IMG/VR virus record: IMGVR_UViG_3300027513_000003
Span: 1 to 46,042 of that record
Length of the DNA: 46,042 nt
Reading direction: 5' to 3' (one strand)
Source: a virus
Both the position numbers and the translations under genes were made by a program. Positions 1-46,042 of this stretch are shown piece by piece (the first letter of the stretch is position 1; every line of letters starts with the position of its first letter). Under the pieces are notes generated by a model, which made no database searches, was not told where the DNA came from, and saw only the letters and a program-made list of their open reading frames with translations.

Positions 1-127
1 AAGGTGCGACGCCAACCCAATTCACATTATCCAGCTCTGTTACGTCAATGTCTATAATACTGGCGGCTATCAGGTAGTTGGTCCGGAACTCGATCTGTCG
101 CTCTTCGACTTTTACCCCCAGCAGGCA
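1..127. repeat. Terminal direct repeat, left copy (contig circularity)
   Basis: These 127 bases are identical to the last 127 bases of the window. An exact terminal overlap of this length is what a de Bruijn assembler leaves when it walks once round a circular or circularly permuted molecule. A single protein reads through the join in one frame, which supports real circularity rather than a biological end repeat. Confidence 0.95.
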
Positions 128-697
128 GGCAAAGCTGTTCGGAAGCTCGCGACATACAGCAATGGGACACTGGCGGCTGTAATACAGTTCACGCATGACA
201 TGATCGAGCTTTCATCGTCGTCATGGCAATTCGGTCCCGATGCTCGCGATCGAGTGATTGCGCAGAACGGAGATCAGACAAATTCTCAACAGCCGATCGG
301 TTCTCAGCGGATGAAGACGAAGTGCCGATTGATCGGGCCGGCGCGCGGAGTCATTACGTTCCACGGCACGATTGCCACGATCATTCCGGCGCCGCCAGGT
401 GAAGATGATTTCTTTTACATGCCGGGTCAATCAGAGCAGTCGGAACTCGCGGCGCCGTCTGGTGGCAATCCGATCTTACTTTGGGACGACGGAATTCAGA
501 CCGGCTCGATCATACCAGTTGATGGCATCGCGGAGGTCAATCTGGCCGACAATACCCAATGGGCGGACTTCACCCCGGATGATCTGTGTCCGCCGGGTTC
601 GGACCTGACGTGCTTCGCGATCTTCTGGATTGGGAAGACCCCGGCGACATTGCCGAGCTTCCCGGCGCCGTGGGTTGGGCAGTTCGAATTGTTCTGA
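1..697 (+). CDS. Tail-region structural protein, 3' part (gene spans the circular join)
   Basis: This is the continuation of the gene starting at 45839. Across the join the frame is open, giving a protein of about 257 residues that begins MAISSPIAGVESEV. The codon frame starts at base 2 and ends at the stop at 695-697. It is the last large gene of the tail operon and follows three other proteins downstream of the tape measure, so a baseplate, tail-tip or virion-associated role is likely by position. I recognise no family. The internal ATG at 200 is not the real start, because the upstream frame stays open through the join. Confidence 0.8.
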   Translation, partial: RCDANPIHIIQLCYVNVYNTGGYQVVGPELDLSLFDFYPQQAGKAVRKLATYSNGTLAAVIQFTHDMIELSSSSWQFGPDARDRVIAQNGDQTNSQQPIGSQRMKTKCRLIGPARGVITFHGTIATIIPAPPGEDDFFYMPGQSEQSELAAPSGGNPILLWDDGIQTGSIIPVDGIAEVNLADNTQWADFTPDDLCPPGSDLTCFAIFWIGKTPATLPSFPAPWVGQFELF

Positions 698-741
698 GCT
701 TTTAGCCTTGAAAGAATGGCTGATACTGGCAATATTCGGAC

Positions 742-993
742 ATGCTCGGACGCGTCTTCGGCGTTTGTATTTTGTTGATCGTGCTTTGCTCATTGGTTGA
801 GCCTTACTTTGAGCACCTTTATTACTTCGGTTTTCCACATCCGACCTCGACCCCGCCGCCATGCAAGCCGAGCGAGGTCAAGGTCATCGTCGGCTTCGTC
901 GGAAGCTTTGTGATCTCGATCGGCTTTATCATTCTACTTACCCGGCTATCGGACTCTCCGACGAATGACGACGAGCCTGAGGAGACTGCTTGA
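742..993 (+). CDS. Small two-helix membrane protein (possible holin-like)
   Basis: The protein has 83 residues and two hydrophobic segments (about 4-22 and 47-68), separated by a Pro-rich loop, with an acidic C-terminus. An in-frame stop at 721-723 limits the start to 742, and there is no clear Shine-Dalgarno. It ends the tail operon and overlaps the oppositely oriented repressor-like gene by 56 bases tail to tail. Size and topology fit a holin or a small inner-membrane lysogeny protein, but a better holin candidate lies at 38881. Function is uncertain. Confidence 0.55.
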   Translation: MLGRVFGVCILLIVLCSLVEPYFEHLYYFGFPHPTSTPPPCKPSEVKVIVGFVGSFVISIGFIILLTRLSDSPTNDDEPEETA

Positions 994-1168
994 GTTTCTT
1001 CGCCTTCTTCAGCCGCGCCAGAGCCGCCTCTTGCGTGAGCGCCAGCGGTTCCTCGCCTTTCTCCCACTGCCACACGGCGCGAGGCGAGACATCCAACAGC
1101 ACGGCAGCCTCAGCCTGTGTCAGGCCGAGCCGCGCACGCTCTGACTTGAGTTGTGATGCGAAGGTCAC
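938..1168 (-). CDS. Xre-family helix-turn-helix DNA-binding protein
   Basis: The protein has 76 residues. Residues 3-45 form a textbook Xre/Cro helix-turn-helix: SQLKSERARLGLTQAEAA, then VSPRAVWQWEKG. It starts at GTG (1168) in a GTGA overlap with the stop of the upstream - strand gene, so the two are probably translated together. Phage proteins of this kind bind operators as repressor or Cro. Its position next to the integrase, on the lysogeny strand, makes it a candidate lysogeny regulator. It lacks the C-terminal dimerisation/peptidase domain of CI-type repressors. Confidence 0.8.
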   Translation of the reverse strand: MTFASQLKSERARLGLTQAEAAVLLDVSPRAVWQWEKGEEPLALTQEAALARLKKAKKLKQSPQARRHSSESPIAG

Positions 1169-1491
1169 TCCGCACCGCCTTTCCCGGAGAGGGCTTGCTT
1201 GGCCAATTTCTCTAACGCCTCATCTTGCGAGTTTCCCGGCAGATGGTTCGCCATATATTCCGACAGCAGCCCCTCCAACTCCTGGACCCGCGCTTTGAGT
1301 GTTGGTGCTGACGCAATTAGTTCAGCGTTGCAACGTGCCAGCTTCTCAGCTTCGATGCGCTCTGCCTTAGACAACTCGACAGGTTGCCCCGCGGCGGCAT
1401 TGGCCACCGTAGCGAGAATGTAACCGTCGCCGATAATGGAAAATTCGCCATCGGTGTTGCGTTCGATTGTCCAAGGCATGTTAGTTTTCAT
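1165..1491 (-). CDS. Small phage protein of unknown function (predicted coiled coil)
   Basis: The protein has 108 residues starting MKTNMPWTIERN. A central helix, about residues 45-90, carries a pattern seen in many small early phage proteins (ARCNAELIASAP), followed by a leucine-rich heptad stretch. The frame stays open upstream to 1593, but that extension would translate the integrase arm-type repeats (VDYEVDY), so I prefer the start at 1491. It shares a GTGA overlap with the Xre gene downstream. No function can be assigned. Confidence 0.6.
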   Translation of the reverse strand: MKTNMPWTIERNTDGEFSIIGDGYILATVANAAAGQPVELSKAERIEAEKLARCNAELIASAPTLKARVQELEGLLSEYMANHLPGNSQDEALEKLAKQALSGKGGAE

Positions 1492-1567
1492 GGCTACAGC
1501 CTCGCAGAAAGTGCGAACCGATGCAACAACTATTTCGCAGAATCTGCCGATTGTTTGTAAGTGCTTG

Positions 1568-1588
1568 TAGTCCACTTCATAGTCCACT
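1568..1588. promoter_or_regulatory. Putative integrase arm-type sites, P side
   Basis: Two direct copies of TAGTCCACT, at 1568-1576 and 1580-1588, lie 12 bases apart. A matching pair with the same 12-base spacing lies on the other side of attP (1787-1807). Symmetric short repeats flanking a crossover site are the expected arrangement for the arm sites bound by the N-terminal domain of a lambda-type integrase. Confidence 0.6.
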
Positions 1589-1598
1589 TGCATTTAAG

Positions 1599-1678
1599 CC
1601 GGTGGGGGCCGGTGGGACTCGCCGTCGCGTATTTTCGAGCATTGGTGCATTTGCTGTCCCGGTGGGGGCCGGTGGGAC
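1599..1678. repeat. Two 20-base G-rich direct repeats beside attP
   Basis: The 20-base sequence CCGGTGGGGGCCGGTGGGAC occurs at 1599-1618 and again, perfectly, at 1659-1678, 60 bases apart. Each copy is itself an internal repeat of CCGGTGGG. They sit between the P-side arm sites and the attP core, where excisionase, IHF-like or other directionality factors would bind. The intervening DNA carries no convincing gene. Confidence 0.7.
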
Positions 1679-1689
1679 AGTTCTGACCC

Positions 1690-1736
1690 GACTACGGATC
1701 AGAAGGTTATAGGTTCAACTCCTATTGGGTGCGCCA
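1690..1736 (+). other. attP: attP core: 3' half of a tRNA-Arg(ACG) gene
   Basis: This stretch reads as the 3' half of a tRNA. It has an anticodon loop CTACGGA (1692-1698, anticodon ACG), the 3' anticodon stem TCAGA, a variable loop, a T arm with stem ATAGG/CCTAT and loop TTCAACT, a 3' acceptor strand TGGGTGC, discriminator G and CCA. The 5' half is missing: upstream bases do not pair except for about two next to the loop. Phages that integrate into a tRNA gene carry exactly this to rebuild the gene. It lies 27 bases past the integrase stop. Confidence 0.85.
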
Positions 1737-1763
1737 TTTCCTGCAGCAACTTACGCGGACTTC

Positions 1764-2981
1764 TCACCTCTCCGAAAGACGGCCCGTAGTCCACCTGGTA
1801 GTCCACTTTTCCGCAATGGAGTGACTTTTGCCGCGCCAGCGCGCCCAGGCGGGCAGGCCCTTGTGTGGCAGCCATGACATGGCGTCGCCGCCCTGCCAGT
1901 TCGCCGGCCGCGCGCCGTAGGTGGTCTCCATCAACGCCGAGGTCTTGTCGCCGATCTCACCCGCGATCTGGACATCGCTGGCGCCGTCGCTACGTCTCTT
2001 GGTGACGTAGAAACTACGCACCCCATGTGGAGTCACCTTCGGCAAGCCGAGCGCCTTAGATGCCCGGGGAAGCGCATGGGCGAGGGCGTGGCGATCCAGT
2101 GTCCCGATGCCGCCGCGGCCCGGAAAGTAATAGCGGCTGGTCCGATGCCGGGTCCGGAGCCAATAGCGATGGCAGGCGAGCATCTCCCGGAACTCTGGCC
2201 CGATGATCACGAACGGATTCACGGGATTCACGCCATTCTTACTGCGGTGGACGGATAGAACGTCGCCGGCGATGTGCCCAGGCTGGCCGGGCTTGGCGTC
2301 GGCGCGCATCCTGAGCAGTTCGGAGGTTCGGCCAGCGGTGAACATGGCGAAGAGTAACTGCCAGCCCAAGGCTTCGCTGCGGACGTCATCAAAAAAGTAA
2401 TCGGCCATGCGATGAATCACGTCGGCCGAGGCTGGCGCTACCTGCCGGGACCTGCGGACGTCGGCATCCCTTCGATACCTGGGGCGACCGGAGCGCACGT
2501 AATTGATCTCGAGCTGGCCGGCGGCGACCCCATAACTCAGGACGTTCGAAAAGGTCGTCAACTCGAGGTCGATCGTGCGTTCCCCTGATCCTTTCTTCAC
2601 GCGCGGCTTTCGCCACTTCGCATACGCGGGCAGGTTCGCCAGTCGGATCGTGGACGCGGCCACTGGTCCGAAGTATTTGACGAGCCAGTCGAGCCGAGCG
2701 CGTTCCGGCGCGCAGAATGATTCACTGCGTGGCTCGAGCCTGCGGTTCGGGCAACCCGCGTCTTTGTAGAGATTGGCGAGTTGGAGAAAGGTGCCCGCGT
2801 TTAAAGTCCAGGGTTCGCGCGCCCGTTCCTTGAATGCGAATGCGCGCTTCGTGGCCTTGAGCTTGCGCCAGGTCCTTCGGTGATTGATCCATGGCCGAGC
2901 CCAGAAGGCCCCTTCGGAGTCGACGTAGACGCCGCCGCCGATGGATTTACGGGTGGGGCTATTTGATACGTTCAACGGCAC
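1764..2981 (-). CDS. int: Tyrosine recombinase (phage integrase)
   Basis: The protein has 405 residues with the tyrosine-recombinase catalytic set: Arg218 (AGRTSELL), Lys248 (SKNG), His319-x-x-Arg322 (HGVR) and the nucleophile Tyr355 (TTYG). The usual second His/Trp position, in the GH motif before the tyrosine, reads Gly344-Asp345, a deviation. An N-terminal arm-binding region (1-60) and a core-binding helical domain (about 90-170) precede it. The start is GTG at 2981, overlapping the upstream gene by 23 bases. The last codons (WTTRWTT) are encoded by arm-type repeats. It should cut attP/attB within the tRNA-Arg gene. Confidence 0.95.
   Translation of the reverse strand: MPLNVSNSPTRKSIGGGVYVDSEGAFWARPWINHRRTWRKLKATKRAFAFKERAREPWTLNAGTFLQLANLYKDAGCPNRRLEPRSESFCAPERARLDWLVKYFGPVAASTIRLANLPAYAKWRKPRVKKGSGERTIDLELTTFSNVLSYGVAAGQLEINYVRSGRPRYRRDADVRRSRQVAPASADVIHRMADYFFDDVRSEALGWQLLFAMFTAGRTSELLRMRADAKPGQPGHIAGDVLSVHRSKNGVNPVNPFVIIGPEFREMLACHRYWLRTRHRTSRYYFPGRGGIGTLDRHALAHALPRASKALGLPKVTPHGVRSFYVTKRRSDGASDVQIAGEIGDKTSALMETTYGARPANWQGGDAMSWLPHKGLPAWARWRGKSHSIAEKWTTRWTTGRLSER
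1787..1807. promoter_or_regulatory. Putative integrase arm-type sites, P' side
   Basis: TAGTCCACC (1787-1795) and TAGTCCACT (1799-1807) form a direct pair with the same 12-base spacing as the pair at 1568-1588. They lie inside the 3' end of the integrase gene and create its repeated WTT residues. Confidence 0.6.
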
Positions 2982-3414
2982 AAATCAGAACGGCGACACT
3001 AATAATCAGCACGCCAAAGCAAAACTGTATCGACGTGTAAATCTGTTGCATGATGTTTTCCGTGCGCCCGGTGCTGTTCACGATGAGTCCCAAGCCGGTG
3101 ACAATTAAGCCGGTGACAACAAGCGCAATAACAACAGAGCCGACAATGCCCTTAGATACCCTTGCGACTGTTTCGATTTCTCTTTTCGTATTTCGAGCAA
3201 GATCAGAAACAATAGGCGGAACAAAATACGGCTTGGGGTCTGGCTTCTCTTTGAGCATGTAAAGTGTGGTTGGTTTGCCACAGTGCGGACAATCAACAAC
3301 CTGGCCGAGGGTCTTTATATCATCGCTGCCAGTCTGGAAAAATTGCGATCGCTCAAATTCGATGCGTCCGCCGCACTGGCCGCAGTCGGATGTTGCCGTT
3401 GTTGCGCCACTCAT
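2959..3414 (-). CDS. Zinc-ribbon membrane protein
   Basis: The protein has 151 residues. An N-terminal zinc ribbon uses Cys11-x2-Cys14 and Cys42-x2-Cys45. A linker leads to two transmembrane segments (about 90-112 and 126-147). The gene starts with ATG at 3414 and runs into the integrase gene, so it is probably co-transcribed and expressed in the lysogen. A membrane protein made from the lysogeny strand could act in superinfection exclusion or envelope sensing. That role is inference; I recognise no named family. Confidence 0.7.
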   Translation of the reverse strand: MSGATTATSDCGQCGGRIEFERSQFFQTGSDDIKTLGQVVDCPHCGKPTTLYMLKEKPDPKPYFVPPIVSDLARNTKREIETVARVSKGIVGSVVIALVVTGLIVTGLGLIVNSTGRTENIMQQIYTSIQFCFGVLIISVAVLICAVERIK

Positions 3415-3477
3415 ATGCAGACGATTGTCAGAAAGTTATTCACAATTCACGCTTTCGGATTGCGTTAGTTAAACCTT

Positions 3478-3496
3478 CTAAGCCTAATCGGCTTAG
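3478..3496. promoter_or_regulatory. Perfect 7-bp inverted repeat, operator-like
   Basis: CTAAGCC and GGCTTAG are separated by a 5-base loop. No T-run follows on either strand, so it is not a good intrinsic terminator. It lies about 65 bases upstream of the zinc-ribbon membrane gene and downstream of the - strand RHH gene, in a gap (3415-3598) where I see no gene. An operator or an mRNA hairpin is possible. Confidence 0.35.
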
Positions 3497-3598
3497 ATGA
3501 ACCGAGGGCTTCCAAAGGGCACGACTTATTCACATGGACCACCTTTGTCTGACCCGGCAAATCACCATTGGGACAAACTATGAAAAGAGATGCTTTCA

Positions 3599-3844
3599 TC
3601 AATCTTTGCTTGCGACTTTATCTTTTAGAGCGTCAAGCCGCGCTTTTGCTTCCGCGAAATCTTTTTCTGCCAAAGAAATCGCGGCGGCGGGATGTTTTAG
3701 CCGTATTGCCTCGTTAACAAGGGCCGTTCGTTGTCCGCGGCTTGCTTCCGGGAAAAGCCTCTCGACTAATTCACGGACATCATCATCGGGTTGGAATGTC
3801 CAGGTCCGAACGCGCCTTGTCACTTTTTTTGGAGTTTTTTTCAT
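3599..3844 (-). CDS. Ribbon-helix-helix regulator (- strand copy)
   Basis: The protein has 81 residues. A basic N-terminus is followed by a short strand (RTWTFQPDDDV) and two helices (RELVERLF, then RGQRTALVNEAIRLK), the Arc/MetJ-type ribbon-helix-helix pattern, with a charged helical tail. It is clearly related to the divergent protein at 3957 (RTWTFQPDDDV against RTTWTIQPADDV). I chose the ATG at 3844; a GTG at 3865 would add seven residues. Such proteins bind operators as dimers. Facing a paralogue across a control region, it probably takes part in the lysis-lysogeny switch, as Arc and Mnt do in phage P22. Confidence 0.7.
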   Translation of the reverse strand: MKKTPKKVTRRVRTWTFQPDDDVRELVERLFPEASRGQRTALVNEAIRLKHPAAAISLAEKDFAEAKARLDALKDKVASKD

Positions 3845-3956
3845 GAGTAGAACACTAATAACCACGGGCTGTTTTACGCTAATTGTCTTACTGGCGCAAT
3901 CCGTAAAATCCGAAAAGTGTTGACGGTTGTCTTACGTATGTCTTACAACATACGCA
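3845..3956. promoter_or_regulatory. Divergent control region with repeated operators
   Basis: TGTCTTAC occurs three times (3884-3891, 3928-3935, 3939-3946), with starts 44 and 11 bases apart, thus on one helical face. A variant TGTTTTAC lies at 3870-3877. A perfect inverted repeat (CGTATGT/ACATACG, 6-base loop) is at 3935-3954. TTGACG at 3920-3925 could be a -35 box, but no good -10 follows. Direct repeats at 11-base spacing are typical ribbon-helix-helix operators. Confidence 0.6.
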
Positions 3957-4142
3957 ATGAAACGGACGACTTGGACGATACAGCCCGCAGATGATGTAAA
4001 AAGCCTCGTAGCAAAGGAGATTAATCGGCGGGTCGGACGCAGGGGAAGCAAGAAGGGTGTTCGAACTCAAATCATCAATGAGGCACTTCGCAAGGTCCTA
4101 TTCTACTTAAACGGCAAACGCGAAGAAAGCAAAGCCGCCTGA
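3957..4142 (+). CDS. Ribbon-helix-helix regulator (+ strand copy)
   Basis: The protein has 61 residues starting MKRTTWTIQPADDV. A beta strand and two helices (DVKSLVAKEINRR, then KGVRTQIINEALRKVL) give the ribbon-helix-helix fold. The start at 3957 matches the paralogue; an ATG at 3927 would read through the operators. It is the first gene of the rightward early operon and is followed closely by 4146. By layout it may repress its own promoter or that of the divergent paralogue. Confidence 0.7.
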   Translation: MKRTTWTIQPADDVKSLVAKEINRRVGRRGSKKGVRTQIINEALRKVLFYLNGKREESKAA

Positions 4143-4145
4143 CCT

Positions 4146-4373
4146 ATGTCCTCACCCATTGCAATCGAATCCGGGATTCCGATGCCTGAAAAGCTCGGCA
4201 ATCAAAAGTCTGCACTTCGCGTTGCCTTCGAAGCCATGGCGCCGGGGCAGAGCGTGATGATCTCGCGAGCGACCACGCTTCAGACGATTTACGGGACCGC
4301 GAAGGCCGCGAAGATCAAAGTCAGCACCCGGCAAATCAACTGCGAGAGCCGCCGCATCTGGAGGGTGTCATGA
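4146..4373 (+). CDS. Small early phage protein
   Basis: The protein has 75 residues. The pattern PGQSVMIS..., then AAKIKVSTRQ and a C-terminal IWRV, resembles small phage proteins in which a short beta-rich region precedes a helix and a KITTRK-like strand. I cannot name the family. It lies between the RHH gene and the excisionase-like gene, with a 4-base ATGA overlap to the latter, so it belongs to the first rightward operon. Confidence 0.6.
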   Translation: MSSPIAIESGIPMPEKLGNQKSALRVAFEAMAPGQSVMISRATTLQTIYGTAKAAKIKVSTRQINCESRRIWRVS

Positions 4374-4636
4374 CCGAAGTCCTCACCATCCTCCAGTCCC
4401 GCGAATTCCTCTGCGCCTTGGAACACGCGCAACTCAAGGCCGCGAGTCCCTGGCGTGATCGTGACGGCGCCGCGGCTCACTGTTGTTGCTCCGTCAGCGA
4501 GATCGACCGGGCGGCGGACGAGGGAGTCATTCCCCGTCATCATCGCGGTAGGACGCCGTTGTTCCGGGTTGATGAATTGGACGACGTGATTTTCCGCGGC
4601 GCCTGGAGACCTCGTGAGGAAAAGGAGTCTGCGTGA
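4370..4636 (+). CDS. Excisionase-like HTH protein
   Basis: The protein has 88 residues. Residues 27-77 fit the MerR/excisionase (HTH_17) pattern: AAHCCCSVSEIDRAADEG, then IPRHHRGRTPLFRVDELD, a helix-turn-helix followed by the wing. Such proteins in temperate phages either bend attP DNA to drive excision (Xis) or act as early activators. Its place at the start of the rightward operon fits Xis, expressed when the lytic programme begins. Three consecutive cysteines (CCC) in the first helix are unusual. Confidence 0.65.
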   Translation: MTEVLTILQSREFLCALEHAQLKAASPWRDRDGAAAHCCCSVSEIDRAADEGVIPRHHRGRTPLFRVDELDDVIFRGAWRPREEKESA

Positions 4637-4812
4637 GACCCATCGAAATCACCGTCCGCAAGTTGAGCCGGAACGTTCGTGCGTCGATGCGCAATTGCGC
4701 TTTGAGTTATCGCCTCACGAGAAAGCGTGGCGACGTCGGCTTCATGATCCGCTGGCTTAACCATGCAACAACCTACCGCAGAATCGCTGCGGGATTTTTG
4801 GAGGCAGCGTAA
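4633..4812 (+). CDS. Small basic protein, 59 aa
   Basis: A GTG start at 4633 lies 5 bases after AGGAG (4623-4627) and overlaps the previous stop in a GTGA arrangement. The product begins VRPIEITVRKLSRNV and is strongly basic (many Arg/Lys), with an aromatic, hydrophobic C-terminal half. It ends four bases before the next start. Good ribosome-binding site, coupling and spacing make it a likely gene. A nucleic-acid-binding role is a guess from charge alone. Confidence 0.55.
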   Translation: MRPIEITVRKLSRNVRASMRNCALSYRLTRKRGDVGFMIRWLNHATTYRRIAAGFLEAA

Positions 4813-4816
4813 ATCT

Positions 4817-5767
4817 ATGTGTGAATTCAAATCCGCAATCGTGATGGCCAATGGCGATCTGCTCCACAACCCGTGGACTGATAGTCATGAGGACTTGGTG
4901 CGTCTGTTTAAACCCAACGACACGGCAACCACTCGGGATGAGCCTCGCTTTGCCCGCGTCGAATTCAAGCCAGATGAACCCACGGACCTCGCGGATATTT
5001 CCAAATACAAACTCAACATCGACGAGCTGCGAAAGCCTGAATGGTTCGATGCCGCAATGGAGGCGAAGACCATCGAGAAACTGAAGCTCATGGTTTCCGG
5101 GATGATAATCACGGGCGCAGTCGATTTAATTTGCGGCGGCGTGTTCATCCTCGGTAAAGGCGCGAAAGTGTCTTCGGCAAAAGCCGTGAAAATCGTTGCC
5201 ATGCTCGCAGATTCCAAGGTCGGCGAGATGTGGGGAAGCTCCAACGTCGGCGAGATGTGGGGAAGTTCCAACGTCGGCGTGATGTGGGGAAGCTCCAAGG
5301 TCGGCGTGATGCGGGGAAGTTCCAACGTCGGCGTGATGTGGGGAAGCTCCAAGGTCGGCGTGATGCGGGAAAGCTCCAACGTCGGCGAGATGTGGGGAAG
5401 CTCCAACGTCGGCGAGATGCGGGAAAGCTCCAAGGTCGGCGTGATGCGGGAAAGCTCCAACGTCGGCGAGATGTGGGGAAGCTCCAACGTCGGCGTGATG
5501 CGGGAAAGCTCCAACGTCGGCGAGATGTGGGGAAGCTCCAACGTCGGCGAGATGCGGGAAAGCTCCAAGGTCGGCGAGATGTGGGAAAGCTCCAAGGTCG
5601 GCGAGATGCGGGGAAGCTCCAAGGTCGGCGAGATGCGGGGAAGCTCCAAGGTCGGCGAGATGCGGGACAGCTCCAAGGTCGGCGTGATGCGGGACAGCTC
5701 CAAGGTCGGCGAGATGCGGGGAAGCTCCAAGGTCGACAAAGGCACGGACGAAAAACCTAAGGCATGA
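4817..5767 (+). CDS. Phage protein with nineteen 9-residue repeats
   Basis: The protein has 316 residues. The N-terminal part (1-130) starts MCEFKSAIVMANGDLL and has a DSHEDLVRLF motif and an FARVEF strand, a pattern seen in uncharacterised phage and bacterial proteins. Residues 135-305 are nineteen tandem copies of VG[EV]M[WR][GED]SS[NK]. Regular short repeats with alternating small and hydrophobic residues suggest a beta-solenoid. I chose ATG 4817 over the upstream 4763, which would overlap the small gene before it. Function is unknown; repeat number probably varies by slippage. Confidence 0.75.
   Translation: MCEFKSAIVMANGDLLHNPWTDSHEDLVRLFKPNDTATTRDEPRFARVEFKPDEPTDLADISKYKLNIDELRKPEWFDAAMEAKTIEKLKLMVSGMIITGAVDLICGGVFILGKGAKVSSAKAVKIVAMLADSKVGEMWGSSNVGEMWGSSNVGVMWGSSKVGVMRGSSNVGVMWGSSKVGVMRESSNVGEMWGSSNVGEMRESSKVGVMRESSNVGEMWGSSNVGVMRESSNVGEMWGSSNVGEMRESSKVGEMWESSKVGEMRGSSKVGEMRGSSKVGEMRDSSKVGVMRDSSKVGEMRGSSKVDKGTDEKPKA
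5219..5731 (+). repeat. Tandem 27-base repeat, 19 units
   Basis: Nineteen units of 27 bases with no spacers encode the 9-residue repeat. Differences sit at few codons: AAC/AAG, GAG/GTG, TGG/CGG and GGA/GAA/GAC. The unit has no stop in the other + frame (5230-5760) or in one - frame, so long shadow frames appear across it. Confidence 0.95.
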
Positions 5768-6426
5768 AAACCCTCGTCACCCTACTCGCAGTTGCATTCC
5801 TCACCGCGATCATCTGGCTCGCGATTCACGGCCTCTGGCCTGTCGTCGCTGGCGTCGGAGTCCTTGCCGCGATTCACATCATCGCGATCTGCAAAGTCGC
5901 TGCTCGCAAGATGCCGACGCCGGCAGGTTGGACGACGGAAGATCGGAAGAAGCGCAGAGAGATTCTTTGCGGGTCGGCGTTGGTGCTGTTGCTGTCGGCG
6001 ACGATCGCGCATGGGCAGCCGACGAACCAGTCAGTCGCAATCGGCGGACCAGCGAACATCATAGCCATCTCTCATCATCTTGCTGGGACAAACTATGGTT
6101 GGCCTCTCGGTGTCCCCGATCTGCGCGCGGAGCTCTCCACATCGATCGAAACCAATGCCTTTGCGTTTGGCGAGGCGATCGCCTTTATCCCGGCGACTTA
6201 CATCTATGGGGATCAGCGTCCGACATATTATCCCAAAACCCGCGAGTTCAGTTACTGCGCCAACGTCATATCGAATTACGTCCTAACTCTGACGTTCAGG
6301 AGTCAAACCAATCGCATCGTTATCGATTCCCGGAAGCTCGGAACCATTGAAGCCAAAGTCGTGGAGACCGTCACGCTGGCAACCAACCGTGCCGAAGTTC
6401 GGACGTTCACACCGGAGAAACCATGA
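5764..6426 (+). CDS. Membrane protein of unknown function
   Basis: The protein has 220 residues with a hydrophobic N-terminus: two transmembrane segments (about 2-22 and 25-45), a basic loop (TTEDRKKRREILC), a third segment (about 69-84), then a soluble Thr/Asn-rich domain probably on the periplasmic side. It overlaps the lipoprotein gene that follows by ATGA. The pair may act together in the envelope. No family recognised. Confidence 0.65.
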   Translation: MKTLVTLLAVAFLTAIIWLAIHGLWPVVAGVGVLAAIHIIAICKVAARKMPTPAGWTTEDRKKRREILCGSALVLLLSATIAHGQPTNQSVAIGGPANIIAISHHLAGTNYGWPLGVPDLRAELSTSIETNAFAFGEAIAFIPATYIYGDQRPTYYPKTREFSYCANVISNYVLTLTFRSQTNRIVIDSRKLGTIEAKVVETVTLATNRAEVRTFTPEKP

Positions 6427-6746
6427 AAATAAAAATCCTGTCATCGTTGGTATTCGTCATTCTGGCGCTGGTTGGTTGTTCACACGAGCCCGAGCCCGCA
6501 CACATAGAAATAAAATACACCGCACCGCCGCCGGGATTCTCCATTGTCTGCGACACCAACGGACATTTCAGCTACTCCAAGCTACTCGGCGATTCGAAGT
6601 TCATCTTTGGCGAGCATTGGGACGACGACGTGTTCGCAACCCGGGAACAAGCACTTGAGAAAGCTTGGCGTCACTATCGGGTCACCCGTATCTCGGGTCT
6701 GCCGAAGTCCACTAATAATTTCGTCTGGGACGACTGCGACAAATGA
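6423..6746 (+). CDS. Small lipoprotein
   Basis: The protein has 107 residues. The signal sequence MKIKILSSLVFVILALVGC ends in a lipobox with Cys19, followed by a Pro/Glu-rich linker and a small soluble domain. It is predicted to be lipid-anchored to the inner or outer membrane. It is co-translated with the membrane protein upstream (ATGA overlap). Early-region phage lipoproteins often block superinfection, which is only a possibility here. Confidence 0.7.
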   Translation: MKIKILSSLVFVILALVGCSHEPEPAHIEIKYTAPPPGFSIVCDTNGHFSYSKLLGDSKFIFGEHWDDDVFATREQALEKAWRHYRVTRISGLPKSTNNFVWDDCDK

Positions 6747-6970
6747 CCTCAACACTTTCATTGCGGGGTAGAGCAGCAGTAGTTCGCCAGCCTCATAAGC
6801 TGGAGGTCGGTTGTGCAACTCAACCTCCCGCAACCATTCTCGAATCGCGGTGCGCCTGGTGTGACAAGGAAAATGGCGTCAAACCGCAGCCGCATCACAC
6901 GCACACGATCTGCCCGCGCCACAAGGCCATGATGTTGGTGAGGGCGACGGAAATTAACACAGTCAAGTGA
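6743..6970 (+). CDS. Putative small zinc protein overlapping the tRNA
   Basis: The frame is open from ATG 6743 (ATGA overlap with the lipoprotein stop), but residues 7-31 translate the tRNA at 6762-6836. Only the C-terminal half looks like protein: Cys37-x2-Cys40, then HTHTICPRH, a possible Cys/His zinc site. The true start may be a non-ATG codon after the tRNA, such as ATT at 6836. Either the protein is real and starts late, or the tRNA landed in an older gene. Confidence 0.35.
   Translation: MTSTLSLRGRAAVVRQPHKLEVGCATQPPATILESRCAWCDKENGVKPQPHHTHTICPRHKAMMLVRATEINTVK
6762..6836 (+). tRNA. tRNA with anticodon CAT (Met or lysidine-type Ile), CCA encoded
   Basis: The 75-base cloverleaf has acceptor TGCGGGG/TCCCGCA with discriminator A and encoded CCA, D stem GAGC/GTTC, anticodon stem CCAGC/GCTGG around loop CTCATAA, variable loop AGGTC and T stem GGTTG/CAACC. 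The anticodon stem lacks the three G:C pairs of initiators and the first pair is T:A, so elongator Met or Ile(CAT) is more likely than fMet. The D loop (AGCAGTA) lacks the usual GG and the T loop (TGCAACT) has G in place of T55, so the normal elbow contacts are missing. Confidence 0.85.
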
Positions 6971-6980
6971 TACACAAACT

Positions 6981-7913
6981 ATGGAAATTGAACTCTACTC
7001 AAAGATGCAGAACCCCATCGATGCAATTGATAAGATGGGGGAATTCTTCGCGCGTTCTGGCCTCTTTGGCTGCGACAACGTGTGCGCCGGAAAGGTGCTG
7101 GCAACCATCTGCATGTCCGAACGGAAGTCGCCTGTTGATCTGCTCCGCACCTATGACATTGTCGAAGGGAAGCTGCGAAAAAAAGCCATGGCAGCATTCG
7201 CCGAATTTCGGGCCAAGGGCGGCAAAGTCAAATGGCTGAAGACCGGTGACGATGGCATCGAGGCCAGCGCGGTGTTCAGCTTCGAGGGTCAAGAGGTGCC
7301 GCTTACCTTCACAATTGCACAGGCGCAGAAGGCTGGGTTGGTGAAGGCCAAATCTGGATGGGAAAAAAGTCCAGGCAACATGCTGCGCGCCCGGCTGATC
7401 TCCAATGCGCTCGGCATGCTCTGTCCTGAACTTTTCGCCGGTGAAGATTACAGCGAGGAACCCGATCGTCCGGCGCCGGCGATCAACATGGCCGCGATTC
7501 CAGTTGAAGTGATTTCTGAACGCCAGTCGGCACAACCGATAACCGCGACCGACAACGCGGGGACGGCCGCGGCTGGCGCTCAGATTGTGGTTGAAGCCGG
7601 TCCCACGCAATCGGCTCCACCGGTGCCGCAGTCCGCTCCAACCTCCGGCGGCGCGTCTGCCGCAACTGCGGCACCTTCCTTTCCCGCCGGCCCGGCCTAC
7701 GAGACACCGAAGAATGCCACCAAGCTGGCGCCGCAGATGGTTGAACAGGTCAAGGCCGTGATCGGCGACCACATGACATCAGCCTTCAAGTGGATGGTCG
7801 CCAACGGATATCTGACTCAGGATCAGGGTCTCGATTGTCTGACGGAGTCCAGGGCGAAACGGATCCTGAAAAACGCTGAATCATTCATTCGAGCATTGGA
7901 GACAGTGAAGTGA
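6981..7913 (+). CDS. RecT-like single-strand annealing protein
   Basis: The protein has 310 residues. The stretch at about 95-155 (FSFEGQEVPLTFTIAQAQKAG, then WEKSPGNMLRARLISN and CPELFAG) matches the RecT/Bet layout of a strand rich in substrate contacts, W..P..ML.AR and a closing PEL..G. A Pro/Ala-rich linker (about 175-245) joins a small C-terminal helical domain. It would coat and anneal single-stranded DNA, partnered by the exonuclease at 8701. Start ATG follows ACAAACT without a Shine-Dalgarno. It is the first gene of the recombination operon. Confidence 0.75.
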   Translation: MEIELYSKMQNPIDAIDKMGEFFARSGLFGCDNVCAGKVLATICMSERKSPVDLLRTYDIVEGKLRKKAMAAFAEFRAKGGKVKWLKTGDDGIEASAVFSFEGQEVPLTFTIAQAQKAGLVKAKSGWEKSPGNMLRARLISNALGMLCPELFAGEDYSEEPDRPAPAINMAAIPVEVISERQSAQPITATDNAGTAAAGAQIVVEAGPTQSAPPVPQSAPTSGGASAATAAPSFPAGPAYETPKNATKLAPQMVEQVKAVIGDHMTSAFKWMVANGYLTQDQGLDCLTESRAKRILKNAESFIRALETVK

Positions 7914-8701
7914 GCGCCCTTGTCGTCAGTCATATCGCCGACGTGACTATCAGTGTCGGTGACGACGCGGTTGCCAAGCGCGGGGCGGCGATCGATGAGG
8001 CCCGTGAAATCACCGTTGTCGAGGATGACTTCGCGCAGGGTCTCGCCGTTGATGCTCTCAAACAACTCAACTCACTCACGAAATCCGTTGAGCAGTCGCG
8101 CACGCAGATTAAGGCTCCGGTGCTGGAGCTCGGACGCAAGATCGATTCCACCGCGAAAGAATTCTCGACGCCGATGGAAATCGAAATCCGAAGGCTCAAC
8201 GGTCTGGTAACCGCGTATCAGTCCGCGCAACGAAAGAAGTCTGAAGAAATCGAGCGAGCGCGCCAGGCCGAGCTGCGGCGCGTGGAAGACGAGCGGCGTA
8301 AAGCCGAGGCTGCCGCCGAAAAAGCCGAACGCGAACGAATGGCGGCGCAAGAGCAAGCCGAGGGCTCATTCATTCCCGATGAGGCGTCCAAAGCTCAGGA
8401 GGATGCCGCCAAAGCTGCGGCACAGGCCGAGGCCTCGCGGATCGAACAGGAGCGGCTCAAGCAGGAGCAAATAAAGCTTCAGAGCCAGGTTGCACGAACG
8501 CCGGAAAAGGTTTCCGGACTCGTCGTCAAAGAAGTCTGGAAGTTCGAGGTCATCGATTTTCGGCAACTCGCAATAAATCATCCGGGCTTTGTCAGAATGG
8601 AAGTCAATGCATCGGCGGTTAACGAGGCGATTCGCGGCGGCATGCGGGACTGCTCCGGAATTCGCATCTACAGCGAGACTCAAACCCAGGTGAGGACCTA
8701 A
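7910..8701 (+). CDS. Coiled-coil phage protein of the recombination module
   Basis: The protein has 263 residues starting at GTG, in a GTGA overlap with the RecT-like gene. Residues 40-200 are a long charged coiled coil rich in Glu, Lys, Ala and Arg. The C-terminal domain (VSGLVVKEVWKFEVIDF, then a small alpha/beta segment ending IRIYSETQTQVR) recurs in coiled-coil proteins found between phage annealing proteins and exonucleases. It may organise the annealing complex. Its exact activity is not known to me. Confidence 0.65.
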   Translation: MSALVVSHIADVTISVGDDAVAKRGAAIDEAREITVVEDDFAQGLAVDALKQLNSLTKSVEQSRTQIKAPVLELGRKIDSTAKEFSTPMEIEIRRLNGLVTAYQSAQRKKSEEIERARQAELRRVEDERRKAEAAAEKAERERMAAQEQAEGSFIPDEASKAQEDAAKAAAQAEASRIEQERLKQEQIKLQSQVARTPEKVSGLVVKEVWKFEVIDFRQLAINHPGFVRMEVNASAVNEAIRGGMRDCSGIRIYSETQTQVRT

Positions 8702-9795
8702 TGCCCAATACTTTCGACCAATCAAAATACGAGGACGCCGCCCGCGAGCGGCTTGCCGTCAAGCTGCGGCCGTCGTCGCTGCCGTTCCTCTCGCAATGCC
8801 CGTGCTGGGTCAGTGATGAATCACACGGCGGCGACTGGAGGGATTCCGGCAACCTGAGGCATCACGTGCTGTCTTCGATGCTGGATAAACGGCACGGCAA
8901 TCAGGCCGAGGATTTGCAAATGCTGCCTGAAGAGGAACGCGATGGCGTTCAATGGGCGGCTGACTACATCGATGTCCATGCGCCCGGGCTCGATCATCAA
9001 TTGCATTGCGAGCGCAGGCTCAAGCTGCTGGACGATAACTTCAACGTCGTCATGGAAGGCACGCCAGACGTTGTCTGCGGGCCTGAACTCTTCGACCTGA
9101 AATGGCGGCAACGGGATTACGGGGCACAGATGGCTGCCTACGCGGAGATGATGTTCCAGGAGAACGAATGGCCAGAGGTTCGTGTTCATCTTCTATTCGC
9201 GGAATCCAAGCGCGCTGTCACATTTGTTTTCACCCGCGCGGAAGCTATTGCGCTGATCAACTCGATCATTGCCAAGGTGAACGCTCCGGACCGTCAACCC
9301 ACGCCTTGCGATTACTGCGGCTGGTGCGCGCGCCGTCTGACCTGCCCGGCGTTGCTCGAGCGCGTCAACACGGTTGCGGTGAATCGTGAGGACTGGAAGC
9401 TCGAGGGTTATCACGCCAGCGAGATCACCTCCGGGCAGCAAATGGGCAAGGCGCTTAAACTCGCCCGTCAGATCAAAGACTGGTGTGAGGGCGTCGAGCA
9501 TCATGCCAAGGAAATGGCGGCCAAACAGGGCATGATTCCCGAGGGCTTCAAGATTCAAACCCGACAGGGCAACCGATACATCCCGGACGTCACGCAGGCC
9601 TATGCGCGCGCTGGCCTGCCCCAGGAAGAGTTTCTCAAAGCCTGCGAAGTCAAGTTCTCCAGCCTGGTCGAAGCCACGGCGGGCCTGCATGGGATAAAGA
9701 AGGCCCAGGCCGAGCGCACGGTTGAGGAGAAGCTCGGCGACGCGATTCAACGCAAATCTTCATCCGTCAGTTTGGTCGTGAACAAAAGTGAATGA
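8701..9795 (+). CDS. PD-(D/E)XK exonuclease with cysteine cluster (DUF2800/Cas4-like)
   Basis: The protein has 364 residues. Nuclease-core residues are Glu104, Asp123 (GTPDVV), Asp132-Leu-Lys134 (DLKW) and Gln143 (QMAAYA), the order expected for RecB-type PD-(D/E)XK nucleases. Cys33/Cys35 and the cluster Cys203, 206, 209, 215 (CDYCGWC) suggest an Fe-S staple as in Cas4/AddB. It would resect double-stranded ends to load the RecT-like protein. ATG at 8701 overlaps the previous stop by one base. Confidence 0.8.
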   Translation: MPNTFDQSKYEDAARERLAVKLRPSSLPFLSQCPCWVSDESHGGDWRDSGNLRHHVLSSMLDKRHGNQAEDLQMLPEEERDGVQWAADYIDVHAPGLDHQLHCERRLKLLDDNFNVVMEGTPDVVCGPELFDLKWRQRDYGAQMAAYAEMMFQENEWPEVRVHLLFAESKRAVTFVFTRAEAIALINSIIAKVNAPDRQPTPCDYCGWCARRLTCPALLERVNTVAVNREDWKLEGYHASEITSGQQMGKALKLARQIKDWCEGVEHHAKEMAAKQGMIPEGFKIQTRQGNRYIPDVTQAYARAGLPQEEFLKACEVKFSSLVEATAGLHGIKKAQAERTVEEKLGDAIQRKSSSVSLVVNKSE

Positions 9796-10369
9796 AAAAC
9801 CCCGGCACTGCGAAGTCTGTTTCCGCGACGGCAGCATCAGTTATTCAACCCGGCTGCGCGCGTGGACGTGCTTGCGATGCCATTTCGAGGAACCTATGCC
9901 TATCTTCAATGACGCAGAGAACAAGCAGCCGAACGTAATCGTCCCTGATGGCGATTACATTTTTAAAGTCATCGGCTTCGCGACGGCGATCAGCAAGGGC
10001 GCGAAGACCGCGGGCTCCGATGTCTTCGATCTCACGCTCGAAATCGAGAACGCACCTGGCACCACGGTTTGGGAAAGTCTGATCGATCACGAGTCCACGG
10101 GCTGGAAACTCGACTGCTTCATCAAATCCGCTGGCGTTCAGCTCGACAAAGGCGAGGGCTACAGCTTCATGAAGAGCGAGGCCGCGCAGAAAAAATGGCG
10201 CTGGATAAATCCTTTTGGCCTGCGCGGCTGGTGCCGGATCACGAGCGAGGAATATACGGGCGCGCGTGACGGCAAGAAGCACACGAAGAACCGCGTGGCG
10301 ATTTTCTACACGGACAAGCCGAAGCTCTCCCAGGTTGAGATCGAAGAAGAGAATATCCCGTTCGCATGA
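9788..10369 (+). CDS. DUF669-like single-strand DNA-binding protein with zinc-ribbon extension
   Basis: The 193-residue frame starts at GTG 9788. Residues 7-34 form a zinc ribbon (CEVC ... CLRC). Residues 37-193 match phage DUF669-type SSB-like proteins: PDGDYIFKVIGF, a DVFDLTLEIE strand and WKLDCFIKSAG, with an acidic C-terminal tail. A second start at ATG 9896 has a good site (GAGGAA, 5-base gap) and gives the usual family length, so two products are possible. It would protect single strands during recombination and replication. Confidence 0.7.
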   Translation: MNEKPRHCEVCFRDGSISYSTRLRAWTCLRCHFEEPMPIFNDAENKQPNVIVPDGDYIFKVIGFATAISKGAKTAGSDVFDLTLEIENAPGTTVWESLIDHESTGWKLDCFIKSAGVQLDKGEGYSFMKSEAAQKKWRWINPFGLRGWCRITSEEYTGARDGKKHTKNRVAIFYTDKPKLSQVEIEEENIPFA

Positions 10370-10656
10370 TCGCCCCGACTCCAGTCCTGCTCAAGCGTTA
10401 CGCCGAGGAACCTGCGGCAATGTTCGAGATGACCGACGAACAGCATCGCACGCTTGCCGACTTGCTGCACAGCTTGAAAGGCATGGTCATCGTCTCAGGT
10501 TACCACTCCCCGCTTTACGACGAACTGTATTCCGACTGGCGATACGAGGAGCGGCGAGCTTTAGCCGACGGCGCCCGTGAGCACACCGAAGTCCTCTGGT
10601 TCTCGCCTAATGTGCCGCCGAAGCAATACGCACTTTTCGAAAGGGAGAAACGATGA
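10366..10656 (+). CDS. Orphan C-terminal part of a D12-class DNA adenine methylase
   Basis: The protein has 96 residues. From residue 21 (MTDEQHRTLADLL ... GMVIVSGYHSPLYDELY ... VLWFSPN) it matches the C-terminal end of Dam-like N6-adenine methyltransferases. The SAM-binding FxGxG and catalytic DPPY motifs, which should precede it, are absent, and the upstream gene is unrelated. ATGA overlap with the SSB-like gene and an intact frame show it is expressed. It is either a decayed methylase or a retained small domain with another job; no catalytic activity is expected. Confidence 0.65.
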   Translation: MIAPTPVLLKRYAEEPAAMFEMTDEQHRTLADLLHSLKGMVIVSGYHSPLYDELYSDWRYEERRALADGAREHTEVLWFSPNVPPKQYALFEREKR

Positions 10657-10856
10657 CCGCCATCGAACTTATCAACCAAGCCCGTCGCGATACAGCGGAC
10701 GCCAATCAACTGCTGATGTCGCCGAACGTGGAGACCTGGGACGATATTCACCCTCTGGTGTTGAAGACGCGCGACAAGCTTCAATCGGCTTTGTGTGCGA
10801 TTCAACAGCTCGAACGCATTGCCGCCGGTGTGCAGGTTCCAAAGCTCGGAGAATAA
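10653..10856 (+). CDS. Small helical protein
   Basis: The protein has 67 residues, predicted all-helical (IELINQARRDTADANQLL, then TRDKLQSALCAIQQLERI). It overlaps the preceding stop by ATGA and has AAAGGGAG upstream of the start. The next gene begins directly after its stop. No recognisable family. Confidence 0.6.
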   Translation: MTAIELINQARRDTADANQLLMSPNVETWDDIHPLVLKTRDKLQSALCAIQQLERIAAGVQVPKLGE

Positions 10857-11276
10857 ATGCCGACCATACGCGACATCAGTGGACAACGTTTCGGCTGTCT
10901 CACAGCGGTCCGCATCGCGTGGCATCGCGATCACCGCGTTGCGTGGGAGTGCCGTTGTAGTTGTGGCGCTACTGTAATTCGACGCGGCGACAATCTGATT
11001 GCCGTTGAGCATTGCGCCGCCTGCCGTCCGGCCGACAGGCTGAAAACCCATATCCGTCTCAAGCAAGGCGACAGGGGGGGGCTTCATACCAAATACGGCA
11101 ACCAAACACTTGCCCGCCGTTCGCTGAGCGAGGTCGCCGCAATCCTCGGTTGTTCCCGTCAAGCCGTGCAGCAAGTCGAGCGCACGGCATTGCACAAACT
11201 CAGGCTGGCACTGTTGCCGGTGGTAAAGGAACTCAATCCTCAACTCCATGATGAACTATGCAAGTCCGTGATTTAA
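10857..11276 (+). CDS. Zinc beta-hairpin and sigma-region-4-like HTH fusion
   Basis: The protein has 139 residues. Residues 3-57 match the DLTGQRFG.L...W.C.C.CG hairpin found in AP2/HNH-associated phage proteins (CRCSCGATVI ... CAAC, four Cys). Residues 88-121 (RSLSEVAAILGCSRQAVQQV, then ALHKLRL) strongly resemble sigma-70 region 4.2, the helix-turn-helix that reads -35 boxes. A linker (60-86) includes a run of eight G bases in the DNA. The combination suggests a transcription regulator, perhaps for middle or late genes. Confidence 0.65.
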   Translation: MPTIRDISGQRFGCLTAVRIAWHRDHRVAWECRCSCGATVIRRGDNLIAVEHCAACRPADRLKTHIRLKQGDRGGLHTKYGNQTLARRSLSEVAAILGCSRQAVQQVERTALHKLRLALLPVVKELNPQLHDELCKSVI

Positions 11277-11434
11277 TTAAAGAACTGGAGCGGTTCGATC
11301 CGCATGACACGGTAAGATTTGATATTGCGCCCTATAGGTGCCCTGAGTGCGGCGAGAAGTCCTATGCGGCTCACAGCGCTGGTGAGATTGGCCGCGTCGA
11401 CCGGGTGCAAGGCGACGTCGTGATTGCATCATGA
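11258..11434 (+). CDS. Small CxxC phage protein, 58 aa
   Basis: ATG 11258 opens a frame of 58 codons beginning MQVRDLIKELERFDPHDTV, a start shared by many small phage proteins (helix then DPDAEV-like strand). Cys-x2-Cys (YRCPECGEKSY) gives half a zinc site. It overlaps the upstream gene by 19 bases and the helicase start by ATGA. The match to the small-protein pattern and the coupling support it. Confidence 0.65.
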   Translation: MQVRDLIKELERFDPHDTVRFDIAPYRCPECGEKSYAAHSAGEIGRVDRVQGDVVIAS

Positions 11435-13020
11435 TCTACACCCCGCATCCATATCAACACGATTACCTTGACGCCATCCGCGAGGGTTGGAAGTCCTTTC
11501 GCAAGCAACTCGTCGTCTCCCCGACGGGCTCCGGTAAGACCTGCATGTTTTCATGGATCACTGGAGAATTCGTGGCGACTGGTATTTGCGTTCTCATCCT
11601 GGTCGATCAGGATGAGTTGGTATGGCAGACCATCGAAAAGCTCAAGGAAGTTGTCGACCTCGTTGGCGAGCCTGAGAAGGCCAAATGGCGGGCGAACAAG
11701 GATGCGCGGGTCGTCGTCGCCACGGTGCAGAGCATGGCGCGCCGACTGGCTCAATGGCCGGCGGATGCCTTCGGCCTGGTCATCGCCGACGAGGCAGACA
11801 AATCCATCGCGCCGCAGTGGCAATCCGTCCTGAATCACTTCGATTCTCACGCGCTGGTCTGCGGATTCACTGCGACCCCGAAGAGGTCTGATGCCCGCAA
11901 CCTCGGTATCTATTACGACAACCTGATCGAGAAAGAGAATTTGTTCAGCCTGATCGACAAAGGATTCTTATCGCCGATCAAGGTCGCCATGATGCCGATT
12001 AAGATCGATCTCTCCGGCTTTGGGTCCGGCAAGGATTACACCGATGACGAAGCCGATGCGGTCATCACGCCGCATCTTGAGGAGATCGCCAAGGCCATTC
12101 AGAAGCATGCTTCCTTCCGTCGCACACTCGTCTTTCTGCCGCTGATAAAGACCTGCCAGAAGTTCAGCGAGATCGCCCGCGCGCTGGGGCTCTCGTCTGA
12201 ATACATTTACGGCGACGACCCGGACCGCGACGACAAGCTGAAGCGTTTCCGCGCCTGGGAATTTGATGTTCTCGCTAACTCGATGCTGCTGACCCGTGGC
12301 GTCGATATTCCTGAAATCGATTGCATTGTTCCCTGCAGGGTAACAAGGAGTGTAACTCTTTTTTTTCAGATTTGTGGCAGAGGCACCAGGTTGGCTGAAG
12401 GCAAGTCGGAGTGCCTCATCCTTGATTTTCTCTACCAGGCCCAGAGCAAGCTAGTGTGTCGGCCCGCGCATCTCATCTCAAAGACTGACGAAGAGGCCAA
12501 GTCTATCACGAAGCTGTCAGAGGAGAAAGCTTTCGCGGTGCCTGGCGACGTCGCGATGTCGCTGCCCATGGATTTGCAGGCGCTAGCCTCTGACGTCACG
12601 CATCAACGCGAGGAAGCCCTGCGCAAAAAGCTCGACGCCCAGAAGAACAAAAAAGCAAAGGTCATCAGCGCCGAACAATTCGCGATGGAACACGGGTCCC
12701 TGGCACTGGCGGAATACGAGCCCGTGATGAAATGGGAGTCGGATAAAATGTCCGACAAACAGGCCAAGTATTTACAACGCACAGGCATCGATCTCGACAC
12801 CGTGAAGGGCAAGGGCCATGCATCGAAGTTGCTCGACATCGTCTTCAAGGAAATGCCGTTGAGGTTGGCGAGCCCGGCAACCGTGGCATCGATGCAACGG
12901 TCATCGTTCACCCGAGCCGTAGCGGAGTCCGTCGGCATCACGAGTTTCGATCACGTCACGCAGAAGCAGGCCGGGGAATACTTCAGGGCGTTGAAAGGAA
13001 GCAAGGAGCAGTTGGTATGA
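11431..13020 (+). CDS. SF2 DNA helicase (DEAD/DEAH-box)
   Basis: The protein has 529 residues. It has motif I SPTGSGKT (30-37), motif II DEAD (120-123), motif III TATP (147-150), a helicase C domain with LLTRGVDIPE (about 286-295) and motif VI QICGRGTR (313-320). The C-terminal 170 residues are phage-specific, with a Lys-rich coiled coil and a helical end. It is an ATP-driven strand separator resembling phage T4 UvsW/RecG-class helicases used in replication restart. It shares ATGA with the HerA-like gene, so the two are made together. Confidence 0.9.
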   Translation: MIYTPHPYQHDYLDAIREGWKSFRKQLVVSPTGSGKTCMFSWITGEFVATGICVLILVDQDELVWQTIEKLKEVVDLVGEPEKAKWRANKDARVVVATVQSMARRLAQWPADAFGLVIADEADKSIAPQWQSVLNHFDSHALVCGFTATPKRSDARNLGIYYDNLIEKENLFSLIDKGFLSPIKVAMMPIKIDLSGFGSGKDYTDDEADAVITPHLEEIAKAIQKHASFRRTLVFLPLIKTCQKFSEIARALGLSSEYIYGDDPDRDDKLKRFRAWEFDVLANSMLLTRGVDIPEIDCIVPCRVTRSVTLFFQICGRGTRLAEGKSECLILDFLYQAQSKLVCRPAHLISKTDEEAKSITKLSEEKAFAVPGDVAMSLPMDLQALASDVTHQREEALRKKLDAQKNKKAKVISAEQFAMEHGSLALAEYEPVMKWESDKMSDKQAKYLQRTGIDLDTVKGKGHASKLLDIVFKEMPLRLASPATVASMQRSSFTRAVAESVGITSFDHVTQKQAGEYFRALKGSKEQLV

Positions 13021-14702
13021 ATCAGATCGATCTTGGCACGGTAAAGATTCCCGTCGCTGAATTCGCCGGGCAGGGCAATGCGATCCTCGGCATCCGCGAC
13101 AGCGGGAAATCCTACACGGCGACCTATTGCGCGGAGCGATTACTGGACGCCGGTATCCCGTTCGTCGCCTTCGATCCGATCGGAGTCTGGCGTTACCTGA
13201 AGGTGCCGGGCAAAGGTAAGGGTTACAAGATCGTCGTCGCCGGTGAGAATGCCGACCTGCCGCTGACACCCGACAGTGCCGCAGAGATCGTCCGCTCCGC
13301 AATGCGCGAGAATATCCCACTGGTGCTCGATCTTTATTCAATGAAGCTGAGTAAGGCCGACTGGAAAAAGATCGTTGAAACCTCGCTTCGGCTTCTCCTC
13401 TATGAAAATAAACAGTGCGGCCTGCGTCACGTATTTATTGAAGAGGCTGCGGAATTCTGCCCGCAGCGTGTCGGACCCGACCAAGGCCGCGTCTACGCCG
13501 AGATCGAAAAGCTGGCACGCATGGGCGGCAACGCGAGTCTCGGCTACACGCTGATCAATCAGCGCGGCGAAGAGGTCAACAAGGCTGTGTTGGAATTGTG
13601 CGACTGCCTTTTCCTGCATCGGCAGAAAGGTCGTAACTCACTGACCGCACTCGGCAAATGGCTGGACTTCGCTGATGCCACCAAGAGCAAAGAGGTGATT
13701 AAAAGCCTGCCGATGCTGCCTCAGGGCAAGCTCTGGGTCTGGTCGCAGGGCTCCGATGAACCTCGCGAGGCCACTGTGCCGGAAAAGAACAGCCTCCATC
13801 CAGACCGCAGGCATCCCGAGAAAGCTAAGGGCGCCGTTGCGCTCGACGTGACTGCCTTCGTTGAGAAGATGAAGGGCTCACTCGACAGGCATATTGCAAT
13901 CGCGAAAGAGAATGACCCCGCGTTGCTGAAGAAGCGCATCAACGAACTCGAACGACAGTTGAAGTCACAGACACCGACCATCCAATTCAAAGAGGTTTCG
14001 ATTCTAACGGTCGATGACCGGCAGTTGATAAATGAGGCCGTGCGTTTGTGTGAAGATGCTCGGAATGCCTGCGGACTTGAATTGGACAATGTGTGCAGAA
14101 TAGGCGTTGAGTTGATGAGGATTAAAGAAAAGATTCCGGCACCGCTCCAACAGCCGCGGCAGGTTATGGGTTCCACTTCGTTTCCCGAGGTTGACCGCGC
14201 GACGGCCGTCCGCCGACGGGTGCCGGAGTCTTCCAATGGCGATTCATCGCTGGGCCGCTGCGAGCGCGCGATCTTGACCGCGCTGGCGCAATACCCCGAC
14301 GGTCGCACGACTACCCAAGTCGCAATACTGACCGGCTATTCGGTCGGTAGCGGCGGGTTTAATAACTCACTCAGCAAGTTACGGAGTGCCGGTTTTATCA
14401 CTCGCGGGCAGGTCGTGCAGATCAGTGACAGCGGGCTGACGGCGCTGGGAGCGTTCGAGCCGTTGCCGACTGGTAAAGAGCTCGCCTTGCATTGGCTGAA
14501 CAGATTAGCCAAATGCGAGTCAGCGATCCTCGGCGCGCTGATTGAAGTGCACCCGCACGGCTTGACCTCTGAAGCAGTTGCCGAGCGCACGGGTTACCAT
14601 GCATCCAGTGGCGGCTTCAATAATTCACTATCGCGCCTTCGCACACTGGAACTGATTACGCGCGGCCAGCCGATGAAAGCTTCAGAGGACTTCTTCCAAT
14701 GA
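13017..14702 (+). CDS. HerA/FtsK-type AAA ATPase with tandem winged helices
   Basis: The protein has 561 residues. It has a Walker A variant GIRDSGKS (25-32) and a Walker B strand HVFIEEAAEFCP with acidic pair 142-143, typical of HerA/DUF87 ATPases. A coiled coil follows (about 280-320). The C-terminal region has two near-identical winged-helix repeats, each with CE.AIL.AL, a TGY element and SGGFNNSLS.LR. HerA-type enzymes form hexamers that pump DNA and usually work with a nuclease. Here it is coupled to the SF2 helicase. Confidence 0.8.
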   Translation: MNQIDLGTVKIPVAEFAGQGNAILGIRDSGKSYTATYCAERLLDAGIPFVAFDPIGVWRYLKVPGKGKGYKIVVAGENADLPLTPDSAAEIVRSAMRENIPLVLDLYSMKLSKADWKKIVETSLRLLLYENKQCGLRHVFIEEAAEFCPQRVGPDQGRVYAEIEKLARMGGNASLGYTLINQRGEEVNKAVLELCDCLFLHRQKGRNSLTALGKWLDFADATKSKEVIKSLPMLPQGKLWVWSQGSDEPREATVPEKNSLHPDRRHPEKAKGAVALDVTAFVEKMKGSLDRHIAIAKENDPALLKKRINELERQLKSQTPTIQFKEVSILTVDDRQLINEAVRLCEDARNACGLELDNVCRIGVELMRIKEKIPAPLQQPRQVMGSTSFPEVDRATAVRRRVPESSNGDSSLGRCERAILTALAQYPDGRTTTQVAILTGYSVGSGGFNNSLSKLRSAGFITRGQVVQISDSGLTALGAFEPLPTGKELALHWLNRLAKCESAILGALIEVHPHGLTSEAVAERTGYHASSGGFNNSLSRLRTLELITRGQPMKASEDFFQ

Positions 14703-15472
14703 ACACCAACAACCCTAATCCTGCGGTGATGCCGTTGAGTGAGGAGAAGTTGCTTGAAGCGTATAGGCTCGCGTTGGCAGCCAACGGCGGAGACGAGTTC
14801 TGGAAAATATCGTTGTGCGGCTGTGACTATGAAACCAATCAGGTGCCGTGTAGATACTGCGCGATCCACGTAGGCTTGACGAAGCTCAAGCAGGCACTCG
14901 ACCGGGAGCGTGAGTTGCGACAGGAGGCGGAAGGAGCAAACAAAGTCGCCAACGCGATCATAGGAGATCAGGCGAACAAGAACGATGAGTTGGTTCGTTC
15001 TCTCAACCAACAACTCCACTCCGCGCAGCTATCAGCGGAGGGGATGAAGACGGTGTTGGAGTCGCTTCTTAAAAAGTTGGAAATAGTTCACGCCAATCCG
15101 GCGTATCAAGCCGTTTGGATTCTAAGCCAAAATCATTCCGGCCCTTACACCGGGCCTTCTTATGACGAAGAAATGATGAACGCGCACGAAGCCCTCTCCT
15201 CCACCCCCGCACCGGATCAGTTCGTGGAAAAGGTTGGAAGATGCACGTGTGAAATTTCAAGGGGGGTAACCAATCTTTGGTTTTGGGAAGTGTTTCCACT
15301 GAAGGGTGGTGGCCACACCTCGTTCGGACTTCACCGTTGCGATAACTGCGGGAAAGTCTCCGGGTTTCCTGATTCCAATTTGGACATTGCCCTTGAGTGC
15401 GGAACCGAAGAGGCCAAAGCAGCCCTCGCCGCGCAGTTGAACATAAAGGAGGAAGAGAAATGTTCAGCCTAA
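14699..15472 (+). CDS. Cys-rich coiled-coil protein of unknown function
   Basis: The protein has 257 residues. Cys40, 42, 51 and 54 (CGCDYETNQVPCRYC) form one likely zinc site. A coiled coil spans about 60-110. A C-terminal beta region holds more Cys (RCTCEIS, HRCDNCGK) and ends in a charged helix. ATGA overlap with the ATPase gene. It overlaps the next gene by 13 bases. No family recognised. Confidence 0.6.
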   Translation: MNTNNPNPAVMPLSEEKLLEAYRLALAANGGDEFWKISLCGCDYETNQVPCRYCAIHVGLTKLKQALDRERELRQEAEGANKVANAIIGDQANKNDELVRSLNQQLHSAQLSAEGMKTVLESLLKKLEIVHANPAYQAVWILSQNHSGPYTGPSYDEEMMNAHEALSSTPAPDQFVEKVGRCTCEISRGVTNLWFWEVFPLKGGGHTSFGLHRCDNCGKVSGFPDSNLDIALECGTEEAKAALAAQLNIKEEEKCSA

Positions 15473-15693
15473 AGGAAAAGCAGTTCATCGCGGCTGAACT
15501 GGAAAAGATACTTCTATCTTTGCACCATCCAGAAATGCCGACTCTGAACCCGTCATTTAGCCTTCACGTTGACGGCAAAGAACCGTGGAGTTGGGCCGAC
15601 ATTAAACCCAACTGGACTTTCAATGACGCGAACCCGCCCGCCGTGAATCCGTTCAACGAAGCGGCGCGAGATATTTTGAAGGGGAAAGCATGA
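15460..15693 (+). CDS. Small phage protein, 77 aa
   Basis: The start at 15460 follows a very strong ribosome-binding site (AAAGGAGGAAGAGAA), which outweighs the longer frame from 15397. The product begins MFSLKEKQFIAAELEKILL. It has a helical N-terminus and a Trp/Pro/Asn-rich C-terminal half. It ends with ATGA overlap to the next gene. Function unknown. Confidence 0.65.
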   Translation: MFSLKEKQFIAAELEKILLSLHHPEMPTLNPSFSLHVDGKEPWSWADIKPNWTFNDANPPAVNPFNEAARDILKGKA

Positions 15694-16061
15694 GTAAAGC
15701 GTTTTGTCTTCCGGATATGTCAGGCGTTCTTTACAGGACGGGGCTTGAGAATCGTGATTACGACGAAGCGATCGAGGCTATGCGAGACGCAAAGAAGCAA
15801 CGCGGCAAAGAAGGTTTCGGCTGCACGATCTGTCACGATACTGGCCACACAGCTGAACAATGTCACCATAACCCGCTTGTGATGGCCAGACGCGCTGTTC
15901 AATCAACGCGCACATGGCGGTGTTTCCATTGCGGGGAAGTCTTCACTGATCCGGTTAAGGCGGAGGAGCATTTTGGGTTTAGTAGAGCCGGAAGCAAACC
16001 CAAGTGTTTTAATAACCGTCCAAAGAAGAGGAGGATGAATCATGTTCGCAATAATGCTTAG
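15690..16061 (+). CDS. Zinc-knuckle/zinc-finger protein
   Basis: The protein has 123 residues. Residues 45-58 are a CCHC knuckle (CTICHDTGHTAEQC, the spacing C-x2-C-x4-H-x4-C of retroviral-type knuckles). Residues 77-95 are a second finger, CFHCGEVF ... AEEHFG, with a later Cys. The C-terminus is very basic (KKRR). This predicts RNA or single-strand DNA binding. ATGA overlap with the gene upstream. Confidence 0.7.
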   Translation: MSKAFCLPDMSGVLYRTGLENRDYDEAIEAMRDAKKQRGKEGFGCTICHDTGHTAEQCHHNPLVMARRAVQSTRTWRCFHCGEVFTDPVKAEEHFGFSRAGSKPKCFNNRPKKRRMNHVRNNA

Positions 16062-16248
16062 AGTTGGTAGATGGAAACTGACCACCAAGGGATTATTCAG
16101 GTGGCGGCAACACAGGTCGCGAGGCCCAAAGAAAAACGCTCAGGGAGGAACGGATAAATCACTGACAGGTTCATCCATGGGAGCATGGTTCGATTGGGAT
16201 CCCATTAGCAAAGGCGATTATCCCTTAGCGACACGTAACAAACTATGA
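16042..16248 (+). CDS. Small basic protein, 68 aa
   Basis: A perfect AGGAGG (16029-16034) lies 7 bases before ATG 16042, inside the end of the previous gene (20-base overlap). The product begins MFAIMLRVGRWKL, is Lys/Arg/Trp-rich and ends TRNKL. The ribosome-binding site is the main support; the sequence matches nothing I know. Confidence 0.5.
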   Translation: MFAIMLRVGRWKLTTKGLFRWRQHRSRGPKKNAQGGTDKSLTGSSMGAWFDWDPISKGDYPLATRNKL

Positions 16249-16260
16249 CATAATAGCGGG

Positions 16261-17028
16261 ATGAAATATCTACTTCAATACTCTGGCGGAGTTTGCAGCG
16301 CATGGGCTGGCGTCCGCGCTATTGAGCAATACGGCGTTGAAAACGTTGATTGGCTCTTTGCTGACGTTCTCATGGAAGACAAAGACCTGCACCGATTCAA
16401 TGGCGATATTGAGCGCGTGCTTGGCGTCAAAATCACGCGGCTCTGCGAGGGGCGTAATCCGTGGCAGGTATTCCGAGACGAGCACATGATTGGCAATTCG
16501 CGGGCGGATATGTGCTCTCGAATCCTAAAGCGGGAGCTTCTCAGAAAGCACATTTTCGGCAACTACATGCCTCTGGATTCCACCATTCTATTCGGTATGG
16601 ATTTCAGCGAAGCGAACCGGCTGGAAAACATGGCTGGCATCTATGCTCCGTTTGCTGTGGCCGCGCCGATGTTGGCCGCGCCGTTGTGGGACAAGTGCAA
16701 GATGCAGTCGGAAATCAAATCCCGGTTCGGGATTGAGCCGCCTCAACTCTACAAGGAGGGATTCCCGCACAACAACTGTGGAGGGTTCTGCGTTAAGGCA
16801 GGCCAGGCGCATTTCGCGCACCTGCTGAAAGTGCGCCCGGAAACCTACGCCTACCACGAAGCCGAAGAACAGGCGATGCGTGAGTTTTTAGGCAAAGACG
16901 TTGCGATACTACGCGACCGGCGGGGCGGGACGGTCAAGCCGCTTACGCTGCTGGCGTTTCGCGACCGCGTAGCAACTGGCGAGTTTGATAAAAACGAATG
17001 GGGCGGATGCGGCTGTGCAACATCTTGA
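16261..17028 (+). CDS. PAPS-reductase-like N-type ATP-pyrophosphatase
   Basis: The protein has 255 residues. The PP-loop SGGVCSAW (8-15) identifies an adenine-nucleotide alpha-hydrolase fold of the PAPS-reductase/ThiI/DndC class; the usual SGGxDS has Cys for Asp. C-terminal cysteines (NNCGGFC near 178-184 and GGCGC near the end) may bind a metal or Fe-S cluster. Phage members occur widely without a proven substrate. Sulfur transfer to nucleic acid or a redox role are both possible. Confidence 0.75.
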   Translation: MKYLLQYSGGVCSAWAGVRAIEQYGVENVDWLFADVLMEDKDLHRFNGDIERVLGVKITRLCEGRNPWQVFRDEHMIGNSRADMCSRILKRELLRKHIFGNYMPLDSTILFGMDFSEANRLENMAGIYAPFAVAAPMLAAPLWDKCKMQSEIKSRFGIEPPQLYKEGFPHNNCGGFCVKAGQAHFAHLLKVRPETYAYHEAEEQAMREFLGKDVAILRDRRGGTVKPLTLLAFRDRVATGEFDKNEWGGCGCATS

Positions 17029-17032
17029 ATCT

Positions 17033-17212
17033 ATGAACGATTTACCATTGAACAAATACCCTGATGAACCACACCCAAACGATCAATTTGCTTGGAAAGC
17101 GTGGTGGGTTAAAAAGTGTTTCCAGCCAAAGCAACCACTAACGCAAGGTGCGCTCAGGTGGATTCATGATTGCTGGCAAAACACAATGGCAAGGTGGAAT
17201 ATCGCACCATGA
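17033..17212 (+). CDS. Small Trp-rich protein, 59 aa
   Basis: ATG 17033 opens MNDLPLNKYPDEPHPNDQF, followed by a helical region with six Trp (FAWKAWWVKK ... WIHDCWQ ... RWNIAP). It starts five bases after the PAPS-reductase-like stop; a longer frame from 16985 would overlap that gene by 44 bases. No strong ribosome-binding site. It ends 21 bases before the transposase gene on the other strand. Confidence 0.5.
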   Translation: MNDLPLNKYPDEPHPNDQFAWKAWWVKKCFQPKQPLTQGALRWIHDCWQNTMARWNIAP

Positions 17213-17233
17213 AAACCAACAAATCACGATTCT

Positions 17234-18109
17234 TCAAGCTGCTTCGGAAAGCAAGTCGCCCGTCCGGCCAGCCATCAACTCAAACATCGAAGAAGTCTCG
17301 CCGACGTAGCGGTTCGAGTAGCGGAAAGCGAACTCGTTCACGTAAGCCTGCAAATACTTCGGACTGACATGATGATGCGTGCCGTCAATAGACCGTTTCA
17401 GTTGCGACCAGAAACCTTCAATGGTGTTGGTGTGACACCGGGCGCGAACGTATTCCTTGCGGGCATGGTTGACGGCTTCGTGACTGAATCCAAGCGGCTT
17501 GACGTAGTTGTAGTGATGCGCTTCGTCAGTGTGGATCGTCGCGCCCGGTTCAACCGTCTCGCGGATATGGGCAATGACGTTGGCGGTATTGACCGCGCCA
17601 ACAACCTTCGCTTGGACACCGCCCCGTCGATTCGCCACGCCAACCACGGCAGTCTTGCCAGCCGCGCCACGGCCACGCTTGCCGGGCCGTTTTCCGCCAA
17701 CGTAGGTTTCGTCCGCTTCACAGACGCCAGCGAACTTAACAGGCCCGTCCTCCATCAGCTTGCGGATTTCATGAGCCATGCGCCACGCGGTCTTGTAAGT
17801 CACGCCAAGCTGCCTTTGCAGTTCAGTAGCGGCCACTCCGTTGCGGCTGGTGGACATGAGGAAAATGGCAAAGAACCACGACACCAGCGAAGTCGTGGAC
17901 TTGTGAAAGATCGTGCCAGCCGTTGGGTAAACCTGAAAGCCGCACCACGAACAGGAATAGGAGCGGCGTTTCTCAATTGCATAAAAGCAATCCTTCTTCC
18001 CGCACTCATCGCACTTGCCGCCGTTCGGCCAGCGCGTAGCAAACAAAAAGTCCAAGCAAGCCCTGTTATCGGGGAACTGGTGTTGGAAGTCCTTTAACGT
18101 GTAACTCAT
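17234..18109 (-). CDS. IS1595-family (ISXO2-like) transposase
   Basis: The protein has 291 residues. An N-terminal zinc ribbon (Cys33, 36, 53, 56) is followed by a helical region and a DDE core: Asp133 (EADETYVGGK), Asp195 (HTDEAHHY) and Glu231 (NTIEGFWSQLK). All key residues are present and the length is normal, so it should be active. It opposes every neighbour, indicating a later insertion. I looked for IS1595-type terminal inverted repeats within about 80 bases on each side and found none, and only about 20 bases separate it from phage genes. It may be stranded or phage-adapted. Confidence 0.9.
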   Translation of the reverse strand: MSYTLKDFQHQFPDNRACLDFLFATRWPNGGKCDECGKKDCFYAIEKRRSYSCSWCGFQVYPTAGTIFHKSTTSLVSWFFAIFLMSTSRNGVAATELQRQLGVTYKTAWRMAHEIRKLMEDGPVKFAGVCEADETYVGGKRPGKRGRGAAGKTAVVGVANRRGGVQAKVVGAVNTANVIAHIRETVEPGATIHTDEAHHYNYVKPLGFSHEAVNHARKEYVRARCHTNTIEGFWSQLKRSIDGTHHHVSPKYLQAYVNEFAFRYSNRYVGETSSMFELMAGRTGDLLSEAA

Positions 18110-18356
18110 GCAAAAACTGTATCAAAATGATTACCTGTCGTCAAGGGATAATCGCGCAAACCAACTGTATCGCTTCATCGTCGGGCCGAACTGCAAACGC
18201 TGTCAAGAGATGGCGAAGAACGCCGCAACTCCAGACGGCACCCACCACCCCCACGCCGACGACCTGTGCGCCACTTGCTCTCACCCCGCGCATCATCATG
18301 TGCCTGTCTGCTACGCCAAGGGGTGCAGGTGTGAACGGTTTGAAGCCATAAAATGA
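18108..18356 (+). CDS. Small His/Cys-rich protein
   Basis: The frame gives 82 residues from ATG 18108, which shares CATG with the divergent transposase start; ATG 18210 would give 48 residues. The conserved-looking part is C-terminal: HHPHADDLCATCSHPAHHH, then CYAKGCRCERF, several Cys and His that probably bind zinc. It overlaps the nuclease gene by ATGA. If the transposase inserted here, the original start may have been lost. Confidence 0.5.
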   Translation: MQKLYQNDYLSSRDNRANQLYRFIVGPNCKRCQEMAKNAATPDGTHHPHADDLCATCSHPAHHHVPVCYAKGCRCERFEAIK

Positions 18357-18655
18357 TCTCCCCATCCCAATTCGAAGCCATGCAGGCCCGATGCAACGCG
18401 AATCGCCAGACGAGCGAAGGCGACCAGGAACTGGCACGCGAAGCTCGCCAGCCTGAGGTGAAGTTGCATGAGAAGATCATCGCGCATTGCGAGTCTCAAT
18501 GGCCGCGCTGGAAGTTCATTCACGCGCGCACGGATCGACGTTCGACTATTGCCGTCGGCTGTCAGGACTTCACGATCTTCATGCCCGGCGGAGTGCTCTG
18601 TGTGGAATGCAAAAAGGTCGGTGCAGAAAGAAAGGACAATCCCAGTGAATTGTAA
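18353..18655 (+). CDS. VRR-NUC-like nuclease, short
   Basis: The protein has 100 residues. Helix LHEKIIAHCESQWPRWKF, then strand DFTIFMPGGVLCVECKK, contains the catalytic Asp and Glu-x-Lys of the VRR-NUC group of PD-(D/E)XK nucleases (Gly-x-x-Asp-Phe, then E-C-K). The frame stops shortly after the ExK motif (RKDNPSEL), where family members normally continue with a Gln-containing helix. It overlaps the next gene by 11 bases, so the two are likely translated together. Family members often act as structure-specific nucleases. Confidence 0.65.
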   Translation: MISPSQFEAMQARCNANRQTSEGDQELAREARQPEVKLHEKIIAHCESQWPRWKFIHARTDRRSTIAVGCQDFTIFMPGGVLCVECKKVGAERKDNPSEL

Positions 18656-19826
18656 GTGCGGTAAAATAATGAACTCGAAATCCGATCGACTTCAACGCGG
18701 GTGGAAGCGGTTGGAGGAAGATGTTGTGTGCCCTGACTGTTGGGCATCCGGTTTTGTTTTGAGGAGCATCACATTCCCGATTGTTGGCCCGCTCGATTCC
18801 AGTGATTGGCCAGCCTTACGCGATGCGCTGGCTAAGGCCTGGGGTGATTCCACGCGGCTCGCGAATTGGTTGATGACCGAGCAATCCAAGTCCGATCGCG
18901 TGCGCCTGCCGACAGATGAAAAACTATGGAAGGCACCAAACCCGTATCAATATCCGCACGCCAGAAATGTTTGCCCGACGATGGCGAGCCAATCCGTCGT
19001 GGCTCTCTGCAATCAGGTCCAGCGGAAATATAACGCAATGCGGATTGAGGTTGTGTGGCGCGGCTCAGCATCACTGCCGAGCTTTCGTTATCCAGTTCCA
19101 TATCCACTCCCGGCGCAATCATGGTCCGCTCGTTGGCTGTCGGAGACTGAGAAGGTTCCGGTTATCAGCGTCCCTATTTCCGGGACACGCTTTGACTTGC
19201 GATTGCGTGGCAGCGCTGAATTTTCGCGGCAACTAAAAGCTTTCGACGCGCTGACTACCGGAAAAGCTGTGAAATGTGAGATGGCCATTTACCGAAAGAG
19301 CGTGAGTGAATCGCGCCATCGTAACGGAGACGGCCCGCATTCCTGTGTCATGGTTAAGCTGGTCATGTGGTTGCCCGCTGAAACAAAAAAGAGTGGCGAT
19401 AAGGTTTTGGTATTGCGGCGCCCAGCAGATTCTTTTTGGCGTGCTGAAATACCCAATCGCGATCCCTGGCTGCTTCACTGCGACCATCTTAAGTCATGGA
19501 TTATCGGGCACGAAAAGCGACTGCAACGCTTTGGAGATGACACGAAATTTGAAAAGCGTTGGCCCGCAACGATTCGAGAGAACATGAATACCCGGCGTGA
19601 AGAGGTTGTGCGGCGTCAACACAATCGGCTCGATTCGTTTTCACACAACGCGACGAAGATGCTGGCGGCATTTGCCAGTAGGCAGGGCGTAGCCAAAGTG
19701 GTTTATGAAAATATTGACGGCGGGTATCTGCCGTCTTTCCCGTGGTTCAAATTATGCGAATTACTGAAATATAAACTTTGCGAGCGCGGCATTGCGCTCG
19801 AAATCATCGAAGGCGCTCGCGAATGA
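18645..19826 (+). CDS. TnpB/Cas12-like RuvC-fold protein
   Basis: The protein has 393 residues from GTG 18645 (AAAGGA upstream). The N-terminal zinc site is Cys3, 5, 29, 32 (CKCG ... CPDC). The middle (45-250) is alpha/beta with RYPVPYPLP and LRLRGSAEF elements. The C-terminal third looks like a RuvC core: strand KVLVLRR (about 253-259), long helices (DHLKSWIIGHEKRL ... RRQHNRLDSFSHNA), then KVVYENID with Glu355, and FPWFKLCELLKYKLCERGI, as in TnpB/Cas12 RuvC-II. The first RuvC motif lacks the normal GxDxG aspartate. The protein stops before a RuvC-III Asp or internal zinc ribbon, so it may bind without cutting. Confidence 0.55.
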   Translation: MNCKCGKIMNSKSDRLQRGWKRLEEDVVCPDCWASGFVLRSITFPIVGPLDSSDWPALRDALAKAWGDSTRLANWLMTEQSKSDRVRLPTDEKLWKAPNPYQYPHARNVCPTMASQSVVALCNQVQRKYNAMRIEVVWRGSASLPSFRYPVPYPLPAQSWSARWLSETEKVPVISVPISGTRFDLRLRGSAEFSRQLKAFDALTTGKAVKCEMAIYRKSVSESRHRNGDGPHSCVMVKLVMWLPAETKKSGDKVLVLRRPADSFWRAEIPNRDPWLLHCDHLKSWIIGHEKRLQRFGDDTKFEKRWPATIRENMNTRREEVVRRQHNRLDSFSHNATKMLAAFASRQGVAKVVYENIDGGYLPSFPWFKLCELLKYKLCERGIALEIIEGARE

Positions 19827-20101
19827 TGAGCGACAACAATTTACGGCCACCGATAGGCCGAGCGCGATCCGGCCCCACATGCTTGCCGTGTGGAGGCTCT
19901 CGCGAAACGCTGATAAAGCAGCGGGGATATAGGCACTTGTGCCGCAGCCCCCGCAGTCACCAAGCAGAACTGTGGAGACTTCGGGGGTTAGTTTTTTCGC
20001 AGCGGTTGCTTTGGTCGGCGCCCGCAGTCACCAAGCAGAACTGTGAGCGCAGCATAAAAAGTAAACAACGAACTCATGAGGTGAAAACGACGACGAGCTG
20101 A
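19823..20101 (+). CDS. Putative small zinc protein, or non-coding guide-RNA region
   Basis: ATG 19823 overlaps the RuvC-protein stop (ATGA) and opens 92 codons. Residues 19-41 (PTCLPCGGSRETLI ... HLC) look like part of a zinc ribbon; the rest is low-complexity and has no partner Cys pair. The two 25-base repeats lie inside it but are read in different frames (71 bases apart, not a multiple of three), so they were not kept as protein repeats. The ribbon may be the split-off zinc ribbon expected near a RuvC-III motif, or the region may work as RNA. Confidence 0.35.
   Translation: MMSDNNLRPPIGRARSGPTCLPCGGSRETLIKQRGYRHLCRSPRSHQAELWRLRGLVFSQRLLWSAPAVTKQNCERSIKSKQRTHEVKTTTS
19948..19997 (+). terminator. 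Possible hairpin and T-run
   Basis: CCCCCG (19948-19953) can pair with CGGGGG (19982-19987) over a 28-base loop that contains the first 25-base repeat, followed by TTAGTTTTTT. It could be a weak intrinsic terminator or a structural element of a small RNA. The long loop lowers confidence. Confidence 0.35.
19950..20045 (+). repeat. Perfect 25-base direct repeat, 71-base period
   Basis: CCCGCAGTCACCAAGCAGAA followed by CTGTG occurs at 19950-19974 and 20021-20045 with no mismatch; 46 unique bases lie between. I found no third copy 71 bases to either side. A 71-base period equals a typical class 2 CRISPR repeat plus spacer (about 36 + 35) if only the 3' part of the repeat is conserved. It could also be a simple duplication. 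It lies 124 bases after the RuvC-fold gene. Confidence 0.85.
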
Positions 20102-20126
20102 ACCACGGACGGTTGAACCATTACAA

Positions 20127-20477
20127 GTGCCCTTAATCGACGACAATTTAATTGATTCACTTCGAAGTGCGGACGGCAAGTTCTCGCACTTCGCCCTGTT
20201 TTTGCTCGGGGTCATTCCCAGCAATCACGGCCCTGAGCTGCCTGATGAGAGCCAGTGGCGGCCGAAGTTGAATCCGAAGATTTCAACGCGGCATCTGATT
20301 GCGATCAAGGCGCAGGTCAGGTGGATGAAGAGGGGAACAAAGAAAGCCGTTACGAGAATTCCCGTAACGCGAATTAGGCCCGCCCTCAAAGCCCTTCGCC
20401 GTCTGCGCCGAAAAATCAACACCAAATTCAAAGCCATTCTCGCCATGGTGGATAAGGAGATTGCCTCGTGTGGATAA
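20127..20477 (+). CDS. Hypothetical protein with basic C-terminus
   Basis: The protein has 116 residues from GTG 20127. An N-terminal helical part (MPLIDDNLIDSLRSADGKF) precedes a very basic tail (about 70-105, RGTKKAVTRIPVTRIRPALK). It overlaps the start of the methyltransferase by eight bases. DNA or RNA binding is plausible from charge. No family recognised. Confidence 0.5.
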   Translation: MPLIDDNLIDSLRSADGKFSHFALFLLGVIPSNHGPELPDESQWRPKLNPKISTRHLIAIKAQVRWMKRGTKKAVTRIPVTRIRPALKALRRLRRKINTKFKAILAMVDKEIASCG

Positions 20478-21763
20478 TCCCAAAGCCATTACAGCAGTTG
20501 AGTGGTGTTTTGGCTACGGAGGGAATCATCTCGGACTCCGCAGAGTTCTGCCAGGCCTGCGCGTCATCGCTGCTTGTGAGATCGAAGGTTACGCAGTCGC
20601 GAATCTGGTCTCAAAAATTGAAGGCGGGCGGCTTTGTGAATTTCCTGTTTGGTCGGACGTTAAAACCTTCCCATGCGAACTCTTTCGAGACCTGGTTGAT
20701 ATCTTTATCGCGAGCTATCCTTGCCAGCCGTTCAGTTCTGCCGGCAGACGAGGCGGTGCCGACGACCCGCGACATCTGTGGCCCTTTGTGCGGCGGGCAA
20801 TTGAGATTATTCGACCCCGATACGTCTTCCTTGAAAATGTGGAAGGCCACGTCAGCCTCGGACTGCGTGAAGTCCTTACCGAATTGGCTTTGCTCGGATA
20901 CCGAGTGGAGAACAGCCGTGGCGAACCAACGTGGGGAATATTCTCGGCGGCTGAAGTTGGTGCGCCCCAGAATCGCAAAAGGGTCTTCATCGTCGCCAAA
21001 AGACAGGATGCAGAAGGATGCCTGGACGACGCCTTGCGCGAACTGGCTGAACGGTTCAACTCGGGAAGATTTCTGGCCGTCGCTGGTGGAGCAGGTGAAT
21101 TGGCCGACTCCGGACCTGGCGCCGATGGCACCGAACACCGGCAGCAACAAGGTCAACACCCCGAAGAGCTTCAAGGATGCACTGGACTGGAGAACGCCGG
21201 GAGCGATGAGCGAGAATCAGGCCCGAGGGCTCGGCTCTCATCCAGACAAACGGAAGGAGCAGGGTCGACAGATCAACCTCACAGATCAGATGGTGCAGTT
21301 CGGGAATTGGAAGACCCCGAAAGCCGACGAGCGGGGGCAGTATCAACGCGACCGCGGCACGAGGGGTCTGGAACGTCCGAACCTGACGGGTCAGGCGAAG
21401 GAGTTGGCCAGGCCAACTCCTCGATCGAGCGACTCCGAGAATCGCACAACAAGGAACACACCTTCTCACGGGAAGACCCACGGGAAGACATTGGCGGGCG
21501 AAGCGGCGTCGGCCAGGCCGACGCCTCGGAACCGGGATTGGAAGGGCGAAGGTCACCCCAATTGCCTGCCGAACGTCGTCCATGGTTCTGGCCCGACTTC
21601 GTCGCCAGACCCGGAGAACAGCAACACGAGTGGGAACCGCCAAGAGTCATCAAAACTGAACGCGGATTGGGTGGAGGCGTTAATGGACGTGCCTCCAATG
21701 TGGACCGATTGCGGTTGCTCGGCAACGGCGTCTATCCCGCTACGGCCGCCCTCGCATTTGTGA
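20468..21763 (+). other. Second full-length open frame overlapping the methyltransferase
   Basis: Frame +2 relative to the methyltransferase is open for 431 codons from GTG 20468, with AGGAG 8 bases upstream. Its last 230 codons look like real protein of phage C5-methylase type: VNWPTPDLAPM, FGNWKTPKADERGQY, ARPTPRNRDWKGEGHP and LNADWVEALMDVPPMWTDC. The N-terminal half looks like a shadow. It may be a genuine overprinted gene, or the old frame of the target-recognition domain. Confidence 0.4.
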
Positions 21764-21789
21764 CGCTATTCGAACGATTGCACAAATGA
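20470..21789 (+). CDS. DNA (cytosine-5) methyltransferase
   Basis: The protein has 439 residues from GTG 20470 (TTG 20461 lies only one base from the Shine-Dalgarno). Numbered from 20461, the motifs are: I FGYGGNHLGL, IV PCQPFS with catalytic Cys88, VI ENVEG (125-129), VIII QNRKRVF (170-176) and X LRLLGNGVYPATAALAF near the end. The order and spacing are normal for C5 methylases. The target-recognition region (200-400) is Gly/Glu/Arg-rich and low-complexity (ELADSGPGADG, DRLRL). It would protect phage DNA from host restriction or modify the host genome. Confidence 0.9.
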   Translation: MDNPKAITAVEWCFGYGGNHLGLRRVLPGLRVIAACEIEGYAVANLVSKIEGGRLCEFPVWSDVKTFPCELFRDLVDIFIASYPCQPFSSAGRRGGADDPRHLWPFVRRAIEIIRPRYVFLENVEGHVSLGLREVLTELALLGYRVENSRGEPTWGIFSAAEVGAPQNRKRVFIVAKRQDAEGCLDDALRELAERFNSGRFLAVAGGAGELADSGPGADGTEHRQQQGQHPEELQGCTGLENAGSDERESGPRARLSSRQTEGAGSTDQPHRSDGAVRELEDPESRRAGAVSTRPRHEGSGTSEPDGSGEGVGQANSSIERLRESHNKEHTFSREDPREDIGGRSGVGQADASEPGLEGRRSPQLPAERRPWFWPDFVARPGEQQHEWEPPRVIKTERGLGGGVNGRASNVDRLRLLGNGVYPATAALAFVTLFERLHK

Positions 21790-23399
21790 ACAACGGACAC
21801 AAACGTCAGTCAGGAGATCGGTTGCCGCCGCATGCCATGGAATGCGAGCAAGGCGTATTAGGCTGTATGCTGCTGGCCCCCGCGGTCAGCATCCCGTTGA
21901 TCCGTGAGAAGCTCGTCCGCCAAGCCTTCTACGATGTCCGCCATCAGATCATTTTCCCGGCGCTCCTCAAGCTCTACGACGATCTTCAGGGCGTTGACGT
22001 CATCACGTTGCAGCGCGCGCTCAGGGACGCCGGGAAGCTTGACGACGCCGGCGGGCTTGAATACCTGGCCTCGCTGGAATCCTTGGTTCCGTCGACTTCG
22101 AACCTTTCCTACTACGTGGCGACCGTTGCCGAGAAGCATCGCCTGCGGTCAATCGTTCAGACCTGCGTCGACGTCGTCGGCAGGGTCTACGATTACCATG
22201 GCCCTATCGAGGACCTGCTGTTCTCCGTGCACTCGGATCTGGCGAAGTTGATTGATGATCCCCAGGCCTCAGGCATCAGCGAGGCCACCGGCTGGCAAGA
22301 GCTTCTGGATTTCGACACCGAACACGATATGAACAACATCATTGGAGTAAAAGACGGTAAGACCACGCGTTACCTGTGCCGCGGGCACGGCGCCTGGCTG
22401 ATCGGACCCTCAGGAGTCGGCAAGTCATCGTTGATGCTGCAGCTCGGCATCAGCTTCGCCGCCGGCCGCGACGCCTGGGGTGTTGCCCCAATGCGGCCGC
22501 TTAGGGTCCTGATCGTCCAGGCTGAGAATGACAAAGGTGACATCGCGGAAATGGCCAAAGGAATTGAGTCCGGACTAAAGCTGGGACCTTTCGACAAGGC
22601 CTCCGAACTCGTCGCTCAGAACGTTAAAGTCCTGTCAGTCTCCGGATTGATCGGTCAGCGGTTCTGCCAGTGGTTGCGTAAAGAGATCATCGCCTTCCGG
22701 GCTGAGGTTGTTTTGGTTGATCCTCTCCTTTCCTTCGCCGGGATTAACGTCGGCATGAATGATCAGGCGACATTGTTCTGCCGGGTCTGGCTGGATCCGG
22801 TGCTCAGGGAGACCGGTGCCGTGCTGATCTCCGCGCATCACACCGGCAAGCCCGTGCGCAGCGATCACCGTGGGCCAGCGCCGACGATCTACGACCAGGC
22901 TTATGCGGGCCTCGGCGCCTCTGAACTCGTGAACTGGGCCCGGGCGATCATGATCCTACAGCCCGTCGGCGACACCGCGTTCAAACTCGTGCTGTCCAAA
23001 CGCGGCAAGCGCGCCTGGGCGCAGCATCCCAATGGCGAATTCACGCAGACGCTCTGGCTCCGGCATGCGGTTAACGGCGCCATCTTCTGGGAGCAGATCG
23101 AGCCACCGGTTGAGGCTGAGAAACCTGCCAATGAGCCCGAGAAGCTGAGGGAGCCCAAAGTCTCAAAACCTGTGAGGATCGCCACCATGAACCTGCATGA
23201 CTTCATCAGCGCCATCCCAGCCGACGGCGAGGGCCTGCGGGCAATCACACGCCGATTGGGTAATTGGCTGGCCTCAGATAAATCCCCCAAGGTGACAGAC
23301 GCATCCGAGGGCACGCTGCGTGCCGCCGTAGCGAAGATGGTAGAGAACCGCAAGCTGGCCAAGGCAGACGATCTCTATAGGAGGGGGCCGAATGCCTAA
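21786..23399 (+). CDS. Replicative helicase, DnaB N-domain plus RepA-like ATPase
   Basis: The protein has 537 residues. Residues 14-115 match the DnaB N-terminal domain (PPHAMECEQGVLGCMLL, VDVITLQRALRDAGKL). A RecA-like motor follows, with Walker A GPSGVGKSS (207-215) and a Walker B-type VVLVDPLLSF, closer to RepA/AAA_25 than to DnaB itself, with SAHHTGK as the sensor. The C-terminal 90 residues form a winged-helix-like tail. ATGA overlap with the methylase gene. It sits directly before the iteron field and so is the likely origin-loaded helicase. Confidence 0.85.
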   Translation: MNNGHKRQSGDRLPPHAMECEQGVLGCMLLAPAVSIPLIREKLVRQAFYDVRHQIIFPALLKLYDDLQGVDVITLQRALRDAGKLDDAGGLEYLASLESLVPSTSNLSYYVATVAEKHRLRSIVQTCVDVVGRVYDYHGPIEDLLFSVHSDLAKLIDDPQASGISEATGWQELLDFDTEHDMNNIIGVKDGKTTRYLCRGHGAWLIGPSGVGKSSLMLQLGISFAAGRDAWGVAPMRPLRVLIVQAENDKGDIAEMAKGIESGLKLGPFDKASELVAQNVKVLSVSGLIGQRFCQWLRKEIIAFRAEVVLVDPLLSFAGINVGMNDQATLFCRVWLDPVLRETGAVLISAHHTGKPVRSDHRGPAPTIYDQAYAGLGASELVNWARAIMILQPVGDTAFKLVLSKRGKRAWAQHPNGEFTQTLWLRHAVNGAIFWEQIEPPVEAEKPANEPEKLREPKVSKPVRIATMNLHDFISAIPADGEGLRAITRRLGNWLASDKSPKVTDASEGTLRAAVAKMVENRKLAKADDLYRRGPNA

Positions 23400-23409
23400 T
23401 CTCTATACA

Positions 23410-23622
23410 GTGTGCAAGTGTGCAAGTGTGCAAACATATATATATTTGCACACCTTGCACAGTGGGTGTGCAAGTGTGCAAAACATCATCATTTGCACAT
23501 TTGCACGCGGTGTGCAAAAAGGGTGTGCAAAATACCCCTCTCTAAAGAGAGAGGGGATATATTTTTGCACACTACCTTTGTGCTTCGCTCTCCTAAGTGT
23601 GCAAGTTGCACGGTTTGCACAC
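23410..23622. other. Iteron field, candidate replication origin
   Basis: GTGTGCAA occurs eight times forward (starts 23410, 23418, 23426, 23466, 23474, 23510, 23523, 23597). The reverse form TTGCAC occurs seven times (23446, 23455, 23493, 23501, 23565, 23606, 23615). The first three copies are head to tail with no spacer, next to an A+T run (ACATATATATATTT). Dense short iterons, an A+T patch and an adjacent helicase gene fit a replication origin. The 294 bases between 23400 and 23693 contain no believable gene. Confidence 0.75.
23535..23556. terminator. Strong hairpin inside the iteron field
   Basis: CCCCTCTCT and AGAGAGGGG pair perfectly over a 4-base AAAG loop, followed by ATATATTTTTG on the + strand. 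The 9-bp stem and T-run would end transcription of the replication operon. It may also form part of the origin structure. Confidence 0.55.
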
Positions 23623-23693
23623 CTCAAAATCTTACAAGGAATCTTTTGCCTATCTCGGAAGAGCAAGGTAGTCCGACATTGCAGTGGAAACCT

Positions 23694-24233
23694 ATGAGAC
23701 CCAAAAAACCTAAAAACCACCTGAAACGGGTCTTGAAGCCGATCGGAAGGCCGCGGAAGACGTTGGACCTGCCGATTTACGATTCCATCGGCCAATGTGC
23801 GGCATCGACAGGAATCCCAAGGGCGGTGCTGAAGGGCGCCAAACGAGATGGCTGTCTGGCGTTTCGGTCGAACCGGGTTTACCTCGCGGACTTCCTCGGC
23901 TGGTTTTTTAAAAAAATGTTCAACTCGACGGAGCCCCCGCCGGGATGTTCAACCTGGTCGGATGCATTGAACCAGGAACGGGCGATCGCGGAGCGCGAGG
24001 CCCGGGAGCGACGAGCAGGAAGGTTGATGGAGACCGCGGAGGCCAAGAGCCAGGCTAAGGCCGCGGTTCACTTCGTCTTCGCCAGCTACGACCGCATGCG
24101 GCGCGAGCTGCCGCCGTTACTGAAGGGATGCAGCGAGGTGGAGATCGCGACGACCCTGGACAAACAGTTCGAGACTGAACGTAAAAACTCGGAATTGAAA
24201 TTCAATGAAGTCGGAACCACAAAAACCACCTAA
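23694..24233 (+). CDS. Terminase small-subunit-like protein
   Basis: The protein has 179 residues from ATG 23694 (GTGGAAA upstream). A basic N-terminus (MRPKKPKNHLKRVLK) leads into a DNA-binding domain, YDSIGQCAASTGIPRAVLKG, then SNRVYLADFLGWF, an HTH pattern found in small terminases. A long charged helix and a short C-terminal region follow. It overlaps the large terminase by 29 bases, the normal place for the DNA-recognition subunit. The frame extends upstream through the iterons, but that part is an artefact. Confidence 0.65.
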   Translation: MRPKKPKNHLKRVLKPIGRPRKTLDLPIYDSIGQCAASTGIPRAVLKGAKRDGCLAFRSNRVYLADFLGWFFKKMFNSTEPPPGCSTWSDALNQERAIAEREARERRAGRLMETAEAKSQAKAAVHFVFASYDRMRRELPPLLKGCSEVEIATTLDKQFETERKNSELKFNEVGTTKTT

Positions 24234-26184
24234 CATTTTCGACGGCGCCACACCTGAACCGCCGCCGACGGACATCATCGACTGGCTTGAGGCGAAGTAT
24301 CGCTGCGTCGGATCCGTGCGCTCGGAGCAATTCGACCGGAACACGACGCCGTGGAACGTGCCGATCATCCGTTGGCAGTTCGATCGGGTGACCCAGATCA
24401 CGACTTACGTGAAGCCCGTGCAATGCGGCGGCTCGGAGGCCGGCGCGGCGACGGTCTGCGGCTGGTCGAAATGGGGCAGTGGGCTGATCCAGTTCAACTG
24501 GGAGAATGACAAACCGAAGGCTGAGGATAAATGGCGTGAACACATCCTGCCGCGGCTCGAGGCCTGCGGCGACCTGGACTGGCGCGGCGGCAGGTTCGAT
24601 GCGGTAACCTGTCGTGCGGAGTTCCTGCGGACCGTCGTCAGATGTCAGGGTGTGTTCAGGCCGACGCGGCTGGATTCAGACTCGGTGCCGCGGCAGATCA
24701 ACGAAGAGGTGCACGCGTGGCCAGCTGGGCATCTCGCGAAGGCCCGCGGGCGCCAGACCGCGGTCTGGAATCCCAAGGCACTCGACATCTCGAACGCCGG
24801 CATGGCCCGCCCGGAGAACCAGAAGCCGGATGGCACCGGGAGTTTCCAGCTTCACGACGCCTTCCTTGAAGGCACGCAACAGCATTGGGAAGTCAAATGC
24901 CCGGGCTGCGGGCTCTACCACGCGATGCGAACTCGATGGCAGGATGACCGCCCGGACCTCGGCGGCCTGCGCTACGATTCAGAGAAATGTCGGCGGCCAG
25001 ATGGATCATTCGATTACAACCGGCTGGCCGGCACGCTTCGCTTTCAGATGCCCTGCGGCTACATCGTTCACGACGACGTCCGTGAGCGTCGGGCGCTGTC
25101 GCTGTCGGGCGACTACAGCGAGCCGCAGAACCCCGGCGCGCAGTTGATCCATCGCAGCGCAACCCTCGAGGCGGTCTCGGTGGACTTCATTTCATGGATA
25201 AAACTGGTTCAGGAAAAGCACACAGCCTTGCGGGCGTTGAAGGCCGGGGATGACGAGCCCTGGCGCCGGTATCTGACTGAACGTGAGTGCCAGTTTTATT
25301 CCGAGGACAGCCGCCCGTTTCAGGGTCAGATCATCCTGAACCAGACCATGCGTAAGAGTCGCGAAGGCCTGAAGGACCGCGCGGCGCGCTTCTGGTGGGC
25401 TGACAAGCAGCGCGGCTACGTGCACAAGGGCGAGATGACGCATTACTGGCTGGTAATCCGCGACGTCATGGCCAATGGCGACTCTCAACTCGTGTTCGAA
25501 GGACTGGTGCAAACCGATTCAGACCTGATCGCCAGGCTTGATGAATTCAAGTGCGAGCGCACGGCCGGCGGCGTCGATGCGACTTGGGATCGTAACAACG
25601 TCCTGCAGTTCTGCTACCGCAACGGCTGCCATGCGTTGACCGTCAGCGCGCAGAAGGAATATTTTTTCCACAAAAAAGAAAAGGTGCAGCGCATCTGGAG
25701 CGAACCCGAGGGATTGCATCGTCTCATCGGCCAGAACCCGAAACAGAACTACGTGATGCAGGTGAATCCCGATCGCTCGGTTGAATACGTGCCGCATCGG
25801 CTCGAACCCAGGCACTGGTCGATTCACAATCTCGGCGCCATGAAGCTCCTGTTTTTTCTTCGCGACCATAAGCGCGTCGTCGAGCGCAACAACGGCGGCA
25901 AGGCCGAGGACGGAAGTTACATCGTCTTCGACGTGCCCGCTGACGTCAGCGAGGAATACAAGCATCACGCCGAGTCCTGGGAATGTTCGATCAAACCGAT
26001 CGGCAGATCGAAGCAGCGCGTTGAGGTCTTCGAACAGAAGCGCCAGGCCGATCACATGCTCAAGTGTGAGTCTTACATCGCGGTGCTGATCGCGATGAGT
26101 GGGATCCTCGGCGGTCGATTGACACAACTCGGCGTCACCGATGCGATCATCGGTGGCGACGGAAACACAAAGGAAAAAAAATGA
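24205..26184 (+). CDS. Terminase large subunit, GpA family
   Basis: The protein has 659 residues, the usual size for lambda GpA-type terminases. TTPWNVP near 47-53 and the ATPase-loop variant VQCGGSEAG (72-80) match the family; a Cys-rich insert (CPGCGLYHAM ... CGYIV) lies near 230-285, and the C-terminal nuclease region includes GGVDATWDRNNVLQF. It would cut concatemers, probably at cos, and pump DNA into proheads. The start overlaps the small subunit. Confidence 0.85.
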   Translation: MKSEPQKPPNIFDGATPEPPPTDIIDWLEAKYRCVGSVRSEQFDRNTTPWNVPIIRWQFDRVTQITTYVKPVQCGGSEAGAATVCGWSKWGSGLIQFNWENDKPKAEDKWREHILPRLEACGDLDWRGGRFDAVTCRAEFLRTVVRCQGVFRPTRLDSDSVPRQINEEVHAWPAGHLAKARGRQTAVWNPKALDISNAGMARPENQKPDGTGSFQLHDAFLEGTQQHWEVKCPGCGLYHAMRTRWQDDRPDLGGLRYDSEKCRRPDGSFDYNRLAGTLRFQMPCGYIVHDDVRERRALSLSGDYSEPQNPGAQLIHRSATLEAVSVDFISWIKLVQEKHTALRALKAGDDEPWRRYLTERECQFYSEDSRPFQGQIILNQTMRKSREGLKDRAARFWWADKQRGYVHKGEMTHYWLVIRDVMANGDSQLVFEGLVQTDSDLIARLDEFKCERTAGGVDATWDRNNVLQFCYRNGCHALTVSAQKEYFFHKKEKVQRIWSEPEGLHRLIGQNPKQNYVMQVNPDRSVEYVPHRLEPRHWSIHNLGAMKLLFFLRDHKRVVERNNGGKAEDGSYIVFDVPADVSEEYKHHAESWECSIKPIGRSKQRVEVFEQKRQADHMLKCESYIAVLIAMSGILGGRLTQLGVTDAIIGGDGNTKEKK

Positions 26185-26405
26185 ACGTCTCCTACAATAC
26201 GCACGGATTGAAAATACCATCGACCCAGACAACGCTTTCGGATTTCGACGGAAAGAAAATCCTTCTGTCCGCATCAATGCTGGAACGCCCACTAATTCAC
26301 ATCAAGACAGGCGACGAGAGTGTAACGGTAGATGCTCGCGCTTTGATTCACGCCATTCTTTCCGTCCACCCCGAACTATTCAAAGAACCAAAGGAACAAA
26401 AATGA
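26181..26405 (+). CDS. Hypothetical protein, 74 aa
   Basis: It starts with an ATGA overlap to the terminase and begins MNVSYNTHGLKIPSTQ. It has a beta-rich N-terminal half and a helical C-terminus ending in Lys/Glu. It overlaps the next gene by ATGA. No family recognised. Confidence 0.55.
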   Translation: MNVSYNTHGLKIPSTQTTLSDFDGKKILLSASMLERPLIHIKTGDESVTVDARALIHAILSVHPELFKEPKEQK

Positions 26406-26887
26406 ACCTCATCGAATTCCCGGAACAAACTGTCGTCATCGCCAAAGATCACCCCGAGTATCAACCGCTGCCCGCGCATCAGGTGCCCAATTCTCAGCAA
26501 GGTGAAATCATCTGTTGCTGGCGGCTCACATGGCGGGAACGGTTCCGATTACTCTTCACCGGCAAAGTATGGCACTCGATCTGGACGTTCAACCAGCCAT
26601 TGCAGCCGCAACTGCTCTCGAGTGACAAACCTCAGATGGCCACGCCGACGGAAGTCAAAGCCGCGGAGGATTCAGCACAGATGGCGCGCCGCAACGTCGT
26701 CAAGGAATGGGAAGACGCGATGATCCGAAAATACGGTCTCGAGGCCGACGAAAAGAAAAGGCAACTTGATCGTTCCGGGGTTCCGATGAACGACCTGCGG
26801 CGGATATTCGTTTTTGAGCGCAAGGACTTCGAAGCCGCGCGACGGCTTGGCGTGAAATTCTTTTTCGGTTTGAGAATTAAATGCTGA
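26402..26887 (+). CDS. Phage protein of the AKDHPEYQPLPAH type
   Basis: The protein has 161 residues from ATG 26402, overlapping the previous stop by ATGA; the frame also runs upstream to 26141 but that overlaps two genes. The first 75 residues (VVIAKDHPEYQPLPAHQ, then WRLTWRERFRLLFTGKVW, then PLQPQLL) match a widespread small phage protein of unknown function that usually ends there. The extra 85 residues are a charged helical tail. Confidence 0.65.
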   Translation: MNLIEFPEQTVVIAKDHPEYQPLPAHQVPNSQQGEIICCWRLTWRERFRLLFTGKVWHSIWTFNQPLQPQLLSSDKPQMATPTEVKAAEDSAQMARRNVVKEWEDAMIRKYGLEADEKKRQLDRSGVPMNDLRRIFVFERKDFEAARRLGVKFFFGLRIKC

Positions 26888-27084
26888 TGGGAACCTCAAA
26901 ACATCTCGTCACCCGCAAAGACATCGCCGCGATGATCGACGGCGACGTGACTTCAGAGCAGGTCCGCAAAAATGAAAAGCGGTGGGGGTTGGACAAAGCC
27001 CGAAAGGATTTGAACTCGCGTTGCGTCCGGTATCGGCGCATAATGGCGATCGTGATTCTCCGAGCGAAAGGATTTATTGAATGA
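26881..27084 (+). CDS. Small helical, HTH-like protein
   Basis: The protein has 67 residues. HLVTRKDIAAMIDGDVTSEQ, then VRKNEKRWGLDKARKDL, looks like a small DNA-binding helix-turn-helix as found near terminases. It overlaps the previous gene by seven bases and the next by ATGA. It may help DNA packaging or regulate late genes. Confidence 0.5.
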   Translation: MLMGTSKHLVTRKDIAAMIDGDVTSEQVRKNEKRWGLDKARKDLNSRCVRYRRIMAIVILRAKGFIE

Positions 27085-27284
27085 ACGACGCCAAAACATT
27101 CGGGGTTGTTTACGTCAACCTTACGCAAGCTGAATGGGATACCTTTAGGCACGATCCCCGGATAAACGTCGCAGCAGGACCGAAGATATGGCGCGACGTA
27201 TTGCTGGAGCTGTTCAATGTCGCCGTGGGAGAGAACGCGGTAGAGGTCAGAATTGTTCAGAGTCCCGAAAGGAGAATCGAATGA
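27081..27284 (+). CDS. Hypothetical protein, 67 aa
   Basis: It begins MNDAKTFGVVYVNLTQAEWD and has mixed alpha/beta character with an acidic C-terminal half. ATGA overlaps at both ends place it firmly in the head operon. No family recognised. Confidence 0.5.
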   Translation: MNDAKTFGVVYVNLTQAEWDTFRHDPRINVAAGPKIWRDVLLELFNVAVGENAVEVRIVQSPERRIE

Positions 27285-27325
27285 AAGCATCCCTCGATCT
27301 TCCAAGCGTTCTGATCATCCGCTGA
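27281..27325 (+). CDS. 14-residue leader peptide or truncated gene
   Basis: ATG 27281 lies 7 bases after AAAGGAG and overlaps the previous stop (ATGA), an excellent start. The frame (MKASLDLPSVLIIR) ends after 14 codons at TGA 27323. The next 97 bases hold a tandem repeat and no start until 27423. It is either a short leader that couples translation or the remnant of a gene cut by a nonsense or frameshift change. Confidence 0.4.
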   Translation: MKASLDLPSVLIIR

Positions 27326-27339
27326 GTCCAGCAGGGCGA

Positions 27340-27377
27340 AACTCGCCACAACTTCCGCAACTCGCCACAACTTCCGC
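27340..27377 (+). repeat. Tandem 19-base repeat
   Basis: AACTCGCCACAACTTCCGC occurs twice with no spacer and is followed by a partial echo (TTCTTCCACTTC). It lies in the 97-base gap between the short peptide and the gene at 27423. No hairpin is evident. Confidence 0.8.
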
Positions 27378-27422
27378 TTCTTCCACTTCTCTTTTTCGTA
27401 ACGAACACCTCACGGTGGATGC

Positions 27423-27980
27423 GTGGCGACACGCTTCATCGCGTTATCAACCGACGACCTGCGTTCCATGTTGGAACGTGCGTGGGATGCGTGCCCAGCC
27501 GAGACTCCATTTTTTGATTATTTAAAATCGCTCGAGGTCGAGGCTGCTGAGATCGCGCGCGACAACGTTCAAAACTCTTCTTCCAATGGTCATTCATCGG
27601 GCGCCTTCATGCCCGGCGAGAATAAGCCGACGGAAACCGAAGAGGTTCGCGGTTACCGCAGGCTGATTGATGAATTCCGAAAGAACCGTTCTTACCTTCG
27701 CTACTGTTCGAAATACGGCTTCGACGCTTTCTCGGTAAAACAGAACGGACAATTCCCAAGCCCTCCGGCTGCGCTCGCTGCTGACCTCCGGGTAATCGTC
27801 GACGACGACGCCAACTGGGAATTGCTTTGCGAGCAGTTCGACCTCGCGACCGGAGATGTTGTCGGCGTGGTAGTCGGCGACGAGGCCGTATTCCTCTGGA
27901 TCATGGACAATCTGTTCCCGGTCACCGAGGGCCGCAGTGATTACAGTCAGTTGCTCACCATCGCCGGAGGTGTTGAGTGA
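27423..27980 (+). CDS. Head-region protein of unknown function
   Basis: The protein has 185 residues from GTG 27423 (VATRFIALSTDDLRSML). It is helical at the N-terminus with a disordered Ser/Asn/Gly linker (about 50-75), then an alpha/beta part rich in acidic residues (VIVDDDANWELL, DVVGVVVGDEAVFLW). It overlaps the portal start by GTGA. Position suggests a head-assembly or packaging partner. Confidence 0.55.
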   Translation: MATRFIALSTDDLRSMLERAWDACPAETPFFDYLKSLEVEAAEIARDNVQNSSSNGHSSGAFMPGENKPTETEEVRGYRRLIDEFRKNRSYLRYCSKYGFDAFSVKQNGQFPSPPAALAADLRVIVDDDANWELLCEQFDLATGDVVGVVVGDEAVFLWIMDNLFPVTEGRSDYSQLLTIAGGVE

Positions 27981-29635
27981 AGGTCAAGGTTCCACTTTCA
28001 CTCCGAATGTCTGCGGTGGTGAGCACACTGTTGAGCGGCACGCGTCTTGGCGCGGCCTTCGATCAGTTCGTTCTCAATCGCTACGAAGCCGCGCTGCCGT
28101 CGCCCGGACGGCCGTTCATTCCCGGCTTCGCGCAGGACGCGCGCTTCGACGCCACGGCGTTCACGCGATGGGAGCTCGCGCGCAAGGTCCGTTACTACTT
28201 TCGCAATACCTGGCTGCTTCCCCGGCTCGCCGAAGAGGACGTCAAATACACTTGCGGACCTCACGGGCTCAGCGTCACGCCAGCGTCTTCGGATTCGGAA
28301 TGGAACAAGCGGATGGATGAAGCCTTTCAGGAATGGTGCGAGTCACCGTTCCGCGATTCCAGCATTCCCATGTCTCAAGGTCATCGCTTGCTCTGGAAGG
28401 AGGCGCACATGGACGGCGAGGTCTTCGCGAGTTGCACCAGGCTCAAAATGCGCGGCGAACAATCGAAGCCCGCGATCGAGTTGATTGAAAGCCATCGTTG
28501 CTCGTCTCCCGATCTCTTCGGCATCGGCAGTGAGATGATTGTCGACGGCGTGCAACTGGGGCTCGACGCCAACGGCATCGCGATCGGCAGGCCCGCCGGT
28601 TATCACATTCGCGACGGGGTCGAGGGTGACACCTTCCGTCTGGTGCCGGCGTTCAACAATCAACGGCCATCGTCTGGCGGCGTCATCCACATTTACGATC
28701 CGGAACGCATCGGCATGTATCGCGCGGTCACCGGTTACGCTTCGATCCTCAACCAGACCGCCGACCTCGAGCTGCTCGCCGGCCTGGAGATGTCGCGTGC
28801 GAAGGCGAATGCTGAAGACGCCAAGATTTTCGAAAGTTGGAACGGCGAACTTCCGCCCCATATGCAGGGCACGGGGTCAGGATCCTTCCTTCCGGTAAGC
28901 GGTCAGCCTGCAATTCCCGGGACCACAGTGGATAAGGAGCTAGAGAAGCGGGTTTCGCAGATGCGCACGATTTTGGGCTCTCGGATTGTCGCGGTGCGGC
29001 CCGGGGAAAAGATGAATTACCCAGAGAATCCCTCGCCGTCCGCCGCCCAGCAATGGCTCTGGAAGCTCGTCATCGCCCAGATTTGCACGGCGCGCAGCAT
29101 TCCGATGATGCTCGTGTTGCCGGAATCCATTCAGGGAACCGTTGGCCGCGCGGTCCTGGACGATGCTCACCTCTCTTTCCTCGCGAAGTTCAGCATCATG
29201 AGCCGGGTTGCCCGGCAGTTCTACTGGTTCTTCGCGGATTGGGCTCGCTACAACGTGCCAGGCCTGACTGATGCCCCCGCCGACTGGAAGCGTTGCAAGG
29301 TCACGCCGCCGCGTGCCTGCAATGTGGACAAGGGCAAAAACACGGCCGCAAATCTCGCCTCGATCGCCGCCGGAACCCGCACTTACGGAGATGAAGCCGC
29401 CGACGATGGCACGACTGCCGAGAGCCGGTTTCGCCGCAAGGCCGTGGAGATTGGATTAGCCAAACAGATTGCCGCTGAGGTCAGCAAAGAAATGGGCGTT
29501 GAAGTTCTGCCGGCTGAAATCATCGGCAACATCGCCGACATCGCTCAACGACTCGGACTCGCAAAACAATCCTCTGGTATCGGAGAGCAAGCGGAAGCGA
29601 TCGCCGAGAAAACAGAGGCGGAGGTGGAGGCATGA
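27977..29635 (+). CDS. Portal protein, lambda GpB family
   Basis: The protein has 552 residues from GTG 27977. Features match lambda-type portals: helical N-terminus (FDATAFTRWELARKVRYYFRN), DGEVFASCTRL, HIYDPERIGMYRAV, SYG-like wing positions and PGEKMNYPENPSPSA, with a Glu/Ala-rich coiled C-terminal tail. It forms the dodecameric DNA channel at the head vertex. It overlaps the protease-capsid gene by ATGA. Confidence 0.85.
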   Translation: MKVKVPLSLRMSAVVSTLLSGTRLGAAFDQFVLNRYEAALPSPGRPFIPGFAQDARFDATAFTRWELARKVRYYFRNTWLLPRLAEEDVKYTCGPHGLSVTPASSDSEWNKRMDEAFQEWCESPFRDSSIPMSQGHRLLWKEAHMDGEVFASCTRLKMRGEQSKPAIELIESHRCSSPDLFGIGSEMIVDGVQLGLDANGIAIGRPAGYHIRDGVEGDTFRLVPAFNNQRPSSGGVIHIYDPERIGMYRAVTGYASILNQTADLELLAGLEMSRAKANAEDAKIFESWNGELPPHMQGTGSGSFLPVSGQPAIPGTTVDKELEKRVSQMRTILGSRIVAVRPGEKMNYPENPSPSAAQQWLWKLVIAQICTARSIPMMLVLPESIQGTVGRAVLDDAHLSFLAKFSIMSRVARQFYWFFADWARYNVPGLTDAPADWKRCKVTPPRACNVDKGKNTAANLASIAAGTRTYGDEAADDGTTAESRFRRKAVEIGLAKQIAAEVSKEMGVEVLPAEIIGNIADIAQRLGLAKQSSGIGEQAEAIAEKTEAEVEA

Positions 29636-32010
29636 ACCGCTCAGAAATCATCGTCCGCTTGCGCGCGCGCAATATCGCCTTCAACGAAACCGCGACTGAT
29701 GCGGAATTGTTTGCGCTCCTGAATCACGGCCCGGTTGTCGCCAAGCAACTGCCATACGCCGGCGGCAAGATCAACATCGTCTTCAATAACGATGCTAAAG
29801 AGGAACCCGCTGAGATTCTGATTTACGAAGAGATCGGAAGGGACCCTTGGACCGGAGACGGTGTTACCGCGAAGGATATTCGCGCGGCGTTGAACGAAGT
29901 TCCACGCGGTCACGATCTTGACATCCGCATTAATTCCCGGGGCGGCGACGTTGCCGAGGGACTTGCCATCCGCAGCGTGTTTATGGATTGGCCGGGGCGG
30001 AAGATCGCGACGAACGACGGCGTCGCGGCTTCGACTGCGAGCTGGTGCGTGCCAGCCGATGAATATCGAGCCCGCAAAGCTTCTCAATTCTTCCTTCACA
30101 AAAGCTGGGGGGTATGCGTCGGAAATTCCGACGACATGCGTCAGGCGATCACCTTCCTCGAAACCACCGACGAGCAGATCGCCGAGATTTATTCCGACGC
30201 CACCGGCAAGAGCAAAGAGGAAATGATGGCGTTGATGAAGGCTGAAACCCTTCTCACCGGCCAGCAAGCCAAGGACCTCGGGCTCGTTGACACCCTGATC
30301 GACGGCGATGCTGTTCACAATTTTTCAGCCACGGAATTCAGCGCGATGAAGCAGAAGCTCGCCGCGTTGAATTCGCTTCGTAATTCCGCCCGTAAGCAGG
30401 GCGACAACCAACAACAAGAGGAGAACACAGTGAACCGACAACAGAAAATCACCCTGCTCAACCAGCGGGGTATCCAGGTCGACGCAAATGCGACCGATGC
30501 GCAGATCGACAACATGATCGCCAACAGCGATGCCATGCGCGCGCAGAACGCAGTCATCCTGAACAAATGGAATGTGGCGATCCCGCAAAATGCCACCGAC
30601 GCGCAGATTCTTGCGCTGATCGAGGCCGGAAAACCTACCGCCAGCAACGCAGCTCCAAACATCATCGATCTGCAACAGCAGATCGCCGATCAAAATGCGA
30701 AGCTCGCGACATTGACCTCGGCGAATAGCGAGGCTAATCGCCTGCGTGTCACCAACGAGATCGAGCAACTCATCAAAGACGATAAGCTTCAGGCGAACCT
30801 GAAGACTGAGGCGATCACCGATTGCATCGCCAATCCCGCCAGGCTCGACAATTTTTACAAAAAGCTGCAGCCGCATCCCGTCGGTGCCGAGCCGTTGAAT
30901 GCGACACCAAATCTCGAGGTCACCGCTGCGATCAGCGACATCGCGGTGGGATTCGAGCAACACAACGAGATCACGAAGGCCTGGCAGCGTGGAAACGACG
31001 TCAAGATGGACTTGATTCGCAATTCCGCTGTCGCCAAAGCGAATTTTTTCCGCAAGTTCGAAAATCGCCTGATTCAGGTGATGAATACAAATACGATTCC
31101 CGCTGGCTTGAAGCGGCAGGTCATCCTGCAGGACATCATTCGCGACTTTGTTCGCCGGTTGGCTCCGCTCTCGATGTTCTCAACGGTGTTTCAGAACGTG
31201 CCGTTGCAGGGTCTGAACACGGTTGAGGTGCCGTTCTACGATCTCGACACCGGCGCCAGCACGTCGTTTGTCTCCGGCACGGGTTACACGACCATCGGCG
31301 ACACGGCCACGGACGTCCGCGAAATCACGATCGGCGAAGGCGCGACCAATGGCGACCGGCTTTACCAGGCGCTTTCGGTCAGCTCGCAGGAACTCGTCCG
31401 GCAGCCATACCTCAACAATCGTCAGCTCGCGCAATTGAAGGCCGAGAAGCTCGCCTCCGACATCTTCACCGACATCCTCAGCATCGTGACGGCGCTCAAT
31501 TACGGCGGCGCGGCGAAAACCTCCGTAGCGGATCTCTTCGACTCCGACGACATCGCCGACATGAAGTTGGCGTGCAAACTCTGGCCCGAGCTGGGGCGGT
31601 TGCTCATGCTCGACAGCGCCTACGACGCGAACCTGCTCAAGGATCCTGCGTTCAAGCACGCCCTGAACGCCGCCAGTGATTCCGCGATCAAGGAAGGACG
31701 GCTATTCCCCCGGGTCATGGGCTTCGACTACAAGGAAATCCCGACGATTCCCGGCAACGGGCAAAATCTGGTCGGATTCGCAGCCTTCAAGTCCGCGATT
31801 CTCGTCGCGACCGCACCGGTGCCGCCTGTCGAGGAGGTGCGCAACTCCGGAACGACCTGGGAAATGGTGACAGATCCGCAAACCGGCATCTCGTTCGAAT
31901 TCCGCGCATTCGGCAACAACGTCACCGATGCCGCGACCAACGTCATTGAGTGCTCGTATGGCTTCGCCAAGGGCAACGGCAACGCCCTGAAGCGCATCGT
32001 CAGCGCTTAA
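29632..32010 (+). CDS. Prohead protease-capsid fusion (ClpP/S49-like plus major capsid)
   Basis: The protein has 792 residues. Residues 45-225 are a ClpP-type serine protease: NSRGGDV (101-107), probable nucleophile Ser134 (VAASTAS), His156 (FLHKSW) and TGQQAKDLGLVD. A scaffold-like segment follows (about 240-420), then a capsid domain (about 430-792, VEVPFYDLDTGAS, ALSVSSQELVRQP). Most phages make protease and capsid from separate genes; here the frame is continuous, with a nested start at 30430. A short HeH-like motif (ATDAELFALL) opens the protein and recurs twice later. Confidence 0.85.
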   Translation: MNRSEIIVRLRARNIAFNETATDAELFALLNHGPVVAKQLPYAGGKINIVFNNDAKEEPAEILIYEEIGRDPWTGDGVTAKDIRAALNEVPRGHDLDIRINSRGGDVAEGLAIRSVFMDWPGRKIATNDGVAASTASWCVPADEYRARKASQFFLHKSWGVCVGNSDDMRQAITFLETTDEQIAEIYSDATGKSKEEMMALMKAETLLTGQQAKDLGLVDTLIDGDAVHNFSATEFSAMKQKLAALNSLRNSARKQGDNQQQEENTVNRQQKITLLNQRGIQVDANATDAQIDNMIANSDAMRAQNAVILNKWNVAIPQNATDAQILALIEAGKPTASNAAPNIIDLQQQIADQNAKLATLTSANSEANRLRVTNEIEQLIKDDKLQANLKTEAITDCIANPARLDNFYKKLQPHPVGAEPLNATPNLEVTAAISDIAVGFEQHNEITKAWQRGNDVKMDLIRNSAVAKANFFRKFENRLIQVMNTNTIPAGLKRQVILQDIIRDFVRRLAPLSMFSTVFQNVPLQGLNTVEVPFYDLDTGASTSFVSGTGYTTIGDTATDVREITIGEGATNGDRLYQALSVSSQELVRQPYLNNRQLAQLKAEKLASDIFTDILSIVTALNYGGAAKTSVADLFDSDDIADMKLACKLWPELGRLLMLDSAYDANLLKDPAFKHALNAASDSAIKEGRLFPRVMGFDYKEIPTIPGNGQNLVGFAAFKSAILVATAPVPPVEEVRNSGTTWEMVTDPQTGISFEFRAFGNNVTDAATNVIECSYGFAKGNGNALKRIVSA
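30430..32010 (+). CDS. Nested capsid product from an internal start
   Basis: GTG 30430, in frame with the fusion, sits 6 bases after AGAGGAG (30417-30423), the best ribosome-binding site in the gene, giving 526 residues. This would supply excess capsid subunit over the protease fusion, as lambda Nu3 is made inside C. Two HeH-like motifs follow at fusion residues 272-296 and 307-330 (NATDAQIDNMI, NATDAQILALI). Confidence 0.65.
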   Translation: MNRQQKITLLNQRGIQVDANATDAQIDNMIANSDAMRAQNAVILNKWNVAIPQNATDAQILALIEAGKPTASNAAPNIIDLQQQIADQNAKLATLTSANSEANRLRVTNEIEQLIKDDKLQANLKTEAITDCIANPARLDNFYKKLQPHPVGAEPLNATPNLEVTAAISDIAVGFEQHNEITKAWQRGNDVKMDLIRNSAVAKANFFRKFENRLIQVMNTNTIPAGLKRQVILQDIIRDFVRRLAPLSMFSTVFQNVPLQGLNTVEVPFYDLDTGASTSFVSGTGYTTIGDTATDVREITIGEGATNGDRLYQALSVSSQELVRQPYLNNRQLAQLKAEKLASDIFTDILSIVTALNYGGAAKTSVADLFDSDDIADMKLACKLWPELGRLLMLDSAYDANLLKDPAFKHALNAASDSAIKEGRLFPRVMGFDYKEIPTIPGNGQNLVGFAAFKSAILVATAPVPPVEEVRNSGTTWEMVTDPQTGISFEFRAFGNNVTDAATNVIECSYGFAKGNGNALKRIVSA

Positions 32011-32017
32011 GCAATCT

Positions 32018-32068
32018 GACTCTCAACTCATTCCCGGCTTTCGAAAGAGAGTCGGTTTGAGTTGAGAG
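32018..32068 (+). promoter_or_regulatory. Mutually exclusive hairpins after the capsid gene
   Basis: CTCTCAACTCA (32020-32030) pairs perfectly with TGAGTTGAGAG (32058-32068). GACTCTC (32018-32024) pairs perfectly with GAGAGTC (32047-32053). The first arms overlap, so only one hairpin can form. A CTTTCGAAAG palindrome (32038-32047) lies in the loop. No T-run follows, so it is not a plain terminator. It could stabilise the capsid mRNA or adjust read-through to the next gene. Confidence 0.55.
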
Positions 32069-32083
32069 AAGAAAGGAACCTCA

Positions 32084-32470
32084 ATGAATCAAACTTTTTT
32101 AATCGCACGCGATCGCAAGAGCGGCAAAGACGTGCTTCTGGCCGGCAGCGACGTGCCTTACCGCGAACAAATTGCTTTGTATCGCGAGTTCAACGAGCAA
32201 ACGCACGAGAGATATTCCAGCGTTGTGCTTCTCGGATTCAATCCGATCAAAAAGCCTCTGCGGTTTCTCACCGGCGCCGAACTTAAAGCCCGACAGGATC
32301 AGCATGACGCCCAGGTTGCGGAAGAGGCGCGCCAGCAGGCTGAAGCCGCGAAGAAAGCCAAGGCCAAAGGTGGGAAAAAGTCGAAGGGCAAGCCGAAGGC
32401 GGCTGAAGAACCTTCCACGACTGAGCCCGAGGCAGAACAGCCGGAGGAAGGCGGACCTATATCCGAGTAA
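32084..32470 (+). CDS. Small head protein with Lys/Glu-rich tail
   Basis: The protein has 128 residues, AAAGGAA before the start. Residues 1-70 form a compact alpha/beta part (MNQTFLIARDRKSGKDVLL, YSSVVLLGFNPI). Residues 75-128 are a charged low-complexity tail (KAKGGKKSKGK, then an acidic end). Position after the capsid suggests a decoration or head-stabilising protein. No family recognised. Confidence 0.55.
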   Translation: MNQTFLIARDRKSGKDVLLAGSDVPYREQIALYREFNEQTHERYSSVVLLGFNPIKKPLRFLTGAELKARQDQHDAQVAEEARQQAEAAKKAKAKGGKKSKGKPKAAEEPSTTEPEAEQPEEGGPISE

Positions 32471-32514
32471 CGCGATCACAATTCAACCAGCAACAATTCA
32501 ACAAGAGAAAATCA

Positions 32515-33054
32515 ATGAAAGAACAATTCCGACAGATCAAAAAGATGGTGACAGTCGCGGCTGTCATGACGATGGCCGTGGTTTCGCTTCACGCCGGCGA
32601 TCAAGCGCTGATGATGCTCACCGGCACCAACGTCCTGAACGCTGGCGGGGCTCCGCTGACGAACTTCTACGCGGTGCCGCGCGATGTGACCGGCACTTTC
32701 ACGAACGGCATCTCGTTGGCGGGCCTGGCGCCGAACGATTACTTCCATTGCGACAAGACAACCGTCTTGAACGTGATGGCCGGCGGGTATTTCGGCAATA
32801 CCAACGCGACTGTCGACAATAAATTCTTCCGGTTGCTCCGCTCGACAGACCTGTCCCATTGGCAGGATGCCGGCGACTTCGTGATGGTCTCAGTGCCGGC
32901 AAGATCAACGAACTGGTATACCGGCACGATGACGATCACAGCGCCTTACACCGGGTATGTGTTGCGTCAAATCGACGGCACGAACATCACGGCGGCGGGC
33001 AGCAATACCGGGACGAATCTGTTTATTAACGGCTTCACCCATGACGGCCAATGA
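32515..33054 (+). CDS. Head-region protein with signal peptide
   Basis: The protein has 179 residues. A basic N-terminus, then a hydrophobic segment (about 12-27, VTVAAVMTMAVVSLHAG) and a likely signal-peptidase site, precede a beta-rich Thr/Asn/Gly domain. An exported protein in the middle of a structural operon is odd. It may be a virion protein whose hydrophobic start is not a signal, or a secreted surface protein. No family recognised. Confidence 0.6.
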   Translation: MKEQFRQIKKMVTVAAVMTMAVVSLHAGDQALMMLTGTNVLNAGGAPLTNFYAVPRDVTGTFTNGISLAGLAPNDYFHCDKTTVLNVMAGGYFGNTNATVDNKFFRLLRSTDLSHWQDAGDFVMVSVPARSTNWYTGTMTITAPYTGYVLRQIDGTNITAAGSNTGTNLFINGFTHDGQ

Positions 33055-33060
33055 TGCGCC

Positions 33061-33384
33061 ATGGTCGATCTCGAAGAACGCGGGTTCCGGCGCATGCTGC
33101 GGCTCAAGGGTCGCAGTATGCGTAATCTGAGAACCAACGTTCATTTCACGGCAACAGTCAATCACGTCGGTGAATTCAATCTCTCAACTGAACTCAGCGA
33201 CGACCCGCGCTCGGATGCCGTGATGGAGTTGGTGTTGATCGGCGCGCCCGAGATTCATTCTCAGGATCAGGTTCAGAACGTTAAGACCGGCGAAAAATGG
33301 AATGTAGTGAAGCAGAAGTTCGATTGCCCGCACTACGCCAAAAAATACGAGTTGAAACAGATCGTCCCAGGCATCGACACATGA
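33061..33384 (+). CDS. Head-tail joining-like protein
   Basis: The protein has 107 residues. The basic N-terminal helix (RGFRRMLRLKG) is followed by strands ending GEKWNVVKQKF and KKYELKQI, which resembles small head-completion/tail-attachment proteins of siphoviruses. The ATG is seven bases after the previous stop; it overlaps the fibre gene by ATGA. The assignment rests on size, strand pattern and place. Confidence 0.45.
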   Translation: MVDLEERGFRRMLRLKGRSMRNLRTNVHFTATVNHVGEFNLSTELSDDPRSDAVMELVLIGAPEIHSQDQVQNVKTGEKWNVVKQKFDCPHYAKKYELKQIVPGIDT

Positions 33385-36300
33385 TCTCCCAAAGCCGCAA
33401 AGGAATCCCCGGGCGAGCCAGCGCGTTCATCGGCGTGCTTGCCTGCCTGTTCGCGCTGGCTTTCTCGGCGGCGGCCTCGCCGGTCACCTTCACGATGACC
33501 AATGAGTTCGGGGCGCCGAACACGAACTACATCCGCTTGCAAAAGCTGCAGGCTGAGATTCAGGCCGACGGTTCCTTCGTGACGGCTGGCGTTCCATTCA
33601 GGATTTATCCCAATGCCAGCGGCTTCGTGCAAACAAATCTGCCGTCGGGATCCTGGTGGGCATCGAATCAATTCATCGTCTCGCAGTTCGGCATGCCGGG
33701 CGGCGGCGGTTCCTCGGCGGGCTTCTTTTTTATCGTGGACAACAGCGGCGAGACCAATCCGTTCACCTACTATCCGCAGTCCGGGCCAAACGTCCTGAAC
33801 TGGCGCTCAGGCATTCGCGGTATCATCGGCACCAACGGGTTTACCACGCACACGAATAACGGTGTCATCACCCTCGACGGCGCGCTGTTCACACCGACGT
33901 CGAATCAGGTCTTCACGTCGTTCGGCTTCTTTCCGTTGTCCGCGTTGGAGGTGACGAATCGGATTGCTGGTGCCGTGCCAACAAATTATTGGAGTTCATC
34001 GGCGCTGCTCTGGCTTTCGAACCTCGTGTTCAACGCGCACGCCTACGGGTTGGTGGACACGAACGATCTCCGGCTGGCCACCAATGCGCTGCAGGTCGTC
34101 ATTGATACCAAGCAGGCCACGCTCGGTTATGTTCCGGCGACAAACAGCAACGCCGGGATCGTGGCCGCGCAGGGTTTCGCCTCGCAGCCGACGAATGTAA
34201 ACCTGACGGGCTTCAGCCTGCTACAAACCAATCAACTCGCATCAACTAACGTGGCGACGGCGACTGTGACTGGGCTTCTGAGGCCCAGCGATTGGACGAA
34301 TTTCAACGCGAAGCAAAACATTCTCGCCGTTGGCACAAACATGGTTGCCTACACGAACGCGAACGGCGTGTTGATCATCAATGCCACGGGCAGCGGAAGT
34401 GGCAGCGGCCAAAGCGTGGCGCCAGGGACGCTGATGACCGCGACGACAAACGGGACGCTGACGACGGTCAGCGCGGTCGGACAGACCAACGGCTTGCAGG
34501 CGACGGCGTTCACGCCGCTGACCGCCTTTCAGCCTTCCGACAGCGATCTCACGAACTGGGCGACCATCGGCACGAATCAATTTTCACGGACGAACGTCGC
34601 CAGCGCGAGCGTCACAGGTCCGCTCAGCTCGAATGACTTCCTGAGCTTCAGCACGATTACTAATGCGCTCAAGGCAGGCGCTTACTCGATCGTGCCCAAC
34701 CCGCAGCCCGCCGACGCCGATCTCACGAACTGGGCGAACTATCCGACGAATGTCTATCTTCCGTCGCAGGCCGGGCGCGGAACAAATACAACGTTCAATC
34801 ACGTCACCAACATTGGCCGCGTGTGGTTTAACACCGGGGATTTTATCGATCCCAGCGGCGATGTCTCGCTCGGCAATGCGAATGTCGGCATTGATGGCGC
34901 CGGAACATTGACAGCCCCGACCATGACGACGGTGGACGGGCAAGGACTTGAAAACTTGGACGCTAGCAATCTCGCGCTGGGGACCGTGGCCGTCGCGCGC
35001 CTGCCCTACGTCCCACAGCCAACAAATACCGTGCTGACCGGCTGGACGGCTCACCCCACAAATCTTTACGCGATCTTTGAGCAACTTCTCAAGATCGACA
35101 CGAACACCGTGGTCTTGACGAATGCCGGGACCGCCGTCGTCATGCAGGGCGGCTACAAGTGGAATGGCGGCATATATTCGAACGAGTTCAACAGCGCTCA
35201 CTACATCGTCTACGAGCCCCCTTCGTGGATCGTGAAGTCGAATACGACGAGCCTTTACAGCGCGTCAGCGGTCAACGGCAGTTACGTGGCGGTCAACGGC
35301 GCGGCCCCAGCCCCGATTGGCATCTTCGGACTGACGATCAATGCTGCGGCTGTTGTGTTTCAGAATTGGGTCAACAGCACAAATCTCGGCGCGCGAATGT
35401 CTGCATTGACGAATGGACTCGGAAACGCGGCGTTCATGACAGCCAACAGTCTCACCAACGGATTTGTGACGGCCGGCGTTACGAACGGACTGGCAACCAC
35501 GAACTACGTCACCGGCCAGGGCTACGTTACCAGCACGGTTACCAACGGGCTGGCTTCGGTTAATTTCACGACGAACCTGAACACGATTTCGAGCAACGCG
35601 CTTCAGGCGCAGATCAGCGGCTTCGTCGCCGGGAGCGGGTTCCAGACCAATAACGGCACCGGGACGAATAACATTTTCACCGGGATGACGCTCGGCGGCG
35701 ACATGAGCGCCAACTCAAAGAATATCCTCGGCGTAAACCTCATGTCCTTTTCTGGTGATGTGTATATCACGAACGCCGATCAGCTTCATGCAAACGTGGT
35801 TATTGGCGGAACGCAGAACTCGTTCGGTAATTCATCCTTCCATTTCGGAAGCGTCGTCATCGGTGGAACTCTCAACGTAATCACAAATGACACGAGTTCG
35901 ATCTCTTACGCGGCCATCCTCGGCGGTTCTCAGAATGTAATTTCGAATTCCTCTGACAACGCGGCCATCGTCGGCGGCTTTCGCAATTCTTTCGGGGATC
36001 AGTCTGATTACTCACTCATTTCTGGAGGAACAAACAACGCGATCCGGGCCGCAAGTGCTGCAATCGTTGGCGGCGCTAATAATCGCATATTAGGCGTCGG
36101 CAGCGCGAGCAACCCCGACAACGCATACAACGGCATCTTCTCAGGTCGGGGAAACATTCTCTCGAACGCTCAATACTCGTTCATCGGCGGAGGACTTTCA
36201 AACGTGGTGATGGCAAGCAACGCTTTTGTCTTGGGCGTGCGCGGGCGCGTGCTTCCAAGTCACGATGGTTCCGTCGTCATCTCTGATAATCGTGGCACCT

Positions 36301-38279
36301 TCTTCGATACTGCGACGAATCAGCAGGTGATCATTCGCATGGCGAACGGCGTCTCGATTGGGACCAATGATCCAAGCTCGAACGCGATGCTGAAGGTTGC
36401 CGGGCCGGTGAGTGCGACCGCGTTCATCGGACCATTGTCGTCGGGGATCACGAACCAATGGAGACTGGACGCCACCAACGCGGCGCGCAGCGTTTTGTCT
36501 GATTTCTTCAATGGCCGCTACAACACAAATCAGTTCTTCCTCAGCCACGACAGCTTCACGAATAGCTGGCCGGACTACTCCTCTGCATACGAGGGGCAAT
36601 GGGACTGGTCGGATGCCGCGGGCGGGTGGATTCCATTCGTGAATGACCCAACACTTGAGCAACTCATCACCAATTGGGGGAACGGAATATATTGGATAAC
36701 AAACCTAACAAGCGGAGGCGCTCCTTACTACTCACTTGCGACTGAATTCCCATTTACATGGCGGACCAATTCAGACCCAACGGAAATCGAAACCGCTTTA
36801 GGCTCCGCACCGACAAACTCCGTTTATGCGGCAGCCGAAGTGTTGGAACTGGTGAAGACCTCTCAGCTTGCACGAGTGAGCTTGTCGCCTTCTGTCCCAA
36901 CAACCGGGGTGGATATAGTTCCACAACTCGGATTCGAGCAGGATGTTTCATTCACGTCGTCTGAACGCGCCGTAACCAACACGATTAAGATCGCGAAGGA
37001 AAACGGAATGTCGCAGTTCTACCGAATCATTCTGCTTAACAATTGGACGGCGTCCACGCGGGATGCAAACGGCAACCTTCAAGCAGACAGTCAGTTCCCA
37101 AGCGGCATGGCTTACGTGGCGAATTACATTCATACGAATGGGTTCAAGCTGGGGCTGCAAATCCAGATGTCCGGGAGCGCTGAACTGCAATACCACATGC
37201 ATCAGGATGCGACCAATATGATCGGCACCTGGGGCGCTGACGCAGTGTTGATCGATTTCAATAGCGGCTCATATCGCAAGACCGACGAGACATACCGCAA
37301 TCTGGTGGAGCAATTCATTGTTGAGCTTCGGGACGCCTCAAAGATATACCGCCGACCGATACATATTTCGATCTCTGGCGCGCCCGAGGAATTTGAGCCG
37401 TGGGTTGCCGCCGCTGGTAATTCATGGACATTCGGCCCCGATGGAAACGCCGACCCCGGCAACCTGACAAACCATGTCGGCATCTTGTCGGAAGCCGTTA
37501 GCTATAGCGGACCGGGGCATCACTACAACATGAATTCCCTGTCGCTATTCAGCGGCAATACCAATTTGTTTCTTGGGGCTCTGGCCATGCGGGCAATTGG
37601 TCCAAGCCGCATCGTTGTTCACGATACCAACTTCACGGCGTTCTCCTTGATCAGCCTGACGAACGCGAGCTTGCTGGCCATTCATCAGGACAAAGATGGT
37701 CGAGCGGGCCGAATCGTTTCTACAAATGGGCTGGCGCAAACATGGTATCGCCAACTTTCCAGCGGCGAACATGCTGTCGCGCTCTGGAACCCGACGACAA
37801 CCGCCACCGCCGTCACGCTGAATCTAAACGACATCGGACTTCGCACAAACGATGTCGTCAATGTTCACACCGTGTTTTGGGAAACGAATTTCACGGCGAC
37901 ATCAGGCTTCACGGTGACCGTGCCAACGAACACGGCCCTCCTCTACACGATCCGGCAAGCCATCCTGACCAATGACATCGCGCTGAACACTCCGTTTACT
38001 AATGGCCCTATCGGGCTGGATATCGCTGAATCCTTCGTGTTGACCTCGGCGACCGATGGATCGGCGACGGTTGCCGCATACATTGATACGGAGAACGATG
38101 GCACCTTCGAGCAGACTGGTATCAAAGTCAGCCTTGGCACCAACGTCGTGACGTTCGGCACCTTCCAGCTCTCTTTTTACGTTCCACCTTTTGCTTCAGC
38201 GACTCTGACAAATCTCTCAACCAGCACGGCTACGGCAACGGTATCCGGCGGTAGCACACAGAAGAGGCCGCGTAAATGA
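33381..38279 (+). CDS. Large fibre or surface protein with GH27-like domain
   Basis: The protein has 1,632 residues from ATG 33381 (ATGA overlap). It has a signal-like N-terminus (FIGVLACLFALAFSAAAS), long Thr/Asn repeats (about 60-780), YadA-head-like repeats (about 790-950, AAIVGG..N.I) and a GH27 alpha-galactosidase-like barrel and sandwich (about 1175-1510): RDANGNLQADSQFPSGM, KLGLQIQMSG, WGADAVLIDF with Asp1292, and LLAIHQDKDGRAG. The substrate-binding Asp pair reads Asn1220-Asn1221, and the acid/base region reads HHYNMNSL, so sugar binding is more likely than hydrolysis. Confidence 0.75.
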   Translation: MISQSRKGIPGRASAFIGVLACLFALAFSAAASPVTFTMTNEFGAPNTNYIRLQKLQAEIQADGSFVTAGVPFRIYPNASGFVQTNLPSGSWWASNQFIVSQFGMPGGGGSSAGFFFIVDNSGETNPFTYYPQSGPNVLNWRSGIRGIIGTNGFTTHTNNGVITLDGALFTPTSNQVFTSFGFFPLSALEVTNRIAGAVPTNYWSSSALLWLSNLVFNAHAYGLVDTNDLRLATNALQVVIDTKQATLGYVPATNSNAGIVAAQGFASQPTNVNLTGFSLLQTNQLASTNVATATVTGLLRPSDWTNFNAKQNILAVGTNMVAYTNANGVLIINATGSGSGSGQSVAPGTLMTATTNGTLTTVSAVGQTNGLQATAFTPLTAFQPSDSDLTNWATIGTNQFSRTNVASASVTGPLSSNDFLSFSTITNALKAGAYSIVPNPQPADADLTNWANYPTNVYLPSQAGRGTNTTFNHVTNIGRVWFNTGDFIDPSGDVSLGNANVGIDGAGTLTAPTMTTVDGQGLENLDASNLALGTVAVARLPYVPQPTNTVLTGWTAHPTNLYAIFEQLLKIDTNTVVLTNAGTAVVMQGGYKWNGGIYSNEFNSAHYIVYEPPSWIVKSNTTSLYSASAVNGSYVAVNGAAPAPIGIFGLTINAAAVVFQNWVNSTNLGARMSALTNGLGNAAFMTANSLTNGFVTAGVTNGLATTNYVTGQGYVTSTVTNGLASVNFTTNLNTISSNALQAQISGFVAGSGFQTNNGTGTNNIFTGMTLGGDMSANSKNILGVNLMSFSGDVYITNADQLHANVVIGGTQNSFGNSSFHFGSVVIGGTLNVITNDTSSISYAAILGGSQNVISNSSDNAAIVGGFRNSFGDQSDYSLISGGTNNAIRAASAAIVGGANNRILGVGSASNPDNAYNGIFSGRGNILSNAQYSFIGGGLSNVVMASNAFVLGVRGRVLPSHDGSVVISDNRGTFFDTATNQQVIIRMANGVSIGTNDPSSNAMLKVAGPVSATAFIGPLSSGITNQWRLDATNAARSVLSDFFNGRYNTNQFFLSHDSFTNSWPDYSSAYEGQWDWSDAAGGWIPFVNDPTLEQLITNWGNGIYWITNLTSGGAPYYSLATEFPFTWRTNSDPTEIETALGSAPTNSVYAAAEVLELVKTSQLARVSLSPSVPTTGVDIVPQLGFEQDVSFTSSERAVTNTIKIAKENGMSQFYRIILLNNWTASTRDANGNLQADSQFPSGMAYVANYIHTNGFKLGLQIQMSGSAELQYHMHQDATNMIGTWGADAVLIDFNSGSYRKTDETYRNLVEQFIVELRDASKIYRRPIHISISGAPEEFEPWVAAAGNSWTFGPDGNADPGNLTNHVGILSEAVSYSGPGHHYNMNSLSLFSGNTNLFLGALAMRAIGPSRIVVHDTNFTAFSLISLTNASLLAIHQDKDGRAGRIVSTNGLAQTWYRQLSSGEHAVALWNPTTTATAVTLNLNDIGLRTNDVVNVHTVFWETNFTATSGFTVTVPTNTALLYTIRQAILTNDIALNTPFTNGPIGLDIAESFVLTSATDGSATVAAYIDTENDGTFEQTGIKVSLGTNVVTFGTFQLSFYVPPFASATLTNLSTSTATATVSGGSTQKRPRK

Positions 38280-38884
38280 ACCGCCGCGACTCAACAATTG
38301 TTTGGCTGTTTTTGTGGGCGGCACTCATTGGCCTTTTCTTCGGCTGCGTGATGACGCCGCGATCCGACAAGGTGATTGCCGAACCGTTCGTTTTCATTCC
38401 AGTGACCTCGCCGGTTCCAATGGTCACCGAAGCCTCCTCGCGGGCGAATGCGCTTCCTCCGCCGCAACGGGTCACATTCACGGTGACAAACTATTGTGAC
38501 GCGCTCTCTGGTGCCGAAGGCTATCAGTTCGGCGTTGGCACACAGACAGGTCAATACACGCGGCTGATTGACGCAGGAACGAACACACGCTGCGGGATCA
38601 GCGGACTCGCCATCGCAACTCGCTATTACATCGCGGTGCGCGGTTACAACCGTTATTCGACTTCGCAGTGGTCAGCGGCGCTGGTATGGCCGCGCCAGCG
38701 CACGAACTGGTGGGAAGTCGCGCCGAATAGTTACATCAGTGTCAACATGACCGGCCCGTGGACGGCGTTGAACACGAATCGGCTTTACGAGTTTCCTGGC
38801 AACGTGGGTTTCATCCGCGCCACGGGCGGCAAGGCGTGGATTGTCGCAAGCAACAACATCACCGGATACCAACACTTCGAATGA
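38276..38884 (+). CDS. Lipoprotein with fibronectin-III-like domain
   Basis: The protein has 202 residues. A hydrophobic N-terminus ends in the lipobox LFFGC24. Residues about 65-145 are fibronectin-III-like (VTFTVTNYCDALSG, YYIAVRGYNRYSTSQWSAAL), with a C-terminal beta domain. ATGA overlap with the fibre gene. It is probably anchored at the cell surface or outer membrane, partnering the large protein upstream. Confidence 0.65.
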   Translation: MNRRDSTIVWLFLWAALIGLFFGCVMTPRSDKVIAEPFVFIPVTSPVPMVTEASSRANALPPPQRVTFTVTNYCDALSGAEGYQFGVGTQTGQYTRLIDAGTNTRCGISGLAIATRYYIAVRGYNRYSTSQWSAALVWPRQRTNWWEVAPNSYISVNMTGPWTALNTNRLYEFPGNVGFIRATGGKAWIVASNNITGYQHFE

Positions 38885-39255
38885 ACCGACTTGTCGAATG
38901 GAATAATCACCTGATGGGACTTCCCAGTGGCGCGCTTCTCTTTATCGCGCTCATCGGACTTGGCTACGTGCTGAAACGCACGCACTGGTTTCACAACAAC
39001 TCAATACCCGTCGTGCTGATGGCTGTCGGGCTGGGATTATTTCTGCTCGTCTGTCCTGAACGCACGTCTGATATAAGCCTTCGCAATTGGTGGGGCCGCA
39101 ACATTCTCATCGGGCTCATTATTCCTTTCACGTCCTGGATGGCGCACCGCGTCGTCCTCAAGCGCATCGAAAGAAAGTTTGGACTCTTCGCCGCAAACGG
39201 AGACTCCGACAGCGACCCCGTTGCATTCACAAAACCAACCGAACCAAAACTATGA
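38881..39255 (+). CDS. Holin-like membrane protein
   Basis: The protein has 124 residues from ATG 38881 (ATGA overlap). It has three transmembrane segments (about 15-31, 42-58 and 74-92), a short conserved-looking loop (NWWGRNILIGLIIPFTSWMAH) and a basic cytoplasmic tail (LKRIERKFG). Topology and position before the spanin-like pair fit a holin that times lysis by opening the inner membrane. Confidence 0.6.
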   Translation: MNRLVEWNNHLMGLPSGALLFIALIGLGYVLKRTHWFHNNSIPVVLMAVGLGLFLLVCPERTSDISLRNWWGRNILIGLIIPFTSWMAHRVVLKRIERKFGLFAANGDSDSDPVAFTKPTEPKL

Positions 39256-39818
39256 GAAAACTACTCGCAATCGCAACCCTCATCGCCTTGTGCTTCACGG
39301 CACAGGCGCAAACGAATGACACTTGGATTTCCCGCGCTCTAACGTTCAAGCAATACGTCGAGGAAACAAGGACATTGACCGTCGCCGTGTATCCATCCTA
39401 CGCGCCTACGTTGAAGATCGGCGACACGAAGAAGCCGTGGGGCTTTGGCGCTGCGGCTTTCTACCCGTTGTCTGACCACACGTTTACCGGCTTCCGCGCT
39501 GATTACCTCGGCGGCGACTTCTTCGCGGCTCAGGCGAATGTTGGACTGAAAGCCGATTTCCAGATTTTCGGTCACAACTTTACCACGTTCGGAATCACGG
39601 GCGGCTTACTCCCGATTCAAGGCGCAGGTGGCGACAACTTTAGTCCCGGCTTCATTGTTGGCGGCGGCGTCCGCACGGCAATCTTTCAACGCAAGACTCA
39701 GCGCACAACCTTTGTCCTGAGTCTGTCCTACGAAGGTGAGAGGTGGCAGGTGCCGAATACCAGTCTCGACGGCGCAATGGTTCATCACGTCGCCCTTGAT
39801 GGGACTTGGAAGTTCTAA
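39252..39818 (+). CDS. Exported beta-barrel-like outer membrane protein
   Basis: The protein has 188 residues. A signal peptide MRKLLAIATLIALCFTAQAQ precedes alternating amphipathic strands (FGAAAFYPLSDHTF, FRADYLGG, ANVGLKADFQIFG, TFVLSLSYEGERW), and the chain ends in GTWKF, with the C-terminal Phe expected of outer-membrane barrels. Such a barrel could block receptors against other phages or help lysis. It sits between holin and spanins, in ATGA coupling with the holin gene. Confidence 0.6.
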   Translation: MRKLLAIATLIALCFTAQAQTNDTWISRALTFKQYVEETRTLTVAVYPSYAPTLKIGDTKKPWGFGAAAFYPLSDHTFTGFRADYLGGDFFAAQANVGLKADFQIFGHNFTTFGITGGLLPIQGAGGDNFSPGFIVGGGVRTAIFQRKTQRTTFVLSLSYEGERWQVPNTSLDGAMVHHVALDGTWKF

Positions 39819-40012
39819 TGTGGAAACAAATTCTCAACGCAATCCTTTGGCTGGTCGTCCGGTTCTTCAAACGCCGCGACGACCCGCAAAAGCAGTATGA
39901 ACGAGCACGGCAAGAGAATGCGCGGATTATTGCGGACCATGACGCTGACGGTCTTAATCGCAAGCTCGACCGGCTTACTGACCGCGTGCCGGACAGTAGT
40001 GATTCCGAGTGA
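39818..40012 (+). CDS. i-spanin-like (Rz-type) protein
   Basis: The protein has 64 residues. An N-terminal transmembrane anchor (about 4-17, QILNAILWLVVRFF), a basic stop-transfer (KRRDD) and a charged helix (QYERARQENARII) give Rz-type topology, though short. The ATG overlaps the previous stop by one base. A lipoprotein gene starts inside it in another frame, the classic Rz/Rz1 arrangement. Confidence 0.55.
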   Translation: MWKQILNAILWLVVRFFKRRDDPQKQYERARQENARIIADHDADGLNRKLDRLTDRVPDSSDSE

Positions 40013-40124
40013 TGAAGTGGTTGTCAGGATGCCAGCGGGGACGAACTACACGGCAAAGGTGGACGGTTGGTTCGTTCCTGATGCGCGGATGCAGAAGATT
40101 TTGGATGCGCTGGATAGGAAATGA
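39897..40124 (+). CDS. o-spanin-like (Rz1-type) lipoprotein
   Basis: The protein has 75 residues from ATG 39897; later starts at 39918 or 39939 are possible. A basic N-terminus is followed by the lipobox STGLLTAC31, then a short periplasmic part (VVIPSDEVVVRMPAGTNY). It begins within the i-spanin-like gene (116-base overlap, other frame) and runs past it. The pair would bridge inner and outer membranes and fuse them at lysis. Confidence 0.6.
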   Translation: MNEHGKRMRGLLRTMTLTVLIASSTGLLTACRTVVIPSDEVVVRMPAGTNYTAKVDGWFVPDARMQKILDALDRK

Positions 40125-40333
40125 ACAATATCAACATTCAAGTTACGGCCCGATTGGAGTGGCATCCGGAAGATGCTGACGGCTCGGCCTGCGCGTGCTG
40201 TGGTGATGCTATTTACCTCATCAATCAGTATCGCGCCGTGTCATTTATCACCATCCGCAACAACCCACAGGAAGAACGAGTTGAGACTGTCATCGTCGTG
40301 TGTGGCGCATGTCACGAAGCGCATTGTAAATGA
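40121..40333 (+). CDS. Small zinc-ribbon protein
   Basis: The protein has 70 residues. Cys-x-Cys-Cys (ACACCGDAIY) and a second CGACHEAHC cluster bracket a beta hairpin, a zinc-ribbon-like layout. It overlaps both neighbours by ATGA. It may bind RNA or a host protein; no family recognised. Confidence 0.6.
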   Translation: MNNINIQVTARLEWHPEDADGSACACCGDAIYLINQYRAVSFITIRNNPQEERVETVIVVCGACHEAHCK

Positions 40334-40590
40334 GCCTGATTCAAACCGGCAAAGTTAAGTTTTTCGACGCTCAAAAGGGCTGGGGATTCATTGCCCCGAC
40401 GGCCGGAGGTATTGAGCATTTCGTGCATTACAGCGGCATCCTTGGCACCGGCTACCGCTATCTCGAGCAGGAAGACTTCGTGGAGTTCGAGTCGGTGCCG
40501 GATCCGCAGAAAGGTTTGCGCGCGGAGAAAGTCAAAGTCCTGAGCAGAAGCAAGAAACCTGAACCAAAAGTTAAACACGTCAGAGATTGA
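40330..40590 (+). CDS. Cold-shock-domain protein
   Basis: The protein has 86 residues. The five-strand OB fold has RNP1-like KGWGFI and RNP2-like HFVHYS motifs, plus GKVKFFDAQ at the start and FVEFESV later, with a basic tail (SRSKKPEPKVKH). Cold-shock proteins bind single-stranded RNA/DNA and melt structures. A phage copy could favour translation of late mRNAs or antagonise host RNA sensing. ATGA overlap with the zinc-ribbon gene. Confidence 0.85.
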   Translation: MSLIQTGKVKFFDAQKGWGFIAPTAGGIEHFVHYSGILGTGYRYLEQEDFVEFESVPDPQKGLRAEKVKVLSRSKKPEPKVKHVRD

Positions 40591-40595
40591 AAATT

Positions 40596-40847
40596 ATGAA
40601 ACGACATCAACTATTCAAATCGGCGAGCGATTTCGCTTACGAGACACTCGACAACAAGGACCCGGCGGCGCTCGACATCGCTGTCGCTGAACGGTTCAAA
40701 AAGGAAGGCTTGAACCCGGCGGATTACACGCTGTGGAAACAATTCTTCCAGCAATCCCGGCAGCAATTGGTAGCCCTGGCATCGCAGAATGCGCCGAGCT
40801 TCAAGCCCGCCCCGGCTCCGAGTGCCGCCGTCAAACCCGTGAAGTAA
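40596..40847 (+). CDS. Small helical protein with Pro/Ala tail
   Basis: The protein has 83 residues from ATG 40596; a TTG at 40587 would overlap the previous stop. The helical body (MKRHQLFKSASDFAYETL, LWKQFFQQSRQQLVALA) is followed by a Pro/Ala/Lys tail. It is directly before the next gene. No family recognised. Confidence 0.5.
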   Translation: MKRHQLFKSASDFAYETLDNKDPAALDIAVAERFKKEGLNPADYTLWKQFFQQSRQQLVALASQNAPSFKPAPAPSAAVKPVK

Positions 40848-41666
40848 ATGTCGAAATCCGGCGCCATAGGTTCGCTACAGATGAACGCCGCGCGGTTAAA
40901 CTCCGCGATGGCGCAATACATGAATTCCGCGAAGTTGGCCCCAAAGGTTGTCGTCGAAGCGCAGGCTGGCATTCTGATGCGCGAACTCGCCGAGGATTCA
41001 GCGCCTGAAAATCGCGCGACACTTGAGCGCAACATGCGCAAGGATTTGGCTAAGGTTTATGCGCCGTCTCCGAAGGTGATGCTTCCGATCGCGCATCGAC
41101 AGGGCAAAGGATTCACATGGTTGATGGCGAGCCCGACAGTTCTGCTCGGAACGCGCAACCAGAACGCGCACCTCGAGGATTCCGTTGGGGATGTGCAGCG
41201 ACTCTTCCACCGCACCCAAAAGGCACAGGTCATTAAGGGCAAGAAATACATCGACCGTGGCAAGCGAGGTCGGCAGTCGATTGCAGAGTTGAATCGGATT
41301 GTCGTGCGACGCGGAGTTTTTTCCAGGTCGCTTGCATGGCTTAAGAGTCGTGCAGGTATTCTCGGCGGCTCCTGGGCGATCGCGTGGGACGTTCTGAGGC
41401 CCGGCGGTCGCCGTCCGCCGGCGTTCAAAATGCGGCATGTGGCCACCGGCCATGCGAAGGGCACATACATCAACGGACTCGGCGTGCCTGGCAAGGCGAG
41501 CTTCACATTGATCAACCGGGCAACCGGCTCGGAAAGCCAGAAGTCACTCGCCATGATTTCCGGGGCGCTCAGGCATCGTGCCGAGGCGATGAAGGTGGAC
41601 ATGAAAAACATTCTGCGCGGCGCTTACAAGCGTGCGGGATTCTCAAAGGCTAAATCCAATGCCTGA
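40848..41666 (+). CDS. Tail-connector or minor tail protein
   Basis: The protein has 272 residues. A helical N-terminus (LNSAMAQYMNSAKLAPKVVV) and a beta-rich, strongly basic remainder (RGKRGRQSIAELNRI, RPGGRRPPAFKMRHV) with a helical end. Its place before a tail-terminator-sized and a tail-tube-sized gene suggests a neck/tail-completion role like HK97 gp10. This is mainly positional inference. Confidence 0.45.
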   Translation: MSKSGAIGSLQMNAARLNSAMAQYMNSAKLAPKVVVEAQAGILMRELAEDSAPENRATLERNMRKDLAKVYAPSPKVMLPIAHRQGKGFTWLMASPTVLLGTRNQNAHLEDSVGDVQRLFHRTQKAQVIKGKKYIDRGKRGRQSIAELNRIVVRRGVFSRSLAWLKSRAGILGGSWAIAWDVLRPGGRRPPAFKMRHVATGHAKGTYINGLGVPGKASFTLINRATGSESQKSLAMISGALRHRAEAMKVDMKNILRGAYKRAGFSKAKSNA

Positions 41667-42186
41667 CGCCGAAGCCATAGCACTTGTCTACGATCTCGAG
41701 GCCGTGTGCGAGAACGCGCTGAAGGCCGTCTTTGCCGCCAATCAGATTCAGGCTTTTACGACTCAAGACATTGGCGTGGTGGGGGCCGATGGCAATCCGG
41801 TTATTGATTTCCAGAAGGCCAGACCACGGGTGGAGATCATGTTTGTCCCCGGCGCCGGGCAGGGTCGATTCCGCGAGATGATCGTTGATGGCATTCGAAC
41901 GCCGGTTGAAACCTGCTGGAAGGGGCAATTCAAGCTCGACCTGATCACGGATGCCAGAATCAACATTCACGCTGCCTTCCGGACCTTCACTCGCTTTCTG
42001 ATGCAGACAATGGTCTGGCGCATCAACGGCACGGCGCCGATGGAGATTCACAAAATTCAACGCTTTCCACGGGACGGCGGCACGTCGCCCGTGATGAAAC
42101 CGCAGGACGGTTACCTGCAAACCACCATGCTCTACGATGTCGACCTGAGCGTTCAAGACAACGCCTGGGCCGCTCTGGAAACATAA
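41659..42186 (+). CDS. Tail-terminator-like protein
   Basis: The protein has 175 residues from ATG 41659 (eight-base overlap). A helix (LEAVCENALKAVF) is followed by alternating strands (RPRVEIMFVPG, WKGQFKLDLITD) and a helix (HAAFRTFTRFLMQTM), then YDVDLSVQDNAW. Size, fold pattern and position just before the presumed tail-tube gene fit a terminator. Confidence 0.45.
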   Translation: MPDAEAIALVYDLEAVCENALKAVFAANQIQAFTTQDIGVVGADGNPVIDFQKARPRVEIMFVPGAGQGRFREMIVDGIRTPVETCWKGQFKLDLITDARINIHAAFRTFTRFLMQTMVWRINGTAPMEIHKIQRFPRDGGTSPVMKPQDGYLQTTMLYDVDLSVQDNAWAALET

Positions 42187-42208
42187 CAATAAACGAAAGA
42201 ACAAAACT

Positions 42209-42661
42209 ATGGCACTACCCAATACTGCATATGTCTCCGGAGGAGTTCAGTTCGGAGGCATCTTTGTCAACGTTTTCCGGCTCGCTGATCCGGATGACAA
42301 CTCCAGTGGTGTCCTGCTTGGCCGATACCTTGTCGAAACCATTACGCCCAGCGATTCCGGCATTCTCGGCAAACGGCCGGGCGCCGATGGCGGCCGTAAC
42401 GGCTGGTGGATTTGTGACGGTGACGTCGAAGGCAGCGCCGTCATCCAGCGAACCGTTGCCACGACACCGAGCCTGAAAAATGGCGATTACTTCGATGCCG
42501 CGGTGCGCGTGGATTCTAACGGTGATCCTGTCGCCGAGCGGTTTGTGATTCACTCGCCAGGGCACGAAGTCGGCACCAGCTACCGGAAGCAGAACGTCAG
42601 CGTCATCGTTGATCAAAGTGCGACTGGCGTGAATGCTGGCGACCAGGAAAGCCCGACCTGA
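42209..42661 (+). CDS. Probable major tail (tube) protein
   Basis: The protein has 150 residues. Beta-rich, starting MALPNTAYVSGGVQFGGIF. The leader is ACAAAACT before ATG, with no Shine-Dalgarno. Position between tail terminator and tape measure, moderate size and strand content fit a tail-tube subunit. Sequence evidence alone is weak. Confidence 0.45.
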   Translation: MALPNTAYVSGGVQFGGIFVNVFRLADPDDNSSGVLLGRYLVETITPSDSGILGKRPGADGGRNGWWICDGDVEGSAVIQRTVATTPSLKNGDYFDAAVRVDSNGDPVAERFVIHSPGHEVGTSYRKQNVSVIVDQSATGVNAGDQESPT

Positions 42662-43341
42662 TGACGGAGGACGTCAAATCGGAATACGCGCGAGAACTCT
42701 TACAGGCGATCGATACCGAGCGCGTTGTAAGAGCTTCATCGTTTCATCTGCGGACGGAAAAGCTGCTGGACTTCGACGTCGTTCCGTTGACGCTCCGGAA
42801 GTATTCTCTGCTGCGGTTACTCAACTCGCCGTTCATTCCGCCGTTTGACACGCCGTCACCTATCGATCTCGCGCAGTTTCTTTGGGTCATGTCGCCGCAG
42901 TTCGATGCAAATGATAGTCAGGCAAAGAGTGCGTTCTTCCGACGCTGCCGAGGCTTCATCCAACCGGCGCCGCCGCGGTTGCGGATGTTGCGATGGCTTT
43001 GGAAAAGCCGTTGCATGGATGCCTCGATCTATGAGGCCGCGCTAGTCGATGCTGCCCGCGCATTCGTCGCGGAAGCCATGCAGGATCGCCCTGAGCCGGT
43101 CAACGCCGGGCTCGAGGCCCCGGCCTATTATTGCGATGAAATCGGGCTCTGCGCGGCGCTGGGACGTGAACATCACTTTGAGGAGTCCAGCGTCATCGAG
43201 ATGCCGTTGAAACGCATCTTTCAATACCTTAAAGAAATCAGGGATCGTGACGCCGCCAAGGCTGGCCAATACGCGTTGCTCTGTAATCCCAGCGATCGCG
43301 TGAAGGACAAGTATCTGGAAGCCGCCAACCGAAAGAACTGA
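42661..43341 (+). CDS. Tail assembly chaperone-like protein
   Basis: The protein has 226 residues, mostly helical (VVPLTLRKYSLLRLLNSPF, DLAQFLWVMSP), and overlaps both neighbours by one base. It precedes the tape-measure gene, the place of tail assembly chaperones. I see no slippery sequence and second frame of the G/GT type. Confidence 0.5.
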   Translation: MTEDVKSEYARELLQAIDTERVVRASSFHLRTEKLLDFDVVPLTLRKYSLLRLLNSPFIPPFDTPSPIDLAQFLWVMSPQFDANDSQAKSAFFRRCRGFIQPAPPRLRMLRWLWKSRCMDASIYEAALVDAARAFVAEAMQDRPEPVNAGLEAPAYYCDEIGLCAALGREHHFEESSVIEMPLKRIFQYLKEIRDRDAAKAGQYALLCNPSDRVKDKYLEAANRKN

Positions 43342-44672
43342 TGACCCGCGAAGAAGTATCAATCGCAGTCGGCGCCGATGTCACAACCATCGAGCAAAGC
43401 CTTGGCATGGGGCGCAATTACTTTGCGCGCTGGGGCCGCGAGCTGAAGTCCGACGGTGAAAAATACACGGAATGGTGGAACGCCGAATTGAAGAAGCGTG
43501 AAGACGCGCAGCTCGCCTCGGATGTGCGGATGGCTCAACGGTCCAATCTGGCCAGGCGCTTGTTTCGTCAGCGGGCGGAAGGCGCCGCCGAGAGGGCTGC
43601 TACGGAAATCGGCAAGGGCTCAATTCCGGAAAGCTGGCAGAAGATGTCCGAGTATTCGAAGCAGTCCGCCCAAACTGCGTCCGATGCCTGGAGGGGCTTC
43701 AACAAGACCACCTCGGGCGAGATCATATCGGCCAGCGGAAAGTTCAGCCAAACATTCCGAACCGCGGTCAAAAGTATCTTCGGCAGCGAGACATCAGCGC
43801 TGATCAAAGGCGGCATCTATGGGGCGATCATCGCCGGCGGTGTTGCCGGGTGGAAGGCGCTGACGAAATTCATGGCGGACACGCTCTACGGAGTGAACGG
43901 CATCACCGGTGAGCGTGACGCCTGGGGCAAATTCCTCGAGGGCCGACGAAAGGATTTGAGGAAGGAACGCGAACAAGCCGACAAGGATCGCGCGGCACAG
44001 GCCGAGGCCGACAAGGAACGCATTTCCAATTTCGAAAAGATCATCAAAAAAGAGAATGAACTGCAGGAAGTCCGACAGGGCATTTACGAGGAAGGCCAAT
44101 CGAGTCCCGGCAACGCATTACAGGCCCGCATCGATCACCTTGAGAGCGAGCTTGCGATTAAGAATTCCCGTCTCGGAACATTGACGGCCTACGGACCGTT
44201 CGGTTCGCAGGTGGGCACCGAACAGCAAATTCTCGAAGCGCAGATTGAAGCCGAGAAGGTAAAGCTGGAATTGCTGAAGGCCCAGAATCAGCAAAAGGAC
44301 AAGCAGAGCGCTCGCGACAAAGACCTGCTCGAGATCCAAAAGGAGCAAGCCAACATTGGGAAGAAAGAACTTCAATCCTTCATGCCGACTTTACAAGAAC
44401 TCTCGAAGCGCGGTGTCTTCCGCCGTGAAGCCCGGCAGATTGGGATACTTGAACGCCAGATCGGACGCGATCTGCAGATGGGAGATTTTGGAAAGGCAGA
44501 AGCCGACCTGGCACAACGGAACAAACTCTTCGACCAGTTATCCGCGAAAGGCGTGCTGCCCGAACGCGATGCAGTGCGTCGGCAAGCCGAGCTGGCGAGG
44601 CGTCAGACTGAACTCCTTGAAGGCATCGCGGATGGAAAGAAGACTCTCAACGTCAAAGCTAAAATGTCATGA
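43341..44672 (+). CDS. Tape measure protein
   Basis: The protein has 443 residues. A long, mostly helical chain with a hydrophobic segment (about 156-172, GIYGAIIAGGVAGW) and extended Lys/Glu/Gln coiled coils (about 200-350) matches tape-measure architecture. At 443 residues it is short, so the tail would be short for a siphovirus. It overlaps the next gene by ATGA. Confidence 0.75.
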   Translation: MTREEVSIAVGADVTTIEQSLGMGRNYFARWGRELKSDGEKYTEWWNAELKKREDAQLASDVRMAQRSNLARRLFRQRAEGAAERAATEIGKGSIPESWQKMSEYSKQSAQTASDAWRGFNKTTSGEIISASGKFSQTFRTAVKSIFGSETSALIKGGIYGAIIAGGVAGWKALTKFMADTLYGVNGITGERDAWGKFLEGRRKDLRKEREQADKDRAAQAEADKERISNFEKIIKKENELQEVRQGIYEEGQSSPGNALQARIDHLESELAIKNSRLGTLTAYGPFGSQVGTEQQILEAQIEAEKVKLELLKAQNQQKDKQSARDKDLLEIQKEQANIGKKELQSFMPTLQELSKRGVFRREARQIGILERQIGRDLQMGDFGKAEADLAQRNKLFDQLSAKGVLPERDAVRRQAELARRQTELLEGIADGKKTLNVKAKMS

Positions 44673-45298
44673 CTGTCCGATACAGATCCGGCGATTTCAC
44701 GGTTGCGACCGCAGTCGGCATTCTGCGCAACGAGAGCCCGCTGTTGCCCGAACTCAACGAGGTCCTAATTTTCCACCAGGACTACGTGCAACTTCTGAAC
44801 AGCTTCACCGCACTTCCCTATAATGATCCCAATCCTGATCTCCTCGGCGAGACCGCGTATCTGATCAACGAATCACCGCGCGAAGACTTTGGGGGTAACA
44901 AAGTCAAATGGACTCGAAGTTGGGCACGGGTGCCGAGTTCCTACTCGATGTCCGGCGGCATTTACGTTTACAACTTCCCGGGGTTCGCAACCGGGCGCGC
45001 GTTTGAGGTGTCGCGTTTTCCCGTCGCCGTCAGGATCCAGCGCGACTTCTTTTTGTGCGGCAACCTTGGGACGTTCACGCAATGGGAGGATATTCCAATC
45101 ACTAAAGCTTTCGCCCCTTATGAGGGCGGCGATTCAACCGACTACGTCAATGAGCTGAGCGATACCACGACGCCGACACTGAATGATTATCTGGCCGCGA
45201 TCTTTTTGGAGCAGGAGATTCAGATCGAGGATTCGAAAGTGCGCTCATGGATGGGCAGCATCTATGTTCGTGAAAACTTTTTTGTGAAGGCGCGATGA
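44669..45298 (+). CDS. Distal tail protein, unknown family
   Basis: The protein has 209 residues. Beta-rich with YSMSGGIYVYNFPGF, VAVRIQRDFFLCG and a C-terminal IQIEDSKVRSWMGSIYVRENF. First gene after the tape measure, normally a distal-tail or hub protein. ATGA overlaps with both neighbours. Confidence 0.5.
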   Translation: MTVRYRSGDFTVATAVGILRNESPLLPELNEVLIFHQDYVQLLNSFTALPYNDPNPDLLGETAYLINESPREDFGGNKVKWTRSWARVPSSYSMSGGIYVYNFPGFATGRAFEVSRFPVAVRIQRDFFLCGNLGTFTQWEDIPITKAFAPYEGGDSTDYVNELSDTTTPTLNDYLAAIFLEQEIQIEDSKVRSWMGSIYVRENFFVKAR

Positions 45299-45837
45299 GG
45301 CAACCCGCTATTCGATCGGGAATGCGGATACCGATGTTCGACCCAAGCCGGTTACGCCCAAGCGTGTTTTCGGTTGAGGATATGAACAAGATCGCGGCGG
45401 TCTGCGATGCCGTGATGAATTGTCCTCAGTTCAAGATTTCTGAAAACGGTTTGACGGTCATTCAACCCGGCGGCGGTGCAGCTGTAAAAGTATTTCAGAT
45501 CACGGAGATCAGCGCTGGGGATTATGTCATCGCGCGCACCTGGGACGGTGCGAACCTCAGCGGCCCCGATGTCAAGATAGCCAAGCAATTCGCATTCAGA
45601 ACTTCTCTGCTCGCTCAGGTTATTGACGGCACCAACGTCACCCACACGTTTTCCAGCGACAACGAAAGGACCTCAACGGACATCGGCGGCACTCAAAACG
45701 AGGTCCTGTATCCTCGCTATGAAGTCGGTGCGGAAATCGTGTGTGCGGAAAGTCAGAACGGGACACCGGTGGAGGTTGACGACGTGCGTATCTCATGGAT
45801 GGATTTGACCTCGCGGGTCTGGCTGGCCATCGATTGA
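45295..45837 (+). CDS. Tail-tip region protein, unknown family
   Basis: The protein has 180 residues starting MRQPAIRSGMRIPMFD. Helix FSVEDMNKIAAVCDAV, then a beta-rich C-terminal domain. It sits two bases before the start of the gene crossing the join. No family recognised; role by position. Confidence 0.5.
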   Translation: MRQPAIRSGMRIPMFDPSRLRPSVFSVEDMNKIAAVCDAVMNCPQFKISENGLTVIQPGGGAAVKVFQITEISAGDYVIARTWDGANLSGPDVKIAKQFAFRTSLLAQVIDGTNVTHTFSSDNERTSTDIGGTQNEVLYPRYEVGAEIVCAESQNGTPVEVDDVRISWMDLTSRVWLAID

Positions 45838-45838
45838 T

Positions 45839-46042
45839 ATGGCCATCTCATCGCCAATTGCAGGCGTCGAGAGTGAAGTCTTTGCGCCGGTATCCGCGCG
45901 CATCCCATGCGCGTTAAGGTGCGACGCCAACCCAATTCACATTATCCAGCTCTGTTACGTCAATGTCTATAATACTGGCGGCTATCAGGTAGTTGGTCCG
46001 GAACTCGATCTGTCGCTCTTCGACTTTTACCCCCAGCAGGCA
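45839..46042 (+). CDS. Tail-region structural protein, 5' part (continues at base 1)
   Basis: ATG 45839, one base after the previous stop, begins MAISSPIAGVESEVFAPVSA. It reads in one frame through the 127-base overlap and continues at base 2 of the window to the stop at 697, giving about 257 residues in all. Confidence 0.8.
   Translation, partial: MAISSPIAGVESEVFAPVSARIPCALRCDANPIHIIQLCYVNVYNTGGYQVVGPELDLSLFDFYPQQA
45916..46042. repeat. Terminal direct repeat, right copy
   Basis: Identical to bases 1-127. It marks the point where the contig closes into a circle of about 45,915 bases. Confidence 0.95.

What the first reader, a model, noticed from the sequence alone, without database searches (positions are those of the whole stretch)
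18645..19826. Phage TnpB/Cas12-like protein with an apparently incomplete RuvC site
Seen: the C-terminal third has the RuvC-II layout of TnpB/Cas12 (KVVYENID with Glu355, then FPWFKLCELLKYKLCERGI), preceded by long Arg-rich helices. The strand where RuvC-I should give an aspartate reads KVLVLRR, and the protein stops before a RuvC-III Asp or internal zinc ribbon. An N-terminal CxC...CxxC zinc site is unusual for the group. Inference: a compact guide-dependent binder, possibly without cleavage (as described for Cas12m), that a phage could use to silence rival phages, plasmids or host genes.
Basis: partly seen in the sequence, partly recalled or inferred. Interest (0 to 1): 0.85.

Follow-up and report, generated by a model that had tools for sequence, protein, structure and literature searches.

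The report
Phage CRISPR silencer without cutting site
A phage gene encodes a shortened relative of the DNA cutter Cas12f that has lost most of its cutting site; it sits beside its own guide-RNA array, recurs in four otherwise unrelated phages, and one of those relatives carries a guide matching a rival giant phage, which suggests phages use it to bind and silence competitors without cutting.

Summary
The 393-aa protein is a Cas12f-type (type V-F-like) effector by profile (E 1e-9 to 1e-5 against solved Cas12f) and by predicted fold (best Foldseek hit AsCas12f, E 7e-18). The RuvC-I Asp position is Arg258, RuvC-II keeps Glu355, and the chain ends before the zinc ribbon and RuvC-III. Four diverged relatives (30-37% identity) turned up in IMG/VR. 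All five lack the C-terminal half-site and an acid at the RuvC-I position, and are followed on the same strand by CRISPR-type repeats: two in the window (19947-20045), four to nine in the relatives. A folded RNA region with compensatory changes lies between gene and repeats. The five contigs carry phage hallmark genes but share essentially only this gene; no Cas1 or Mu transposase was found. One relative's spacer matches nrdB of a 221-kb phage at 35/40 nt, all five differences synonymous. Best reading: a mobile, cleavage-dead, phage-borne Cas12f CRISPR module that silences other phages by guided binding. Precedents exist (predicted phage 'dCas14', plasmid Cas12m, TldR, dCas12f), so this is a new variant of a known kind. 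Binding, silencing and the targets of the window's own guides are not shown.

The parts
18645..19826 (+). Truncated, RuvC-defective Cas12f-like effector, 393 aa (GTG start)
18651..18740 (+). N-terminal zinc-knuckle segment (Cys3, Cys5, Cys29, Cys32, with LQRGWKR between), conserved in 4 of 5 members
19401..19424 (+). RuvC-I strand KVLVLRRP (residues 253-260); Arg258 at the catalytic Asp position
19704..19712 (+). RuvC-II motif Tyr354-Glu355-Asn356 (YDD in the other four)
19827..19946 (+). Putative guide-RNA scaffold (tracrRNA-like): stem-loops with compensatory changes against relative L011; its last stem GCGGGG pairs with CCCCGC at the start of the first repeat
19947..19974 (+). CRISPR-type repeat 1, GCCCCCGCAGTCACCAAGCAGAACTGTG
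19975..20017 (+). Putative guide (spacer) 1, 43 nt, target unknown
20018..20045 (+). CRISPR-type repeat 2, 27 of 28 identical to repeat 1
20046..20089 (+). Putative guide 2 after the last repeat, boundaries uncertain, target unknown

Best explanation
A phage-borne, minimal CRISPR silencing module of Cas12f type. Shown: the effector gene, a folded RNA region and a repeat array in one orientation; no acid at the RuvC-I Asp position and no RuvC-III/zinc-ribbon half in any of five members; recurrence in five otherwise unrelated phage contigs; one spacer in a relative that matches another phage's nrdB gene. Inferred: the RNA region acts as a tracrRNA-like scaffold, the effector takes up guides made from the array, binds matching DNA (or possibly the transcript) and blocks expression in competing phages without cutting. 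No Cas1 was found, so new spacers would have to come from recombination or from host machinery.
For: Cas12f homology by profile and fold. Same truncation and active-site loss in five members; L011 matches only positions 1-29 of 60 of the TNB domain model. Arrays directly downstream in all five loci: nine 36-mers in L011, six 36-mers in L008, four 37-mers in L057, three 37-mers plus one degenerate in L001, two 28-mers in the window. RNA scaffold between gene and array: window z=-2.97, L011 z=-2.62; of 34 pairs, 20 unchanged, 7 compensatory, 0 one-sided, 7 broken; a codon-position test argues against coding. Phage hallmark genes on each contig with essentially only this gene shared. No Cas1, Mu-transpos_C or rve. 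L057 spacer 3 matches a phage nrdB at 35/40 nt with five of five mismatches synonymous (4 of 20,000 random trials); the L057 contig has no nrdB of its own.
Against: No biochemistry. Only one of 23 spacers examined has a convincing target, and it is in a relative, not in the window; the other codon-aware scan tried found nothing. A bacterial nrdB as the true spacer source is not excluded. The window array is the shortest and its repeats lack the GCAGG end seen in the relatives, so this copy may be decaying. Glu355 in the window and an Asp two residues after the RuvC-I position in three relatives leave a small chance of residual metal binding. The compensatory-change evidence rests on two sequences.
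Confidence: 0.7

Rival explanations
1. A fixed-guide regulator of host or own genes, as in phage TldR: few guides, used to reprogram the host during lysogeny or infection rather than to fight other phages.
For: The window has only two repeats and an integrase-like gene. L001 spacer 2 has a 15-nt run in its own genome, above all 60 shuffles. Phage TldR regulates host flagellin (PMC13418256).
Against: L011 and L008 carry nine and six repeats with all-different spacers of 35-41 nt and no self match clearly above chance; one spacer matches another virus.
Confidence: 0.15
2. An anti-CRISPR decoy: a dead Cas12f that soaks up host crRNAs or blocks a host type V system, like the phage RuvC-dead Cas9 described in PMC10910872.
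For: Dead effector on phages with a tracr-like RNA; precedent for Cas9.
Against: That Cas9 has no array, whereas all five members here carry their own arrays with spacers. Host repeats were not compared.
Confidence: 0.05
3. RNA-guided transposition or integration module, like CasMu-V, whose Cas12 also lost RuvC-III.
For: Same type of loss reported for CasMu-V (PMC10910872); an IS1595 transposase lies next to the window gene.
Against: No Mu-transpos_C or rve domain in any of the five contigs; the IS1595 gene is a different family and points the other way. The DDE_Tnp_IS1595 family was not searched in the other four contigs.
Confidence: 0.03
4. A decaying remnant of a Cas12f locus with no present function.
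For: Short array and short repeats in the window; missing catalytic half.
Against: Five members at about 30% identity keep open frames, nearly the same end point, invariant motifs such as STxLANW, and arrays; drift would not preserve this.
Confidence: 0.07

Closest known systems
Cas12f (type V-F; AsCas12f, OsCas12f)
   Same: Profile and fold match from the N-terminal lobe through RuvC up to the strand after the RuvC-II helix; size about 400 aa; RNA region and array beside the gene.
   Different: No acid at the RuvC-I Asp position, no zinc ribbon (second half of TNB) and no RuvC-III; N-terminal Cys motif in 4 of 5.
Phage 'dCas14' predicted in huge phages (PMC7162821)
   Same: Phage-borne Cas14 (V-F type) effector lacking a catalytic residue, proposed to repress.
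   Different: There one residue is missing and the guide targets a host glycyl tRNA synthetase; here the whole C-terminal half-site is gone in five unrelated phages, and the one target found is in another phage.
Cas12m (type V-M; PMC10442227, PMC11013384)
   Same: Binds and silences without cutting; altered triad (His-Asp-Asp), and four of five members here also have Asp at the second position.
   Different: Cas12m keeps a third residue (Asp579), is larger, and is a far weaker structural match (8hhm 1.7e-5 against 6.9e-18 for AsCas12f).
Natural dCas12f of PDB 9n9c (nuclease-deactivated Cas12f)
   Same: Cas12f-type effector deposited as nuclease-deactivated; structural hit 6.8e-15.
   Different: Weak sequence relation (E 0.026). 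From my own memory it works with a sigma factor in Bacteroidetes; not tested here.
CasMu-V (PMC10910872)
   Same: Cas12 that lost RuvC-III, on a phage-like element, with an array.
   Different: CasMu-V is linked to MuA; no Mu-type transposase domain found here.
TldR (PMC13418256)
   Same: Phage-encoded, nuclease-dead TnpB-like RNA-guided repressor.
   Different: TldR has a single guide RNA rather than a repeat array, and derives from TnpB; this family matches Cas12f better.
Landfill viral type V effectors with weak or missing RuvC motifs (PMC12607003)
   Same: Virus-borne, 300-400 aa, next to arrays, no adaptation genes.
   Different: Sequences not available here, so overlap with this family could not be tested.

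Membership tests
Type V-F / Cas12f | Sequence or profile similarity to Cas12f | tested here: met
Type V-F / Cas12f | Cas12f fold | tested here: met
   top 20 hits all Cas12f; global TM about 0.4 because lobes are placed differently, TMt 0.70 over 217 columns against 7wju_B
Type V-F / Cas12f | Complete RuvC catalytic triad (Asp, Glu, Asp) | tested here: not met
   Arg-Glu-none in the window; R/S/R/H-Asp-none in relatives
Type V-F / Cas12f | C-terminal zinc ribbon (TNB) | tested here: not met
   absent in all five
Type V-F / Cas12f | CRISPR array beside the gene | tested here: met
   in the window only two repeats
Type V-F / Cas12f | tracrRNA | tested here: inconclusive
   folded, compensatory changes and short anti-repeats; no expression data
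Type V-F / Cas12f | Works as an asymmetric dimer on one guide RNA | not testable with these tools
   no complex prediction available
Cas12m (V-M) | Closest similarity to Cas12m | tested here: not met
Cas12m (V-M) | Silences by guided binding without cutting | not testable with these tools
   needs biochemistry; the active-site loss is compatible
TldR / TnpB | Single omega-RNA-like guide, no repeat array | tested here: not met
CasMu-V | MuA transposase partner | tested here: not met
Adaptive CRISPR system | cas1/cas2 adaptation genes | tested here: not met
   (Cas1 only; Cas2 not searched; contigs may be fragments)

The most novel reading that the evidence does not exclude
A separate type V variant that has permanently discarded the RuvC-III/zinc-ribbon half of Cas12f and spreads among unrelated phages as a self-contained, cleavage-free weapon against other phages, possibly with the guide-RNA scaffold occupying the former 3' end of the gene.
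Probability: 0.4. Interest if true: 0.82.

Novelty: new variant of a known kind. Interest (0 to 1): 0.72.

Why it matters
It would show that phages carry native CRISPR interference without cleavage, built on the smallest Cas12 scaffold, and that the catalytic half of RuvC can be dropped while the system is maintained. That makes the open question of how viruses use nuclease-dead CRISPR systems directly testable, and offers a natural RNA-guided DNA binder of about 400 residues as a compact tool.

Tried and rejected
Zinc ribbon by frameshift: ORF 19778-20101 reads TCLPCGGSRETLIKQRGYRHLC just after the stop, which looked like the missing TNB. Rejected because the relatives stop at nearly the same place, L011 lacks the cysteine pairs in that frame, W/L011 differences by codon position are 16/18/9 of 38 each, and the region folds with compensatory changes. 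It may be a remnant of a former coding end; that is speculation.

Spacers against named phages and plasmids gave no credible hit. Self-targeting is at or near chance except a 15-nt run for L001 spacer 2. A codon-aware scan for L011 spacer 2 found nothing else.

Bacterial hosts: a pattern scan of genome contigs gave 44 hits, none homologous; profile searches of 392, 388, 297 and 284 genomes from the phyla of a Rhodopirellula, a Verrucomicrobiales, an Acidobacteria and a Myxococcales locus gave none. These are samples, not proof of absence. No homologue in the named-phage or plasmid collections. The host of the window phage was not identified.

Full report
WHAT IS THERE. The window is a virus record of 46,042 bases with phage genes: RecT-like protein, exonuclease, helicases, terminase and portal matches, and a weak integrase match. 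Pfam, PHROGs and NCBIfam give nothing useful, but PADLOC gives Cas12f at 5.3e-6 and Cas12u3 at 2.8e-5.

RELATIVES. A scan with the protein in IMG/VR gave one relative, L001 (28% identity, E 1e-47). A DNA pattern for the motif AWxxSTxLANW gave L011 and L008, and a profile-based scan gave L057. The window protein is 37% identical to L011 and about 30% to the others. A second, independent pattern returned only members of the same set. No homologue was found in named phages, plasmids or the bacterial genomes sampled.

FAMILY. A profile of the five hits solved Cas12f structures: 9nzq 1.2e-9, 9i8y 8.6e-7, AsCas12f entries 1e-6 to 2e-5. AlphaFold2 gave a usable model of the window protein (pLDDT 77.8, pTM 0.63). 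Its best PDB matches are all Cas12f (8j3r, E 6.9e-18), ahead of TnpB (5e-11) and Cas12m (1.7e-5). Whole-chain TM-scores are only about 0.4 because lobe placement differs; over 217 columns against 7wju_B TMt is 0.70. In a library of viral proteins the hits are TnpB-like transposases and one CRISPR-associated fragment. A second model, of L057, has the same order of strands and helices at lower confidence (pLDDT 69.5).

ACTIVE SITE. In the profile alignment the AsCas12f RuvC-I Asp (D225, numbering from my own knowledge of AsCas12f) aligns with Arg258 in the window and with R, S, R and H in L011, L001, L008 and L057; an Asp two residues later occurs in three members only. The RuvC-II Glu (E324) aligns with Glu355, and with Asp in the other four. 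All chains end before the zinc ribbon and RuvC-III; L011 matches TNB model positions 1-29 of 60 and then stops. L057 has a different tail without a zinc ribbon. Loss of two of three catalytic positions makes cleavage unlikely; this is inference. Four of five members share Asp at the second position with Cas12m2 (His-Asp-Asp), where that Asp serves DNA binding (PMC10442227).

ARRAY. Directly downstream and on the same strand every member has repeats with variable spacers: L011 nine identical 36-mers with 35-39 nt spacers; L008 six 36-mers with 37-41 nt spacers; L057 four 37-mers with 34-40 nt spacers; L001 three 37-mers plus a degenerate one with 29 nt spacers; the window two 28-mers, 27 of 28 identical, with 43 nt between them. 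Repeat sequences differ between the phages, and several have short complementary ends.

GUIDE-RNA SCAFFOLD. Between gene and array the window and L011 keep a similar fold: of 34 pairs tested, 20 unchanged, 7 changed on both sides, none on one side only, 7 broken. Folding is better than shuffles (z -2.97 and -2.62). The last stem pairs with the 5' end of the first repeat in the window and L011, and a comparable hairpin next to the first repeat is predicted in L008 and L057, though their full intergenic regions do not fold better than shuffles. The apparent zinc ribbon in another frame here is not supported as coding.

NEIGHBOURHOOD. Each of the five contigs has phage hallmark genes (terminase, portal, replication initiation, tail or DNA polymerase). 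All-against-all comparison shows essentially only this gene in common (one other L001-L057 pair). In L011 the gene and array lie between portal and terminase genes. No Cas1, Mu-type or rve transposase was found.

TARGET. The reverse complement of L057 spacer 3 encodes LYKHVNAPEARM. A codon-degenerate scan of IMG/VR hit four further contigs where far less than one was expected (my estimate from pattern information, about 0.01); they are near-identical copies of one virus, the largest contig being 221 kb. The gene is the small subunit of ribonucleotide reductase (PF00268, 6.7e-42). Spacer and gene agree at 35 of 40 nt, and all five differences are synonymous third-position changes (4 of 20,000 random trials). 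The search pattern itself demanded ten of the codons, but the flanking Asn, Arg, Met and Tyr codons agree too. The true source is probably a relative of this viral gene; a bacterial nrdB is not excluded. The L057 contig itself has no such gene. The guide is antisense to the transcript, so RNA binding is not excluded.

COMPARISON. Dead or altered type V effectors that silence by binding are established for Cas12m (PMC10442227, PMC11013384), and inactivation of RuvC is reported for several subtypes (PMC12669027). A phage 'dCas14' was predicted in huge phages (PMC7162821), phage TldR is shown to regulate flagellin (PMC13418256), and CasMu-V lost RuvC-III in a Mu transposon (PMC10910872). This family most plausibly works like Cas12m while being related to Cas12f, and it fails two defining Cas12f features (triad, zinc ribbon). 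I therefore call it a new variant of a known kind.

LIMITS. No expression or binding data; one target found, in a relative; the window's own guides have no known target and its array is short. The papers by Al-Shayeb 2022, Tordoff 2025 and Altae-Tran 2023 were not held, so an earlier description of this clade cannot be excluded.

Noticed in passing
17234-18109 (-): IS1595-family transposase (PF12762, 7e-43) directly upstream, divergent from the effector gene.
   Followed up: partly
18353-18655 (+): 100-aa ORF overlapping the effector start; GCQDF...CVECKK resembles a PD-(D/E)XK/VRR-type nuclease, but Pfam gives no match.
   Followed up: partly
5213-5735: About 19 copies of a 27-bp repeat inside ORF 4763-5767, giving a repetitive protein segment.
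   Followed up: no
6762-6836 (+): tRNA-Met (CAT) gene in the phage.
   Followed up: no
16261-17028 (+): PAPS reductase-family gene (PHROG 424, 1.6e-31) near the CRISPR locus; type IV-B loci carry a CysH-like protein, but here this is probably coincidence.
   Followed up: no
20461-21789 (+): C-5 cytosine DNA methyltransferase just downstream of the array (PF00145, 2.5e-29).
   Followed up: no
L001:4881-4908: 15-nt run of L001 spacer 2 inside its own phage genome, in an ORF reading AGIRQDLFGFADIIAV (nuclease-like by eye); possible self-target or spacer from a related phage.
   Followed up: partly
L081:5482-7470: The target virus nrdB appears to contain an intein-like insertion (two PF00268 pieces in one 663-aa frame).
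   Followed up: no
L001:2456-2480 and 2596-2620: 25-nt inverted repeat, 92% complementary, overlapping and following the degenerate last repeat of the L001 array.
   Followed up: no
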